DNA from: Streptomyces sp. NBC_00620
GTDB lineage: Bacteria; Actinomycetota; Actinomycetes; Streptomycetales; Streptomycetaceae
Length of the DNA stretch: 64,000 nucleotides
Reading direction: 5' to 3'
Assembly (NCBI RefSeq): GCF_026341825.1
Contig: NZ_JAPENY010000002.1
Location: 1,178,001-1,242,000, forward strand
Shown: positions 1 to 64,000 of the stretch, piece after piece
Numbering within the stretch: position 1 is the stretch's first letter
Layout of the letters: each line of letters begins with the position of its first letter
Notes under the pieces: generated by a model
What the model saw: the letters and a program-made list of their open reading frames with translations, nothing else
Told to the model about the DNA's origin: nothing
Databases searched by the model: none
Translations under genes and position numbers: made by a program

Positions 1-39
1 TTCCAGGAGCGTCGCGCACCGTCGAAGGTGTCGCGGGCA

Positions 40-78
40 GCCCACCACCCTCCCGTTATCGGGAAACGGTCGGTGGGC
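40..78. terminator. Imperfect hairpin upstream of rpsD
   Basis: Outer arms GCCCACC (40-46) and GGTGGGC (72-78) enclose an inner stem TCCCG/CGGGA (51-55/60-64) with a TTAT loop. It could terminate the gene lying before the window or form part of the rpsD leader. Nothing here separates the two. Bases 79-213 hold no gene that I can support. Confidence 0.35.
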
Positions 79-213
79 CACTCGCGTGCTGCACGTATGT
101 GCCCAGTCCAGGGAGCGGCTGCCCAGCAGGTCCACACGGGCCCGCAGGGTTTCCCAGACTGCGGATGCGACCTCCCTTAACTCTGGTGAGCCGAAACCCA
201 GGAAAGAGAAGAA

Positions 214-828
214 GTGGCGAATCAGTCCCGCCCCAAGGTCAAGAAGTCGCGTGCCCTCGGCATCGCGCTGACCCCGAAGGCCGTCAAGTACTTCGAGGCC
301 CGCCCCTACCCGCCGGGCGAGCACGGCCGTGGCCGTAAGCAGAACTCGGACTACAAGGTCCGTCTGCTCGAGAAGCAGCGTCTGCGCGCGCAGTACGACG
401 TGTCCGAGCGCCAGCTCGTCCGCGCCTACGAGCGTGCCTCCAAGGTCCAGGGCAAGACCGGTGAGGCCCTGATCATCGAGCTCGAGCGCCGTCTCGACGC
501 GCTGGTCCTGCGTTCGGGCATCGCCCGCACGATCTACCAGGCCCGCCAGATGGTCGTCCACGGCCACATCGAGGTCAACGGTGGCAAGGTCGACAAGCCG
601 TCGTTCCGCGTCAAGCCCGACGACGTCGTCATGGTCCGCGAGCGCAGCCGCAGCAAGACGCTGTTCGAGGTCTCCCGCGCCGGTGGGTTCGCCCCCGACG
701 GCGAGACCCCGCGCTACCTCCAGGTGAACCTCGGCGCCCTGGCGTTCCGCCTGGACCGCGAGCCGAACCGCAAGGAGATCCCGGTGATCTGCGACGAGCA
801 GCTCGTCGTCGAGTACTACGCCCGCTGA
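214..828 (+). CDS. rpsD: 30S ribosomal protein S4
   Basis: This is S4 (204 aa), a primary 16S rRNA-binding protein that nucleates small-subunit assembly. The N-terminal part carries the S4 hallmark PYPPGEHG (residues 31-38). The S4 RNA-binding domain spans about 92-155 and includes [13 protein letters not shown] and [11 protein letters not shown]. The N-terminal zinc-binding cysteines of Cys-plus S4 proteins are absent; the only Cys is near the C-terminus (VICDEQ), so this is the zinc-free paralogue type. The GTG start at 214 follows AGGAAAGAGAAG and gives the conserved MANQSRPK beginning. It stands alone, convergent with the STAND gene 33 nt downstream and separate from the main ribosomal operons, as is usual in Streptomyces. 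Confidence 0.97.
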
Positions 829-861
829 TCTTTCTCCAGCGGACGTAGCACCACCTGCGCG

Positions 862-3021
862 TCAGCCCGTCGTCTCCCCGCCCTTCGAGGTGGGCGAGAC
901 GGCGGGCTTCCGCATGTTCGGGGGCAGCCCGCGCGGCGCCGGCACCGCACCGAGCGGCCGGGCCCCGGCCCGCCCCAGTGCCCGCGCCACCGTCGCCTCC
1001 TGCCCGAGGCCCGCCCCTTCCCGTACGCACTCCTCGTACCGCTCGTCACCCAGCTGCTCCCGGGCACTCGCCTCGCACCGCTCGTGCGGGGCGTTGTAGT
1101 ACGCCGAGCCGAACAGCGGCAGACCCACCGACGGCCACATCCGGGACGCCGCCCCCTGCAGCAGCGCGGCCTCCGCCGGATCGCCCTCCTTCGCGGTGAT
1201 GAGCGCGAGCAGCTCGATCGCGAGGACCGTGCCGAGCAGATCGTTGAAGGCATGGCCGATGCCGATGCCCTCCTCCAGGAGATGCCGGGCCCGCGCCTGG
1301 TCGCCCCCGGCCTGGGCCCCGTACGCCAGGACGTACAAGGCGTACGCCAGTGCCCAGCGCTCCCCGTGGTCCTCACACACCCGGCGGACGTCCTCGCACA
1401 GCTTCACCGCACCCGGCAGATCCCCCTGGAACGCCAGGGCCATCGCCAGCTCGACCTGGCCCATCAGCACATTGCTGTTGAGCTCGCCGATCCGGTGGTA
1501 GCGGTCCAGTGCCGAGCGCAGCAGGGTTTCGGCGCGCGGCATGTCGTCCGTGACCAGGGCAAGGCAGCCGGTGCGGTGCTCGGCGTACGCCACTGCCGTG
1601 GGGTTGCCGGTACGGTCCGCCTCCTCGCGGCACTCCTGGAGCGCGGTCAGGGCGGGCACCATGTCGCCCTGCAGAACTGCCACATAGCCCAGCACCCACA
1701 GCGCCTTGAGCCGCGACTGATCACGGTCGCTGTCGAGTTCGACGCCGCGCTCCAGCCAGTGCCGCCCCTCCGAGAGCCGGCCGCAGCCGACCCAGTAGAA
1801 CCAGAGGGTGCCCGCGAGGTACTGGCCCAGATGCGCCTCACCCGGCTCGGTCAGGCAGTGCTCGAGTGCGCCGCGCAGATTCGGCAGCTCCGTCTCGACG
1901 CGTGCGGCGACCTCGCCCTGCCGCGGCGAGAACCAGTCCAGCTCGCACCAGGTGGCCAGGCCCATGTACCAGTCGCGGTGGCGACGCCGCAGCCGTGGCG
2001 CATCGCCCGTGGCCTCCAGCCAGTCGGCGCCGTACGCCCGGACCGTGTCCAGCATCCGGTAGCGCACGCCCGCCGCCGTCTCCTCGCGGGACAGCACGGA
2101 CTGGGCGAGCAGCTCGCCCAGCACGTCGAGTACGTCGTCGGTGTGCAGCCCTTCGCCGCTGCACACGTACTCGACGGCTTCCAGGTCGAACTGCCCCGCG
2201 AAGACCGACAGGCGTGACCACAGCAGCCGTTCCTCGCGTGTGCACAGTTCATGGCTCCAGCCGATCGCCGTACGCAGGGTCTGATGCCGTGGCAGCGCGT
2301 CGCGCCCGCCGCCCGTCAGCAACCGGAAGCGGTCCTCCAGGCGGGACAGCAACTGCGCGGGGGAGAGGGCGCTCAGCCGCCCCGCCGCCAGCTCGACGGC
2401 GAGCGGGATCCCGTCGAGGCGCCGGCACAGCTCCCGTACGTCGGACCGGTTGCCGTCGTCCAGCGCGAACCCGGGTACCCGCGCCGCCGCCCGGTTCTCG
2501 AACAGCTCCGCCGCCTCCGGCTCGGCCAGCGGCGCCAGCGGGAACAGCAACTCGCCCTCGACGTCCAGCGGCCTGCGCCCCACGGCCAGTACCCGCAGCC
2601 CCGGCGCACACCTCAGCAGCTCGGCCACCAGCGAGGCGCACACGTCCACCAGGTGCTCGAACCCGTCGAGGACCAGCAGGAGTTGGCGCTCGGCGAGATG
2701 GTCGGCAAGGACCTGGCGTGGCGGTTTCGACGTGTGATCCGTCAGGCTGAGGGCCTCGACCACCGCGTGCTCGACGAGTTCCGGCTCACGCACCGCGGAG
2801 AGTTCCACGCGCCAAGCCCCGTCGCGTACGTCGGCGCGTGCCGCGGCACGCGCCGCGAACCGTGACTTGCCGACGCCTCCCATGCCCGTCACGGTCACCA
2901 GGCGGGCCGTCTCCAGGGCCTCTGCGAGCCGCGCCAGTTCGGTCGAGCGGCCCACGAACGCGTTGAGTTCCAGGGGCAGATTGCCGAGCGGTGAACGGTC
3001 GGAGCGCTGAGAGCCTCGCAT
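862..3021 (-). CDS. STAND (NB-ARC) ATPase with TPR-like C-terminus
   Basis: A 719-aa AfsR/LuxR-type ATPase core. From the ATG at 3021 the protein begins almost directly with the LGNLPLELNAFVGR segment that normally links a DNA-binding or BTAD domain to the NTPase. Walker A is GMGGVGKS (about 46-53), Walker B is LLLVLD (about 115-120), and a GIPLAVELAAGRL motif follows. The C-terminal half is helical, with TPR-like repeats typical of ligand-sensing STAND proteins. No helix-turn-helix, BTAD or LuxR domain is visible at either end. An upstream in-frame start at 3060 would add only 13 residues and no domain. It converges on rpsD. The role is unknown: signalling ATPase, or a regulator that acts through a partner. 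Confidence 0.8.
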   Translation of the reverse strand: MRGSQRSDRSPLGNLPLELNAFVGRSTELARLAEALETARLVTVTGMGGVGKSRFAARAAARADVRDGAWRVELSAVREPELVEHAVVEALSLTDHTSKPPRQVLADHLAERQLLLVLDGFEHLVDVCASLVAELLRCAPGLRVLAVGRRPLDVEGELLFPLAPLAEPEAAELFENRAAARVPGFALDDGNRSDVRELCRRLDGIPLAVELAAGRLSALSPAQLLSRLEDRFRLLTGGGRDALPRHQTLRTAIGWSHELCTREERLLWSRLSVFAGQFDLEAVEYVCSGEGLHTDDVLDVLGELLAQSVLSREETAAGVRYRMLDTVRAYGADWLEATGDAPRLRRRHRDWYMGLATWCELDWFSPRQGEVAARVETELPNLRGALEHCLTEPGEAHLGQYLAGTLWFYWVGCGRLSEGRHWLERGVELDSDRDQSRLKALWVLGYVAVLQGDMVPALTALQECREEADRTGNPTAVAYAEHRTGCLALVTDDMPRAETLLRSALDRYHRIGELNSNVLMGQVELAMALAFQGDLPGAVKLCEDVRRVCEDHGERWALAYALYVLAYGAQAGGDQARARHLLEEGIGIGHAFNDLLGTVLAIELLALITAKEGDPAEAALLQGAASRMWPSVGLPLFGSAYYNAPHERCEASAREQLGDERYEECVREGAGLGQEATVARALGRAGARPLGAVPAPRGLPPNMRKPAVSPTSKGGETTG
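866..906. terminator. Bidirectional hairpin between rpsD and the STAND gene
   Basis: CCCGTCGTCTC and GAGACGGCGGG pair with one G-U wobble and a second inner CGCCC/GGGCG pairing around TTCGAGGT. It lies just past the rpsD stop and inside the last codons of the convergent STAND gene. It could end transcription from both sides. There is no U-tract, as is common in Streptomyces. Confidence 0.5.
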
Positions 3022-3191
3022 GGAACACGGAGCGTACTGACCCGTAAGCGGTCCGTACAATCGCTTCGCGCAACTCTGGCGCCGGGCGGCGGTAATGCGG
3101 TACGGACCGGCGGCCCCGGCGCGATAGGCTCGGGAAACTGAATTTTTGGTTTCCGATGTTCAATGCACGTATCAGGGAGCGGGTGCACACA

Positions 3192-3626
3192 GTGTCCGGT
3201 GGAGAGGTGGCCGGGATCCTGGTGGCCGTCTTCTGGGCGATCCTGGTCTCCTTTCTCGCCGTCGCGCTGGCGAGGCTGGCCCAGACGCTCAGGGCGACCA
3301 CCAAGCTCGTGGCGGACGTGACCGACCAGGCCGTCCCGCTGCTGGCCGACGCCTCCTCGGCGGTGCGCTCCGCACAGACCCAGATCGACCGCGTCGACGC
3401 CATCGCCTCGGACGTCCAGGAGGTCACGTCGAACGCGTCGGCGCTGTCCACCACGGTCGCCTCCACCTTCGGCGGCCCCCTGGTCAAGGTCGCGGCGTTC
3501 GGCTACGGCGTGCGCCGGGCCATCGGAGGCCGCCGTGAGAACGAGCCCCCCAAGGCGTCCCGACGTACCGTGATCGTGGGCCGCACCGTCCCGTCCGCAC
3601 GACGGGGAAAGCGGAAGAAGGACTGA
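3192..3626 (+). CDS. DUF948 family membrane-anchored protein
   Basis: A 144-aa protein with one N-terminal membrane segment (about residues 6-27, GILVAVFWAILVSFLAVALA) and then a helical stretch rich in Ala, Val, Asp and Thr, the pattern of the DUF948 family. The tail is basic and Arg/Lys-rich. The GTG start at 3192 lies 12 nt after AGGGAG (3174-3179); GTG at 3183 sits too close to that site and the ATG at 3156 lies upstream of it. It is followed 7 nt later by the DUF6167 gene and then alaS, so the three are probably one transcript. Function unknown. The family is often described as coiled-coil or methyl-accepting-like, but no catalytic motif is visible. Confidence 0.8.
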   Translation: MSGGEVAGILVAVFWAILVSFLAVALARLAQTLRATTKLVADVTDQAVPLLADASSAVRSAQTQIDRVDAIASDVQEVTSNASALSTTVASTFGGPLVKVAAFGYGVRRAIGGRRENEPPKASRRTVIVGRTVPSARRGKRKKD

Positions 3627-3633
3627 CGCAGCG

Positions 3634-3972
3634 ATGTTCCGCCGTACGTTCTGGTTCACCGCGGGCGCAGCCGCCGGTGTGTGGGCCACCACCAAAGTCA
3701 ATCGCAAGCTCAAGCAGCTGACCCCCGAAAGCCTCGCGGCGCAGGCCGCGAACAAGGCGATCGACGCGGGCCACCGGCTCAAGGACTTCGCGCTCGACGT
3801 CCGCGACGGAATGGTCCAGCGGGAGGCCGAACTCGACGAGGTGCTCGGCCTGAACGCACCCGTCGACCACGAACTCCCGGGCCAGCGACGCCACGCCGCG
3901 ATCGAGAACCGCAACAACCCGAAGTACGTCGAGAGGTCGACGTACTCGTACAACCGGAATGAGGACCACTGA
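3634..3972 (+). CDS. DUF6167 family small protein
   Basis: A 112-aa protein with a short hydrophobic N-terminus ([20 protein letters not shown]) that could be a membrane anchor, then a charged helical body and a Tyr/Asn-rich end. This small family is regularly found immediately before alaS in Streptomyces, from recall of family and context rather than a search. Its stop codon shares one base with the alaS start (TGATG), which implies translational coupling to alaS. No enzymatic motif is visible and no function can be assigned. Confidence 0.78.
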
Positions 3973-6644
3973 TGGAGTCGGCCGAGATTCGCCGCCGCTG
4001 GTTGAGCTTCTACGAGGAGCGCGGTCACACCGTCGTCCCCTCGGCGTCGCTCATCGCGGACGACCCGACTCTGCTCCTGGTCCCCGCGGGCATGGTCCCC
4101 TTCAAGCCGTACTTCCTCGGTGAGGTCAAGCCGCCGTGGTCGCGCGCCACCAGCGTGCAGAAGTGCGTACGCACCCCGGACATCGAAGAGGTCGGCAAGA
4201 CCACCCGGCACGGCACGTTCTTCCAGATGTGCGGCAACTTCTCCTTCGGCGACTACTTCAAGGAAGGCGCCATCACCTACGCCTGGGAGCTGCTCACCCT
4301 GCCCCAGGACAAGGGTGGTTACGGGCTCGACCCCGAGCGCCTGTGGATCACGGTCTACCTCGACGACGACGAGGCCGAGCAGATCTGGCGCGAGAAGATC
4401 GGCGTCCCCGCCGAGCGCATTCAGCGACTCGGCAAGAAGGACAACTACTGGTCCATGGGCGTACCCGGCCCCTGCGGCCCGTGTTCCGAGATCAACTACG
4501 ACCGCGGTCCGGAGTTCGGCGTCGAGGGCGGCCCGGCCGTCAACGACGAGCGGTACGTGGAGATCTGGAACCTGGTCTTCATGCAGTACGAGCGCGGCGA
4601 GGGCACCTCGAAGGAGGACTTCGAGATCCTCGGCGACCTGCCGAGCAAGAACATCGACACCGGCCTCGGCCTCGAGCGACTCGCCATGATTCTGCAGGAC
4701 GTGCAGAACCTGTACGAGATCGACACCTCCATGGCCGTCATCAGGAAGGCCACCGAGCTGACGGGCGTCGAGTACGGCGCCGGTCACGACTCCGACGTCT
4801 CCCTGCGCGTGGTCACCGACCACATGCGTACGTCCGTGATGCTCATCGGCGACGGTGTCTCGCCCGGCAACGAGGGGCGTGGCTATGTGCTGCGGCGCAT
4901 CATGCGCCGCGCCATCCGCAACATGCGGCTGCTCGGAGCCAGTGGCCCGGTCGTGCAGGACCTCGTCGACGTCGTGATCGAGATGATGGGCCAGCAGTAC
5001 CCGGAGCTGGTCTCCGACCGCAAGCGCATCGAGACCGTGGCCCTCGCCGAGGAGGCCGCCTTCGTCAAGACGCTGAGGGCCGGCACGAACATCCTCGACA
5101 CCGCCGTCACCGAGACCAAGGCCGCCGGCGGCAAGGTGCTGCCCGGCGACAAGGCCTTCCTGCTCCACGACACCTGGGGCTTCCCGATCGACCTCACCCT
5201 CGAAATGGCCGCCGAACAGGGCCTTTCGGTGGACGAGGACGGCTTCCGCCGCCTGATGAAGGAGCAGCGGGACAAGGCCAAGGCCGACGCCCGGTCCAAG
5301 AAGACCGGCCATGCCGACCTCGGTGCCTACCGCCAGATCGCCGACGCTGCCGGTGAGACCGACTTCATCGGATACGACCGCACCGAGGGCGAGTCGACGA
5401 TCGTCGGCATCCTGGTCGACGGTGCCTCGTCGCCCGCCGCCACCGAGGGCGACGAGGTCGAGATCGTCCTGGACCGCACGCCGTTCTACGCCGAGGGCGG
5501 CGGACAGATCGGCGACACCGGCCGCATCAGGCTCGACACCGGTGCCGTCATCGAGGTCCGCGACTGCCAGAAGCCGGTCCCGGGCGTGTACGTCCACAAG
5601 GGCGTCGTCCAGGTCGGCGAGGTCACGGTCGGCGCCAAGGCCCAGGCCTCCATCGACGCCCGCCGCCGCAAGGCCATCGCCCGCGCCCACTCGGCCACGC
5701 ACCTCACGCACCAGGCCCTGCGTGACGCCCTCGGCCCGACGGCCGCCCAGGCCGGTTCCGAGAACCAGCCCGGCCGTTTCCGCTTCGACTTCGGCTCCCC
5801 GTCCGCCGTACCGCACACGGTGATGACCGATGTCGAGCAGCAGATCAACGAGGTGCTCGCCCGCGACCTGGACGTGCACGCCGAGGTCCTGAGCCTCGAC
5901 GAGGCCAAGAAGCAGGGCGCCATCGCCGAGTTCGGCGAGAAGTACGGCGAGCGGGTCCGCGTCGTCACCATCGGCGACTTCTCCAAGGAGCTGTGCGGCG
6001 GCACGCACGTCCACAACACCGCCCAGCTCGGCCTGGTCAAGCTGCTCGGCGAGTCGTCCATCGGCTCCGGCGTGCGTCGCATCGAAGCCCTGGTCGGCGT
6101 GGACGCGTACAACTTCCTCGCCCGCGAGCACACGGTCGTCGCCCAGCTCCAGGAGCTGGTCAAGGGCCGTCCCGAGGAGCTTCCGGAGAAGATCTCCGCC
6201 ATGCTCGGCAAGCTGAAGGACGCCGAGAAGGAGATCGAGAAGTTCCGCGCGGAGAAGGTCCTCCAGGCCGCCGGCGGTCTCGTCGACTCCGCCAAGGACG
6301 TACACGGTGTCGCCCTCGTCACCGGCCAGGTCCCGGACGGCACCTCCGCCGACGACCTGCGCAAGCTGGTCCTCGACGTGCGCGGCCGCATCCAGGGCGG
6401 ACGGGCCGCCGTGGTCGCCCTCTTCACAACCGCCAACGGCAAGCCGCTCACGGTCATCGCCACCAACGAGGCCGCCCGCGAGCGCGGACTCAAGGCTGGC
6501 GATCTGGTCCGTACGGCCGCCAAGACCCTCGGCGGCGGCGGTGGCGGCAAGCCGGACGTCGCCCAGGGCGGCGGCCAGAACCCGGCCGCCATCGGTGAGG
6601 CCGTAGACGCGGTCGAGCGGCTCGTCGCCGAGACGGCCAAGTAG
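3972..6644 (+). CDS. alaS: Alanyl-tRNA synthetase
   Basis: Full-length (890 aa) class II synthetase that charges tRNA-Ala in the cytosol. The N-terminal catalytic domain starts with [18 protein letters not shown] and includes motif-2 and motif-3 regions ([29 protein letters not shown]). The editing domain carries the zinc and active-site residues HSATH (about 573-577) and CGGTHV (from about 675). The C-terminal domain ends in a Gly-rich segment [14 protein letters not shown], the DHHA1-type end. It overlaps the preceding small gene by one base and is followed 5 nt later by ruvX. No T-box-like leader was recognised; the gene appears to be expressed from the upstream transcript. Confidence 0.98.
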
Positions 6645-6649
6645 GGCCT

Positions 6650-7120
6650 GTGGACATGCGCAGAGGACGTCGTCTCGCGATCGACGTCGGGGACGCCCGT
6701 ATCGGGGTCGCCTCGTGCGACCCCGACGGGATCCTCGCGACTCCGGTCGAGACGGTCCCGGGGCGCGATGTCCCCGCCGCACAGCGCCGGTTGAAGCAAC
6801 TCGTCGAGGAGTACGAACCCATCGAGGTGATCGTCGGCCTCCCTCGCTCCCTCAAGGGGGGCGAGGGCCCGGCCGCGGTCAAGGTCCGCGCCTTCGCCCA
6901 GGACCTCGCCCAGGGGATCGCGCCCATCGAGGTGCGGCTGGTGGACGAGCGGATGACCACGGTGACGGCCAGTCAGGGCCTGCGCGCCTCGGGTGTGAAG
7001 TCCAAGAAGGGCCGGTCCGTCATCGATCAGGCGGCCGCTGTGATTATCCTTCAGCAGGCCCTGGAGTCCGAACGGGTGTCGGGTAAATCTCCGGGCGAGG
7101 GCGTCGAAGTGGTCATCTGA
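6650..7120 (+). CDS. ruvX: Putative pre-16S rRNA nuclease / Holliday junction resolvase YqgF
   Basis: A 156-aa RNase H-like fold protein of the YqgF/RuvX family. It shows the N-terminal RRLAIDVGDARIGVA motif with the first catalytic Asp, EVIVGLPRSLKG in the middle, and VRLVDERMTT near the third acidic site. E. coli YqgF acts in maturing the 5' end of 16S rRNA; a Holliday junction role was proposed earlier. The GTG at 6650 is the listed start; the ATG at 6656 is an equally plausible one, two codons later. It lies 5 nt after alaS and upstream of mltG, a widely conserved arrangement. Confidence 0.93.
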   Translation: MDMRRGRRLAIDVGDARIGVASCDPDGILATPVETVPGRDVPAAQRRLKQLVEEYEPIEVIVGLPRSLKGGEGPAAVKVRAFAQDLAQGIAPIEVRLVDERMTTVTASQGLRASGVKSKKGRSVIDQAAAVIILQQALESERVSGKSPGEGVEVVI

Positions 7121-7245
7121 TCGCGATACGGTAACGTTCCGCGCGATGCGGCGGTGTTCGAACAGCCGCCGCACAGCAGAAGAGGCGGAACGGAGGCGGT
7201 GCCACAAGCGCCGTGTGGCCGCCGCCTCGCGGCTCTAGGGGATCA

Positions 7246-9108
7246 ATGACTGAGTATGGCCGGGGCCCAGGCTCCGAACCGTGGCATCCGGAGGACCCGT
7301 TGTTCGGGGACGACGGATGGGGAGGACAGGCCGACGACGGCCAGTCCCCCTACGGCGGCCAGCCGCAGCACTATCCGCAGCAGCCGCAACAACAGCAGCA
7401 CCAGCAGTACGGCGACTGGGCCACCGGTCAGCAGGGTGCGTACGGTCAGGAGCAGCAGCAGTATCAAGGCCAGGGTCACCAGCAGTTCCCTGGCCAGAGC
7501 CAGCAGCCCTACGGCGACCAGGCGCAGCAGCAGTACAACGGTCAAGGTCAGCAGCAGTACGGCGGTCAGGGCCAGCAGCAGTACAACGCTCAAGGCCAGC
7601 AGCAGTACGGCGGCCAGGGCCAGCAGCACTACACCGGTCAAGGGCAGCAGCCCTACGTCGACCAGGGGCAGCAGTACGGCGGGCAGGGCCAGCAGCAGTA
7701 CGACAACAGCGGCTGGGGCAACGGGGCGAACCAGCAGGTCCCCTATGCCGCCGACCCGGCCGACCCCTACGGGGGCCAGCCCGTCGCGTACGGCGGCGAG
7801 CAGCCCGACCAGTACGGGACCCCCGACGCCTATCCGCCCCCCGAGCCGCCGGCCCGCCGTCGTGCCGAGCCCGAGCCGAAGACCGACTGGGATCCCGGAC
7901 CCGACCAGGGCGAGCACGCCTTCTTCGCCGGGGGCGGTGACGATGACGACGACTCGGACGACGACGATCCGAAGGGCCGCGGCGGACGCGGTGACAAGAA
8001 GGGGCGCGGCGGCAAGGGCGGCAAGAAACGCCGCAGCGGGTGTGCCTGTCTGGTGGTCGTGCTGGTCTTCGGAGGCGGACTCGGCGGAGTCGGCTATTTC
8101 GGGTACCAGTTCTATCAGAATCGTTTCGGCGCGGCGCCCGACTATGCCGGGGACGGCACCAGTACGACCGTGAACGTCACCATTCCCAAGGGCTCCGGCG
8201 GGTATGCGATCGGGCAGGCATTGAAGAATGCCGGTGTCGTCAAGAGCGTCGACGCTTTTGTCGCCGCGCAGTCGCAGAATCCCAAGGGGAATTCCATCCA
8301 GGCGGGTGTCTACACGCTCAAGAAGGAAATGTCCGGGGAAAGCGCTGTCGCAATGATGCTCAGCCCCAGCAGCCGCGACAACCTGATCATTGCCGAAGGC
8401 AAGCGCAACGCCGAGATCTACGCGATGATCGACAAACGCCTCGAAATCAAGTCGGGCACGACCGAGGGAGTCGCCGACAAGGAATGGGAGACCCTCGGTC
8501 TTCCGGACTGGGCGAACACGGACAAGGACATCAAGGACCCGCTGGAAGGATTCCTCTACCCCTCCAGCTACGCGGTCTCCAAGGGCATGAAGCCCAAGGA
8601 CGTCCTGAAGCAGATGGTCGACCTCGCCAACGAGAAGTACACCGACTTCGGCCTCCAGTCGAAGGCCAAGGCGCTGGACCTGGAAAACCCGCTGCAGCTC
8701 CTCACGGTGGCGAGCCTCGTCCAGAAGGAAGGCAAGTACAAGCACGACTTCGAAAAGGTCGCGACGGTCGTCTACAACCGACTGAAGCCGAACAACACCG
8801 AGACCTACGGCCTGCTCGACTTCGACTCGACGGTCAATTACCTCAAGGGCGAATCCAAGTTGGCCACCGGTTCGGTCGACGAACTGCGGACGATCGACGA
8901 CCCGTACAACACGTACAAGATCAAGGGCCTGCCTCCCGGGCCCATCAGTAATCCCGGCGCAGAGGCGATCGAGGCCGCACTCAAGCCCGCCAAGGGAAAC
9001 TGGTACTACTTCGTGTCGGTCAGTGCGGACAAGACGCTCTTCGCCGAGACGAACGAAGAGCAGAACGCGAACCGTGAGAAGTATCTCGAGGAACTGAAGG
9101 ATCAATGA
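7246..9108 (+). CDS. mltG: Endolytic murein transglycosylase MltG with Gln-rich cytoplasmic region
   Basis: A 620-aa single-pass membrane enzyme of the YceG/MltG family, which cleaves nascent peptidoglycan glycan strands and so helps set their length. The first 260 residues are cytoplasmic and unusual: a Gln/Gly/Tyr octapeptide repeat (about 75-153), a Pro-rich stretch, an acidic run (DDDDDSDDDD) and then a basic K/R/G patch. A membrane segment follows at about 266-290. The extracellular part has a LysM-like segment and the catalytic domain with the conserved Glu in SLVQKEG (about 495) plus the ending GLPPGPISNPG. The ATG at 7246 is preferred over an upstream in-frame start at 7213. The stop overlaps the aroE start (ATGA). 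Confidence 0.93.
   Translation: MTEYGRGPGSEPWHPEDPLFGDDGWGGQADDGQSPYGGQPQHYPQQPQQQQHQQYGDWATGQQGAYGQEQQQYQGQGHQQFPGQSQQPYGDQAQQQYNGQGQQQYGGQGQQQYNAQGQQQYGGQGQQHYTGQGQQPYVDQGQQYGGQGQQQYDNSGWGNGANQQVPYAADPADPYGGQPVAYGGEQPDQYGTPDAYPPPEPPARRRAEPEPKTDWDPGPDQGEHAFFAGGGDDDDDSDDDDPKGRGGRGDKKGRGGKGGKKRRSGCACLVVVLVFGGGLGGVGYFGYQFYQNRFGAAPDYAGDGTSTTVNVTIPKGSGGYAIGQALKNAGVVKSVDAFVAAQSQNPKGNSIQAGVYTLKKEMSGESAVAMMLSPSSRDNLIIAEGKRNAEIYAMIDKRLEIKSGTTEGVADKEWETLGLPDWANTDKDIKDPLEGFLYPSSYAVSKGMKPKDVLKQMVDLANEKYTDFGLQSKAKALDLENPLQLLTVASLVQKEGKYKHDFEKVATVVYNRLKPNNTETYGLLDFDSTVNYLKGESKLATGSVDELRTIDDPYNTYKIKGLPPGPISNPGAEAIEAALKPAKGNWYYFVSVSADKTLFAETNEEQNANREKYLEELKDQ
7468..7704 (+). repeat. Ten-unit 24-bp tandem repeat inside mltG
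   Basis: Ten in-frame units, all 24 bp except one of 21 bp (7660-7680), begin at 7468, 7492, 7516, 7540, 7564, 7588, 7612, 7636, 7660 and 7681. Each encodes a variant of GQGQQQYX. Units differ mostly at third positions, so selection appears to keep the peptide. The array is a candidate for length variation between strains. Confidence 0.92.
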
Positions 9109-9941
9109 GCGGTACCGACAGCCAGCGCCGAGCCGCCGTTCTCGGTTCCCCGATCGCCCACTCCCTCTCCCCGGTGCTGCACCGCGCCGCGTATGAGGAA
9201 CTCGGCCTCGGCGACTGGTCGTACGACCGTTTCGACGTGGACGAAGAGGCGTTGCCCGGGTTCTTCGGGCAACTGGGACCGGAGTGGGCGGGGCTGTCGC
9301 TGACCATGCCGCTCAAGCGGGCCGTCATTCCGCTGCTCGACGAGGTCAGCGAGACGGCGGCCTCCGTCGAGGCGGTCAACACGGTCGTGTTCACCGCGGA
9401 CGGTCGGCGCGTCGGCGACAACACCGACATCCCCGGGATGGTCGCCGCCCTGCGCGAACGGGGCATCGAGCAGGTCGACTCCGCCGCGATCCTCGGGGCC
9501 GGCGCCACGGCGTCGTCCGCGCTGGCCGCGCTCGCACGGATCTGCACCGGCGAGGTCGTCGCGTACGTCCGGAGCGCGGAGCGTGCCGCCGAGATGCGGG
9601 AGTGGGGCGAGCGGCTCGACGTGGAGGTGCGGATTCAGGACTGGGCGGAGGCCGCGCAGGCGCTGCACGCGCCGCTCGTGATCGCCACGACCCCGGCGGG
9701 CACGACGGACGCGCTGGCCACGGCCATTCCCGAGCGGCCCGCCACCCTGTTCGACGTGCTGTACGACCCGTGGCCGACCGAACTCGCGGCACGCTGGTCC
9801 GCCTACGCCGGGTCCGTGGTCAGCGGGCTCGACCTGCTGGTGCACCAGGCGGTGCTCCAGGTCGAGCAGATGACCGGCCGCACCCCCGCGCCGCTCGACG
9901 CCATGCGGAAGGCCGGCGAACACGCCCTCGCCGCCCACTGA
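9105..9941 (+). CDS. aroE: Shikimate dehydrogenase
   Basis: A 278-aa enzyme that reduces 3-dehydroshikimate to shikimate with NADPH. The substrate-binding segment VLGSPIAHSLSPVLHRAAY is at the N-terminus, followed by the catalytic-lysine region LSLTMPLKRAVIP and EAVNTVVF. The dinucleotide-binding loop is AILGAGATASSALAAL (about 130-145), and the end is GLDLLVHQAVLQVEQMTG. The start overlaps the mltG stop (ATGA). It heads the shikimate genes aroE-aroC-aroK-aroB, although a 175-nt gap without a gene separates it from aroC. Confidence 0.94.
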   Translation: MSGTDSQRRAAVLGSPIAHSLSPVLHRAAYEELGLGDWSYDRFDVDEEALPGFFGQLGPEWAGLSLTMPLKRAVIPLLDEVSETAASVEAVNTVVFTADGRRVGDNTDIPGMVAALRERGIEQVDSAAILGAGATASSALAALARICTGEVVAYVRSAERAAEMREWGERLDVEVRIQDWAEAAQALHAPLVIATTPAGTTDALATAIPERPATLFDVLYDPWPTELAARWSAYAGSVVSGLDLLVHQAVLQVEQMTGRTPAPLDAMRKAGEHALAAH

Positions 9942-10116
9942 CGCGTCCTGACCCGCCGGAGTCCGTCCGCCTGATGGACCCGTGGCCGGTTCTCATACGT
10001 GGACGTGGGAGGATCGGAGGTGGCGGGCCAGGGCCGCGCACCCGGTCGCGCCGTCGCCGTACGCGAGGACGCGCGTACGCAGCAGCAGTACCAGGGCGCG
10101 AGCATGAGGAGCACCG

Positions 10117-11297
10117 TTGAGCAGGTTGCGCTGGCTGACCGCGGGGGAGTCCCACGGACCCGCACTTGTCGCGACGCTGGAGGGACTTCCCGCCGGCGTG
10201 CCGATCACCACGGACATGGTGGCGGACCACCTGGCCCGGCGGCGGCTCGGCTATGGACGCGGTGCCCGGATGAAATTCGAGCGCGACGAGGTCACCTTCC
10301 TGGGCGGCGTACGCCACGGGCTCACCCTCGGTTCACCGATTGCGATCATGGTCGGCAACACCGAGTGGCCCAAGTGGGAGCAGGTCATGGCCGCCGACCC
10401 GGTCGATCCCGCGATCCTCGCCGATGTGGCCCGCAACGCGCCGCTGACCCGGCCCCGGCCCGGTCACGCGGACCTCGCGGGCATGCAGAAGTACGGCTTC
10501 GACGAGGCCCGGCCGATCCTGGAGCGTGCCTCCGCCCGCGAAACCGCGGCGCGTGTGGCGCTGGGCGCGGTGGCCCGCTCCTACCTGAAGGAGACGGCCG
10601 GGATCGAGATCGTCTCGCACGTCGTCGAGCTGGCCGCGGCGAAGGCTCCGTACGGCCTCTACCCCAAGCCCTCGGACGTCGAGAAGCTCGACGCCGACCC
10701 GGTGCGCTGCCTGGACGCCGACGCGTCGAAGGCGATGGTCGCGGAGATCGACCAGGCTCACAAGGACGGTGACACGCTCGGTGGCGTGGTCGAGGTACTG
10801 GCGTACGGCGTGCCCGTGGGGCTTGGCTCGCACGTGCACTGGGACCGGCGCCTCGACGCCCGGCTGGCGGCCGCGCTCATGGGCATCCAGGCCATCAAGG
10901 GCGTCGAGGTCGGCGACGGCTTCGAGCTGGCCCGGGTGCCGGGCTCGCAGGCGCACGACGAGATCGTCCACACCGAGGACGGCATCCGGCGCACCTCCGG
11001 TCGCTCCGGCGGTACCGAGGGCGGTCTGACCACCGGTGAACTGCTGCGCGTACGCGCCGCGATGAAGCCCATCGCGACCGTGCCCCGCGCGCTGGCGACC
11101 ATCGATGTGGCGACCGGCGAGGCCGCCAAGGCGCATCACCAGCGTTCCGACGTGTGCGCGGTCCCGGCGGCCGGGATCGTCGCCGAGGCGATGGTGGCGC
11201 TGGTCCTGGCGGACGCGGTGGCGGAGAAGTTCGCCGGCGACAGCGTCCCCGAGACCCGCCGCAATGTGCGGGGCTACCTCGAGAACCTGGTCGTGCG

Positions 11298-11301
<4 letters not shown>
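10117..11301 (+). CDS. aroC: Chorismate synthase
   Basis: A 394-aa FMN-dependent enzyme that converts 5-enolpyruvylshikimate-3-phosphate to chorismate, the last step of the shikimate pathway. Visible signatures are [11 protein letters not shown] at the start, [12 protein letters not shown], and [14 protein letters not shown] with the catalytic flavin-binding region. The TTG start at 10117 is set by GAGGAG (10106-10111) 5 nt before it. Length fits the actinobacterial family. Its stop overlaps the aroK GTG start (GTGA), so aroC, aroK and aroB are translationally coupled. Confidence 0.97.
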
Positions 11302-12901
<1,600 letters not shown>

Positions 12902-13001
12902 ACGCGGATCGGCTGCCCACGGCGACGTGACTTAAGAACGTAACGTCCAACGGGCCCGCACTTGGCCCGATTTGCCCCCGGCCGACGGGCACTTCACACC
13001 C

Positions 13002-13033
13002 TCCCCGGCCGTTCACACAACGGCGGCCGGGGA
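13002..13033 (+). terminator. Candidate terminator after aroB
   Basis: TCCCCGGCCGTT pairs with AACGG-CG-GCCGGGGA around a CACAC loop, with a 2-nt bulge in the right arm. It lies about 100 nt past the aroB stop. The remaining bases from 12902 to 13154 hold no gene; they contain this hairpin and the dispersed repeat that follows. Confidence 0.5.
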
Positions 13034-13047
13034 AGGTACCGTTCGGT

Positions 13048-13084
13048 TGGGGGCACCTCCCACGCCCATAAGGCTGTGGGAGAG
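13048..13084 (+). repeat. Dispersed GGGGGCACCTCCCAC hairpin element, copy 1
   Basis: A 37-bp element beginning TGGGGGCACCTCCCACGC, with 7-bp arms CTCCCAC (13057-13063) and GTGGGAG (13076-13082) around a loop containing ATAAGGCT. It starts 5 nt after a possible -10 box TACCGT (13037-13042), so it would lie at the 5' end of the mRNA for the downstream kinase gene. A related copy is at 27363-27401. I recall this type of sequence as common between Streptomyces genes. Confidence 0.75.
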
Positions 13085-13154
13085 AGCGGGACCGAGGCCC
13101 CGTTCGCGTCCCGGAGGCCAACGAGCCAAGAGACACGAGACGGAGTGGCACCGG

Positions 13155-14021
13155 ATGCAGCACGCAGTGGGGGCTCCGCTGCCGCCGCCCCACCAGCCGG
13201 GGCAGGGACCGGGCGCCGGCTGGTCGCCGGCCGGACCGCAGCCCGGGCACCCGGGTCCCCTACCACCGCCCCCGCCCGCCCCCGGTTTCGCGGGACCCCC
13301 TCCGGGACACGCGACGCCCCACTCGCACGTACCGCAGCACGCGCACCCGCAGCACGCCCCCGTGCCGCCCACGCCGGACACCACCGGCCATGTGCAGCTG
13401 CCCCCGGGCGGACCCGTGGCCAGGCCGAGCGCGCCGCCCGCCGCGGGCCAGGCCGACCCCACGTCCACCACGCTCGCCGTGCTGCTCATCGGCCCCGCGG
13501 GCGCCGGGAAGACCAGCGTCGCCAAGTACTGGGCGGACCACCGCCGGGTACCCACCGCTCACATCAGCCTCGACGACGTACGCGAATGGGTGCGCTCGGG
13601 CTTCGCCGACCCGCAGTCGGGGTGGAACGACCATTCGGAGGCGCAGTACCGCCTGGCCCGCCGCACCTGCGGATTCGCCGCGCGGAACTTCCTGGCCAAC
13701 GGCATCTCCTGCATCCTCGACGACGCCGTGTTCCCCGACCGGCCGGTCGTCGGCCTTGGCGGCTGGAAGCGGCACGTCGGGCCGGGGCTGCTGCCCGTCG
13801 TCCTGCTGCCCGGCCTGGAGATAGTCCTGGAGCGCAACGCCGAGCGCTCCGGAAACCGCCGCCTCACCGACGAGGAAGTCGCCCGTATCCACGGCCGGAT
13901 GGCCGGCTGGTACGGCTCGGGGCTCCCCATCATCGACAACTCGCAGCTCGACGTACCGACCACGGCCCGCGTCCTGGACGACGTACTCGCGCGGTCGATC
14001 GCCAGCCCGCCCCAGTGGTAG
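13155..14021 (+). CDS. P-loop kinase-like ATPase with Pro-rich N-terminus
   Basis: A 288-aa protein. The first 105 or so residues are a low-complexity Pro/His/Gly region. A nucleotide-binding domain follows, with Walker A GPAGAGKTS (about 113-121), then HISLDDVREWVRSGFADP, a second acidic motif SCILDDAVFPD and an Arg-bearing LERNAERSGNRRL. This resembles AAA/zeta-type or tRNA/sugar kinase P-loop proteins that phosphorylate a small molecule. The ATG at 13155 is preferred; in-frame starts further upstream would cross the promoter-like region and the repeat. The substrate is unknown. It sits between aroB and the M24 peptidase-like gene, a conserved Streptomyces order by recall, without clear pathway logic. 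Confidence 0.75.
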   Translation: MQHAVGAPLPPPHQPGQGPGAGWSPAGPQPGHPGPLPPPPPAPGFAGPPPGHATPHSHVPQHAHPQHAPVPPTPDTTGHVQLPPGGPVARPSAPPAAGQADPTSTTLAVLLIGPAGAGKTSVAKYWADHRRVPTAHISLDDVREWVRSGFADPQSGWNDHSEAQYRLARRTCGFAARNFLANGISCILDDAVFPDRPVVGLGGWKRHVGPGLLPVVLLPGLEIVLERNAERSGNRRLTDEEVARIHGRMAGWYGSGLPIIDNSQLDVPTTARVLDDVLARSIASPPQW

Positions 14022-14093
14022 TCCGGACCGGCCCGACGCCCGTCCAGCCCCGCTGAACCGGCGCCATCCGGCCACCGCTCGTACGCTCGATTC

Positions 14094-15200
14094 ATGTCAG
14101 AGGTGTACGCGGCCCGCCGAGAGCGGCTCCGGGAGCGTTGTACGGCCGGCGGCAGCGCGACAGCGCTCGTCACCCGCCCCGCCAACGTGAGGTATCTCGC
14201 CGGCGCGGCCCCGCGCGGCGCCGTCCTCCTGCTCGGCAGGGGTGAGGATCTGCTGCTCTGCGGCGGCCCGCCGAGCGGCGAGGCCGATGAGGGGCGTCCG
14301 GACGAGGCGCTGCGGTTGCAGGCCCTGCCCGGCCCCGGCGGTGATCCGGCCGTCGCCGCGGCCGATGTGGCCTTCGCCCAGGGCGCCGAGTCCCTCGCGG
14401 TCGAGGAACACCACCTGACCGTGACCCGGCACCGTGCGATCCGTTCGGTGGCGCCGCGGCTGCGCCTCGCCGACCTGGGCGGTGCGGTGGAGCAGCTGCG
14501 GGTGATCAAGGACGAGGAGGAGATCTCCTGTCTGCGGATCGGCGCCGAGATCGCCGACCAGGCGCTGGGCGAACTCCTCGAATCGATCCTCGTCGGCCGT
14601 ACCGAGCGCCATCTCGCGCTCGAGCTGGAGCGGCGCCTCGTCGACCACGGCGCGGACGGCCCGGCCTTCGCGACCTCGGTCGGCACCGGGCCGAACTCGG
14701 GACGCCGTGGCCACCGGCCCACCGACCGGCGGGTCGAAGAAGGAGATTTCCTTTCCGTCTGCCTCGGCGCGACCTACCGTGGCTACCGCTGTGAGATCGG
14801 CCGTACGTTCGTCATCGGGACCTCTCCGGCCGACTGGCAGATCGAGCTGTACGACCTCGTCTTCGCCGCCCAGCGCGCCGGACGGGAGGCGCTGGCACCC
14901 GGCGCCGCCTACCGTGACGTGGACCGCGCGGCCCGCCAGGTACTCGACTCCGCGGGGTACACGGAAGGCCTTCCTCCGCTGACCGGGCACGGCGTGGGGC
15001 TCGAAATCGACGAGGACCCGCAGCTGGCCCCCGCGGCCATGGGTAAACTGGACGCTTGCGTGCCGGTCACCGTCGAACCGGGGGTCCACCTCCCGGGCCG
15101 GGGCGGTGTCCGGATCGATGACACGCTCGTCGTACGCCCCGAGGCGGACGGCGGACCCGAGCTACTCACCATTACGACCAAGGAACTGCTCGCGCTCTAG
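14094..15200 (+). CDS. M24 (aminopeptidase P-like) protein with altered metal ligands
   Basis: A 368-aa pita-bread fold protein with a creatinase-like N-domain and an M24 C-domain. By alignment to E. coli aminopeptidase P, the five dinuclear-metal ligands D/D/H/E/E become C223, E234, H299, E328 and D342. C223 is in [13 protein letters not shown]234 in CEIGRTF, H299 in [11 protein letters not shown]328 in VTVEPGV and D342 in VRIDDT. Three of the five are therefore substituted, so normal peptidase activity is doubtful. It lies directly upstream of efp, as aminopeptidase P genes often do. There is no obvious ribosome site before the ATG; a TACGCT box 6 nt upstream suggests possible leaderless translation. 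It could be a divergent active enzyme or a pseudoenzyme. Confidence 0.85.
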
Positions 15201-15259
15201 CCTGTGAGCTGCGCGCGAGCCCCGGGGTCGTCCACGTCAGTCCAGGAGATTCCGCAACC

Positions 15260-15826
15260 GTGGCTTCCACGAACGACCTCAAGAACGGCCTGGTGCTCAA
15301 GCTCGACGGAGGCCAGCTCTGGTCCGTCGTCGAGTTCCAGCACGTCAAGCCCGGCAAGGGCCCGGCCTTCGTGCGCACCAAGCTGAAGAACGTGCTCTCC
15401 GGCAAGGTCGTCGACAAGACGTTCAACGCCGGCGTCAAGGTCGAGACGGCCACGATCGACAAGCGTGACATGCAGTTCTCGTACATGGACGGCGAGTACT
15501 TCGTCTTCATGGACATGGACACGTACGACCAGCTGATGGTCGACCGCAAGTCCGTCGGCGATGCCGCCAACTTCCTGATCGAGGGCTTCACCGCCACCGT
15601 CGCGCAGCACGAGGGCTCGGTGCTGTTCGTCGAGCTGCCGGCCGCCGTCGAGCTCGTGATCCAGGAGACCGAGCCCGGCGTCCAGGGCGACCGCTCCACC
15701 GGTGGCACCAAGCCCGCCATCCTGGAGACCGGCCACCAGATCAACGTCCCGCTCTTCATCACCACCGGTGAGAAGATCAAGGTCGACACCCGCACGAGCG
15801 ACTACCTCGGCCGGGTGAACAGCTAA
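15260..15826 (+). CDS. efp: Translation elongation factor P
   Basis: A 188-aa factor that binds near the ribosomal P-site to relieve stalling at polyproline stretches. Three OB/KOW domains are recognisable; the tip loop of domain I is VKPGKGPAF with Lys33 at the apex. That palindromic PGKGP loop is typical of actinobacterial EF-P, reported to work without the lysine modification used by E. coli. The end [19 protein letters not shown] is the standard EF-P C-terminal signature. The GTG start at 15260 follows CAGGAG. nusB begins 2 nt after the stop, so the pair is co-transcribed. Confidence 0.98.
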
Positions 15827-15828
15827 CC

Positions 15829-16263
15829 GTGGCTGCCCGCAACACGGCCCGCAAGCGCGCCTTCCAGATCCTCTTCGAGGGCGACCAGCGCGATGTGGAC
15901 GTCCTGACGGTCCTCGCGGACTGGATCCGGCATTCCCGGACCGACACCCGGCAGCCGCCGGTGAGCGAATACACGATGCAGTTGGTCGAGGGGTACGCCA
16001 CCAAGGTGCGCCGGATCGACGACCTGATCGCGCAGTACGCCGTCGGCTGGACGCTGGACAGGATGCCGGTCGTGGACCGCAACATCCTGCGCCTCGGTGC
16101 CTACGAGCTGATCTGGGTCGATGAGACCCCGGACGCCGTGGTGCTCGACGAGGCGGTGCAGTTGGCGAAGGAGTTCTCCACGGACGACTCGCCCGCGTTC
16201 GTGAACGGCCTCCTCGGCCGGTTCAAGGACCTGAAGCCGTCGCTCCGCCGGGACGAGTCCTAG
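15829..16263 (+). CDS. nusB: Transcription antitermination protein NusB
   Basis: A 144-aa all-helical NusB, which binds boxA RNA with S10 (NusE) in rRNA antitermination. It begins AARNTARKRAFQILFEGDQRD, the typical ARRxARExAxQxLY-like RNA-binding helix, and contains WTLDRMPVVDRNILRLGAYEL, the most conserved NusB motif, followed by VVLDEAVQLAKEFSTDDSPAF VNGLL. The GTG at 15829 lies 2 nt after the efp stop. Transcription is followed by two perfect hairpins before the opposing bldD. Confidence 0.97.
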   Translation: MAARNTARKRAFQILFEGDQRDVDVLTVLADWIRHSRTDTRQPPVSEYTMQLVEGYATKVRRIDDLIAQYAVGWTLDRMPVVDRNILRLGAYELIWVDETPDAVVLDEAVQLAKEFSTDDSPAFVNGLLGRFKDLKPSLRRDES

Positions 16264-16306
16264 GACGAGCCCCCGGACGTACACAACGGCGACCGAAAGC
16301 CACGAA

Positions 16307-16352
16307 AACGCCGGAGGGCCCGCAGCATGCCTGCTGCGGGCCCTCCGGCGTT
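16307..16352. terminator. Perfect 21-bp hairpin between nusB and bldD (first)
   Basis: The arms at 16307-16327 and 16332-16352 are perfectly complementary over 21 bp with a TGCC loop, and are flanked by A-rich (left) and T-containing (right) sequence. It lies between two convergent genes and should act in both directions. Confidence 0.88.
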
Positions 16353-16387
16353 CCGGTACCCGGGAGGCCCCGGAGGGCCGCAGAAAG

Positions 16388-16430
16388 CCGCCGGGGTGGC
16401 CGGAACGATGTGTTCCGGCCACCCCGGCGG
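16388..16430. terminator. Perfect 19-bp hairpin between nusB and bldD (second)
   Basis: The arms at 16388-16406 and 16412-16430 pair perfectly over 19 bp with a 5-nt GATGT loop. AAAG precedes and TTTCTG follows, so for bldD transcripts (minus strand) there is an A/U-containing tail. It backs up the first hairpin 36 nt away. Confidence 0.85.
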
Positions 16431-16458
16431 CACGTTTCTGCTGAAGTGCTGGTTGGGA

Positions 16459-17804
<1,346 letters not shown>

Positions 17805-17890
17805 CACTCAGCCGTACGCCCCTGAGTGCGTGTCTGCGCGCTCGCGTGCCCGAATTCTCCCGACCTGAACTGCCTTACGGAGCCTGAAAG

Positions 17891-18868
17891 ATGCAGCGTC
17901 ATCTCATCTCGGCCGCCGACCTCACCCGCGACGACGCCGTCCTGATCCTCGACACCGCCGAGGAGATGGCCCGGGTCGCCGACCGGCCGATCAAAAAGCT
18001 GCCGACCCTGCGCGGCCGCACCGTGGTCAACCTCTTCTTCGAGGACTCGACGCGTACCCGGATCTCCTTCGAGGCAGCCGAGAAGCGCCTCTCCGCGGAC
18101 GTCATCAACTTCACCGCCAAGGGATCGAGCGTGTCCAAGGGCGAGTCCCTGAAGGACACCGCCCAGACCCTCGAAGCCATGGGCGTCGACGCCGTCGTCA
18201 TCCGGCACGGCGCCTCCGGAGCCCCGTACCGGCTCGCGACCTCCGGCTGGATCGACGCGGCCGTCATCAACGCCGGTGACGGCACCCACCAGCACCCCAC
18301 CCAGGCCCTGCTCGACGCCTTCACCATGCGGCGCCGGCTCGTCGGCCGGGACGCGGGGATAGGGCAGGACCTGGCCGGCAAGCGGATCACGCTCGTCGGC
18401 GACATCCTGCACAGCCGCGTCGCCCGCTCCAATGTCGACCTGCTGCACACGCTCGGCGCCGAGGTCACCCTCGTCGCCCCGCCCACCTTGGTGCCGGTCG
18501 GCGTCGAGGCCTGGCCCTGCGAGGTCTCGTACGACCTCGACAGCACGCTCTCCAAGTCCGATGCCGTGATGCTGCTGCGCGTGCAGCGGGAGCGGATGAA
18601 CGCGGCGTTCTTCCCGACCGAGCGCGAGTACTCGCGGCGCTACGGCCTGGACGGTGCCCGCATGGCGCGGATGCCCGAGCACGCCATCGTGATGCACCCC
18701 GGCCCCATGGTCCGCGGCATGGAGATCACCGCCGAGGTCGCCGACTCCGACCGCTGCACCGTCCTTGAGCAGGTCACCAACGGCGTCTCGATCCGGATGG
18801 CCGTCCTCTATCTGCTCCTTGGCGGGAACGAGCCCGCCGTCACCCACACCCGTACCGAGGAGAAGTAA
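17891..18868 (+). CDS. pyrB: Aspartate carbamoyltransferase catalytic subunit
   Basis: A 325-aa enzyme that joins carbamoyl phosphate and aspartate to N-carbamoylaspartate, the committed pyrimidine step. The carbamoyl-phosphate loop is [13 protein letters not shown] (STRTR at about 53-57). Further motifs are the 80s loop region [23 protein letters not shown] (HPTQ about 135-138) and the aspartate-binding LRVQRERM. No pyrI regulatory subunit gene is adjacent; in this class regulation is through PyrR and the neighbouring dihydroorotase. The start follows CGGAGC. There is an 86-nt gap after pyrR. Confidence 0.97.
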
Positions 18869-18873
18869 GAACC

Positions 18874-20160
18874 ATGAGCAAGATCCTTATCCGTGGTGCG
18901 CGGGTGCTCGGCGGCGAGCCGCAGGACGTACTCATCGACGGCCCGGTCATCGAGGCGGTCGGTACGGGGCTTTCGGACGAAGGCGCGGAGGTCGTCGAGG
19001 CCGAGGGCAAGGTGCTGCTGCCCGGGCTGGTCGACCTGCACACCCATCTGCGTGAGCCGGGCCGTGAGGACTCCGAGACCGTCCTGACCGGCACGCGGGC
19101 GGCGGCGAGCGGCGGCTACACCTCCGTGTTCGCCATGGCCAACACCTTCCCCGTCGCCGACACCGCCGGTGTCGTCGAGCAGGTCTACCGGCTCGGCCAG
19201 GAGCACGGCTACTGCGATGTGCAGCCCATCGGCGCCGTCACCGTCGGCCTGGAGGGCAAGAAGCTCGCCGAGCTGGGCGCCATGTACGAGTCCGCGGCCG
19301 GCGTCACGGTCTTCTCGGACGACGGCAAGTGCGTGGACGACGCGGTGATCATGCGCCGGGCGCTGGAGTACGTGAAGGCCTTCGGCGGGGTCGTCGCCCA
19401 GCACGCGCAGGAGCCGCGGCTGACCGAGGGCGCCCAGATGAACGAGGGTGTCGTCTCCGCCGAGCTGGGGCTCGGGGGATGGCCTGCGGTGGCCGAGGAG
19501 TCGATCATCGCCCGGGACGTCCTGCTCGCCGAGCACGTCGGGTCCCGCGTCCACATCTGCCACCTCTCGACCGCCGGCTCCGTCGAGATCGTCCGCTGGG
19601 CCAAATCCCGCGGCATCGACGTCACCGCCGAGGTGACCCCGCACCACCTGCTCCTCACCGACGAGCTGGCGCGCACCTACAACCCGGTCTACAAGGTCAA
19701 CCCGCCGCTGCGCACCGAGCGTGACGTGCTGGCCCTGCGCGAGGCACTCGCAGACGGCACGATCGACATCGTCGCCACCGACCACGCCCCGCACCCGCAT
19801 GAGGACAAGGACTGCGAGTGGGCCGCGGCCGCCATGGGCATGGTGGGGCTCGAGACCGCGCTGTCCGTCGTCCAGCAGACGATGGTCGAGACCGGCCTGC
19901 TCGACTGGGCAGGCGTCGCGGACCGCATGTCGGCCAAGCCCGCCGAGATCGGCCAGGCCAAGGGCCACGGCCGTCCCGTCTCGGCAGGTGAGCCCGCCAA
20001 CCTCACGCTGGTCGACACCGAATACCGTGGGGCCGTGGACCCCGCGGGCTTCGCCTCGCGCAGCCGCAACACTCCCTACGAGGGCCGTGAGCTGCCGGGC
20101 CGTGTCACGCACACCTGGCTCCGGGGCAAGGCCACCCTCGTGGACGGGAAGCTCGCGTGA
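18874..20160 (+). CDS. pyrC: Dihydroorotase
   Basis: A 428-aa amidohydrolase-fold zinc enzyme that cyclises carbamoylaspartate to dihydroorotate. The metal-binding DLHTHLREPG is at about 54-63 (H56, H58), HICHLSTAGSVE and VTPHHLLLTDE carry further His ligands, and ATDHAPHP holds the catalytic Asp (about 303). It begins 5 nt after pyrB; the ribosome site GAGGAG lies in the last pyrB codons. Dihydroorotases of this type associate with PyrB in several bacteria. The stop overlaps the GTG of the next gene. Confidence 0.97.
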   Translation: MSKILIRGARVLGGEPQDVLIDGPVIEAVGTGLSDEGAEVVEAEGKVLLPGLVDLHTHLREPGREDSETVLTGTRAAASGGYTSVFAMANTFPVADTAGVVEQVYRLGQEHGYCDVQPIGAVTVGLEGKKLAELGAMYESAAGVTVFSDDGKCVDDAVIMRRALEYVKAFGGVVAQHAQEPRLTEGAQMNEGVVSAELGLGGWPAVAEESIIARDVLLAEHVGSRVHICHLSTAGSVEIVRWAKSRGIDVTAEVTPHHLLLTDELARTYNPVYKVNPPLRTERDVLALREALADGTIDIVATDHAPHPHEDKDCEWAAAAMGMVGLETALSVVQQTMVETGLLDWAGVADRMSAKPAEIGQAKGHGRPVSAGEPANLTLVDTEYRGAVDPAGFASRSRNTPYEGRELPGRVTHTWLRGKATLVDGKLA

Positions 20161-20723
20161 CACCTCAGATGATGATCGCCGCCGAACAGAAGTCGGCGGA
20201 AGTGACCGACTGGGCCGCGCGTATCGGCTGGCTCGTCGGCCTCGCGCTCTTCGTCGCGCTTCTCTACTGGCTGATGCGCGAGGGCTGGAAGTGGCGCGGC
20301 ACCCTCCAGGGCGACCTGCCGGAGCTGCCCACCGCGCCGTCCGAGCCCGGTCCGGTGAGACTTGAGCTGACCGGTCGCTACCACGGCTCCACCACCGCCG
20401 GGCAGTGGCTGGACCGCATCGTGGCGCACGGCCTGGGCACCCGCAGCAGGGTCGAGCTGACGCTGACGGACGCGGGCCTCGACGTCGTACGCCCCGGTGC
20501 GGCCGACTTCTTCGTCCCGGCGGCGCAGCTCCGCGAAGCCCGGCTCGACAAGGGCATCGCGGGCAAGGTCCTCACCGAGGGCGGACTGCTCGTCGTCACC
20601 TGGGCGCACGGCGACAGGCTGATCGACTCGGGCTTCCGCTCCGACCGGGCGGCCGAGCACGGCGTATGGGTCCAGACCCTGAACGACATGATCAAGACGA
20701 CGGAAACGGAAGGCGCACGATGA
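20157..20723 (+). CDS. Small membrane-anchored protein within the pyr operon
   Basis: A 188-aa protein with one membrane segment near the N-terminus (about 24-43, [20 protein letters not shown]) and a soluble domain resembling a PH-like beta fold ([35 protein letters not shown]). It overlaps pyrC by 4 nt (GTGA) and carA by 4 nt (ATGA), so it is translated together with the pyrimidine enzymes. This gene is commonly found at this position in Streptomyces, from recall. No catalytic residues are evident. A role in membrane association or regulation of the pathway is only a guess. Confidence 0.82.
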
Positions 20724-21854
20724 CGACCTCCACCCGGGGAACCGCGAAGGTTCCCGCCGTACTCGTCCTGGAGGACGGCCGGATCTTCCGCGGCCGTGCC
20801 TACGGGGCCGTGGGGGAGACCTTCGGCGAAGCGGTGTTCTCCACCGGCATGACCGGCTACCAGGAGACCCTCACCGACCCGTCGTACCACCGCCAGGTCG
20901 TCGTGATGACCTCCCCGCACGTCGGCAACACCGGCGTCAACGACGAGGACCCCGAGTCGAAGCGGATCTGGGTCGCCGGTTATGTCGTACGGGATCCCGC
21001 GCGCGTGCCCTCCAACTGGCGCTCCCGGCGCTCGCTGGACGAGGAACTGCGCAACCAGGGTGTCGTCGGCATCAGCGGCATCGACACCCGTGCCCTGACC
21101 CGGCACCTGCGCGAGCGCGGCGCCATGCGCGTCGGCATCTTCTCCGGCAACGCGCTGCCCGACGAGGGCACCATGCTCGCCGAGGTGCGCCAGGCGCCCG
21201 AGATGAAGGGCGCGAACCTCGCCGCCGAGGTCGCCACCAAGGAATCGTACGTCGTCCCCGCGATCGGTACGAAGAAGTACACCGTCGCCGCCGTCGACCT
21301 GGGCATCAAGGGCATGACCCCGCACCGCATGGCCGAGCGTGGCATCGAGGTGCATGTGCTGCCCGCGACGGCCAGTGCCGAGGACGTGTACGCGGTGAAC
21401 CCGGACGGGGTGTTCTTCTCGAACGGTCCCGGTGACCCGGCCACCGCCGACGGCCCGGTCGCCGTCATGCAGGAAGTGCTCGCGCGAAAGACGCCGCTCT
21501 TCGGCATCTGCTTCGGCAACCAGATCCTCGGCCGCGCGCTCGGCTTCGGCACGTACAAGCTGAAGTACGGCCACCGCGGCATCAACCAGCCGGTACAGGA
21601 CCGTACGACCGGCAAGGTCGAGGTCACCGCACACAACCACGGCTTCGCCGTCGACGCCCCGCTCGACAAGGTGTCCGACACCCCCTACGGCCGCGCCGAG
21701 GTCTCCCACGTCTGCCTGAACGACCAGGTCGTCGAGGGGCTTCAGCTGCTCGACCAGCCGGCCTTCAGCGTCCAGTACCACCCCGAGGCGGCGGCGGGCC
21801 CGCACGACGCGGCCTACCTGTTCGACCGCTTCGTAGAGCTCATGGAGGGCCAGC

Positions 21855-21862
<8 letters not shown>
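20720..21862 (+). CDS. carA: Carbamoyl-phosphate synthase small (glutaminase) subunit
   Basis: A 380-aa subunit that hydrolyses glutamine and channels ammonia to CarB. The class I glutamine amidotransferase triad is visible: C264 in FGICFGNQ, and H354 and E356 in VQYHPEA. GICFGNQ replaces the more common GICLGHQ and is usual in actinobacteria. The N-terminal domain contains [20 protein letters not shown] and [11 protein letters not shown]. The ATG at 20720 overlaps the previous stop (ATGA); the longer frame from 20405 is out of phase with the preceding gene's coding sense. It overlaps carB by 8 nt. Confidence 0.97.
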
Positions 21863-25163
<3,301 letters not shown>

Positions 25164-25170
25164 CAGCCCT

Positions 25171-25200
25171 GAGGGGGACACCGGAAACGGTGTCCCCCTC
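25171..25200 (+). terminator. Hairpin between carB and pyrD
   Basis: GAGGGGGACACCG (25171-25183) and CGGTGTCCCCCTC (25188-25200) form a perfect 13-bp stem closed by a GAAA tetraloop, followed by TTCATG. It lies 7 nt after the carB stop and 30 nt before the preferred pyrD start. It should terminate or attenuate read-through into pyrD-pyrF, or protect the mRNA 3' end. Confidence 0.8.
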
Positions 25201-25230
25201 TTCATGAGGCTCTTGATGAGGACACTGATC

Positions 25231-26337
25231 ATGTACAAGATTTTCTTCCGGCTCGTCTTCCAGCGCATGGACCCCGAGCAGGCCCACCACCTGGCCTTCC
25301 GCTGGATCCGTCTCGCCGCCCGCATCCCCGTGCTCCGCACCTTCGTCGCGGCCGCGCTCGCGCCCCGACACGAGGAACTGCGTACGGAGGCGTTCGGACT
25401 GCGGATGCACGGTCCCTTCGGGCTCGCCGCCGGCTTCGACAAGAACGCCGTCGCGATCGACGGGATGTCGATGCTCGGCTTCGACCACATCGAGATCGGC
25501 ACGGTCACCGGGGAGCCCCAGCCGGGCAACCCCAAGAAGCGGCTGTTCCGCCTTGTGCCGGACCGCGCGCTGATCAACCGTATGGGGTTCAACAACGAGG
25601 GCTCCGCGGCCGTCTCCGAGCGCCTGGCGGCCCGTACGCCGGTCTTCAGGACCGTCGTCGGCGTCAACATCGGCAAGACCAAGGTCGTCCCGGAGGCGGA
25701 GGCCGTCGGCGACTACGTGAAGTCGACCGAGCGGCTGGCCCGCCACGCCGACTACCTCGTCGTCAACGTGAGCTCGCCGAACACCCCAGGGCTGCGCAAC
25801 CTCCAGGCCACGGAGGCGCTGCGACCGCTCCTGAGCGCCGTCCGCGAGGCCGCCGACCGCGCGGTCACCGACCGGCGCGTCCCGCTCCTCGTCAAGATCG
25901 CGCCCGACCTCGCCGACGACGACATCGACGCGGTCGCCGACCTCGCCGTCGAACTCGGCCTGGACGGGATCATCGCCACGAACACCACCATCGCGCGCGA
26001 GGGACTCGGTTTGAAGTCCCAACCCTCCCTGGTCAAGGAGACCGGCGGACTCTCCGGAGCGCCGCTGAAAGCGCGCTCCCTGGAGGTGCTGCGCCGCCTC
26101 TACGCGCGCGTGGGCGACCGGATCACCCTCGTGGGCGTCGGCGGCATCGAGAACGCCGAGGACGCCTGGCAGCGCATCCTGGCCGGCGCCACCCTGGTCC
26201 AGGGCTACAGCGCCTTCATCTACGAGGGCCCCTTCTGGGGCCGCGCCATCCACAAGGGGCTCGCCGCCCGCCTCCGCATGAGCCCGTACGCCACCCTCGC
26301 CGACGCGGTCGGCGCCGACGTGAGGAAGTCCGCATGA
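25231..26337 (+). CDS. pyrD: Dihydroorotate dehydrogenase (quinone), class 2
   Basis: A 368-aa membrane-associated flavoenzyme that passes electrons from dihydroorotate to quinone. The N-terminal amphipathic region [20 protein letters not shown] is the class 2 membrane/quinone segment. [24 protein letters not shown] and the catalytic-Ser segment [12 protein letters not shown] follow; [12 protein letters not shown] is the FMN phosphate-binding end. The ATG at 25231 gives the family start; in-frame ATGs at 25204 and 25219 lie close after the hairpin. The stop overlaps pyrF (ATGA). Confidence 0.96.
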
Positions 26338-27176
26338 GCCTGGAACCCTTCGGCGCACGTCTTCGCCGCGCCATGGACGACCGCGGCCCGCTGTGCGTCG
26401 GCATCGACCCGCACGCCTCGCTGCTCGCCGACTGGGGGCTCGAGGACGACATCGCGGGCCTGGAGCGCTTCAGCCGCACCGTCGTCGAGGCACTGGCCGA
26501 CCGGGTCGCCGTCCTGAAGCCGCAGAGCGCGTTCTTCGAGCGCTTCGGGTCGCGCGGCATCGCCGTCCTGGAGAAGTCGGTCGAGGAGGCGCGGGCGGCC
26601 GGTGCGCTGGTCGTGATGGACGCCAAGCGCGGCGACATCGGCTCGACCATGGCCGCGTACGCGGAGACCTTCCTGCGCAAGGACGCGCCGCTGTTCTCGG
26701 ACGCGCTGACCGTGTCGCCGTACCTGGGCTACGGCTCACTGAAGCCCGCGGTCGAGCTGGCCCGCGAGAGCGGCGCCGGCCTCTTCGTCCTCGCGCTCAC
26801 CTCCAACCCGGAGGGCGGCGAGGTGCAGCACGCGGTCCGCGCGGACGGCCGGGACGTCGGAGCGACCATGCTGGCCCATCTCGCCGCCGAGAACGCGGGG
26901 GAGTCGCCCCTGGGCTCCTTCGGGGCGGTGGTGGGCGCCACGCTGGGCGATCTCTCCTCGTACGACCTGGACATCAACGGACCGATCCTCGCGCCCGGAA
27001 TCGGCGCACAGGGGGCCACCGCGGCCGATCTCGCCGGCGTCTTCGGCGCGGCGGTGCGCAATGTCGTCCCGAACGTCAGCCGGGGTGTTCTGCGTCACGG
27101 TCCCGATGTCGTCGCGCTGCGGGAGGTCGCGGAGGGCTTCGCGGAGGAGATCAGGGCCGCTGTGACGGCTGCCTGA
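26334..27176 (+). CDS. pyrF: Orotidine 5'-phosphate decarboxylase
   Basis: A 280-aa enzyme of the longer type 2 family found in actinobacteria. It makes UMP from OMP. The active-site MDAKRGDIGSTMAAYAE (catalytic Lys about 98) is present, with LCVGIDPHASLLADWG at the N-terminus and LAPGIGAQGATAADLA near the phosphate-binding end. The ATG overlaps the pyrD stop. It is the last gene of the operon; a weak hairpin follows at 27201-27223. OPRTase (pyrE) is not in this window. Confidence 0.96.
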   Translation: MSLEPFGARLRRAMDDRGPLCVGIDPHASLLADWGLEDDIAGLERFSRTVVEALADRVAVLKPQSAFFERFGSRGIAVLEKSVEEARAAGALVVMDAKRGDIGSTMAAYAETFLRKDAPLFSDALTVSPYLGYGSLKPAVELARESGAGLFVLALTSNPEGGEVQHAVRADGRDVGATMLAHLAAENAGESPLGSFGAVVGATLGDLSSYDLDINGPILAPGIGAQGATAADLAGVFGAAVRNVVPNVSRGVLRHGPDVVALREVAEGFAEEIRAAVTAA

Positions 27177-27200
27177 GTCCGCCGACGGGCCTTTGGCAGT

Positions 27201-27223
27201 CCTCCGACGAGTGTCCTCGGAGG
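27201..27223 (+). terminator. Weak hairpin after pyrF
   Basis: CCTCCGA (27201-27207) and TCGGAGG (27217-27223) pair over 7 bp with a 9-nt loop, 24 nt past the pyrF stop. It is plausible as the end of the pyr operon, but short. Confidence 0.45.
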
Positions 27224-27326
27224 GCTCCGAGTCCGCTCCGAGTCTGAATACATCCTCAAATCCGGGGCAATATGTCGGAAATGTCTAGGTCCAGGGAGGC
27301 TGACCAGGACTTTTCCGCTGTTCTCG

Positions 27327-27355
27327 CTGACTCTGGCGCACTTGCCCGCTAGTCT
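27327..27355 (+). promoter_or_regulatory. Candidate promoter of sihF
   Basis: CTGACT (27327-27332) and TAGTCT (27350-27355) are separated by exactly 17 nt, a reasonable vegetative sigma -35/-10 pair. Transcription would start near 27362, so the mRNA would begin with the hairpin element at 27363-27401. Confidence 0.5.
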
Positions 27356-27362
27356 CCGTCGA

Positions 27363-27401
27363 GTGGGGGCACCTCCCACGCTTTTTAAGGCAGTGGGGGA
27401 G
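27363..27401 (+). repeat. Dispersed GGGGGCACCTCCCAC hairpin element, copy 2
   Basis: This copy shares GTGGGGGCACCTCCCACGC and AAGGC.GTGGG with the copy at 13048. Its arms are CTCCCAC (27373-27379) and GTGGGGGAG (27393-27401), with a loop of CTTTTTAAGG type. As in copy 1, it starts a few bases after a TANNNT box (27350-27355). It would form a 5' hairpin on the sihF mRNA. Confidence 0.78.
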
Positions 27402-27498
27402 AACGGGCAAGCGTGTTGCTCGTAGCTACCCAGGTGTGGGGCGACTAGGTTCCTCACCGGTCCGTATCCGACAGTTCGACATCCGAGGTGACGTAGGC

Positions 27499-27822
27499 GT
27501 GGCTCTTCCGCCCCTTACCCCTGAACAGCGCTCAGCCGCGCTCGAAAAGGCCGCCGCGGCTCGCCGGGAGCGGGCCGAGGTCAAGAATCGACTCAAGCAC
27601 TCCGGCGCCTCCCTTCACGAGGTCATCAAGCAGGGACAGGAGAACGACGTCATCGGCAAGATGAAGGTCTCCGCTCTCCTGGAGTCCCTGCCGGGCGTGG
27701 GCAAGGTCCGCGCCAAGCAGATCATGGAGCGACTCGGGATCTCCGAGAGCCGTCGTGTACGCGGCCTCGGCTCGAACCAGATCGCCTCCTTGGAGCGTGA
27801 GTTCGGCGGCTCCGGCGCCTGA
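27499..27822 (+). CDS. sihF: Streptomyces integration host factor-like nucleoid protein
   Basis: A 107-aa basic, helical DNA-binding protein of the actinobacterial IHF (sIHF) family, which shapes the nucleoid and affects sporulation and antibiotic production. It begins [20 protein letters not shown]; the H2TH-like DNA-binding part is [20 protein letters not shown] (about 60-79), followed by [16 protein letters not shown]. The GTG at 27499 follows GAGGTG with suitable spacing; the frame extends upstream to 27436, but those codons are leader. It is followed by gmk and rpoZ, the conserved actinobacterial order. Confidence 0.96.
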
Positions 27823-27859
27823 GTCCTGGGCATACCGGGATTGCTGGAATAATCGCTGC

Positions 27860-28417
27860 ATGAGTGAACGTCCGCGGCTGACCGTGCTCTCCGGCCCCTC
27901 AGGGGTCGGCAAGAGCACGGTCGTCGCTCATATGCGCAAGGAACACCCCGAGGTCTGGCTCTCGGTGTCGGCGACGACCCGCAGGCCGCGCCCCGGTGAG
28001 AAGCATGGAGTCCACTACTTCTTCGTCAGTGACGAGGAGATGGACAAGCTGATCGCCAACGGTGAGCTGCTCGAGTGGGCCGAATTCGCCGGCAACCGCT
28101 ACGGGACGCCGCGTACGGCCGTCCTGGAGCACCTGGAGGCAGGTGTGCCGGTTCTCCTGGAGATCGACCTCCAGGGCGCCCGGCAGGTCCGCGAGTCCAT
28201 GCCGGAGGCCCTGCTCGTGTTCCTGGCCCCTCCCTCCTGGGAGGAGCTGGTGCGCAGGCTCACCGGCCGGGGCACCGAGCCGCCCGAGGTGATCGAGCGC
28301 CGTCTGGAGGCCGCCAAGATCGAACTGGCGGCCGAGACCGAGTTCGATGTCACCCTTGTCAACACCTCCGTCGAGGATGTAGCACGTGAGCTGCTAGCCT
28401 TGATGGAAGTTGTTTGA
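27860..28417 (+). CDS. gmk: Guanylate kinase
   Basis: A 185-aa enzyme that phosphorylates GMP to GDP with ATP. The P-loop is [10 protein letters not shown] (about 11-20), the GMP-binding residues lie in [19 protein letters not shown], and the lid follows, with [14 protein letters not shown] as the second acidic motif. The ATG at 27860 gives [15 protein letters not shown]; an AATAAT box ends 6 nt before it, so a leaderless transcript is possible. It lies between sihF and rpoZ, as in most actinobacteria. Confidence 0.97.
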
Positions 28418-28453
28418 TCTTTCAGGTCTTTTTCCCTTTTCGGAAGGCAGAGC

Positions 28454-28726
28454 GTGTCCTCTTCCATCACCGCTCCCGAGGGCATCATCAACCCTCCGAT
28501 CGACGAGCTCCTCGAGGCCACCGACTCGAAGTACAGCCTGGTGATCTACGCGGCCAAGCGTGCCCGTCAGATCAACGCGTACTACTCGCAGCTCGGTGAG
28601 GGTCTCCTCGAGTACGTCGGTCCCCTGGTGGACACCCACGTCCACGAGAAGCCGCTTTCTATCGCCCTGCGCGAGATCAACGCGGGCCTGCTGACGTCCG
28701 AGGCCGTTGAGGGCCCCGCTCAGTAG
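28454..28726 (+). CDS. rpoZ: RNA polymerase omega subunit
   Basis: A 90-aa omega subunit that helps fold and assemble the beta' subunit. Family features are [19 protein letters not shown], the conserved AAKRARQIN motif, and [15 protein letters not shown] near the end. The GTG at 28454 follows GGAAGG. It lies 36 nt after gmk and is followed by a hairpin before coaBC. Confidence 0.97.
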
Positions 28727-28753
28727 TCATTGTCTCTAGCGTTTCTTCATCCC

Positions 28754-28780
28754 AGGCCCGGCAGCGCGACTGTCGGGCCT
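28754..28780 (+). terminator. Hairpin after rpoZ
   Basis: AGGCCCGGCA (28754-28763) and TGTCGGGCCT (28771-28780) form a 10-bp stem with one G-U pair and a 7-nt loop, 28 nt past the rpoZ stop and 46 nt before coaBC. Confidence 0.65.
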
Positions 28781-28825
28781 GTGGTGTGTCATGGGGTTGA
28801 ACGTTTTCGAGAGTGGGGAGGCCCG

Positions 28826-30028
28826 GTGGACAAGCCCAAGGTCGTACTGGGGGTCAGTGGCGGCATCGCCGCGTACAAGGCCTGTGAGCTGCTGCGTCGG
28901 CTGACCGAGTCCGGTCATGACGTACGCGTCGTACCGACCCGGTCCGCCCTGCACTTCGTCGGCGCCGCCACCTGGTCCGCGCTCTCCGGCCACCCCGTCT
29001 CCACCGAGGTCTGGTCGGACGTCCACGAGGTGCCCCACGTCCGCATCGGGCAGCACGCCGCCCTCGTCGTCGTGGCCCCGGCGACGGCCGACATGCTCGC
29101 CAAGGCGGCCCACGGCATCGCCGACGACCTCCTCACGAACACCCTGCTCACCGCCCGCTGTCCGGTCGTCTTCGCGCCCGCCATGCACACCGAGATGTGG
29201 GAGCACCCGGCCACGCAGGAGAACGTGGCGACGCTGCGCCGCAGGGGTGCCGTCGTCATCGAGCCCGCCGTCGGGCGGCTGACCGGCGTCGACACCGGCA
29301 AGGGGCGGCTGCCCGAGCCCTCGGAGATCTACGAGGTGTGCCGCCGGGTGCTCGCGCGTGGCGTGGCCGAGCCGGATCTCGCCGGCCGTCATGTCGTCGT
29401 CAGCGCGGGCGGCACGCGCGAGCCGCTCGACCCCGTCCGCTTCCTCGGCAACCGCTCCTCCGGCAAGCAGGGGTACGCCCTTGCCCGTACGGCGGCCGCG
29501 CGGGGCGCCCGGGTCACGCTGGTCGCCGCCAACACCGGACTGCCGGACCCGGCCGGTGTGGACGTCGTACAGGTCGGAACCGCACTTCAGCTGCGCGAGG
29601 CGGTACTGAAGGCGGCCCCGGATGCCGACGCGGTGGTCATGGCGGCGGCCGTGGCGGACTTCCGCCCTGCGGCGTACGCCGCAGGAAAGATCAAGAAGAA
29701 GGACGGCCAGGAGCCGGAGCCGATCGTGCTCGTCCGGAACCCGGACATCCTCGCCGAGATCTCGGCGGAGCGGTCCCGTCCCGGCCAGGTGGTGGTCGGT
29801 TTCGCCGCCGAGACGGACGACGTACTGGCCAACGGACGTACGAAACTCGAGCGCAAGGGCTGCGACCTGCTCGTGGTGAACGAGGTGGGGGAGCGCAAGA
29901 CCTTCGGCGCCGAGGAGAACGAGGCCGTGGTGCTCGGGGCCGACGGCAGCGAGACCCCGGTGCCCTACGGGCCGAAGGAGGCGCTGGCGGACACCGTGTG
30001 GGATCTGGTGGTGCCCCGTCTCCGCTGA
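28826..30028 (+). CDS. coaBC: Bifunctional phosphopantothenoylcysteine decarboxylase / phosphopantothenate-cysteine ligase
   Basis: A 400-aa fused enzyme for two steps of CoA synthesis. The N-terminal FMN-dependent decarboxylase (CoaC) shows VLGVSGGIAAYKACELLRRL, the catalytic His region HVRIGQHAALVVVAPATAD and PAMHTEMW. The C-terminal ligase (CoaB) shows VVVSAGGTREPLDPVRFLGN, MAAAVADFRP and the KIKKKDG lysine motif. The GTG at 28826 follows GTGGGGAGG (28813-28821) and gives VDKPKVVLGVSGG; the frame opens earlier, at 28730, but those codons overlap the rpoZ hairpin. The stop lies inside a 13-bp direct repeat. Confidence 0.96.
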   Translation: MDKPKVVLGVSGGIAAYKACELLRRLTESGHDVRVVPTRSALHFVGAATWSALSGHPVSTEVWSDVHEVPHVRIGQHAALVVVAPATADMLAKAAHGIADDLLTNTLLTARCPVVFAPAMHTEMWEHPATQENVATLRRRGAVVIEPAVGRLTGVDTGKGRLPEPSEIYEVCRRVLARGVAEPDLAGRHVVVSAGGTREPLDPVRFLGNRSSGKQGYALARTAAARGARVTLVAANTGLPDPAGVDVVQVGTALQLREAVLKAAPDADAVVMAAAVADFRPAAYAAGKIKKKDGQEPEPIVLVRNPDILAEISAERSRPGQVVVGFAAETDDVLANGRTKLERKGCDLLVVNEVGERKTFGAEENEAVVLGADGSETPVPYGPKEALADTVWDLVVPRLR

Positions 30029-30049
30029 AAGTCGTATCCGCTGAAAGTC
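30021..30049 (+). repeat. 13-bp direct repeat spanning the coaBC stop
   Basis: TCCGCTGAAAGTC occurs at 30021-30033 and again at 30037-30049. The first copy contains the coaBC stop codon. It looks like a small tandem duplication. The region from 30050 to 30318 holds no gene that I can support and no recognisable riboswitch before metK. Confidence 0.8.
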
Positions 30050-30318
30050 TCAGTCACGTGAAATCTCAGCCAATGGGGAACGTCCCAATTGCCTCAACAG
30101 GCCCCTCATGACGCGCAAAAACGGGCGTGGCGACCCTGGCGGAGACCGAGCGTCATAGCGGAGAATGCCCGTGCCGCAGGTCACAGCGCTTCCGAGAAGC
30201 GAGACAGGTGGGCCTGTAGGCGAGTGCGACCGATAAACTGTTCTCGGACGATGCCGGGCGCAGCCCCCGACCGTCCGCCAATGATCAGCCAGCAGCCGCT
30301 GCAACCTCAGGGAGCGTT

Positions 30319-31527
<1,209 letters not shown>

Positions 31528-31541
31528 AGCTGGTTGTGCGG

Positions 31542-31576
31542 CGAGGCCCGGTGCCCCTTGGGGGTGCCGGGCCTCG
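31542..31576 (+). terminator. Strong hairpin after metK
   Basis: The arms at 31542-31557 and 31561-31576 pair over 16 bp with two G-U pairs and a 3-nt loop, starting 15 nt past the metK stop. It separates metK from priA. Confidence 0.82.
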
Positions 31577-31637
31577 GTGTTTCACCGCCGGTCCCGGGCG
31601 CCCGGCGCTGTCAGTGGGGTCTGGTAGGAATGTTGCT

Positions 31638-33785
31638 GTGAGCAGCGCGAATGGGGACGGCGAGGGTGGTGCGGAGGGTGCGCCGCCCGAGCAGCTTGCG
31701 CTGATTCGGGAGAGTGTGCGGAAGGCCGCGGCGCCCAAGGCGAAGCCACGGACATGGCGGGGGGCCGCGCTGGCGAAGGAGTTGCCGGTCGCGCGGGTGC
31801 TGGTCGACAAGGGTGTGCTGCATCTCGACCGGTACTTCGACTACGCCGTGCCCGAGGAGCTCGATGCGCAGGCGCAGCCCGGTGTGCGGGTGCGGGTGAG
31901 GTTCGGGGCCGGGCGGCATCGGGTGCGTGAGGGGCGCCGTGAGGGCGGGGGGCTGATCGACGGGTTCCTCATCGAGCGGCTTCCCGAGTCGGACTACTCC
32001 GGGCCGTTGGCCGCGCTGGCTCAAGTCGTCTCGCCCGAGCCGGTGTTGAGCGAGGAGTTGCTGGGGCTCACGCGCGCTGTCGCCGACCGGTACGCGGGCA
32101 GCCTCGCCGATGTGCTGCAGTTGGCCGTTCCGCCGCGCAATGCCCGGGCGGAGGGCAAGGATTCGCCCGCGCCGCTTCCGGTTCCTGCGGTGCCTGAGGT
32201 GGGGTCCTGGGCGCGGTACGGGCGGGGGGCGGCCTTTCTGGAGTCGCTCGCGGCGGGTGGGGCACCGAGAGCTGTGTGGAACGCCTTGCCGGGGCCGGGC
32301 TGGGCCGAGGAGTTGGCCCGGGCCGTGGCGGCGACGCTCGCCTCCGGGCGGGGTGCGCTCGTGGTCGTACCGGACGGGCGGGCCGTCTCACGCGTGGACG
32401 CCGCGCTGACCTCGCTGCTGGGGGCGGGACGGCATGCCGTGCTCACCGCGGAGGCCGGGCCGGAGAAGCGGTATCGGGAGTGGCTTGCCGTGCGGCGTGG
32501 GTCCGTACGGGCCGTCGTGGGGACCCGGGCCGCCATGTTCGCGCCCGTGCGAGATCTGGGGCTCGTCGTCATCTGGGACGACGGGGACGGCAGCCACAGT
32601 GAGCCGCACGCGCCGCAGCCGCATGCGCGGGAGGTGCTCCTGCTGCGGGCCGCGCATGACAAGTGCGCCTTCCTGCTGGGGAGTTGGGGTTGCACGGTGG
32701 AGGCGGCGCAGCTCGTCGAGAGTGGTTGGGCGTTGCCGTTGGTCGCGGAGCGGGAGCAGGTGCGGGGGGTCGCGCCCTTGGTGCGGACCGTGGGGGACGG
32801 GGACCTCGCGCGGGACGAGGCTGCCCGGGCCGCGCGGTTGCCGACGCTTGCCTGGCAGGTGGTGAGGGAGGGGTTGCGGCACGGTCCTGTGCTGGTGCAG
32901 GTGCCTCGGCGGGGGTACGTGCCGCGGATGGCCTGTGCGCAGTGCCGGGCGGCCGCGCGGTGTCGGCACTGTGCGGGGCCGTTGGAGGCGCAGGACGCGG
33001 GGGCGCTGCGGTGTACGTGGTGCGGGCGGGACGAGGCCGCCTGGCACTGCCCCGAGTGCGGTGGGTTCCGGCTGCGGGCACAGATCGTGGGGGCCCGGCG
33101 GACCGCGGAGGAGCTGGGGCGGGCGTTTCCCGCCGTGCCCGTGCGGACGTCGGGGCGGGAGCAGGTGCTCGACACGGTGCCGGGGGCGCCCGCGCTCGTC
33201 GTGAGCACCCCGGGGGCCGAGCCCGTCGCCGACGGCGGGTACGCGGCCGCGCTGCTGCTCGACGGCTGGGCGATGCTCGGCCGGCCCGATCTGCGGGCCG
33301 GTGAGGAGGCGCTGCGGCGCTGGATCGGCGCGGCCTCGCTGGTGCGTCCGCAGGGCGCCGGAGGGACCGTGGTCGTCGTCGCCGAGCCGACGTTGCGGCC
33401 CGTGCAGGCGCTCGTACGGTGGGATCCCGTCGGGCATGCCGTACGCGAACTCGCCGAGCGCGCCGAGCTCGGGTTTCCGCCGGTGTCGCGGATGGCGGCC
33501 GTGTCCGGTACGCCGGAGGCGCTGGCGGGGTTTCTCGCCGCGGCCGAACTTCCCCGTGATGCCGAGGTGTTGGGGCCCGTGCCGATGCATGTCACGGAGG
33601 CCGGGCGTCCTCGGCGGACCGGAGGGCCGCCTCCCGGTGAGCACTGGGAGCGGGCCCTCGTCCGGGTGCCTCCCGGGAGCGGGGCCGCCCTTGCGGCAGC
33701 GTTGAAGGCCGCGCAGGCGGCGCGGATGGCTCGTGGGGGCAGCGAGCCCGTACGGATTCGGATCGATCCGCCGGACATCGGGTGA
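31638..33785 (+). CDS. priA: PriA-like primosomal protein lacking helicase motifs
   Basis: A 715-aa homologue of the replication-restart protein PriA (N'). The N-terminal 3'-DNA-end binding domain (ELPVARVLVDKGVLHLDRYFDYAVPEE region) and a zinc-binding module are present, with eight Cys (CAQC, CRHC, CTWC, CPEC at about 433-475). The ATPase motifs are lost: no GxTGSGKT Walker A is found in the expected place (NALPGPGWAEELARAVAA), and the DEEH box is replaced by WDDGDGS (about 312-318). Actinobacterial PriA proteins are known for such loss. The GTG at 31638 gives VSSANGDGEGG; earlier codons overlap the metK end. Confidence 0.9.
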   Translation: MSSANGDGEGGAEGAPPEQLALIRESVRKAAAPKAKPRTWRGAALAKELPVARVLVDKGVLHLDRYFDYAVPEELDAQAQPGVRVRVRFGAGRHRVREGRREGGGLIDGFLIERLPESDYSGPLAALAQVVSPEPVLSEELLGLTRAVADRYAGSLADVLQLAVPPRNARAEGKDSPAPLPVPAVPEVGSWARYGRGAAFLESLAAGGAPRAVWNALPGPGWAEELARAVAATLASGRGALVVVPDGRAVSRVDAALTSLLGAGRHAVLTAEAGPEKRYREWLAVRRGSVRAVVGTRAAMFAPVRDLGLVVIWDDGDGSHSEPHAPQPHAREVLLLRAAHDKCAFLLGSWGCTVEAAQLVESGWALPLVAEREQVRGVAPLVRTVGDGDLARDEAARAARLPTLAWQVVREGLRHGPVLVQVPRRGYVPRMACAQCRAAARCRHCAGPLEAQDAGALRCTWCGRDEAAWHCPECGGFRLRAQIVGARRTAEELGRAFPAVPVRTSGREQVLDTVPGAPALVVSTPGAEPVADGGYAAALLLDGWAMLGRPDLRAGEEALRRWIGAASLVRPQGAGGTVVVVAEPTLRPVQALVRWDPVGHAVRELAERAELGFPPVSRMAAVSGTPEALAGFLAAAELPRDAEVLGPVPMHVTEAGRPRRTGGPPPGEHWERALVRVPPGSGAALAAALKAAQAARMARGGSEPVRIRIDPPDIG

Positions 33786-33809
33786 GACGTGCTGGGGGTG
33801 AGCGTGGAG

Positions 33810-33842
33810 CTGCCTCCCGGGACTGGCGGCGCCGGGAGGCAG
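33810..33842. terminator. Hairpin between priA and the convergent HTH gene
   Basis: CTGCCTCCCGG (33810-33820) and CCGGGAGGCAG (33832-33842) form a perfect 11-bp stem with an 11-nt loop between two convergent stops. It is likely bidirectional. Confidence 0.7.
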
Positions 33843-33854
33843 AGGTGGGTCGGG

Positions 33855-37234
<3,380 letters not shown>

Positions 37235-37246
37235 CCTGGAGCTGGG

Positions 37247-37275
37247 GCCTGTCCAGCCTGATCCGCCGGACAGGC
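37247..37275. terminator. Hairpin between rsmB and the MMPL gene
   Basis: GCCTGTCC (37247-37254) and GGACAGGC (37268-37275) form an 8-bp stem with a 13-nt loop between the two convergent stops. It is likely shared. Confidence 0.6.
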
Positions 37276-37276
37276 T

Positions 37277-39448
37277 CTAGTCCGGCCGCGAGGCCGGTTC
37301 CGGAGCCTGCGACGGAGCCACCGCGGGCGGCGGTTCTCCGCCGTCCTCGTGTGCCAGTCGGTGCGGCCACCAGATCTTCGGTCCCACATCCAGGAACAGG
37401 GCCGTGACCAGCACCGAACGCACGATGAACGTGTCGAGCAGGACGCCGAGCGCCACCGTGAAGCCGAGCTCCGCGAAGGCCACCATCGGCAGTGTGGCCA
37501 GCGCGGCGAAGGTGCCCGCGAGGACCAGGCCGGCCGAGGTGATGACTGCGCCGGTCGCGGTCAGGCCTGTCACCACGCCCTTGCGGGTGCCCTGGTGGCC
37601 AGCCTCCTCGCGGATGCGCGTGGTCAGGAAGATGTTGTAGTCGATGCCCAGGGCGACCAGGAAGACGAAGACGAAGAGTGGGAAGTCCGTGGACTCGCCC
37701 GCGTAGTCGAAGGCGTACCGGAACGCCAGGGCGCTGATGCCGAGCGCTGCCGCGAAGGACAGCACCACTGTCCCGATGAGTATCAGCGGCGCGATCAGGG
37801 CGCGCAGCAGCCCGCCCAGGATCAGCAGGACCACGACCAGCACCAGCGGGATGATCAGGATGTTGTCGTGGGTCGTCGCCTTGTCCATGTCGAGCAGGGA
37901 CGCGGTGCCGCCGCCCACCTGGGCGTCGGCGTCGGGGACCGCGTGGACGGCGTCCCGGACCCGCTCCACCGTCTGTTTCGCGGCCTCGCTGTCCGCGGGG
38001 GCCGTCATGGTCGCCTCGAACAGGACCTTGCCCTCGAACTCGGGTTTCGTCCCGGGTGGCAGGCCCAGCGAGTCCGGTACGACACCGGAGGTGGCCGCGA
38101 CCGCCTGGCCGACCTCCTCGGCCTGGGCGCGGTTGCTGACGATGACGAGCGGATCGCCGCTGCCCGCGGGGAAGTAGCGCGCGGACACCTCCTGGCCGAC
38201 GATCGAGTCGGGTTTGCCGGTGAAGGCGTCGGCGTTGCTGATGCCCTCGGCGCGCAGCTGGATCAGGCCCAGCGAGAGCAGCGCGAGCGCCGCCGCCGTG
38301 ACGCCCCAGATCATCCGCGGGCGGCGGGCGATACGGCCGCCCATGCGTGCCCAGAGGCCGCGCTCGGTCGGGTCGGCGGAACCGAAGTGCGGGATCACCG
38401 GCCAGAAGATCCAGCGGCCGAAGATCACAAGGAGAGCCGGGAACAGCGTGATCATCGCGGCCAGCGCGACCGCGACGCCGATGGCTGCGACCGGGCCGAG
38501 GCCGCGCGTCGAGTTCATCTCGGCGGCCAGCAGCACCAGCATGCTCAGGACGACGGTGGCGCCGGAGGCCAGTACCGCCGGGCCGGCGCGGTGCAGGGCC
38601 AGCGCCATGGCCTCGTGTCGGTCCTCGTGGCGGCGCAGTTCCTCCCGGTAGCGGGCGACCAGGAGCAGGGCATAGTCGGTCCCCGCGCCGAAGACGAGCA
38701 CCGTGAGGATGCCCGCGCTCTGGCCGTTGACCGTCAGGCCCGCGTGCTCGGCGAGGAAGTAGATCAGCGCCTGCGCGGTGAGCAGTGCGGCGATCACACC
38801 GATCAGGGGGACGATGATCAGGGTGGGGCTGCGATAGGTGACCAGCAGCATGATGATGACGACGCCCAGCGCCGAGAGCAGCAGTGTGGAGTCGATGCCC
38901 TCGAAGGCCTCGGAGAAGTCCGCGGACGTACCGCCCGGGCCCGTGATGTGCACGGCGAGCCCCTCGCCGCCCTTGCCGGTCACCTCACGGATCGAGTCGA
39001 CGGCGGGCGAGATCTCCTCCCAGCCCTTCTCGTCCATCGTGATGGGGACGAGGATCTGGGCGGCGCGCGGGTCGGTGGCCCGGTCGTAGACCGGTCCCCG
39101 GGTCTCCGAACCGCGGATGCCGTGCGCGGTCAGCTGCTTGATCTGGGCCGCATCCTCGGTGATCTGACTACGGTCCTGTGCCGTGAGGCCCCCGTCGCGG
39201 GCGTACACGACGACCGCGGGGATCTGTTCCGGCCTGAAGTCCTCGGAGATCTGGAGAACTTGGGTGGATTCGGCGGAGCCGGGCAGCCAGGAGGCCGCGT
39301 CGTTGTCCTGGGCGTCGGTGAGTTTCTGGGCGAACGGTGCCGTGAGAACCAGCAGCACGAGCCACAGTCCCACCACCGCCCACTTGCTGCGCTTACCGCA
39401 GACAAGCCAGGCGATACCGCGCCGTTGCTTCCCCTGTGGGTCCGTCAT
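37277..39448 (-). CDS. MMPL/RND family transporter
   Basis: A 723-aa inner-membrane exporter with two halves of the RND/MmpL type. Each half has one membrane segment, a large outer domain and then five further segments. The proton-relay Asp-Tyr pairs are seen in FGAGTDYALLLVARYREEL (about 280) and ALGIDYNIFLTTRIREE (about 585). Such proteins export lipids, siderophores or hydrophobic compounds; the substrate cannot be told here. The start at 39448 gives MTDPQGKQRRG; upstream in-frame codons to 39568 lack membrane character. A near-palindrome lies 49-70 nt upstream. There is no adjacent TetR gene. Confidence 0.92.
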   Translation of the reverse strand: MTDPQGKQRRGIAWLVCGKRSKWAVVGLWLVLLVLTAPFAQKLTDAQDNDAASWLPGSAESTQVLQISEDFRPEQIPAVVVYARDGGLTAQDRSQITEDAAQIKQLTAHGIRGSETRGPVYDRATDPRAAQILVPITMDEKGWEEISPAVDSIREVTGKGGEGLAVHITGPGGTSADFSEAFEGIDSTLLLSALGVVIIMLLVTYRSPTLIIVPLIGVIAALLTAQALIYFLAEHAGLTVNGQSAGILTVLVFGAGTDYALLLVARYREELRRHEDRHEAMALALHRAGPAVLASGATVVLSMLVLLAAEMNSTRGLGPVAAIGVAVALAAMITLFPALLVIFGRWIFWPVIPHFGSADPTERGLWARMGGRIARRPRMIWGVTAAALALLSLGLIQLRAEGISNADAFTGKPDSIVGQEVSARYFPAGSGDPLVIVSNRAQAEEVGQAVAATSGVVPDSLGLPPGTKPEFEGKVLFEATMTAPADSEAAKQTVERVRDAVHAVPDADAQVGGGTASLLDMDKATTHDNILIIPLVLVVVLLILGGLLRALIAPLILIGTVVLSFAAALGISALAFRYAFDYAGESTDFPLFVFVFLVALGIDYNIFLTTRIREEAGHQGTRKGVVTGLTATGAVITSAGLVLAGTFAALATLPMVAFAELGFTVALGVLLDTFIVRSVLVTALFLDVGPKIWWPHRLAHEDGGEPPPAVAPSQAPEPASRPD

Positions 39449-39496
39449 GGCCACCCCCGTAGCCGTTCTTGGAGCCGGTGGGCCGCCCAGCATGGC

Positions 39497-39518
39497 ATGT
39501 TGCGCCGTGGCACAACAT
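39497..39518. promoter_or_regulatory. Near-palindrome in the MMPL/rpe divergent region
   Basis: ATGTTGCGCCGTGGCACAAC-AT is a 22-bp near-perfect palindrome with arms TGTTG.GCC and GGC.CAACA. It sits 49 nt before the MMPL start and 64 nt before rpe. The symmetry is like operators of TetR-type regulators that often control RND exporters. Confidence 0.55.
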
Positions 39519-39582
39519 CCGCAGAACGGCCTAGGTCTGGACCGAGGATCGCAACCGGCCTGGGGCATGGCAGTCTTGGGGC

Positions 39583-40269
39583 ATGGCCGTGCAGATCAAC
39601 CCCAGCATCCTGTCCGCCGACTTCGCCCGTCTTGCCGAGGAGGCAAAGGCGGTGGAAGGGGCCGACTGGCTCCACGTCGACGTCATGGACAACCATTTCG
39701 TACCGAACCTCACGCTTGGTGTGCCGGTCGTAGAGTCCCTGGCCCGTGCGACGGACACGCCGCTGGACTGCCACCTGATGATCGAGGACGCCGATCGGTG
39801 GGCGCCCCAGTACGTAGAAGCGGGTGCTGGTTCCGTCACCTTCCATGTGGAGGCGGCCGCCGCGCCGGTGCGGCTCGCCCGCGAAATCCGGGCCAAGGGT
39901 GCCCGTGCCTCCATGGCGCTCAAGCCCGCGACCCCGATCGAGCCGTACGAGGATCTGCTTCCCGAGCTCGACATGCTGCTGATCATGACGGTCGAGCCCG
40001 GATTCGGCGGCCAGGCCTTCCTCGACATCATGCTCCCGAAGATCCGGCGCACTCGCGAGTTGATCAGCAAGCACGGTCTTGAACTCTGGCTTCAGGTCGA
40101 CGGCGGAGTTTCGGCGTCGACGATCGAGCGGTGCGCGGAGGCGGGAGCCGACGTTTTCGTCGCCGGATCGGCGGTGTACGGGGCATCCGACCCGGCCCAG
40201 GCGGTACGTGCATTGCGCACGCAGGCCCAGGACGCGACGGCCCAGGCGTCATGGGCGTGCAACCACTGA
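39583..40269 (+). CDS. rpe: Ribulose-phosphate 3-epimerase
   Basis: A 228-aa TIM-barrel enzyme that interconverts ribulose 5-phosphate and xylulose 5-phosphate in the pentose phosphate pathway. Hallmarks are [15 protein letters not shown], the metal and catalytic [27 protein letters not shown], the flexible loop [12 protein letters not shown] and the second catalytic Asp in LQVDGGVS. It is divergent from the MMPL gene and followed about 100 nt later by a SorC-type sugar-phosphate regulator. Confidence 0.97.
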
Positions 40270-40371
40270 CCGAAGGGAACGTGAACGCCGCCCATCTGGG
40301 CTGATCAAGTACGCCGAATCTGCGAGGATGAACGGCGAATCCAGAGTGTGAACAGCAGTGAGGAGATCGCC

Positions 40372-41391
40372 GTGTCGGGTATGTCGGCGGGCCGGTCAGC
40401 CATGCGGATGGGACCCGCAGAGCTGGTGCAGGCGGCGGCCATGGCCCGCCGCTTCTACCTCGAGGGCAAATCCAAGATCCAGATCGCCGAGGAGTTCGGC
40501 GTCAGCCGCTTCAAGGTGGCCCGGGTCCTGGAAACCGCTCTCGAACGGGATCTCGTAAGGATCGAGATCCGCGTCCCCGCAGAACTGGACGCGGAGCGCT
40601 CGGACGCGCTGCGCGCCCGGTACGGACTGAGGCACGCGGTCGTGGTGGAGTCCCCGGCCGAGGCCCAGGAGTCGCCGGACCCCGAGAACCTCGGCGAGGT
40701 CGCCGCGGACCTGCTCGGTGAGCTGGTCAACGAGGGCGATGTGCTCGGCCTCGCCTGGGGCCGCTCCACCATCCACATGGCGGCGGCGCTCGACCGGCTC
40801 CCGCCGTGCACGGTGGTGCAGCTGACGGGGGTGTACGACGCCGGGACCGCCGAACGCGGTTCGGTGGAGGCCGTACGGCGTGCGGCCCAGGTGTCGGGTG
40901 GCGACGCCCACCCGATCTACGCGCCGATGCTGCTGCCCGACGCGGCCACCGCGGCCGCGCTGCGCAACCAGACCGGGATCGCCCGCGCCTTCGAGTACTT
41001 CGACAAGGTGACGGTCGCCTGCGTGTCCATCGGCTCCTGGGAGGCGGGCATCTCCACGGTGCACGACATGCTCACCGAGGAGGAGCGCGCCCACTACGCC
41101 ACCCTCGGTGTCGCCGCGGAGATGTCCGCGCACCTCTTCGACACCGAGGGCCGCCGGGTCGGGCGTGACCTGGGCGAGCGCTGCATCACCGTCGAGGCGG
41201 ACCGGCTGCGCCGCATCCCCGAGGTCGTCGCGATCGCGGGCGGTCAGCGCAAGGGCGCCGCCATCGACGCGGTGCTGCGGTCCGGGCTCGTCACCAGCCT
41301 GGTGACGGACACTTCTGCCGCGGACTATCTGATGACGGCGGGGACGACACCGCGTCCTGCGCTGAACCGGGCGGATCCGGACGGGCCCTGA
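40372..41391 (+). CDS. SorC/DeoR-type sugar-binding transcriptional regulator
   Basis: A 339-aa regulator. An N-terminal HTH (about 27-55; KSKIQIAEEFGVSRFKVARV) is joined to a sugar-phosphate-binding domain of the SorC family (LGLAWGRSTIHMAAALDRLP, TGVYDAGTAERGSVEAVRR and VAIAGGQRKGAAIDAVL). The GTG at 40372 has GAGGAG (40360-40365) 6 nt before it, so it is preferred over GTG 40348. SorC members respond to phosphorylated sugars; with rpe just upstream, a pentose or related phosphate is a reasonable but unproven effector. Confidence 0.88.
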   Translation: MSGMSAGRSAMRMGPAELVQAAAMARRFYLEGKSKIQIAEEFGVSRFKVARVLETALERDLVRIEIRVPAELDAERSDALRARYGLRHAVVVESPAEAQESPDPENLGEVAADLLGELVNEGDVLGLAWGRSTIHMAAALDRLPPCTVVQLTGVYDAGTAERGSVEAVRRAAQVSGGDAHPIYAPMLLPDAATAAALRNQTGIARAFEYFDKVTVACVSIGSWEAGISTVHDMLTEEERAHYATLGVAAEMSAHLFDTEGRRVGRDLGERCITVEADRLRRIPEVVAIAGGQRKGAAIDAVLRSGLVTSLVTDTSAADYLMTAGTTPRPALNRADPDGP

Positions 41392-41506
41392 GGGGCGGGT
41401 CGGGCGGATCCCGCGGGTCCCGAGGGGCCGGATCGGACGGATCTCGACGGCTTCGGAGAGTTCGTACGACGCGCCGCGCGGGGGCGGCCGTGGCAGCATC
41501 GACGTC

Positions 41507-41935
41507 ATGTTGCCGCGGTTCGTCCCCCGTTTGCTTGCCGGGCTGGTTCTCTGCCTCGGTGTGCTGCTCACGGGCTGCGCGTCCACCGACAGCGGTACGT
41601 CGCCCACCGTCACCAGTACCGTCCTCGCGGATGTGCCGACCCCGTCCTGGGCCGGGGACCTGCCCACGGTCGCCGCGTCCCGGCTTCCCGCTGAGGCCCG
41701 CGCCACCCTCGCGCTCATCGACGCGGGCGGCCCCTTCCCGTACGCCAAGGACGGTGCCGTCTTCGGCAACTTCGAGCGGGAGCTGCCGCAGCACCAGCGT
41801 GGCTACTACCACGAATACACGGTCAAAACCCCCGGCGAGGGTGATCGGGGAGCCCGTCGCATTGTCACCGGGCAGGGCGGCGAGATCTACTACACCGATG
41901 ATCACTACAAGTCGTTCAGGGCGGTGCTGAGATGA
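41507..41935 (+). CDS. Guanyl-specific ribonuclease (RNase Sa-like) with lipobox
   Basis: A 142-aa secreted RNase of the N1/T1/barnase superfamily, closely similar to Streptomyces RNase Sa (PFPYAKDGAVFGNFERELP, YYHEYTVKTPG, RRIVTG, YYTDDHYKSF). The catalytic set is seen: E90, R117/R118 in the RGARRIV segment and H133, with Y134 beside it. The N-terminus has a signal peptide ending LLTGC (Cys24), a lipobox, which implies a lipid-anchored enzyme rather than a freely secreted one. The disulfide cysteines of RNase Sa are absent. It overlaps the barstar-like gene (ATGA), which probably encodes its inhibitor. Confidence 0.92.
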   Translation: MLPRFVPRLLAGLVLCLGVLLTGCASTDSGTSPTVTSTVLADVPTPSWAGDLPTVAASRLPAEARATLALIDAGGPFPYAKDGAVFGNFERELPQHQRGYYHEYTVKTPGEGDRGARRIVTGQGGEIYYTDDHYKSFRAVLR

Positions 41936-42357
41936 CGCACGACCCGCTCGCGCCGGTGCTCGAAGGAAGCGCGTCCGCCGGTGTCCTCTCCTGGCCCGCC
42001 CAGCTGCCCGTGGAGTCCGCGCTCGAAGCCGCGCGCAAGGCGGGCTGGGAGACCGCGGTCCTGGACCTCGCGGGCGTCACGGACAAGGCCGGGCTCATGA
42101 CGGCGTGCGCCACCGCGCTGCGCCTGCCGGACTGGTTCGGCGCCAACTGGGACGCCCTCGCCGACTGCCTCGGCGACCTCGAATGGTGGCCCGCCCAACA
42201 AGGCCGGCTGATCCTCGTACAGGGCTGGCAGGAGTACGCGGCTCTCTCGCCCGCGGACTGGCGCCTCCTTCAAGAGATCTTCGCCGACGCTGCGGCGCAC
42301 TGGCGGGGTACGGGCACCCCGCTGGCCGTGGTGATGGTGCTGGCCGAGTCCCGCTAG
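41932..42357 (+). CDS. Barstar-family ribonuclease inhibitor
   Basis: A 141-aa cytoplasmic barstar-like protein with no signal peptide. The core motif LRLPDWFGANWDALADCLGDL (about 62-82) matches the barstar region that plugs the RNase active site; the C-terminal strand LAVVMVLAES completes the fold. The start overlaps the RNase stop by 4 nt, so inhibitor and enzyme are made together, protecting the cell before export. About 30 N-terminal residues precede the barstar domain and have no clear match. Confidence 0.93.
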   Translation: MTHDPLAPVLEGSASAGVLSWPAQLPVESALEAARKAGWETAVLDLAGVTDKAGLMTACATALRLPDWFGANWDALADCLGDLEWWPAQQGRLILVQGWQEYAALSPADWRLLQEIFADAAAHWRGTGTPLAVVMVLAESR

Positions 42358-42484
42358 CGGGCGGTCATCGGCGCGGTGTCGGAGGATGCCACAAGCCGTG
42401 AGCACGCCTGTCTGGAGGATCGGCCCGGGCAGTGCATACACGGCGACATGGGACAATGAAGTACGTGCTCTTCCCCCTGGCTGA

Positions 42485-43969
<1,485 letters not shown>

Positions 43970-43991
43970 CGGCGGCTTTCCCCGTTCTCGT

Positions 43992-44022
43992 ACGGCCCCC
44001 GTGGTGTGACCACGGGGGCCGT
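43992..44022 (+). terminator. Perfect hairpin after guaB1
   Basis: ACGGCCCCCGTGGT (43992-44005) and ACCACGGGGGCCGT (44009-44022) form a perfect 14-bp stem with a GTG loop, starting 22 nt past the guaB1 stop. Confidence 0.85.
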
Positions 44023-44053
44023 CGGCGTGCGGCTGCCCTGTTCGTCAGGCCAT

Positions 44054-44076
44054 CTTGACGTCAAGCTCGCTTGACG
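44054..44076. promoter_or_regulatory. CTTGACGTCAAG operator-like site before the HTH gene
   Basis: A perfect 12-bp palindrome CTTGACGTCAAG (44054-44065) is followed 4 nt later by a further half-site CTTGACG (44070-44076). It ends 13 nt before the start of the 131-aa HTH gene, so it may be an autoregulatory operator overlapping the promoter. Confidence 0.6.
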
Positions 44077-44089
44077 CGACGCTGAGGGC

Positions 44090-44485
44090 ATGACGACACC
44101 ACAGAGCATCGAGCCGCAGCACACCCTGCTGACCGCCGTGGCCCGCCTCGACGAGCTGCGCGTGCGGGAGTCGCTCGCCGGGGCCGGGAGCGACGCCGAG
44201 GCGCTCGACCGGGCCGGGCTTCTCGAAGCCCTCGCGCTGAGCGAGGTGGTGGCCCGCAAGGCGGCATACGGGCGTCAGCTCACCGTCCGTGCGGCCCGCG
44301 AGGCGGGCGCCTCCTGGTCCCAGATCGGCGCGGCGCTCGGCACCAGCAAGCAGGCCGCCTGGGAGGCGCACACCCGCTGGATCGACGCGCAGGCGGAGGC
44401 GTTCGGGCGGCCCGGGCAGATGGGCTTCGACGAGGACGACGTGGCGCGGGCGCGGGCCGTCGCGGGGGCTCCGGAGGGGGGCTGA
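44090..44485 (+). CDS. Small helix-turn-helix protein
   Basis: A 131-aa protein. A helical N-terminal part is followed by an HTH at about 66-90 (GASWSQIGAALGTSKQAAWE) and a short acidic, Arg-containing tail. The HTH resembles the one in the 182-aa protein at 33855-34403, which also has TTGAC-type repeats upstream. No other domain is visible. The ATG at 44090 has GAGGGC just upstream as a weak ribosome site. Probably a DNA-binding protein; the regulated genes are unknown. Confidence 0.75.
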   Translation: MTTPQSIEPQHTLLTAVARLDELRVRESLAGAGSDAEALDRAGLLEALALSEVVARKAAYGRQLTVRAAREAGASWSQIGAALGTSKQAAWEAHTRWIDAQAEAFGRPGQMGFDEDDVARARAVAGAPEGG

Positions 44486-44802
44486 CGCGAGCCGTCGCAG
44501 GAGGGTCGGAGGAGGGCTGCCCCCGGCTCTCTCCCACCGGCTCGCCAAGCCGCGTACGGCTGCTGAAAGAGGCTCTGCGCAACCATCGAAAGGCCCCGCG
44601 CAACGATCATGCGCCGAGCCCCGATGAACGCAACGATCTTGCGGAGACGCGCAAGGTTGCTGCATTACGCCCGCGAAGCCCGGACTCATAGGGTCAATCG
44701 CTGTACTTAGTGTGGCGGGGACTCCGCTCGGCGGGTCCCTGCTGTCAGGGGTGCCGCCGGTCTCCGCCTTTTCCGACCGGCAGCGATGAAGGAGCCACCC
44801 GC
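44486..44802. other. Intergenic region before the amino-acid permease gene
   Basis: 317 bp without a gene. The left part is G/C-rich and shows nothing notable. The middle carries four GCAA(C/G) sites (44579, 44600, 44630, 44651; see the separate entry). GAAGGAG (44788-44794) is the ribosome site of the permease gene. Confidence 0.75.
44576..44664. promoter_or_regulatory. Phased GCAAC array, candidate Lrp/AsnC operator
   Basis: Four related sites have GCAA(C/G) cores at 44579, 44600, 44630 and 44651, that is 21, 30 and 21 bp apart or about 2, 3 and 2 helical turns. The third, CGCAACGATCTTGCG (44629-44643), is a near-perfect palindrome, and the second is GCGCAACGATCATGCG. Lrp-type proteins bind such phased, degenerate palindromes, and an Lrp gene lies directly after the permease. 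Confidence 0.62.
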
Positions 44803-46269
44803 GTGCTCGACCAAGGCGCACCCCCGCAGTCCCGCACCTCGCCCGCCCCGCCGTCCCCGGGCATCGGCGCGCGCCTCATGCGCCGCAAGCCCGTGGAACG
44901 TCTGGTCGCCGAGGGTGGCCAGGGCGAGGGAGGCTCGCTCCGGCGCTCCCTCGGACTGTGGCAGCTGACGATGATCAGCATCGGCGCCACCCTCGGCACC
45001 GGCATCTTCGTCGTCCTCGGCGAGGCCGTCCCGAAGGCCGGCCCCGCAGTCACCCTCTCCTTCGTGATCGCCGGCCTCACGGCGCTGTTCTCCGCCCTCT
45101 CGTACGCCGAGCTGGCGGGCACCATCCCGGTCGCCGGGTCCTCGTACTCGTACGCGTACGCAACGATGGGCGAGCTGATCGCCTGGATCTGCGGCTGGTG
45201 TCTGGTCCTGGAGTACGGCGTCTCGGTCGCTGCCGTGGCCGTCGGCTGGGGCGAGTACCTCAACGAGCTGCTCGACGGGACCATCGGCGTCACCATCCCC
45301 GACGCGCTCTCCGCGCCGCCCGGCGACGGGGGCATCTTCAACCTGCCCGCGCTGATCGTCGTGCTGCTCGCGATGGCGTTCCTGCTCGGCGGCGCCCGTG
45401 AGTCGGCCCGCGCCAACACGATCATGGTCGTGGTGAAGATCGCCGCGCTGCTGCTGTTCTGCGCGATCGGCATCCAGGGCTTCCGCTCCGGCAACTACGA
45501 GAGCTTCATGCCGCTCGGCATGGCGGGTGTCAGCGCCGCCGGGGCCACACTCTTCTTCTCGTACATCGGCTTCGACGCCGCCTCCACGGCCGGCGAGGAG
45601 GCGACGAACGCGCAGCGCGACCTGCCGCGCGCCATCATGCTCTCGCTGATCATCGTCACGGCGCTGTACGTCCTCGTCGCGGCCGTCGCTGTCGGCGCGA
45701 TGCCCTGGCAGCGGTTCACCGACTCGGAGGCGGCGCTCTCCGGGATCATGAAGGACGTCACGGGCGACGCCTTCTGGGGCACGCTGCTTGCCGCCGGTGC
45801 CGTCATCGCCATCGCCAGCGTCGTCCTGACCGTGCTCTACGGCCAGACCCGCATCCTCTTCGCCATGTCCCGCGACGGGCTCGTGCCCAAGGTGTTCTCG
45901 CGCGTTCACCCGAAGAGCGGTGTGCCCCGTGCCAACACCCTCATCGTGTCGGTGTTCTGCGGAGTGCTCGCCGCCGCGATCCCGCTCGGCCAGCTCGCCG
46001 ACGCCACCAGCATCGGCACGCTCTTCGCCTTCGCGCTGGTCAACATCGCGGTCGTGGTGCTGCGCCGGACCCGTCCCGAGATGCCCCGAACGTTCCGGGT
46101 GCCGCTGTCGCCGGTGCTGCCCGCCCTCGGCTTCGCCTTCTGCGTCTGGATGATGGGCAGCCTCGACACCGTCACCTGGGTGGTCTTCGGGGTCTGGATG
46201 GCCGTGGGGCTCGTGTTCTACTTCAGTTACGGCTACCGCCGGTCCCGTATCGCCACCGTAGAGAAGTGA
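44803..46269 (+). CDS. APC family amino-acid permease (cationic type)
   Basis: A 488-aa membrane protein with about 12 transmembrane segments. The N-terminal APC signature IGATLGTGIFVVLGEAVPKA is at about 63-82, GSSYSYAYATMGELIAWICG follows, and the segment FFSYIGFDAASTAGEEATNA matches the cationic amino-acid transporter (CAT) branch. The GTG at 44803 has GAAGGAG (44788-44794) 8 nt upstream; the frame opens earlier but without membrane or family sequence. It is followed 10 nt after the stop by an Lrp/AsnC regulator that probably controls it. The substrate is likely an amino acid; which one is unknown. Confidence 0.9.
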   Translation: MLDQGAPPQSRTSPAPPSPGIGARLMRRKPVERLVAEGGQGEGGSLRRSLGLWQLTMISIGATLGTGIFVVLGEAVPKAGPAVTLSFVIAGLTALFSALSYAELAGTIPVAGSSYSYAYATMGELIAWICGWCLVLEYGVSVAAVAVGWGEYLNELLDGTIGVTIPDALSAPPGDGGIFNLPALIVVLLAMAFLLGGARESARANTIMVVVKIAALLLFCAIGIQGFRSGNYESFMPLGMAGVSAAGATLFFSYIGFDAASTAGEEATNAQRDLPRAIMLSLIIVTALYVLVAAVAVGAMPWQRFTDSEAALSGIMKDVTGDAFWGTLLAAGAVIAIASVVLTVLYGQTRILFAMSRDGLVPKVFSRVHPKSGVPRANTLIVSVFCGVLAAAIPLGQLADATSIGTLFAFALVNIAVVVLRRTRPEMPRTFRVPLSPVLPALGFAFCVWMMGSLDTVTWVVFGVWMAVGLVFYFSYGYRRSRIATVEK

Positions 46270-46279
46270 ACCACCCGCA

Positions 46280-46732
46280 GTGCTGAACGATCTCGACGAA
46301 CGCATCGTGCACGCCCTCGCCGAGGATGCGCGGCGCTCCTATGCCGACATCGGGCAAGAGGTCGGCCTGTCCGCGCCCGCGGTGAAGCGGCGCGTGGACC
46401 GGCTGCGGTCCAGTGGGGCCATCACCGGGTTCACCGTGCGGGTGGACCCGGCGGCGCTCGGGTGGGAGACCGAGGGGTTCGTCGAGATCTACTGCCGACG
46501 GAACACCTCGCCGGAGACCATTCAGCGGGGGCTGGAGCGGTATCAGGAGGTGGTGGCCGCGTCTACCGTCACCGGGGACGCGGATGCGGTTGTGCAGGTT
46601 TTCGCCTCCGACATGCGGCACTTCGAGCGGGTGCTGGAGCGGATTGCGGGGGAGTCGTTCGTGGAGCGGACGAAGTCCGTGCTGGTGCTTTCGCCGTTGC
46701 TGCGACGGTTTTCTTCGGGGTCGCCCACGTAG
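46280..46732 (+). CDS. Lrp/AsnC family transcriptional regulator
   Basis: A 150-aa feast/famine regulator. The HTH (MLNDLDERIVHALAEDARRS and ADIGQEVGLSAPAVKRRVDR, about 1-50) is followed by the RAM ligand-binding domain (about 65-140). It lies 10 nt after the permease gene and is probably in the same transcript. It may bind the phased GCAAC array upstream of that gene, with an amino acid as effector. The GTG at 46280 matches the family N-terminus. Confidence 0.92.
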   Translation: MLNDLDERIVHALAEDARRSYADIGQEVGLSAPAVKRRVDRLRSSGAITGFTVRVDPAALGWETEGFVEIYCRRNTSPETIQRGLERYQEVVAASTVTGDADAVVQVFASDMRHFERVLERIAGESFVERTKSVLVLSPLLRRFSSGSPT

Positions 46733-46740
46733 TTGCTCCG

Positions 46741-46783
46741 CTGCGGGTGCGTGGGGGCTGGTCGCGCAGTTCCCCGCGCCCCT
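46741..46783. repeat. Common Streptomyces intergenic repeat
   Basis: The minus-strand reading contains GGGGCGCGGGGAACTGCGCG followed by ACCAGCC. I recall this as one of the most frequent intergenic sequences in Streptomyces genomes. It lies between the convergent Lrp and GntR genes. It may act as a terminator or be a mobile-like repeat. Confidence 0.7.
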
Positions 46784-46821
46784 GACGGGGCGCTCCTGCT
46801 TGGGGCGTTTCCAAGTTGCCG

Positions 46822-47562
46822 TTACTCCGCTGTTTTTCTTGCCAGCGCGTTGTTTCCTATCGAGTTGTGGACGCTGAAGCTCACCGCGTCCGAGCGGTAG
46901 CGGTCGTCGGACCATTCCACCGGGCGTCCTTCGCGGGTTGTGGTGACTCGGCGGACTCGTAGGAGAGGGCTGGTGCGGCGGACGTCGAGGAGGTCGGCGT
47001 CCTGGGCGCCTGCCGCCACCGCGTCGATCACGTGCTCTCCGTAGGCGAAGACCAGGCCCGAGTCCTCGAAGAGGCGTTGGGTGACGGAGGGGCAGTCGGG
47101 CTCGATGGCCTCGACGGCGGGGGAGATCCAGTCGGCGTACACGGTGCGCTCCAGGAGGACCGGCTCGCCGTCCAGGCCGCGGACGCGCAGCACGTGCAAC
47201 ACCGTGGTGTTCTCGCGCAGTTGGAGTCGCACGGCGTCCTCCGCCGTCGCCGGGCGGCGCTCCTGTGTCACCACATGGCCGGTGGCCTCCCGCCCCATCG
47301 CGCGCGCCCACTGGGCGAAGCTGCGCAGCTCGGCGAAGCTCTGGCTGCGGCGGCCGGCCAGGACCACGCGGCGGGCGCCCTGGCGTGAGCCGATGAGCCC
47401 CTCGGCGGTCAGGGACGCGACGGCCTGGCGGACCGTGCCGCGCGAGACGGCGTACTGCGCCGCGAGTTCGGTCTCCGCCGGGAGCAGGCTGCCGACGGTG
47501 TACTCCTCGCGGTCGATCGCCCGCCGCAGCTCCTCGGCGATCTCCTCGTGTCGCGCCGGCAT
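46822..47562 (-). CDS. GntR/HutC family transcriptional regulator
   Basis: A 246-aa regulator. An N-terminal winged HTH (about 5-68; LLPAETELAAQYAVSRGTVR and QAVASLTAEGLI) is joined to a UTRA effector domain (about 90-235) of the HutC subfamily, with ERTVYADWISPAVEAIEPD and LLRVRRVTTTREGRPVEWSD. It is divergent from the ABC importer operon. A 7-bp-arm palindrome AACTTGT/ACAAGTT lies between them. UTRA domains sense small ligands such as amino sugars, histidine or phosphonates; here the ligand is presumably the imported compound. Confidence 0.92.
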   Translation of the reverse strand: MPARHEEIAEELRRAIDREEYTVGSLLPAETELAAQYAVSRGTVRQAVASLTAEGLIGSRQGARRVVLAGRRSQSFAELRSFAQWARAMGREATGHVVTQERRPATAEDAVRLQLRENTTVLHVLRVRGLDGEPVLLERTVYADWISPAVEAIEPDCPSVTQRLFEDSGLVFAYGEHVIDAVAAGAQDADLLDVRRTSPLLRVRRVTTTREGRPVEWSDDRYRSDAVSFSVHNSIGNNALARKTAE

Positions 47563-47714
47563 GCTTCCCCTCTGATTCGGTGACTGTGCACAGAGTGATC
47601 ACCTTAGTCGAGGCGTGGAGGTGACACGTGTGGGCAGGGATTGTCCGGGGAATCAGGGGTCAGGGTTTCGCCAGTGTTTACGAACACGACATCGAGGGCG
47701 GGCCTACTGAGGCC

Positions 47715-47732
47715 AACTTGTTCAGACAAGTT
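47715..47732. promoter_or_regulatory. Candidate GntR operator before the ABC operon
   Basis: AACTTGT (47715-47721), TCAG, ACAAGTT (47726-47732) is a perfect inverted repeat with 7-bp arms. It lies 47 nt before the substrate-binding protein start and about 150 nt before the divergent GntR start. Short T/A-centred palindromes of this kind are typical for GntR/HutC regulators. Confidence 0.68.
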
Positions 47733-47779
47733 TCCGGCTTCATCACACCCTCGTGCGTACTCCTGGAGAGACCGTGACC

Positions 47780-48928
47780 GTGTTCCTGCCGAGGACCGCC
47801 GTCCTCACCGGCGGCCTCGCCGTCGCCGCCGCGCTGGCCCTGAGCGCCTGTGGCGCGGCCCCCGAAGAGTCCACCACCGCCGACGGCAAGAGCGCGGCCA
47901 CCGCGACCTCGGCCGCGGACTTCGGCGGTCTCGACGCCCTGGTGACGGCGGCGAAGAAGGAGGGCACGCTGCAGGCGATCGCCCTGCCCCGCGACTGGGC
48001 CAACTACGGTGCCCTGATAGACGGCTTCGAGAAGAAGTACGGCATCAAGATCAAGGTCGAGAACCCCGACGGTTCCAGCCAGGACGAGATCAACGCCGTC
48101 ACCTCCCGCAAGGGCCAGGACCGCGCCCCCGACGTCCTCGACCTCGGCAGCTCCTTCGCGCTGAGCGCCGCCCAGCAGGGGCTGCTCGCGCCCTACAAGG
48201 TGGCGACCTTCGCCGACATCCCCGAGGGGCAGAAGGACGCGCAGGGCCGCTGGACCAACGACTACGGCGGCTACATCTCCATCGGCTGCGACGCCAAGCG
48301 CGTCAAGACCTGCCCGACCACCTTCAAGGACCTGCTGAAGCCGGAGTACAAGGGGCAGGTCGCCCTCAACGGCAACCCCACCAAGTCCGGCTCGGCCTTC
48401 GGCGGCGTCTACGCGGCGGCCCTCGCCAACGGCGGCTCCTTCGACGACATCCAGCCCGGCCTCGACTTCTTCGCCGAGCTGAAGAAGAACGGCAACTACA
48501 CGCCGGTCGAGTCGACCCCGGCCACCGTCGAGAAGGGCGAGACGCCGATCAGCATCGACTGGGACTACCTGAACGCCGGGTACGCCGAGGAGTTCACGTC
48601 CAAGGGCGTCGACTGGAAGGTTACGGTCCCGGAGGACGGCAAGTTCTCCCAGTACTACTCCCAGGCCATCAACAAGGACGCCCCGCACCCGGCGGCCGCC
48701 CGGCTGTGGCAGGAGTACCTCTACAGCGCCGAGGGCCAGAACCTCTGGCTCGCCGGGTTCGCCCGCCCGGCCCTGATGACCGCCATGGAGAAGGCCGGCA
48801 CGCTCGACAAGACCGCCGCCGCCAAGCTTCCCGAGGTCTCCGGCACGCCGAGCTTCCCGACCGAGGACCAGCAGAGCAAGGCCAAGGAAGTCCTGGCCCA
48901 GGGCTGGGGCAAGGCCGTCTCCGGATGA
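47780..48928 (+). CDS. ABC transporter substrate-binding lipoprotein
   Basis: A 382-aa lipoprotein with signal and lipobox ALSAC (Cys24 from this start). The body is a family 1/type 2 binding protein of the iron/thiamine/2-aminoethylphosphonate kind (LVTAAKKEGTLQAIALPRDW, TSRKGQDRAPDVLDLGSSFA and ISIDWDYLNAGYAEEF). The start is ambiguous: GTG 47780 has GGAGAG 9 nt upstream and is preferred; GTG 47774 and the in-frame start at 47753 are alternatives. It is the first gene of a five-gene unit (binding protein, two permeases, ATPase, HAD-EEP). The ligand is unknown; organophosphate or phosphonate is suggested by the last gene. Confidence 0.88.
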   Translation: MFLPRTAVLTGGLAVAAALALSACGAAPEESTTADGKSAATATSAADFGGLDALVTAAKKEGTLQAIALPRDWANYGALIDGFEKKYGIKIKVENPDGSSQDEINAVTSRKGQDRAPDVLDLGSSFALSAAQQGLLAPYKVATFADIPEGQKDAQGRWTNDYGGYISIGCDAKRVKTCPTTFKDLLKPEYKGQVALNGNPTKSGSAFGGVYAAALANGGSFDDIQPGLDFFAELKKNGNYTPVESTPATVEKGETPISIDWDYLNAGYAEEFTSKGVDWKVTVPEDGKFSQYYSQAINKDAPHPAAARLWQEYLYSAEGQNLWLAGFARPALMTAMEKAGTLDKTAAAKLPEVSGTPSFPTEDQQSKAKEVLAQGWGKAVSG

Positions 48929-49821
48929 CCGCGACTCTCGCCAAGGCCGACGTGGTGCCCGCCGCTTCCCAAAAGCGCGGGCGCCGCGTCGCCGGCTGGC
49001 TCCCCGTCGTCCCGCTGCTCGTCGTCGTGGCGATCGCCTTCGGGATCCCCGCTCTCGCCATGCTGAACGGCGCCTTCACCGTCAAGGACCAGACGACCGG
49101 CGCCACTTCGTACAGCACGGCCAATCTGACCGACTCGCTGCAGGGCGCCTACTTCACCGCCCTGGTCGGCAGCGTCAAGCTGTCCGCCGTCTCCGCGGGT
49201 ATCGCGACCGTCCTCGGACTGCCGCTCGCCCAGGCCGTGGTGACCTCCCGCTTCCGCGCGCTGCGCGAGGCCGTGCTCACCGCGTCCGGCGTCCTCGCCA
49301 ACTTCGGCGGCGTCCCGCTGGCCTTCGCGTTCGTCGCCACACTCGGCAACGCGGGTGTCCTGACCCGGCACTTCGGCCTGAGCGACAAGGGCTGGAACCT
49401 CTACAGCTTCTGGGGTCTGGTCATCGTCTACTTGTACTTCCTGATCCCGCTGATGGTCCTCACCATCACACCCGCCCTCGACGGACTGCGCTCCCAGTGG
49501 CGCGAGGCCGCGCAGAACAACGGGGCCACTTCCACGCAGTACTGGCGGCACGTGGCCCTTCCCGTCCTCGCGCCCTCGCTGCTCGGCGGCTTCGTGCTCC
49601 TCTTCGGCAGCGCGTTCGCCGCGTACGCCACCGCCGCCGCGATGGTGGGCAGCGCGGTTCCGCTGGTCACCCTGCAGATCGCCGACGCCATCTCCGGCAA
49701 CGTCCTGGTCGGCCAGGAGAACGTGGCGCTCGCGCTCAGCCTCGACATGGTCCTGATCGCGGGCGTGGTGATGGCCGTGTACCTGCCCCTGCAACGACGG
49801 AGCGCGCGATGGCTCGCCTGA
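48925..49821 (+). CDS. ABC transporter permease (first)
   Basis: A 298-aa inner-membrane permease with about six transmembrane segments. The EAA coupling loop EAAQNNGATSTQYWRHVALP (about 193-212) contacts the ATPase. It resembles permease subunits of spermidine/2-aminoethylphosphonate-type importers. The ATG at 48925 overlaps the binding-protein stop (ATGA); codons upstream in this frame lie inside the preceding gene. It overlaps the second permease by 13 nt. The N-terminal 20 residues are cytoplasmic and basic. Confidence 0.9.
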   Translation: MTATLAKADVVPAASQKRGRRVAGWLPVVPLLVVVAIAFGIPALAMLNGAFTVKDQTTGATSYSTANLTDSLQGAYFTALVGSVKLSAVSAGIATVLGLPLAQAVVTSRFRALREAVLTASGVLANFGGVPLAFAFVATLGNAGVLTRHFGLSDKGWNLYSFWGLVIVYLYFLIPLMVLTITPALDGLRSQWREAAQNNGATSTQYWRHVALPVLAPSLLGGFVLLFGSAFAAYATAAAMVGSAVPLVTLQIADAISGNVLVGQENVALALSLDMVLIAGVVMAVYLPLQRRSARWLA

Positions 49822-50633
49822 ACCTCTGGCGGTGGGCCGTCCTGGCCCTCGCCGCGCTGTACTTCCTGGTGCCGCTGGGCGCGTCCGTGATCTTCACCGT
49901 GGACGTGCCGGGGCAGGGAATCACCTTCGACGCGTACAGCGAGATCGTCTCCACCGAGGGCTTCACCTCCAGCCTGCTGCTCTCGCTGGAACTGGCCCTC
50001 GCCACCATCGCCGTGGTGCTGCTCCTGATGGTGCCCGCGATGGTCGCGCTGCGGCTCGGCGCGCCCCGGCTGCGGCCGGTCGTCGAGGTGGTGTGCTCGC
50101 TGCCGCTGGTCGTCCCGCCGATCGCGTTCGTCGCCGGGATCTCCACCGTCCTCAAGTGGGGCCCCGAACACCTCTCCCGTACGCCGCTGTTCCAGACCTT
50201 CGTGGCGATCCAGAACCCGAGCTTCCCGTTCGTGCTCGTCCTCGCGTACGTCGTGATGGCGCTGCCGTTCGTGTACCGGGCGCTGGACGCGGGGCTGCGC
50301 GCCGTCGACGTACGCACCCTCGTCGAGGCCGCCCGCAGCTGCGGCGCGCCCTGGCCGCAGGCGCTGGTCCGGGTCGTGCTGCCCAATCTGCGCGGGGCGC
50401 TGCTCAACGCCTCCTTCCTCACACTGGCGCTGGTCCTCGGCGAGTTCACGGTCGCGCAGCTGCTCGGCTTCCAGCCCTTCGCCGTGTGGATCTACAGCGT
50501 CGGCGGCTCGCAGGCGCAGCTGTCCGTCGCCGTGTCCGTACTCAGCCTGCTCGTCACGTGGGCGCTGCTCCTCTCGCTCGCCGTGTTCGGCGGCCGCTCC
50601 TCCAAAGCATCCGCTTCGGCCTCCCGGGGATGA
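49809..50633 (+). CDS. ABC transporter permease (second)
   Basis: A 274-aa permease with about six transmembrane segments and the coupling loop EAARSCGAPWPQALVRVVLP (about 175-194). It pairs with the first permease as a heterodimer. The ATG at 49809 lies 13 nt before the first permease's stop. The ATPase gene follows 4 nt after its own stop. The C-terminus is a Ser/Ala-rich tail without motifs. Confidence 0.9.
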   Translation: MARLNLWRWAVLALAALYFLVPLGASVIFTVDVPGQGITFDAYSEIVSTEGFTSSLLLSLELALATIAVVLLLMVPAMVALRLGAPRLRPVVEVVCSLPLVVPPIAFVAGISTVLKWGPEHLSRTPLFQTFVAIQNPSFPFVLVLAYVVMALPFVYRALDAGLRAVDVRTLVEAARSCGAPWPQALVRVVLPNLRGALLNASFLTLALVLGEFTVAQLLGFQPFAVWIYSVGGSQAQLSVAVSVLSLLVTWALLLSLAVFGGRSSKASASASRG

Positions 50634-50637
50634 ACCC

Positions 50638-51729
50638 ATGACTGTCACCACGCTTCAGAAAACATCCGAGAAGTCCGAGAAGGCCGCCACCGTCGAATTC
50701 CGGGGCCTGCGCCGCGAGTTCGGCTCGACCGTCGCCCTCGACGGGCTCGACCTCACCGTGCAGCCCGGCGAACTCCTCGCCCTGCTCGGCCCGTCCGGCT
50801 GCGGCAAGACCACCGCGCTGCGCATGCTCGCCGGGTTCGAACACCCCGACTCCGGCGAGGTGCTGGTCGACGGCGAGGACGTCACCCGCGTTCCCGCGCA
50901 CCGCCGCGACGCCGGGATGGTCTTCCAGTCGTACAGCCTCTTCCCGCACCTGAGCGCCCTGGACAACGTGGCCTTCGGACTGCGGATGCGCAAGGTCCGT
51001 ACGGCCGAACGGCGGGCCCGAGCCGCCGAGTTGCTCGACCTCGTCGGACTCGCCGACAAGGGGGAGAGCTTCCCGCACCAGCTCTCCGGAGGCCAGCAGC
51101 AGCGCATCGCGCTGGCCCGCGCACTCGCCCTGCGCCCGCGCGTACTGCTGCTCGACGAGCCGCTCTCCGCCCTCGACGCCAAGGTGCGGCTCAGCCTTCG
51201 TGACGAGATCCGCCGGCTTCAGCAGGAACTCGGCATCACCACACTGTTCGTGACGCACGATCAGGAAGAGGCGTTGTCCATGGCGGACCGCGTCGCCGTG
51301 ATGCGGGCCGGGCAGCTCGAACAGTGCGCCGCACCTGCCGAGTTGTACGGTCGGCCCGCCACCGCGTTCGTCGCCGAGTTCGTCGGCACGATGAGCCGCC
51401 TTCCGGGGCGGCTGGACGCAGGCGCGGTCCACGTGCTCGGGCAGCGGCTGCCCGTCGACGGGGAGGCACCCGCCGTGGCGGAGGGGGATGTGGTGGATGT
51501 GCTCGTCCGGCCCGAGGCGGTACGGGTACGGGCCGACGACACGGGTGACGCCCGGGTTGTCGCCACCGCCTTCCTCGGGGCGGCCATCCGGGTCACCGTG
51601 CGGCTCGCCGACGCCACCGAGGTCAAGGCCGATCTGCCGACGCACGAAGCCGCGTCGCTCGGATCGGGTGCCGCGGTGACGGTGAGTCTGCCGGAGCGGC
51701 CGGTACTGGTCGCCGCGCGCACCAACTGA
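50638..51729 (+). CDS. ABC transporter ATP-binding protein
   Basis: A 363-aa ATPase with Walker A GPSGCGKTT (51-59), signature LSGGQQQRIALARAL (from about 150), Walker B LLLDEPLSALDA (about 169) and the switch His in FVTHDQEEALS. A C-terminal TOBE domain (about 290-355) is present, as in PotA/FbpC/PhnT-like importers. It completes the importer with the two permeases. The HAD-EEP gene begins 51 nt later in the same direction. Confidence 0.95.
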   Translation: MTVTTLQKTSEKSEKAATVEFRGLRREFGSTVALDGLDLTVQPGELLALLGPSGCGKTTALRMLAGFEHPDSGEVLVDGEDVTRVPAHRRDAGMVFQSYSLFPHLSALDNVAFGLRMRKVRTAERRARAAELLDLVGLADKGESFPHQLSGGQQQRIALARALALRPRVLLLDEPLSALDAKVRLSLRDEIRRLQQELGITTLFVTHDQEEALSMADRVAVMRAGQLEQCAAPAELYGRPATAFVAEFVGTMSRLPGRLDAGAVHVLGQRLPVDGEAPAVAEGDVVDVLVRPEAVRVRADDTGDARVVATAFLGAAIRVTVRLADATEVKADLPTHEAASLGSGAAVTVSLPERPVLVAARTN

Positions 51730-51780
51730 ACCACCCCCGGTCGGGCCCACTCGGGCCCCTGTTGAGTGAAAGAGAGTTCC

Positions 51781-53256
51781 GTGACCCACCGCACCACCCC
51801 CCAACCCATCCTCCAGGCCGTCCTGTTCGACATGGACGGCACGCTCGTGGACACCGAGCGGCTGTGGTGGGAGGCGGTGGAGCAGGTGGCGGACGGACTC
51901 GGGCGCCGGCTGACGAAGGCCGATCAGCCGGAGGTCCTCGGGCGCCCGGTCGAGTACACCGCGGCGTGGCTGGGCGGCATCACGGGGGCCCCTGTCGAGG
52001 GGATCGCCGCCGAACTGCACCGGGAGTTCGCCGACCGCGTCCGCACCGGCATCGTGCCCCGGCCCGGCGCGCTCGAACTGCTCGACTCGCTGGCCCGTGC
52101 GGGCGTACCCACCGCCCTGGTGACCGCGTCGCCGCGCGCCGTCGCCGACACCGTCCTCCAAGCCCTCGGCGCCGGACGCCTCACCGTCTCCGTCACCGCC
52201 GACGACACCGAGCGCACGAAGCCCGCCCCCGACCCCTACCTCGCCGCCTGCCGTGCCCTCGGTGTCGACCCCGCCGCGTGCGTGGCCGTCGAGGACACCC
52301 AGACGGGCGTCAGCTCAGCCGAGGCGGCGGGCTGCGCCGTGCTCGCCGTGCCCTCGCTCGCACCGATCGCCCCCGCCCCCGGCCGCACCGTCCTCGCCAG
52401 CCTGGAGGAGGTGACCCCGGCGCGGCTGCGGGCCATGGTCGCGCCCCGTGAGCTGCGGGTGATGAGCTGGAACCTCTGGTACGGCGGTACGAAGGTCGAC
52501 GACCACCGGGAGAAGCAGCTCAAGGTCATCGCCGAGACGGGGGTGGATGTGGTCGCACTCCAGGAGACGTACGGCACGGCGGCGCAGGAGCTCGCCGGTG
52601 CGCTCGGGTGGCACCACCACCGGGGTGGCGACAACCTCGGCATCATCAGCCGGTACCCGATCGTTTCTCGTCTCGGGGACCCGGACGTCGGCTTCTACGG
52701 GGGGACCGGGGTGCGGATCCAGCTCGACGGCGGGCAGCAGGTTGCCGTCTGGAGCGCCCATCTCGACTACACGCCGTACGGGCCGTACGAGGCGTGCTTC
52801 GACGGGCTCCCGGCGGCGGATCTGATCGCTCACGAGGGTGTGCGGCTTGCCCAAATGCGGGAGATCCTCCGCGGGATTGCGGACTCTTCGGATGCCGGTA
52901 CGCCTGTTCTGCTGCTGGGGGACTTCAACGCTCCCTCGCACCTGGACTGGCCCGATGTCGAGTGGCCCGTCACGAAGGCTGCGGAGGAGGCGGGGCTGCG
53001 TGATTCGTACCGTGAGGTCCACCCGGACCCTGTCCGTGACCCTGGCCACACATGGTCCCCGGTCCATGCCGAGCACGAGGACGGCAGTGGGCGGTCTGAG
53101 CCCCAGGACCGGATCGACTATGTGTTGTACCGGGGGCTGCGGGTGCTCGACTCCCGTGTCTTCGTCTGCGGCAGCCCGAGGGCGTGGCCCGACGTCGCGG
53201 GCAACGACTGGCCTTCGGACCATGCGGCGGTGATCACGACGTTCGGGCTGAGGTAA
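51781..53256 (+). CDS. HAD phosphatase fused to an EEP-superfamily phosphodiesterase/phosphatase
   Basis: A 491-aa two-domain protein without a signal peptide. The N-terminal HAD domain (about 12-215) has all four motifs: VLFDMDGTLVDT (D17, D19), the Thr in VTASPRAV, KPAPDPY and VEDTQTGVSSAEAAG. It resembles beta-phosphoglucomutase-like sugar phosphatases. The C-terminal endonuclease/exonuclease/phosphatase domain (about 222-489) has MSWNLWYGG, ALQETYG, the AHLDYT His, LGDFNAP (about 380) and PSDHA (D480, H481), also complete. The frame is continuous. The start at GTG 51781 is chosen; GTG 51766 is possible. Last gene of the importer unit: probably removes phosphate from the imported compound. 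The true substrate is unknown. Confidence 0.88.
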   Translation: MTHRTTPQPILQAVLFDMDGTLVDTERLWWEAVEQVADGLGRRLTKADQPEVLGRPVEYTAAWLGGITGAPVEGIAAELHREFADRVRTGIVPRPGALELLDSLARAGVPTALVTASPRAVADTVLQALGAGRLTVSVTADDTERTKPAPDPYLAACRALGVDPAACVAVEDTQTGVSSAEAAGCAVLAVPSLAPIAPAPGRTVLASLEEVTPARLRAMVAPRELRVMSWNLWYGGTKVDDHREKQLKVIAETGVDVVALQETYGTAAQELAGALGWHHHRGGDNLGIISRYPIVSRLGDPDVGFYGGTGVRIQLDGGQQVAVWSAHLDYTPYGPYEACFDGLPAADLIAHEGVRLAQMREILRGIADSSDAGTPVLLLGDFNAPSHLDWPDVEWPVTKAAEEAGLRDSYREVHPDPVRDPGHTWSPVHAEHEDGSGRSEPQDRIDYVLYRGLRVLDSRVFVCGSPRAWPDVAGNDWPSDHAAVITTFGLR

Positions 53257-53259
53257 GGC

Positions 53260-53450
53260 GTTTTTCGCCCCCTCCGCCCCTACCCGTCCCGTTCCTGGGG
53301 GCTGCGCCCCCAGACCCCCGCTTCGGCCTGGACGGCCTCGTCCTCAAACGCCGGACGGGCTAGGGGTTAGCCCCTCCGGCGTTTGAGGAGCGGGGTCTGC
53401 GGCGGAGCCCCAGGAACAAGGGACGGGTAGGGGCGGAGGGGCCGAAAAAC
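53260..53450. repeat. Large imperfect inverted repeat between the HAD-EEP and amidase genes
   Basis: Left arm 53260-53362 and right arm 53372-53450 form a long imperfect inverted repeat. It contains CTCAAACGCCGGA/TCCGGCGTTTGAG and a centre GGGCTA/TAGCCC. An extra stretch near 53323-53340 lies only in the left arm. Parts are familiar as widespread Streptomyces intergenic sequences. The rest of the 352-bp gap (53257-53608) shows nothing but G/C-rich sequence and AAGGA before the amidase gene. Confidence 0.78.
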
Positions 53451-53608
53451 TCGCCGCCCACCGCCCGCGCAACGAATCGCTGCCAGGCCCCCCACCCACG
53501 CAACGGATCGCCCACGGCCGCGCAACGGCTCCTCCTTGTCCCCCCGCCCCCCGCGCCCGTACCGTCTAACAGGCCCCCCAAACCCCTCCGTACCGGCAAG
53601 GAACACGC

Positions 53609-54397
53609 ATGCGCACAGCCCTGCTCCAGAGCTCCGGCCGCCCCGGCTCGGTCGTCGAGAACCTCAGGGTTCTCGATGAGGCCGCGGGCCGTGCCGCGGC
53701 GGCGGGCGCAGGGCTGCTGGTGGCGCCGGAGATGTTCCTGACCGGGTACGCGATCGGCGACGACATCGCGCACCTCGCGGAGCCCGCGGACGGCGACTCC
53801 GCGGACGCGATCGCGGAGATCGCCACCCGCCACGGAGTGGCCGTGGCCTACGGCTACCCCGAGCGCGCCGGAGACGCGGTCTTCAACTCCGCGCAGTTGA
53901 TCTCCGCCGACGGCACCCGTCTCGCGAACTACCGCAAGACCCACCTTTTCGGCTGCTTCGAGCAGGACCACTTCACCCCGGGCGAGCAGCCGGTGGTGCA
54001 GGCCGAGCTCGGCGGACTGCGCGTCGGGATCATGATCTGCTACGACGTGGAGTTCCCGGAGAACGTCCGGGCGCACGCCCTCGCGGGCACCGACCTGCTG
54101 CTGGTGCCGACGGCGCAGATGCACCCGTTCCAGTTCGTCGCCGAGTCGGTCGTGCCGGTGCGCGCCTTCGAGAACCAGATGTACGTCGCGTACGTCAACC
54201 GCACCGGCCAGGAAGGGGAGTTCGACTTCGTCGGGCTCTCGACACTGGCCGGGCCCGACGGGGTCGCCCGAGCCCGGGCGGGCCGTGGCGAGCAGCTGGT
54301 CCTCGCGGACGCCGACCCCGCCTTCCTGGCGGCCTCGCGCGAGGCGAACCCGTATCTGAAGGACCGCCGCCCCGGCCTCTACGGGTCCCTCGTCTGA
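53609..54397 (+). CDS. Carbon-nitrogen hydrolase (nitrilase superfamily amidase)
   Basis: A 262-aa cytosolic amidase with the full Glu-Lys-Cys triad: E41 in APEMFL, K110 in YRKTHLFG and C144 in IMICYDVEFPE. The length and motifs fit omega-amidase/DavA-like enzymes that hydrolyse short terminal amides. It lies 50 nt before the flavin 2-monooxygenase gene and is probably in the same transcript. In known pathways such a pair converts lysine to 5-aminovalerate, or arginine to 4-guanidinobutyrate; here the amide product of the oxidase is the expected substrate. Confidence 0.88.
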   Translation: MRTALLQSSGRPGSVVENLRVLDEAAGRAAAAGAGLLVAPEMFLTGYAIGDDIAHLAEPADGDSADAIAEIATRHGVAVAYGYPERAGDAVFNSAQLISADGTRLANYRKTHLFGCFEQDHFTPGEQPVVQAELGGLRVGIMICYDVEFPENVRAHALAGTDLLLVPTAQMHPFQFVAESVVPVRAFENQMYVAYVNRTGQEGEFDFVGLSTLAGPDGVARARAGRGEQLVLADADPAFLAASREANPYLKDRRPGLYGSLV

Positions 54398-54447
54398 AGT
54401 CTGCCCCTCGCCTTCCCCCAAGCTTTTCTGCAAGGAGTCCGTACCCC

Positions 54448-56142
54448 ATGACGTCCACCGTGCCCACCGCCGTCCAGCACGCCGACGTGCAGCAGCCGCC
54501 GATCACCATGTTCGGCCCGGACTTCCCGTACGCGTACGACGACTTCCTCGCGCACCCCGCGGGCCTCGGCCAGATACCCGCGACCGAGCACGGCACCGAG
54601 GTCGCGGTCATCGGCGGCGGCCTCTCCGGCATCGTGGCGGCCTATGAGCTGATGAAGATGGGGCTCAAGCCCGTCGTCTACGAGGCCGACCAGATCGGCG
54701 GACGGCTGCGCACGGTGGGCTTCGACGGCTGCGACCCCTCGCTCACCGCCGAGATGGGCGCCATGCGCTTCCCGCCCTCCTCCACGGCCCTGCAGCACTA
54801 CATCGACCTGGTGGGCCTGGAGACCCGGCCGTTCCCCAACCCCCTCGCGGAGTGCACGCCTTCGACGGTCGTCGACCTCAAGGGCGAGTCGCACTACGCC
54901 GAGACGGTGGACGACCTGCCGCAGGTCTACCGCGATGTCGCGACCGCCTGGAACGCCTGCCTCGAAGAGGGCGCCGACTTCTCCGACATGAACCAGGCCA
55001 TGCGCGAGCGCGATGTCCCGCGCATCCGCGAGATCTGGTCCCAGCTGGTCGAGAAGCTCGACAACCAGACCTTCTACGGCTTCCTCTGCGACTCGGACGC
55101 CTTCAAGTCCTTCCGGCACCGCGAGATCTTCGGCCAGGTCGGCTTCGGCACGGGCGGCTGGGACACCGACTTCCCGAACTCCATCCTCGAAATCCTGCGC
55201 GTCGTCTACACGGAGGCCGACGACCACCACCGCGGCATCGTCGGCGGCTCCCAGCAGCTGCCGCTGCGACTGTGGGAGCGTGAGCCGGAGAAGATCGTGC
55301 ACTGGGCGTACGGCACGTCGCTGGCCACGCTGCACGACGGCACCCCGCGTCCGGCCGTGACTCGGCTGAACCGCACGTCCGGCAACCGGATCACCGTGAC
55401 GGACGCGAACGGCGACATCCGCACCTACCGGGCGGCGATCTTCACCGCCCAGTCCTGGCTGCTGCTCTCGAAGATCGCCTGCGACGACTCGCTCTTCCCG
55501 ATCGACCACTGGACGGCGATGGAGCGCACGCACTACATGGAGTCGAGCAAGCTCTTCGTGCCGGTCGACCGGCCGTTCTGGCTGGACAAGGACGAGGAGA
55601 CCGGGCGCGACGTGATGTCGATGACCCTCACCGACCGTATGACGCGCGGGACTTACCTCCTGGACGACGGTCCGGACAAGCCCGCGGTCATCTGCCTCTC
55701 GTACACCTGGTGCGACGACAGCCTGAAGTGGCTGCCGCTGTCCGCGAACGAGCGGATGGAGGTCATGCTGAAGTCGCTCGGCGAGATCTACCCGAAGGTC
55801 GACATCAGGAAGCACGTCATCGGCAACCCGGTGACCGTGTCCTGGGAGAACGAGCCCTACTTCATGGGCGCGTTCAAGGCGAACCTGCCCGGCCACTACC
55901 GCTACCAGCGGCGCCTGTTCACGCACTTCATGCAGGACTCGCTGCCCGAGGACAAGCGGAGCATCTTCCTCGCCGGTGACGACATCTCCTGGACCGCCGG
56001 CTGGGCCGAGGGTGCCGTGCAGACCGCCCTGAACGCCGTTTGGGGCGTCATGCACCAGCTGGGCGGCGGGACCGACCCGACCAACCCCGGTCCTGGCGAC
56101 GTCTACGACGAGATCGCGCCGGTGGAGCTTCCGGAGGACTGA
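54448..56142 (+). CDS. Flavin amino-acid 2-monooxygenase (lysine/arginine/tryptophan type)
   Basis: A 564-aa FAD enzyme of the amine oxidase family. The dinucleotide motif VAVIGGGLSGIVAAYELMK is at about 52-70, YEADQIGGR at about 78-86, and GAMRFPP (104-110) is the hallmark of L-lysine, L-arginine and L-tryptophan 2-monooxygenases rather than simple monoamine oxidases. Such enzymes decarboxylate and oxidise the amino acid to an amide. The amidase gene lies directly upstream. AAGGAG lies 10 nt before the ATG. The 14-bp sequence around its stop is duplicated. Which amino acid it uses cannot be told from sequence. Confidence 0.85.
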   Translation: MTSTVPTAVQHADVQQPPITMFGPDFPYAYDDFLAHPAGLGQIPATEHGTEVAVIGGGLSGIVAAYELMKMGLKPVVYEADQIGGRLRTVGFDGCDPSLTAEMGAMRFPPSSTALQHYIDLVGLETRPFPNPLAECTPSTVVDLKGESHYAETVDDLPQVYRDVATAWNACLEEGADFSDMNQAMRERDVPRIREIWSQLVEKLDNQTFYGFLCDSDAFKSFRHREIFGQVGFGTGGWDTDFPNSILEILRVVYTEADDHHRGIVGGSQQLPLRLWEREPEKIVHWAYGTSLATLHDGTPRPAVTRLNRTSGNRITVTDANGDIRTYRAAIFTAQSWLLLSKIACDDSLFPIDHWTAMERTHYMESSKLFVPVDRPFWLDKDEETGRDVMSMTLTDRMTRGTYLLDDGPDKPAVICLSYTWCDDSLKWLPLSANERMEVMLKSLGEIYPKVDIRKHVIGNPVTVSWENEPYFMGAFKANLPGHYRYQRRLFTHFMQDSLPEDKRSIFLAGDDISWTAGWAEGAVQTALNAVWGVMHQLGGGTDPTNPGPGDVYDEIAPVELPED

Positions 56143-56158
56143 TGCCGGAGGACTGATG
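56131..56158 (+). repeat. 14-bp tandem duplication spanning a stop codon
   Basis: CCGGAGGACTGATG occurs twice in tandem (56131-56144 and 56145-56158). The first copy contains the stop of the monooxygenase gene, so the second is untranslated. It looks like a recent slippage duplication. Confidence 0.88.
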
Positions 56159-56187
56159 CCAGAGGTCGGGCGCCCGGCGCCGGGCGA

Positions 56188-56862
56188 TCAGTCCGGCATC
56201 GGTGTGAGCAGCATCCGCCCGGCGAAGCCCACCGCGGCGTCGAGGCGGTCGCCGAACTCCTCGGCGAGCTCGGGGAGTCCGCGCAGCGCCCACAGGGCCC
56301 GGGCGGCCGACCAGGTGGCGTCGCGCGCCCGGTCCAGGCTCCACGAGCCGAGCAGGTGGGTCAGCGGATCGGCGATCTGAAGGAGATCGGGCCCCGGCAT
56401 CAGTTCTTCGCGGATGCGCTCCTCCAGCGAAACGAGGAGATCGCCCACGCGGTCGAACTCGTCCTCCAGCTCGGCCGGTTCGCAGCCGAGCGTACGACAG
56501 GCGTCCACGACCGCGAGCGCCAGATCGTGCCCGACGTGCGCATTGATGCCCGCGAGCGCGAACTGCAGCGGGCGTACCCCGGGATGGCGCCGGAACTGCA
56601 GCAACGGCCGCCAGCAGGCGGGCGCCCGCCCCTCCTCGGCCACCCTCAGATAGCGCTCCGCGAAGCGGACGTCCAGCGTGATCGCGGCCTCCGGATCCGG
56701 GAACTCCCCGGCGTCCAGGCGCCGGTCGAGCTCCTCGGTGACGGCGAGGTAGACACGGTTGAACACCGCGACCCCGTCCCGCTCCGGGAGGGTCGCGTCC
56801 AGGGTGCGCATACGGGAGACGACCGCGTCTACGGGAGTGGTGAAGTGTTCCAACAGCGCCAT
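56188..56862 (-). CDS. DUF5995 family protein
   Basis: A 224-aa soluble helical protein that fits the DUF5995 family by its length and conserved segments (GVAVFNRVYLAVTEELDR, FAERYLRVAEE and LAGINAHVGHDLALAV). The INAHVGHDLA segment contains His and Asp that could bind metal. No known function. It converges on the monooxygenase gene and is divergent from the GH6 gene. There is no good ribosome site before the ATG at 56862, so the start could be slightly different. Confidence 0.75.
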   Translation of the reverse strand: MALLEHFTTPVDAVVSRMRTLDATLPERDGVAVFNRVYLAVTEELDRRLDAGEFPDPEAAITLDVRFAERYLRVAEEGRAPACWRPLLQFRRHPGVRPLQFALAGINAHVGHDLALAVVDACRTLGCEPAELEDEFDRVGDLLVSLEERIREELMPGPDLLQIADPLTHLLGSWSLDRARDATWSAARALWALRGLPELAEEFGDRLDAAVGFAGRMLLTPMPD

Positions 56863-56963
56863 GGAGGCAGCGTCCCAGTCCTAGGCTGACCGCAGTGCCG
56901 CCGGGCCGGACGCTTCCCCAGAACGGGGGAACACGTCTGTGGCGGGAGTGGGGGGAGCAGTAC

Positions 56964-58160
56964 GTGTCAGGCTTACGTGCCCAGCGCGCGGCCGTACGAA
57001 GGGCCGAGCGCAGGCGTGCCGCCCGGCGCGGTGCCATGGTCGCGGCGGCCTCGGTCGTGGTCGCGGTCGGCAGCGTCACAGGGATGATGTCCGCGCTCGG
57101 CGACGGGCGCCCCTCCGACGACGCCAAACCCCTGGTGACCCGCGCTCCCAGTCTCCTGCCGCTGCCCGCCGTACCGACTCCGTCACCCACCCCGACCTCG
57201 GCCTCACCGGCCCCGTCGAAGTCCGCCGCCTCGGCGAAACCGAAACCGAGCCCGAAGCCGTCCGCAACCAAGAAGAGGACGGAGACCCTGGCCGCCTCCG
57301 CCGGGCTCTACCGCCACCCCGAGTCCCAGGTCCTCGACTGGGTCGCGGCACACCCCGGCGACTCCCGGCGCTCGGTCATCGAGTCCCGGATAGCCGACCG
57401 CCCGGCCGCGGTCTGGTTCGCCGACTTCACGCCGTCCACCATCACCGCGCGGGTCAGAGCGGTCACCTCGGGCGGCGCCGCGCAGGGCCGGGTCCCGGTC
57501 GTCGTGGCGTACGCGATCCCGGGGCGCGACTGCGGCGGCGCGTCGGAGGGCGGGGCCCCCGACCTCGACGCGTACGACGGCTGGATCGACAACTTCGCTG
57601 CCGGGCTCGGCTCCAGCGAGGTCATCGTCATCCTGGAGCCCGACTCACTCGCCCAGGCGAGCTGCCTCTCCGCCGGCCAACGCGCCGACCGCTCCGCCTC
57701 CTTGGCCCGCGCCGGCCGCGTCCTCAAGGCCGCGCACCCCAGGGCCCGCGTCTACTACGACGCCGGCCACTCCGACTGGAACCCGGCCGCCACCCAGGCC
57801 GCGCTCCTCAAAAAGGCGGGCGCCGCCTCGGCCGCCTCCTCCGACGGCGTCTTCACCAACGTGTCCAATTTCCACCGTACGAGCGCGGAGATCGCGTACG
57901 CCCGGGAGGTGCTGTCCGCTCTCGGCGGCCCGGCGAGTCTGGGCGCCGTCATCGACACCAGCCGGAACGGCAACGGCGCCCCGGCCGACGGCGAGTGGTG
58001 CGATCCGTCGGGCCGGAGGATCGGACAGGCGCCGACCCTGAGCACCGGAGAGGCACGGATCGACGCCTACCTGTGGGTGAAGCTGCCCGGCGAGTCGGAC
58101 GGCTGCAAGGGCACGCCGGGGACCTTCTCGCCCTCGTACGCCTACGACTTGGCGACCTGA
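56964..58160 (+). CDS. Glycoside hydrolase family 6 protein, membrane-anchored
   Basis: A 398-aa GH6 (cellobiohydrolase/endoglucanase family) protein. The N-terminus is basic and followed by one hydrophobic segment (about 25-44, AMVAAASVVVAVGSVTGMMS), then a Pro/Ser/Lys-rich linker, so it is probably exported and anchored. The catalytic domain keeps D189 in IPGRDCGG (proton donor region of the family) and D227 in LEPDSLAQ, with YLWVKLPGESDG near the end. There is no carbohydrate-binding module. The GTG at 56964 follows GGGGAG. Its 3' end overlaps the convergent permease gene by 19 nt. Substrate: a beta-1,4-glucan by family. Confidence 0.88.
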   Translation: MSGLRAQRAAVRRAERRRAARRGAMVAAASVVVAVGSVTGMMSALGDGRPSDDAKPLVTRAPSLLPLPAVPTPSPTPTSASPAPSKSAASAKPKPSPKPSATKKRTETLAASAGLYRHPESQVLDWVAAHPGDSRRSVIESRIADRPAAVWFADFTPSTITARVRAVTSGGAAQGRVPVVVAYAIPGRDCGGASEGGAPDLDAYDGWIDNFAAGLGSSEVIVILEPDSLAQASCLSAGQRADRSASLARAGRVLKAAHPRARVYYDAGHSDWNPAATQAALLKKAGAASAASSDGVFTNVSNFHRTSAEIAYAREVLSALGGPASLGAVIDTSRNGNGAPADGEWCDPSGRRIGQAPTLSTGEARIDAYLWVKLPGESDGCKGTPGTFSPSYAYDLAT

Positions 58161-59569
58161 GAGCCCTTGCCGGAGTCCTGGTCGGAGTCCTTGTCCGAGT
58201 CCTTGTCGTAGGACGAGGTGCCCTCGTCGAGCAGCGGCTCCTGCGTCTTGAGGTGGGCCGGAGCCATCGCCCGCAGCGCGTGATACCCGGTGATCACGAC
58301 GACCGTGCCGAGCGCGATCCCGCTCAGCGAGAAGGTGTCCGTGAACGTCATGGTCACGTTGCCGACGCCGATGATGATGCCCGCGGCGGCCGGCACCAGG
58401 TTCAGCGGATTGCGCAGGTCCACCCGGGCGTTGAGCCAGATCTGGGCGCCGAGCAGGCCGATCATGCCGTACAGGATGACGGTGATGCCGCCGAGGACGC
58501 CGCCCGGGATCGCCGCGACGATCGCGCCGAACCTGGGGCAGAGGCCGAAGAGGAGGGCGAAGCCCGCGGCGGCCCAGTAGGCGGCCGTCGAGTAGACGCG
58601 GGTCGCGGCCATCACGCCGATGTTCTCGGAGTACGTGGTGTTGGGCGGGCCGCCGACCGCCGTGGAGAGCATCGACGCGACGCCGTCCGCGGAGATCGCG
58701 GTGCCCAGCTTGTCGTCCAGCGGGTTGCCGGTCATCTCGCCGACGGCCTTCACATGGCCCGCGTTCTCGGCGACAAGGGCGATGACGACGGGCAGCGCGA
58801 CGAGGATCGCCGACCACTGGAAGGACGGGCCGTGGAAGGAGGGCAGGCCGATCCAGTCCGCCTTGCCCACGCCCGAGAGGTCCAGGCGCCAGTGGTCGGT
58901 GAGCTTGCCGCTCGCGTCCACCGAGTGGATCCGGCCGAAGATCCGGTCGAAGGCCCAGGAGATCCCGTACCCGAAGATCAGGCCCAGGAAGATCGCGATC
59001 CGTGACCAGAAACCACGCAGGCAGACGACGGCCAGACCGGTGAACGCCATCACGAGGAGCGCCGTCCACTGGTCCTGCGGCCAGTACGTGGACGCGGTCA
59101 CCGGCGCCAGGTTGAAGCCGATCAGCATGACGACCGCGCCGGTCACGATCGGGGGCATCGCGGCGTGGATGATGCGCGCCCCGAACCGCTGCACCGCGAG
59201 ACCCACCAGGAACAGCGCGACGCCCACGACGAAGACCGCGCCCGTCACCGTCGCGCTGGTGCCGCCCTGCGCGCGGATCACCGCGGCGACGCCGACGAAG
59301 GAGAGCGAGCAGCCGAGGTAGCTGGGCACGCGGCCGCGGGTGGCGAGCAGGAAGATGACCGTCGCGACGCCGGACATCATGATCGCGAGGTTAGGGTCCA
59401 GGCCCATCAGGACGGGTGCGACGAAGGACGCCCCGAACATGGCCACCACATGCTGGGCGCCGAGCCCGAAGGTGCGCGGCCAGGAGAGGCGTTCATCGGG
59501 GCGGACGACCGCTCCGGGGGCGGGCGTTCGCCCGTCGCCGTGCAGTTTCCAGCGCACGCCGAGGTCCAT
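58142..59569 (-). CDS. NCS2 family nucleobase (uracil/xanthine) permease
   Basis: A 475-aa transporter with 12-14 membrane segments. The NCS2 signature GGPPNTTYSENIGVMAATRV and VVIALVAENAGHVKAVGEMT identify the uracil/xanthine-type family. The C-terminal tail is hydrophilic, with a short repeat DKDSDKDSDQDSGKGS. The ATG at 59569 has no clear Shine-Dalgarno sequence; a downstream start cannot be excluded. The 3' end overlaps GH6 by 19 nt. It is divergent from the polysaccharide lyase gene. It may take up uracil, xanthine or a related base. Confidence 0.88.
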   Translation of the reverse strand: MDLGVRWKLHGDGRTPAPGAVVRPDERLSWPRTFGLGAQHVVAMFGASFVAPVLMGLDPNLAIMMSGVATVIFLLATRGRVPSYLGCSLSFVGVAAVIRAQGGTSATVTGAVFVVGVALFLVGLAVQRFGARIIHAAMPPIVTGAVVMLIGFNLAPVTASTYWPQDQWTALLVMAFTGLAVVCLRGFWSRIAIFLGLIFGYGISWAFDRIFGRIHSVDASGKLTDHWRLDLSGVGKADWIGLPSFHGPSFQWSAILVALPVVIALVAENAGHVKAVGEMTGNPLDDKLGTAISADGVASMLSTAVGGPPNTTYSENIGVMAATRVYSTAAYWAAAGFALLFGLCPRFGAIVAAIPGGVLGGITVILYGMIGLLGAQIWLNARVDLRNPLNLVPAAAGIIIGVGNVTMTFTDTFSLSGIALGTVVVITGYHALRAMAPAHLKTQEPLLDEGTSSYDKDSDKDSDQDSGKGSQVAKS

Positions 59570-59690
59570 GGTGAGGGATCGCTTTCTCTGTACGTGAATC
59601 GGTCCGGACCATTGTCAGGGGTAACCAGCGGCCCTACGCTCGCACGGTCCTACTCGTGAACTACGTTCATATGTATGATCGGAGTGTCTG

Positions 59691-60956
59691 ATGAGTGCAA
59701 GACCTCGACTGGGCGTGGTGCTCGCGGCCGTGGTCACCTTGGCAGCCGTCGTCGTCCCCTCCGCCGCGGCTCATGCCGCGCCGAAGGTCCCGAAGACCGC
59801 GGTCCTCGACGGCGCCCGGCTGCAGCAGACCAAGGTCCGTCTCGACCGCGGCGATCCCCAACTCAATCGCACGCTCGGGTACTTGACAGCCCGCGCCGAC
59901 AAGTGGCTGGACCAGGGCCCCTGGACGGTCGTCGACAAGCCGAGACCCGCCCCCAGTGGCGACGTCCACGACTACCTCAGCCAGGCCCCCTACTGGTGGC
60001 CCTCCCAGCCCAAGACCGCCGACAATCCCTGGGGTTGCCCCTACGTCCAGCGCGACGGCCAGCGCAATCCCGAGGTCGACACCGGCACCGACCGCCAGGA
60101 CGTCGAGAAAGTCTTCGACTCGACGTACGACCTCTCGCTCGCCTGGTACTACACGGGCAAGAAGAAGTACGCCGAGAAGGCCGCCTCCGTCCTGCGCACC
60201 TGGTTCCTCGACCCCGGCACCCGGATGAACCCCAACCTGAACCACGGGCAGTTCATCCCCTGCAAGTACGACGGCCGGGCCATCGGCATCATCGACTTCT
60301 CGCAGTCCTATACGAGCGTCCTGGACGCCATAGCGATCCTGAACACGGGCGCCCCCGGCTGGTCGAGGACCGACCGCTCCGAAATGCTCGCCTGGAACAC
60401 CGACTTCCGCGACTGGCTGGCCGACGGCGCCTTCGGCAAGGAGGAGGGCGCCGCCAAGAACAACCACGGCACCTTCTACGACATGCTGCTCGCCGGCCTG
60501 GCGTACGCGACCGGCGACAGGGATCTCGCACGGCGGACCGTCCTGGACGCGCGCGCCAAGCGGATCGACCCGCAGATCGCCGCCGACGGCAGTCAGCCCC
60601 AGGAGCTGGCGCGCACCCGCAGCTGGCACTACTCGACCTTCGACCTGGTCGCCTACACCCGGCTCGCGGCCATCGGACGGCACGTCGGCGTGAATCTTTG
60701 GTCCTACGAAGGACCGGACGGCCAGAGCCTGTTCAAGGCGGTCGACTATCTGCTGCCCGCCGCGACCGGGGCCCAGCCGTGGCCGTACCCGGAGCTGGAG
60801 TTCTACCGGTTCGCGGCCAGCGATGTCGTGCACGCGGCGGCCGACGCCGGAGACAAGGCGGCGCGAGCCGCGGTTCCGAAGCTGGAAACGCCCCCGGGCG
60901 GCGACCTGTGGGCGTTGCGGCCGGCCGCGGAGCAGTTGGACTCGATAGCGGGCTGA
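59691..60956 (+). CDS. Secreted polysaccharide lyase (alginate lyase family, PL5/PL38-like)
   Basis: A 421-aa secreted protein with a signal peptide (about 1-29, ending SAAAHA). The alpha/alpha toroid alginate-lyase fold is recognised from DYLSQAPYWWPSQP, VFDSTYDLSLAWYYTG and the active-site NNHGTFYD (Asn-Asn-His) with Arg and Tyr in LARTRSWHYSTFDL. These match lyases acting on uronic-acid polymers such as alginate or glucuronan; PL38 is a possible assignment. The ATG at 59691 follows GGAGTG. It is divergent from the nucleobase permease and has no obvious sugar-uptake partners nearby. Confidence 0.85.
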   Translation: MSARPRLGVVLAAVVTLAAVVVPSAAAHAAPKVPKTAVLDGARLQQTKVRLDRGDPQLNRTLGYLTARADKWLDQGPWTVVDKPRPAPSGDVHDYLSQAPYWWPSQPKTADNPWGCPYVQRDGQRNPEVDTGTDRQDVEKVFDSTYDLSLAWYYTGKKKYAEKAASVLRTWFLDPGTRMNPNLNHGQFIPCKYDGRAIGIIDFSQSYTSVLDAIAILNTGAPGWSRTDRSEMLAWNTDFRDWLADGAFGKEEGAAKNNHGTFYDMLLAGLAYATGDRDLARRTVLDARAKRIDPQIAADGSQPQELARTRSWHYSTFDLVAYTRLAAIGRHVGVNLWSYEGPDGQSLFKAVDYLLPAATGAQPWPYPELEFYRFAASDVVHAAADAGDKAARAAVPKLETPPGGDLWALRPAAEQLDSIAG

Positions 60957-60989
60957 GTACTCGGCTCCGGGGAGCTGGTCACTCAGCCC
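60950..60989 (+). terminator. Inverted repeat after the lyase gene
   Basis: GGGCTGAGT (60950-60958) and ACTCAGCCC (60981-60989) form a 9-bp stem with a 22-nt loop, starting at the stop codon of the lyase gene. Candidate terminator; no poly-U. Confidence 0.5.
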
Positions 60990-61073
60990 CGGGGGCTTCT
61001 GAGCGTTTGCTTAGGATGGGGGTGTTGTTTTCAGCCATGCGTTCCCGTCCCGTACGCCTCAGGAGCCCCGCCC

Positions 61074-61535
61074 GTGACCGCCGAAGCCCCGATCGCCCCT
61101 GCCATTGCGTACGGGCGGCTCATACCCGTCACCGTCCACTTCGACGACCTCGACGCGCTCGGACTGCTCCACAACGCCCGCTATCCGGTGCTGGTCGAGC
61201 GCGCCTGGACGGCGCTGTGGAACGAGCGGGGCTTCGGCGGCTACGAGGGCGACTGGGAGGCCGCGGGCGACTTCTGCAACGCGGTCAAGGAGCTGCGGAT
61301 CAGCTACGAGGCCCCGGTGAACCGTCCCGGCGCGTACGCAGTCCACCTCTGGCTGGAGCGGCTCGGGACGACCGGACTGACGTACGGCTTCCGCTTCTGC
61401 TCGGACGATGGCGCGCTGACGTACGCGCACGGCACGCGGGTGCTTGTCCGGCTGGACGCCGGGACGCTGCGCCCGGCGCCCTGGAGTGACCCGTTCAGGG
61501 CCGTGGGTCGGGAACTGCTGCGCTCGGCGGGCTGA
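61074..61535 (+). CDS. Hot-dog fold acyl-CoA thioesterase (4HBT type)
   Basis: A 153-aa thioesterase. The active-site motif HFDDLDALGLLHNARYPVL has the catalytic Asp (D27) and the GLLHN stretch of the 4-hydroxybenzoyl-CoA thioesterase family. The acyl substrate is unknown. The GTG at 61074 follows AGGAG (61061-61065). Its last 41 nt overlap the end of the convergent MFS gene, so the two mRNAs are complementary at their 3' ends. Confidence 0.88.
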   Translation: MTAEAPIAPAIAYGRLIPVTVHFDDLDALGLLHNARYPVLVERAWTALWNERGFGGYEGDWEAAGDFCNAVKELRISYEAPVNRPGAYAVHLWLERLGTTGLTYGFRFCSDDGALTYAHGTRVLVRLDAGTLRPAPWSDPFRAVGRELLRSAG

Positions 61536-62709
61536 CCACCTTCGGCCGGTCCCGGTCGCCGGCGCGCAGCACACCCGCGAAGGCGGCGAGCCCGGCGGCC
61601 AGCACGGTCACCAGACCGAACGACACCATCAGGCTCGTCGCCTGCGCCAGCGAGCCGATCACGCTCGGCGCGACCAGACCCGAGGTGTACGTGATGGTGG
61701 CGACGCCCGCGATGGCCTGGCTGGGGTTGGGGCCGCTGCGGCCCGCCGCCGCGAAGCAGAGCGGGACCACGACCGCGATGCCGAGGCCGAGGAGCGCGAA
61801 CCCGCTCATCGCGACCGCGGGGTGATCCGCGACGACGATCAGCAGCCCACCCAGTACGGCCAGGACACCACCCGCCCGTACGGTGCGTACCGCGCCGAAG
61901 CGGTTCACCACCGCGTCGCCCACGAGCCGGGCCACCGCCATGGTCAGCATGAAGCCGGTCGTCGACGCCGCCGCCAGACCGGCCGAGCTGCCCAGTTCGT
62001 CCTGCAGATAGACCGCCGACCAGTCCAGGCTCGCGCCCTCGGCGAAGACCGCGCAGAACCCGACCGCGCCGATCAGCAGCGCCGACCGCGGCGGCAGAGC
62101 GAACCGGGGCGGTGCCTCCTCGTCCTCGGTGGGCTGCAGGTCGAGCACCCAGCGGCAGGCCACCACTCCGAGGACGGTGAGGGTTGCCGCCGCCAGCGCG
62201 TGGTGCACGCGCGCGTCCGAGCCCAGGTGGGCGGCGAGTGTGCCGCCTGCCGAGCCGATCAGGGCGCCCGCGCTCCACATGCCGTGCAGGCTGGACATGA
62301 TCGACTTGTCGAGCCCGCGCTCGATTTCGACGCCCAGTGCGTTCATGGCGACATCGGCCATGCCGGCCGTGGCGCCGAAGGTGAACATCGCCAGGCACAG
62401 ACCGAGCAGGTTCGGCGCCTGCGACGGAAGAATCAGGGCGAGCGTCCACAGTGCCATCAGGCCGCGCAGGGCAGCGCGGGAACCGAAGCGGTGGCTGATC
62501 CGGCCGGCCAGCGGCATCGAGACGGACGCGCCGAGCGCCGTGAAGGCGAGCGCGAACCCCAGCTGGCCGGTGCTGAGCCCCGCATGGTCCTGGATCCACG
62601 GCACGCGGGTCGCGAAGGACCCGGTGACCGCGCCGTGCACCGCGAACACGGCGGCCACGGCGTACCGTGCGCGCTTCAACTCGCGCATGTCGTAGACCAC
62701 TTCACTCAT
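61495..62709 (-). CDS. MFS transporter (RokL6-controlled exporter candidate)
   Basis: A 404-aa major facilitator with 12 membrane segments (RYAVAAVFAVHGAVTGSFAT at the start; LAGRISHRFGSRAALRG is the loop 2-3 motif). It matches the gene SCO1448 position of S. coelicolor, which I recall is repressed by the ROK regulator RokL6 and is linked to amino-sugar tolerance. The ATG at 62709 gives MSEVVYDMRELKRARY. It converges on the thioesterase (41 nt overlap) and is divergent from the ROK gene. The operator lies 48 nt upstream. Confidence 0.88.
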   Translation of the reverse strand: MSEVVYDMRELKRARYAVAAVFAVHGAVTGSFATRVPWIQDHAGLSTGQLGFALAFTALGASVSMPLAGRISHRFGSRAALRGLMALWTLALILPSQAPNLLGLCLAMFTFGATAGMADVAMNALGVEIERGLDKSIMSSLHGMWSAGALIGSAGGTLAAHLGSDARVHHALAAATLTVLGVVACRWVLDLQPTEDEEAPPRFALPPRSALLIGAVGFCAVFAEGASLDWSAVYLQDELGSSAGLAAASTTGFMLTMAVARLVGDAVVNRFGAVRTVRAGGVLAVLGGLLIVVADHPAVAMSGFALLGLGIAVVVPLCFAAAGRSGPNPSQAIAGVATITYTSGLVAPSVIGSLAQATSLMVSFGLVTVLAAGLAAFAGVLRAGDRDRPKVVSPPSAAVPDPRP

Positions 62710-62756
62710 CGTGCCGCTGCCCCTCCTGGACGTCCTCCCCGCACTGCCGTCGTAAA

Positions 62757-62780
62757 CTATCAGGCACCCTGCCTGATAAA
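62757..62780. promoter_or_regulatory. RokL6-type operator between MFS and ROK genes
   Basis: CTATCAGG, 7 nt, CCTGATAA lies in the divergent region. It matches the motif that I recall for RokL6, C(T)ATCAGG-7 nt-CCTGATAG(A). The inner palindrome TATCAGGC (62758-62765) / GCCTGATA (62771-62778) is perfect over 8-bp arms. It should control both the MFS and the ROK gene. Confidence 0.8.
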
Positions 62781-62848
62781 TAGAGAATTTACGGCCGGGG
62801 AACCGGACCGGGGGCTCCGTGCCCCCACTGATCTGGAAGGATCCCGGC

Positions 62849-64000
62849 ATGCCCGCATCTCCGAGCACCGCCCGGGCCATCAACGACCGCCTCGCCCTGC
62901 GCCTCATGCAGCAGGAGGGCCCTTTGACGGCAGGGCAGTTGAAGCAGCTCACCGGACTGTCCCGGCCCAGCGTCGCCGACCTCGTCGAGCGCCTCGCCGC
63001 CGCCGGGCTGATCGCGGTGGTGGGGGAGTCGGGGTCGCAGCGGCGCGGTCCGAACGCGCGGTTGTACGGGATCGTCGCCGACCGGGCGCACCTGGCGGCC
63101 CTCGACGTCCGCACCGAGGGCGTCTCCGTGGTCGTCTCCGACCTGCTCGGCACCGAACTCGCGCGGGCCTCGGTGCCCATCACGGACGACGCGGGCACCG
63201 GGCCGGCCGTCGAGCAGGCGGTGGCGCTGGTGGAGCGCGTGGCCAAGGAGGCCGGAGCCGAGCGGCTGCACACCGTCGGCATCGGCGCCCCCGGCCTCAT
63301 CGACCCCTCCACCGGCGAGCTCCGCGACTCCTCCGGCCTTCCCGAGTGGCACCGCCGCCTGGTCGCCGCCCTTCAGGAGCGCCTTCCCACCGCCCGCGTC
63401 CTGGTCGAGAACGAGACGAATCTCGCCGCCCTCGCCGAACAGCGCGACGGCGCCGCCGGCGACCGCGACACCTTCGTGCTGCTGTGGCTCGGCCACGGCA
63501 CCGGCGCGGCCGTCGTCCTTGACGGCGCCCTCCGGCGCGGTGCCTCCGGCGGCACCGGCGAGATCGGCTTCCTGCCGGTGCCGGGTACCGCGACCCTGCC
63601 GTCGGCGACGGACTGCGAGGGCGGCTTCCACTCGCTCGCCGGGGCGGCGGCGATCGCGGGGCTCGCTGCGCAGTACGGCCTCGTGGCGGAGGAGGTGCCG
63701 CACGAGCCGTACGCGGCGGCGCTGGTGAGGAAGGCGGTCGGTGCGCACGCGGAGGAGCCCGCCGGACGTTTCCTCGATGTCCTCGCCGACCGCCTCGCCA
63801 TCGGTGCCGCCTCCGTCGTCGCCGTGCTGGACCCCGGCTGCGTGGTCCTGGGCGGTGAGGTCGGGCAGGCCGGTGGGGACGTACTCGCCGCGCTGGTCGC
63901 GGAGCGGCTCGTAGGGATGTCTCCGTTGCCCGTGGAGGTGCGCGCGAGCGTGCTGGGCGGGGGCGCGGTGCTGCGCGGCGCGCTGCTCACGGCGCGCGAC
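62849..64000 (+). CDS. rokL6: ROK family transcriptional regulator (partial, runs off window)
   Basis: The first 384 codons of a ROK regulator. An N-terminal winged HTH (about 5-65; LMQQEGPLTAGQLKQLTGLS and RPSVADLVERLAAAGLI) is followed by the ROK sugar-kinase-like fold (VGIGAPGLIDPSTGELRDS and GGTGEIGFLPVPG). The usual zinc motif CxCGxxGC and the kinase DxGxT loop are not seen, so it probably does not phosphorylate sugar. The ATG at 62849 begins MPASPSTARAIN; GGAAGG lies upstream. The frame stays open to the last base of the window, so the gene is cut. The name is by position and operator match. Confidence 0.87.
   Translation, partial: MPASPSTARAINDRLALRLMQQEGPLTAGQLKQLTGLSRPSVADLVERLAAAGLIAVVGESGSQRRGPNARLYGIVADRAHLAALDVRTEGVSVVVSDLLGTELARASVPITDDAGTGPAVEQAVALVERVAKEAGAERLHTVGIGAPGLIDPSTGELRDSSGLPEWHRRLVAALQERLPTARVLVENETNLAALAEQRDGAAGDRDTFVLLWLGHGTGAAVVLDGALRRGASGGTGEIGFLPVPGTATLPSATDCEGGFHSLAGAAAIAGLAAQYGLVAEEVPHEPYAAALVRKAVGAHAEEPAGRFLDVLADRLAIGAASVVAVLDPGCVVLGGEVGQAGGDVLAALVAERLVGMSPLPVEVRASVLGGGAVLRGALLTARD

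Follow-up and report, generated by a model that had tools for sequence, protein, structure and literature searches.

A conserved, regularly spaced site array before a permease gene and an amidase-monooxygenase operon in Streptomyces as the probable operator of an adjacent Lrp-family regulator

The window analysed here, a stretch of 64,000 nucleotides from Streptomyces sp. NBC_00620, harbors an amino acid permease gene followed by a gene for an Lrp/AsnC-family regulator, and the DNA ahead of this pair carries a series of short repeated sites and a predicted promoter:

44578 to 44591, plus strand: site A (distal), with GCAAC at 44579; lineage-specific
44599 to 44613, plus strand: site B, CGCAACGATCATGCG, with GCAAC at 44600; near-palindrome
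44629 to 44643, plus strand: site C, CGCAACGATCTTGCG, with GCAAC at 44630; near-palindrome
44649 to 44661, plus strand: site D, GCGCAAGGTTGCT, with GCAAG at 44651; 14 bp (start to start) ahead of the -35-like element
44665 to 44694, plus strand: predicted permease promoter, TTACGC (44665 to 44670), 18-bp spacer, TAGGGT (44689 to 44694)
44803 to 46269, plus strand: amino acid permease of the APC family (TIGR00909), GTG start
46280 to 46732, plus strand: Lrp/AsnC-family regulator, proposed binder of this array and of a second one described below

The permease scores 611.6 bits against TIGR00909 (cutoff 556.8), with BcaP and the cationic permease model TIGR00906 below their own cutoffs; its PDB ranking is headed by 5oqt, followed by the cationic transporters 9uat and 9fqt. 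The regulator combines an AsnC-type helix-turn-helix (PF13404, 2.9e-16) with an AsnC_trans_reg ligand-binding domain (PF01037, 1.1e-13), both over their gathering scores.

Read from the window sequence, the four words of the array follow one another on the same strand at start-to-start intervals of 21, 30 and 21 bp, equivalent to 2.0, 2.86 and 2.0 turns at 10.5 bp per turn, exactly where a first-pass annotation had placed them. That annotation had also singled out one near-perfect palindrome, which is indeed present as site C, and site B is a second one. An Lrp-type operator is defined in passages of a published account by imperfect inverted-repeat sites of 13-17 bp, and family members whose sites are separated by two or three helical turns have already been described there (PMC2995911); a periodicity of 30-31 bp is mentioned in part of another (PMC8707732). 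Sites B and C match a 15-bp palindrome, A and D as well as the sites of the second array are mostly half-sites, and spacings of two and three turns are conserved as 30/21 and 31/22 bp. The permease promoter is a prediction read off from conservation, with a poor -35-like element and 38 bp between site D and the -10 (TAGGGT); a sigma-70 scan and a terminator scan gave nothing at this position. Within the predicted permease leader lies an inverted repeat (44714 to 44743), the hairpin of which persists in several relatives while its stem bases vary.

Clustering alone is unremarkable, since four GCAA[CG] words within 80 bp, of which the window holds one such cluster, occurred at least once in 35 of 300 windows simulated with a third-order Markov model. 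The gapped triple of GCAA[CGT] words at 30-31 and 21-22 bp occurs twice in the window and was seen at all in 1 of the 300 simulations; nevertheless, spacing alone is not significant genome-wide, because the whole-genome count of this triple is 3 against 6 in a backwards control. Two of the genome's three triples are the window's promoter arrays, on the same strand and 9 kb apart. Taken singly, the site is a short and frequent word, and a genome search allowing at most one mismatch (121 sites against 83 in the control) is too weak for a regulon list. The cluster frequency in the simulations and the genome-wide triple count are what would favor a chance cluster of a short word, an explanation that becomes scarcely credible once relatives are compared, as 50 of 59 permease promoters conserve the spacing and a second operon reuses it, from which we conclude that the array is real.

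The comparison covers 121 genomes of the genus, among which an Lrp match at E <= 1e-40 was found in 118 and an orthologue with at least 78% identity in 116 (G028 and G120 match only at about 55%). Eighty of the 116 orthologue loci were fetched, 60 of them with the permease in front of lrp, and the permease upstream set comprises the window and 58 loci (L112 and L115, where the permease start was not located, were dropped). The arrangement GCAA-30-GCAA-21-GCAA-38-TAnnnT is exact in the 50 regions mentioned; three others read 30/21/37, one reads 31/21/38 and five hold no triple. The distal fourth site is lineage-specific: of the 54 triple-bearing promoters, 18 have a further GCAA 21 bp ahead of B. 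In alignment A1, which retains 40 of 53 sequences after thinning at 90% identity (a step at which N-containing sequences would drop too), the most conserved columns of the region include the sites, the TTAC-like -35 and the -10; the 53 are the 61 available less the outliers L112, L115, L141, L113, L089, L096, L130 and L135. The comparison supports the array as a conserved regulatory element with the permease as a target, so the element proposed in the first-pass annotation stands, with a conserved unit of three sites, not four.

Control of the permease mainly at the RNA level, through a leader hairpin to which the array would be secondary, appears very improbable. The inverted repeat at about 44714-44743 and a mean folding z of -1.33 over 57 leaders, below -1.5 in 21 of them, speak for it, but no Rfam family exceeds its gathering score, the consensus fold is weak (-1.14 kcal/mol) and the hairpin is modest against shuffled sequences.

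Profile R1, built from 40 permease promoters, scores best at the permease promoter; many genomes also have a weaker, second-ranked match, often near lrp. In this genome the second match falls at window positions 53466-53531 (E 0.003), in the following setting:

53468 to 53534, plus strand: second array, with GCAAC at 53469, 53500 and 53522 (31/22)
53536 to 53565, plus strand: predicted amidase-operon promoter, TTGTCC, 18 bp, TACCGT (53560); third site 38 bp away
53609 to 54397, plus strand: carbon-nitrogen hydrolase (amidase; CN_hydrolase), putatively DavA-like in role
54448 to 56142, plus strand: flavin amine oxidoreductase, L-lysine 2-monooxygenase-like, putatively DavB-like in role

The window Lrp gene thus has the permease as one neighbor and, 7 kb on, the amidase-monooxygenase pair as the other. 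Between lrp and this second target lie a gene for a GntR/UTRA regulator (46822-47562, minus strand) and, within 46822-53256, a probable ABC importer gene set; the reading frame at 51766-53256 resembles, by eye, a HAD-type phosphatase fused to an endonuclease/phosphatase-like domain. Since the sister array stands before the catabolic operon (53609-56142), the predicted switch would cover breakdown as well as uptake. The amino-acid uptake switch suggested earlier is accordingly right about the permease, a target by comparison, and too narrow in that the breakdown operon also carries an array.

Among 52 amidase upstream regions, namely the window and 51 loci fetched around profile matches and hence selected for a match, the layout is 31/22/38 in 49, 31/21/38 in one and 30/22/38 in one, with none strict in the last; loci without an amidase match (e.g., L168, L192 and L218, where the profile match precedes the monooxygenase) are excluded from the 52. 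Of 20 further genomes of the genus, in 19 of which no profile match was listed at the amidase operon, 14 keep the array (31/22/38 in 13, 31/22/37 in one), and in six the strict triple is absent before the catabolic genes, some arrays being degenerate by eye. A second profile, R2, was built from 47 amidase promoters (alignment A3 holds 47 of the 52). Searches of the whole genome with R1 and R2 gave, beyond the two window arrays, weak matches only, such as an R2 match at C1:100538 (E 0.008). Another weak profile match, C2:3318210 (L211), was inspected and seems unrelated.

The best PDB match of the flavoenzyme is 3we0 (791 bits, E 6.6e-237), an L-amino acid oxidase/monooxygenase that we take to act on basic amino acids, and a CN_hydrolase gene adjoins the flavoenzyme gene. 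The DavB/DavA lysine pathway of Pseudomonas likewise pairs a flavin monooxygenase with a carbon-nitrogen hydrolase. By analogy, the amidase and flavoenzyme may form a DavA/DavB-like lysine route of 5-aminovaleramidase and lysine 2-monooxygenase, lysine as the substrate of the window enzymes being part of that analogy (DavB/DavA are named in the excerpted text of PMC4980613).

Array, regulator and targets also go together across the genus. Lrp orthologue and monooxygenase (E <= 1e-150) are both present in 115 of the 121 genomes and both missing from four, with one genome holding Lrp only (G073) and one the monooxygenase only (G028), a co-occurrence with a Fisher value of 2.9e-6, uncorrected for phylogeny; the assemblies of G050, G073, G079 and G028 are incomplete or in fragments. 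Among 27 single-contig genomes with both genes, a comparison by hand puts the starts of lrp and the monooxygenase gene less than 14 kb apart in 26; the sole exception is G012, where about 2 Mb separate them and no array lies ahead of the monooxygenase. In 20 of the 80 loci the permease is missing, and no array was recognised upstream of lrp in these 20 except L082 (genome G110), where a deletion has left a short remnant of the permease and lrp still has the promoter array ahead of it. All 14 of these permease-less genomes inspected carry the 31/21-22 triple at the catabolic operon. The array thus follows the targets, and lrp retains a target after permease loss; autoregulation of lrp through the array is unlikely in the genus, because the lrp upstream regions of permease-less loci are without it. 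A separate stretch, NTGKTCTACT, stands ahead of lrp in 18 of the 20 permease-less loci (by eye) and resembles GTGTTCTACTTC, found at 46213-46224 in the 3' end of the permease gene; it is possibly lrp's own promoter or operator.

At E <= 1e-4, R2 matched in 59 of 296 genomes of the class, and all 31 matches outside the genus were fetched. An Lrp homologue (49-66% identity) lies within about 1.1 kb of the array in 26 of these 31 loci, dimethylargininase and/or ornithine aminotransferase genes follow the array in 28, and the array of L348 is accompanied by ornithine cyclodeaminase instead; L346 and L349, in whose 5-kb regions seven query proteins found no match, are counted as misses. The strict triple is present in 24 of the 31, L349 among them, mostly as 31/22 or 31/21. 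Locus L278, from another family of the same order, has an Lrp gene, three sites at 31/21 and then ornithine aminotransferase, and is the only one of nine order-level Lrp loci at which an array was found.

A paralogous Lrp of 55% identity (L207, G000:C3:1530128-1530556) precedes dimethylargininase and ornithine aminotransferase genes in this very genome, the gene names being supplied by a relative of the paralogue in G027. In its promoter, CGCAG sites are spaced by 21 bp and TACCG follows at 38 bp; this promoter scored 14.7 bits when R2 was searched against it directly, while it was unlisted in the genome-wide R2 search. The helix-turn-helix contains AVKRRVDR both in the window Lrp and in those array-linked homologues whose sequences were read (L205, L206, L207, L278 and L338). 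These associations bear on whether some other regulator, for example the nearby GntR/UTRA protein or an unlinked one, binds the array. Such a regulator gene does lie close by, and binding of Lrp is a prediction; yet it is an Lrp homologue that adjoins 26 of the 31 arrays outside the genus, and the paralogous Lrp has a paralogous array, so that we regard another binder as improbable. The array very probably belongs to the adjacent Lrp.

In a tree of 39 chosen Lrps, the nearest neighbors of the window type are Lrps from two other families that are linked to dimethylargininase (97/91 support), and the dimethylargininase-linked paralogue of its own genus falls apart from it. A different picture is offered by another genus of the same order (f3 g4), where the amidase-monooxygenase pair is present in 10 of 10 genomes (monooxygenase identity 68-71%) and the array precedes it in none of the ten; one weak array match, in L444, is at a different place, and in six of these genomes no array adjoins the nearest Lrps (57-58%). 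These loci (L436-L445) share a stretch like CACCACGGCGAGATGCG before the operon, perhaps the site of another regulator. The tie between array and this operon therefore holds for the window's genus only, given that outside it the array accompanies arginine/ornithine genes, and recruitment of the amidase-monooxygenase operon into an older Lrp regulon would fit this distribution. Confidence in the tie between array and Lrp is unchanged, as this rests on other loci.

Mycobacterial homologues resemble the window in carrying an upstream array, there with 30/22 spacing. In 80 mycobacterial loci, which were chosen by Lrp similarity (the L338 Lrp as query returned nearly all mycobacterial records), R2 matches upstream of lrp in 65 (E <= 1) and the 30/22 spacing occurs in 59 (loose word). 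A close parallel is the roc region of M. tuberculosis, whose regulator Rv2324 we presume to be of the Lrp/AsnC type. In the part of the source at hand Rv2324 is called a 'transcriptional regulator', its gene adjoins Rv2323c (annotated as dimethylargininase), ornithine aminotransferase and the permease gene rocE, and with arginine the roc cluster is induced more than 20-fold and Rv2324 6-fold (PMC4569260). An Lrp gene beside dimethylargininase and ornithine aminotransferase genes is what the paralogue L207 has; the window Lrp lacks this setting, being tied instead to a permease and an amidase-monooxygenase pair in a different orientation, and the title of a mycobacterial paper reports repression. 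This paper, cited in an excerpt of PMC8707732, bears a title that describes an Lrp/AsnC protein as a sensor and as a repressor of transcription for the arginase pathway.

We consider the best joint explanation, and a likely one, to be that the array is the operator of the adjacent Lrp, which would activate uptake and catabolism of basic amino acids. Protein-DNA contact, sign, ligand and wrapping are here parts of a model. The three same-strand sites, at intervals of about three and two helical turns, would be occupied by Lrp dimers, as would the additional distal site of this lineage; the occupied sites would lie on one face of the DNA, with some 60-90 bp probably bent or wrapped, possibly around the octamer proposed in the first-pass annotation. 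With a basic amino acid bound, the complex would activate RNA polymerase by contact, and one Lrp would couple import to oxidative breakdown, a single regulator for both being proposed because an element of like design stands ahead of the amidase and monooxygenase genes. Judged from gene content, the signal is likely a basic amino acid; lysine is favored since the flavoenzyme matches 3we0 with its presumed substrates, and arginine is possible.

As to sign, the position of the array at both promoters suggests activation, which is favored because site D stands just upstream of the -35-like element at a near-constant distance to the -10. The same operator and the same Lrp could also work by repression relieved by the amino acid, or Lrp could do both, an alternative that we judge unlikely, if well worth keeping in mind. 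The title of the mycobacterial arginase-pathway paper (PMC8707732) lends it support, and the induction by arginine of the roc cluster beside Rv2324 (PMC4569260) fits either sign. Against it, the sites are upstream of the predicted -35 and not over the -10 or the start, their distance to the -10 is near-fixed and the permease -35 is poor; moreover, activating archaeal Lrp sites sit just upstream of the promoter in the passages available (PMC2995911). Regularly spaced sites like those of the window array are described, in partial texts, for the archaeal regulators Ss-LrpB, FL11, LysM and Ptr2, which differ from the window Lrp in their distant sequence and archaeal promoters, FL11 being described as a global repressor. 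Among PDB entries, the window Lrp matches PH1519. This protein we take to be FL11; its entry 2zny is the FL11-arginine structure in the review.

Lrp operators with such a geometry are already known, and the present one stands out for how rigid its layout is and how widely it is shared. The literature search did not find a regulon of permease and amidase-monooxygenase under Lrp, the motif text GCGCAACGA gave nothing on actinomycete regulation among the matches listed, and the portions of PMC3293853 and PMC9397018 at hand hold nothing on the window locus. SCAB_Lrp2 and SSP_Lrp are, like the window Lrp, members of the family in Streptomyces. Compared by site sequence, the SCAB_Lrp2 site GTCCACGTCCCCGTCGAC, as given in part of PMC11609053, is unlike GCGCAACGAATC; the SSP_Lrp paper, in its available part, points to the consensus 5'-YAGHAWATTWTDCTR-3' in promoters (PMC6379999).

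A second monooxygenase copy, 62-64% identical to that of the window, occurs in seven of the 121 genomes (G031, G035, G055, G058, G064, G096 and G106), and these copies are possibly polyketide starter-unit enzymes of the arginine monooxygenase type. According to excerpts of one study, S. lividans is without an arginine monooxygenase, a Streptomyces obtains the starter unit of azalomycin through such an enzyme, and some Streptomyces polyketides begin from starter units derived from arginine (PMC5082578), for which reason the switch could affect precursor supply.

The analysis provides a defined and testable operator and regulon for an Lrp found in 116 of 121 sampled genomes of the genus, in which the uptake of basic amino acids would be tied to a monooxygenase catabolic route. 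The two promoters together with the paralogous one may serve as natural replicates for how Lrp spacing works. We also put forward, tentatively and as the more doubtful part of this account, that a strictly ordered activator platform of three Lrp dimers, with sites about 31 and 22 bp apart and about 38 bp to the -10, has been kept class-wide for arginine and ornithine catabolism, and that in this genus an Lrp copy brought its grammar to a pathway of uptake and monooxygenase breakdown, probably of lysine, which is without it in a neighboring genus. If this holds, a fixed promoter register would be a heritable code within which ligand specificity is swapped between paralogues.
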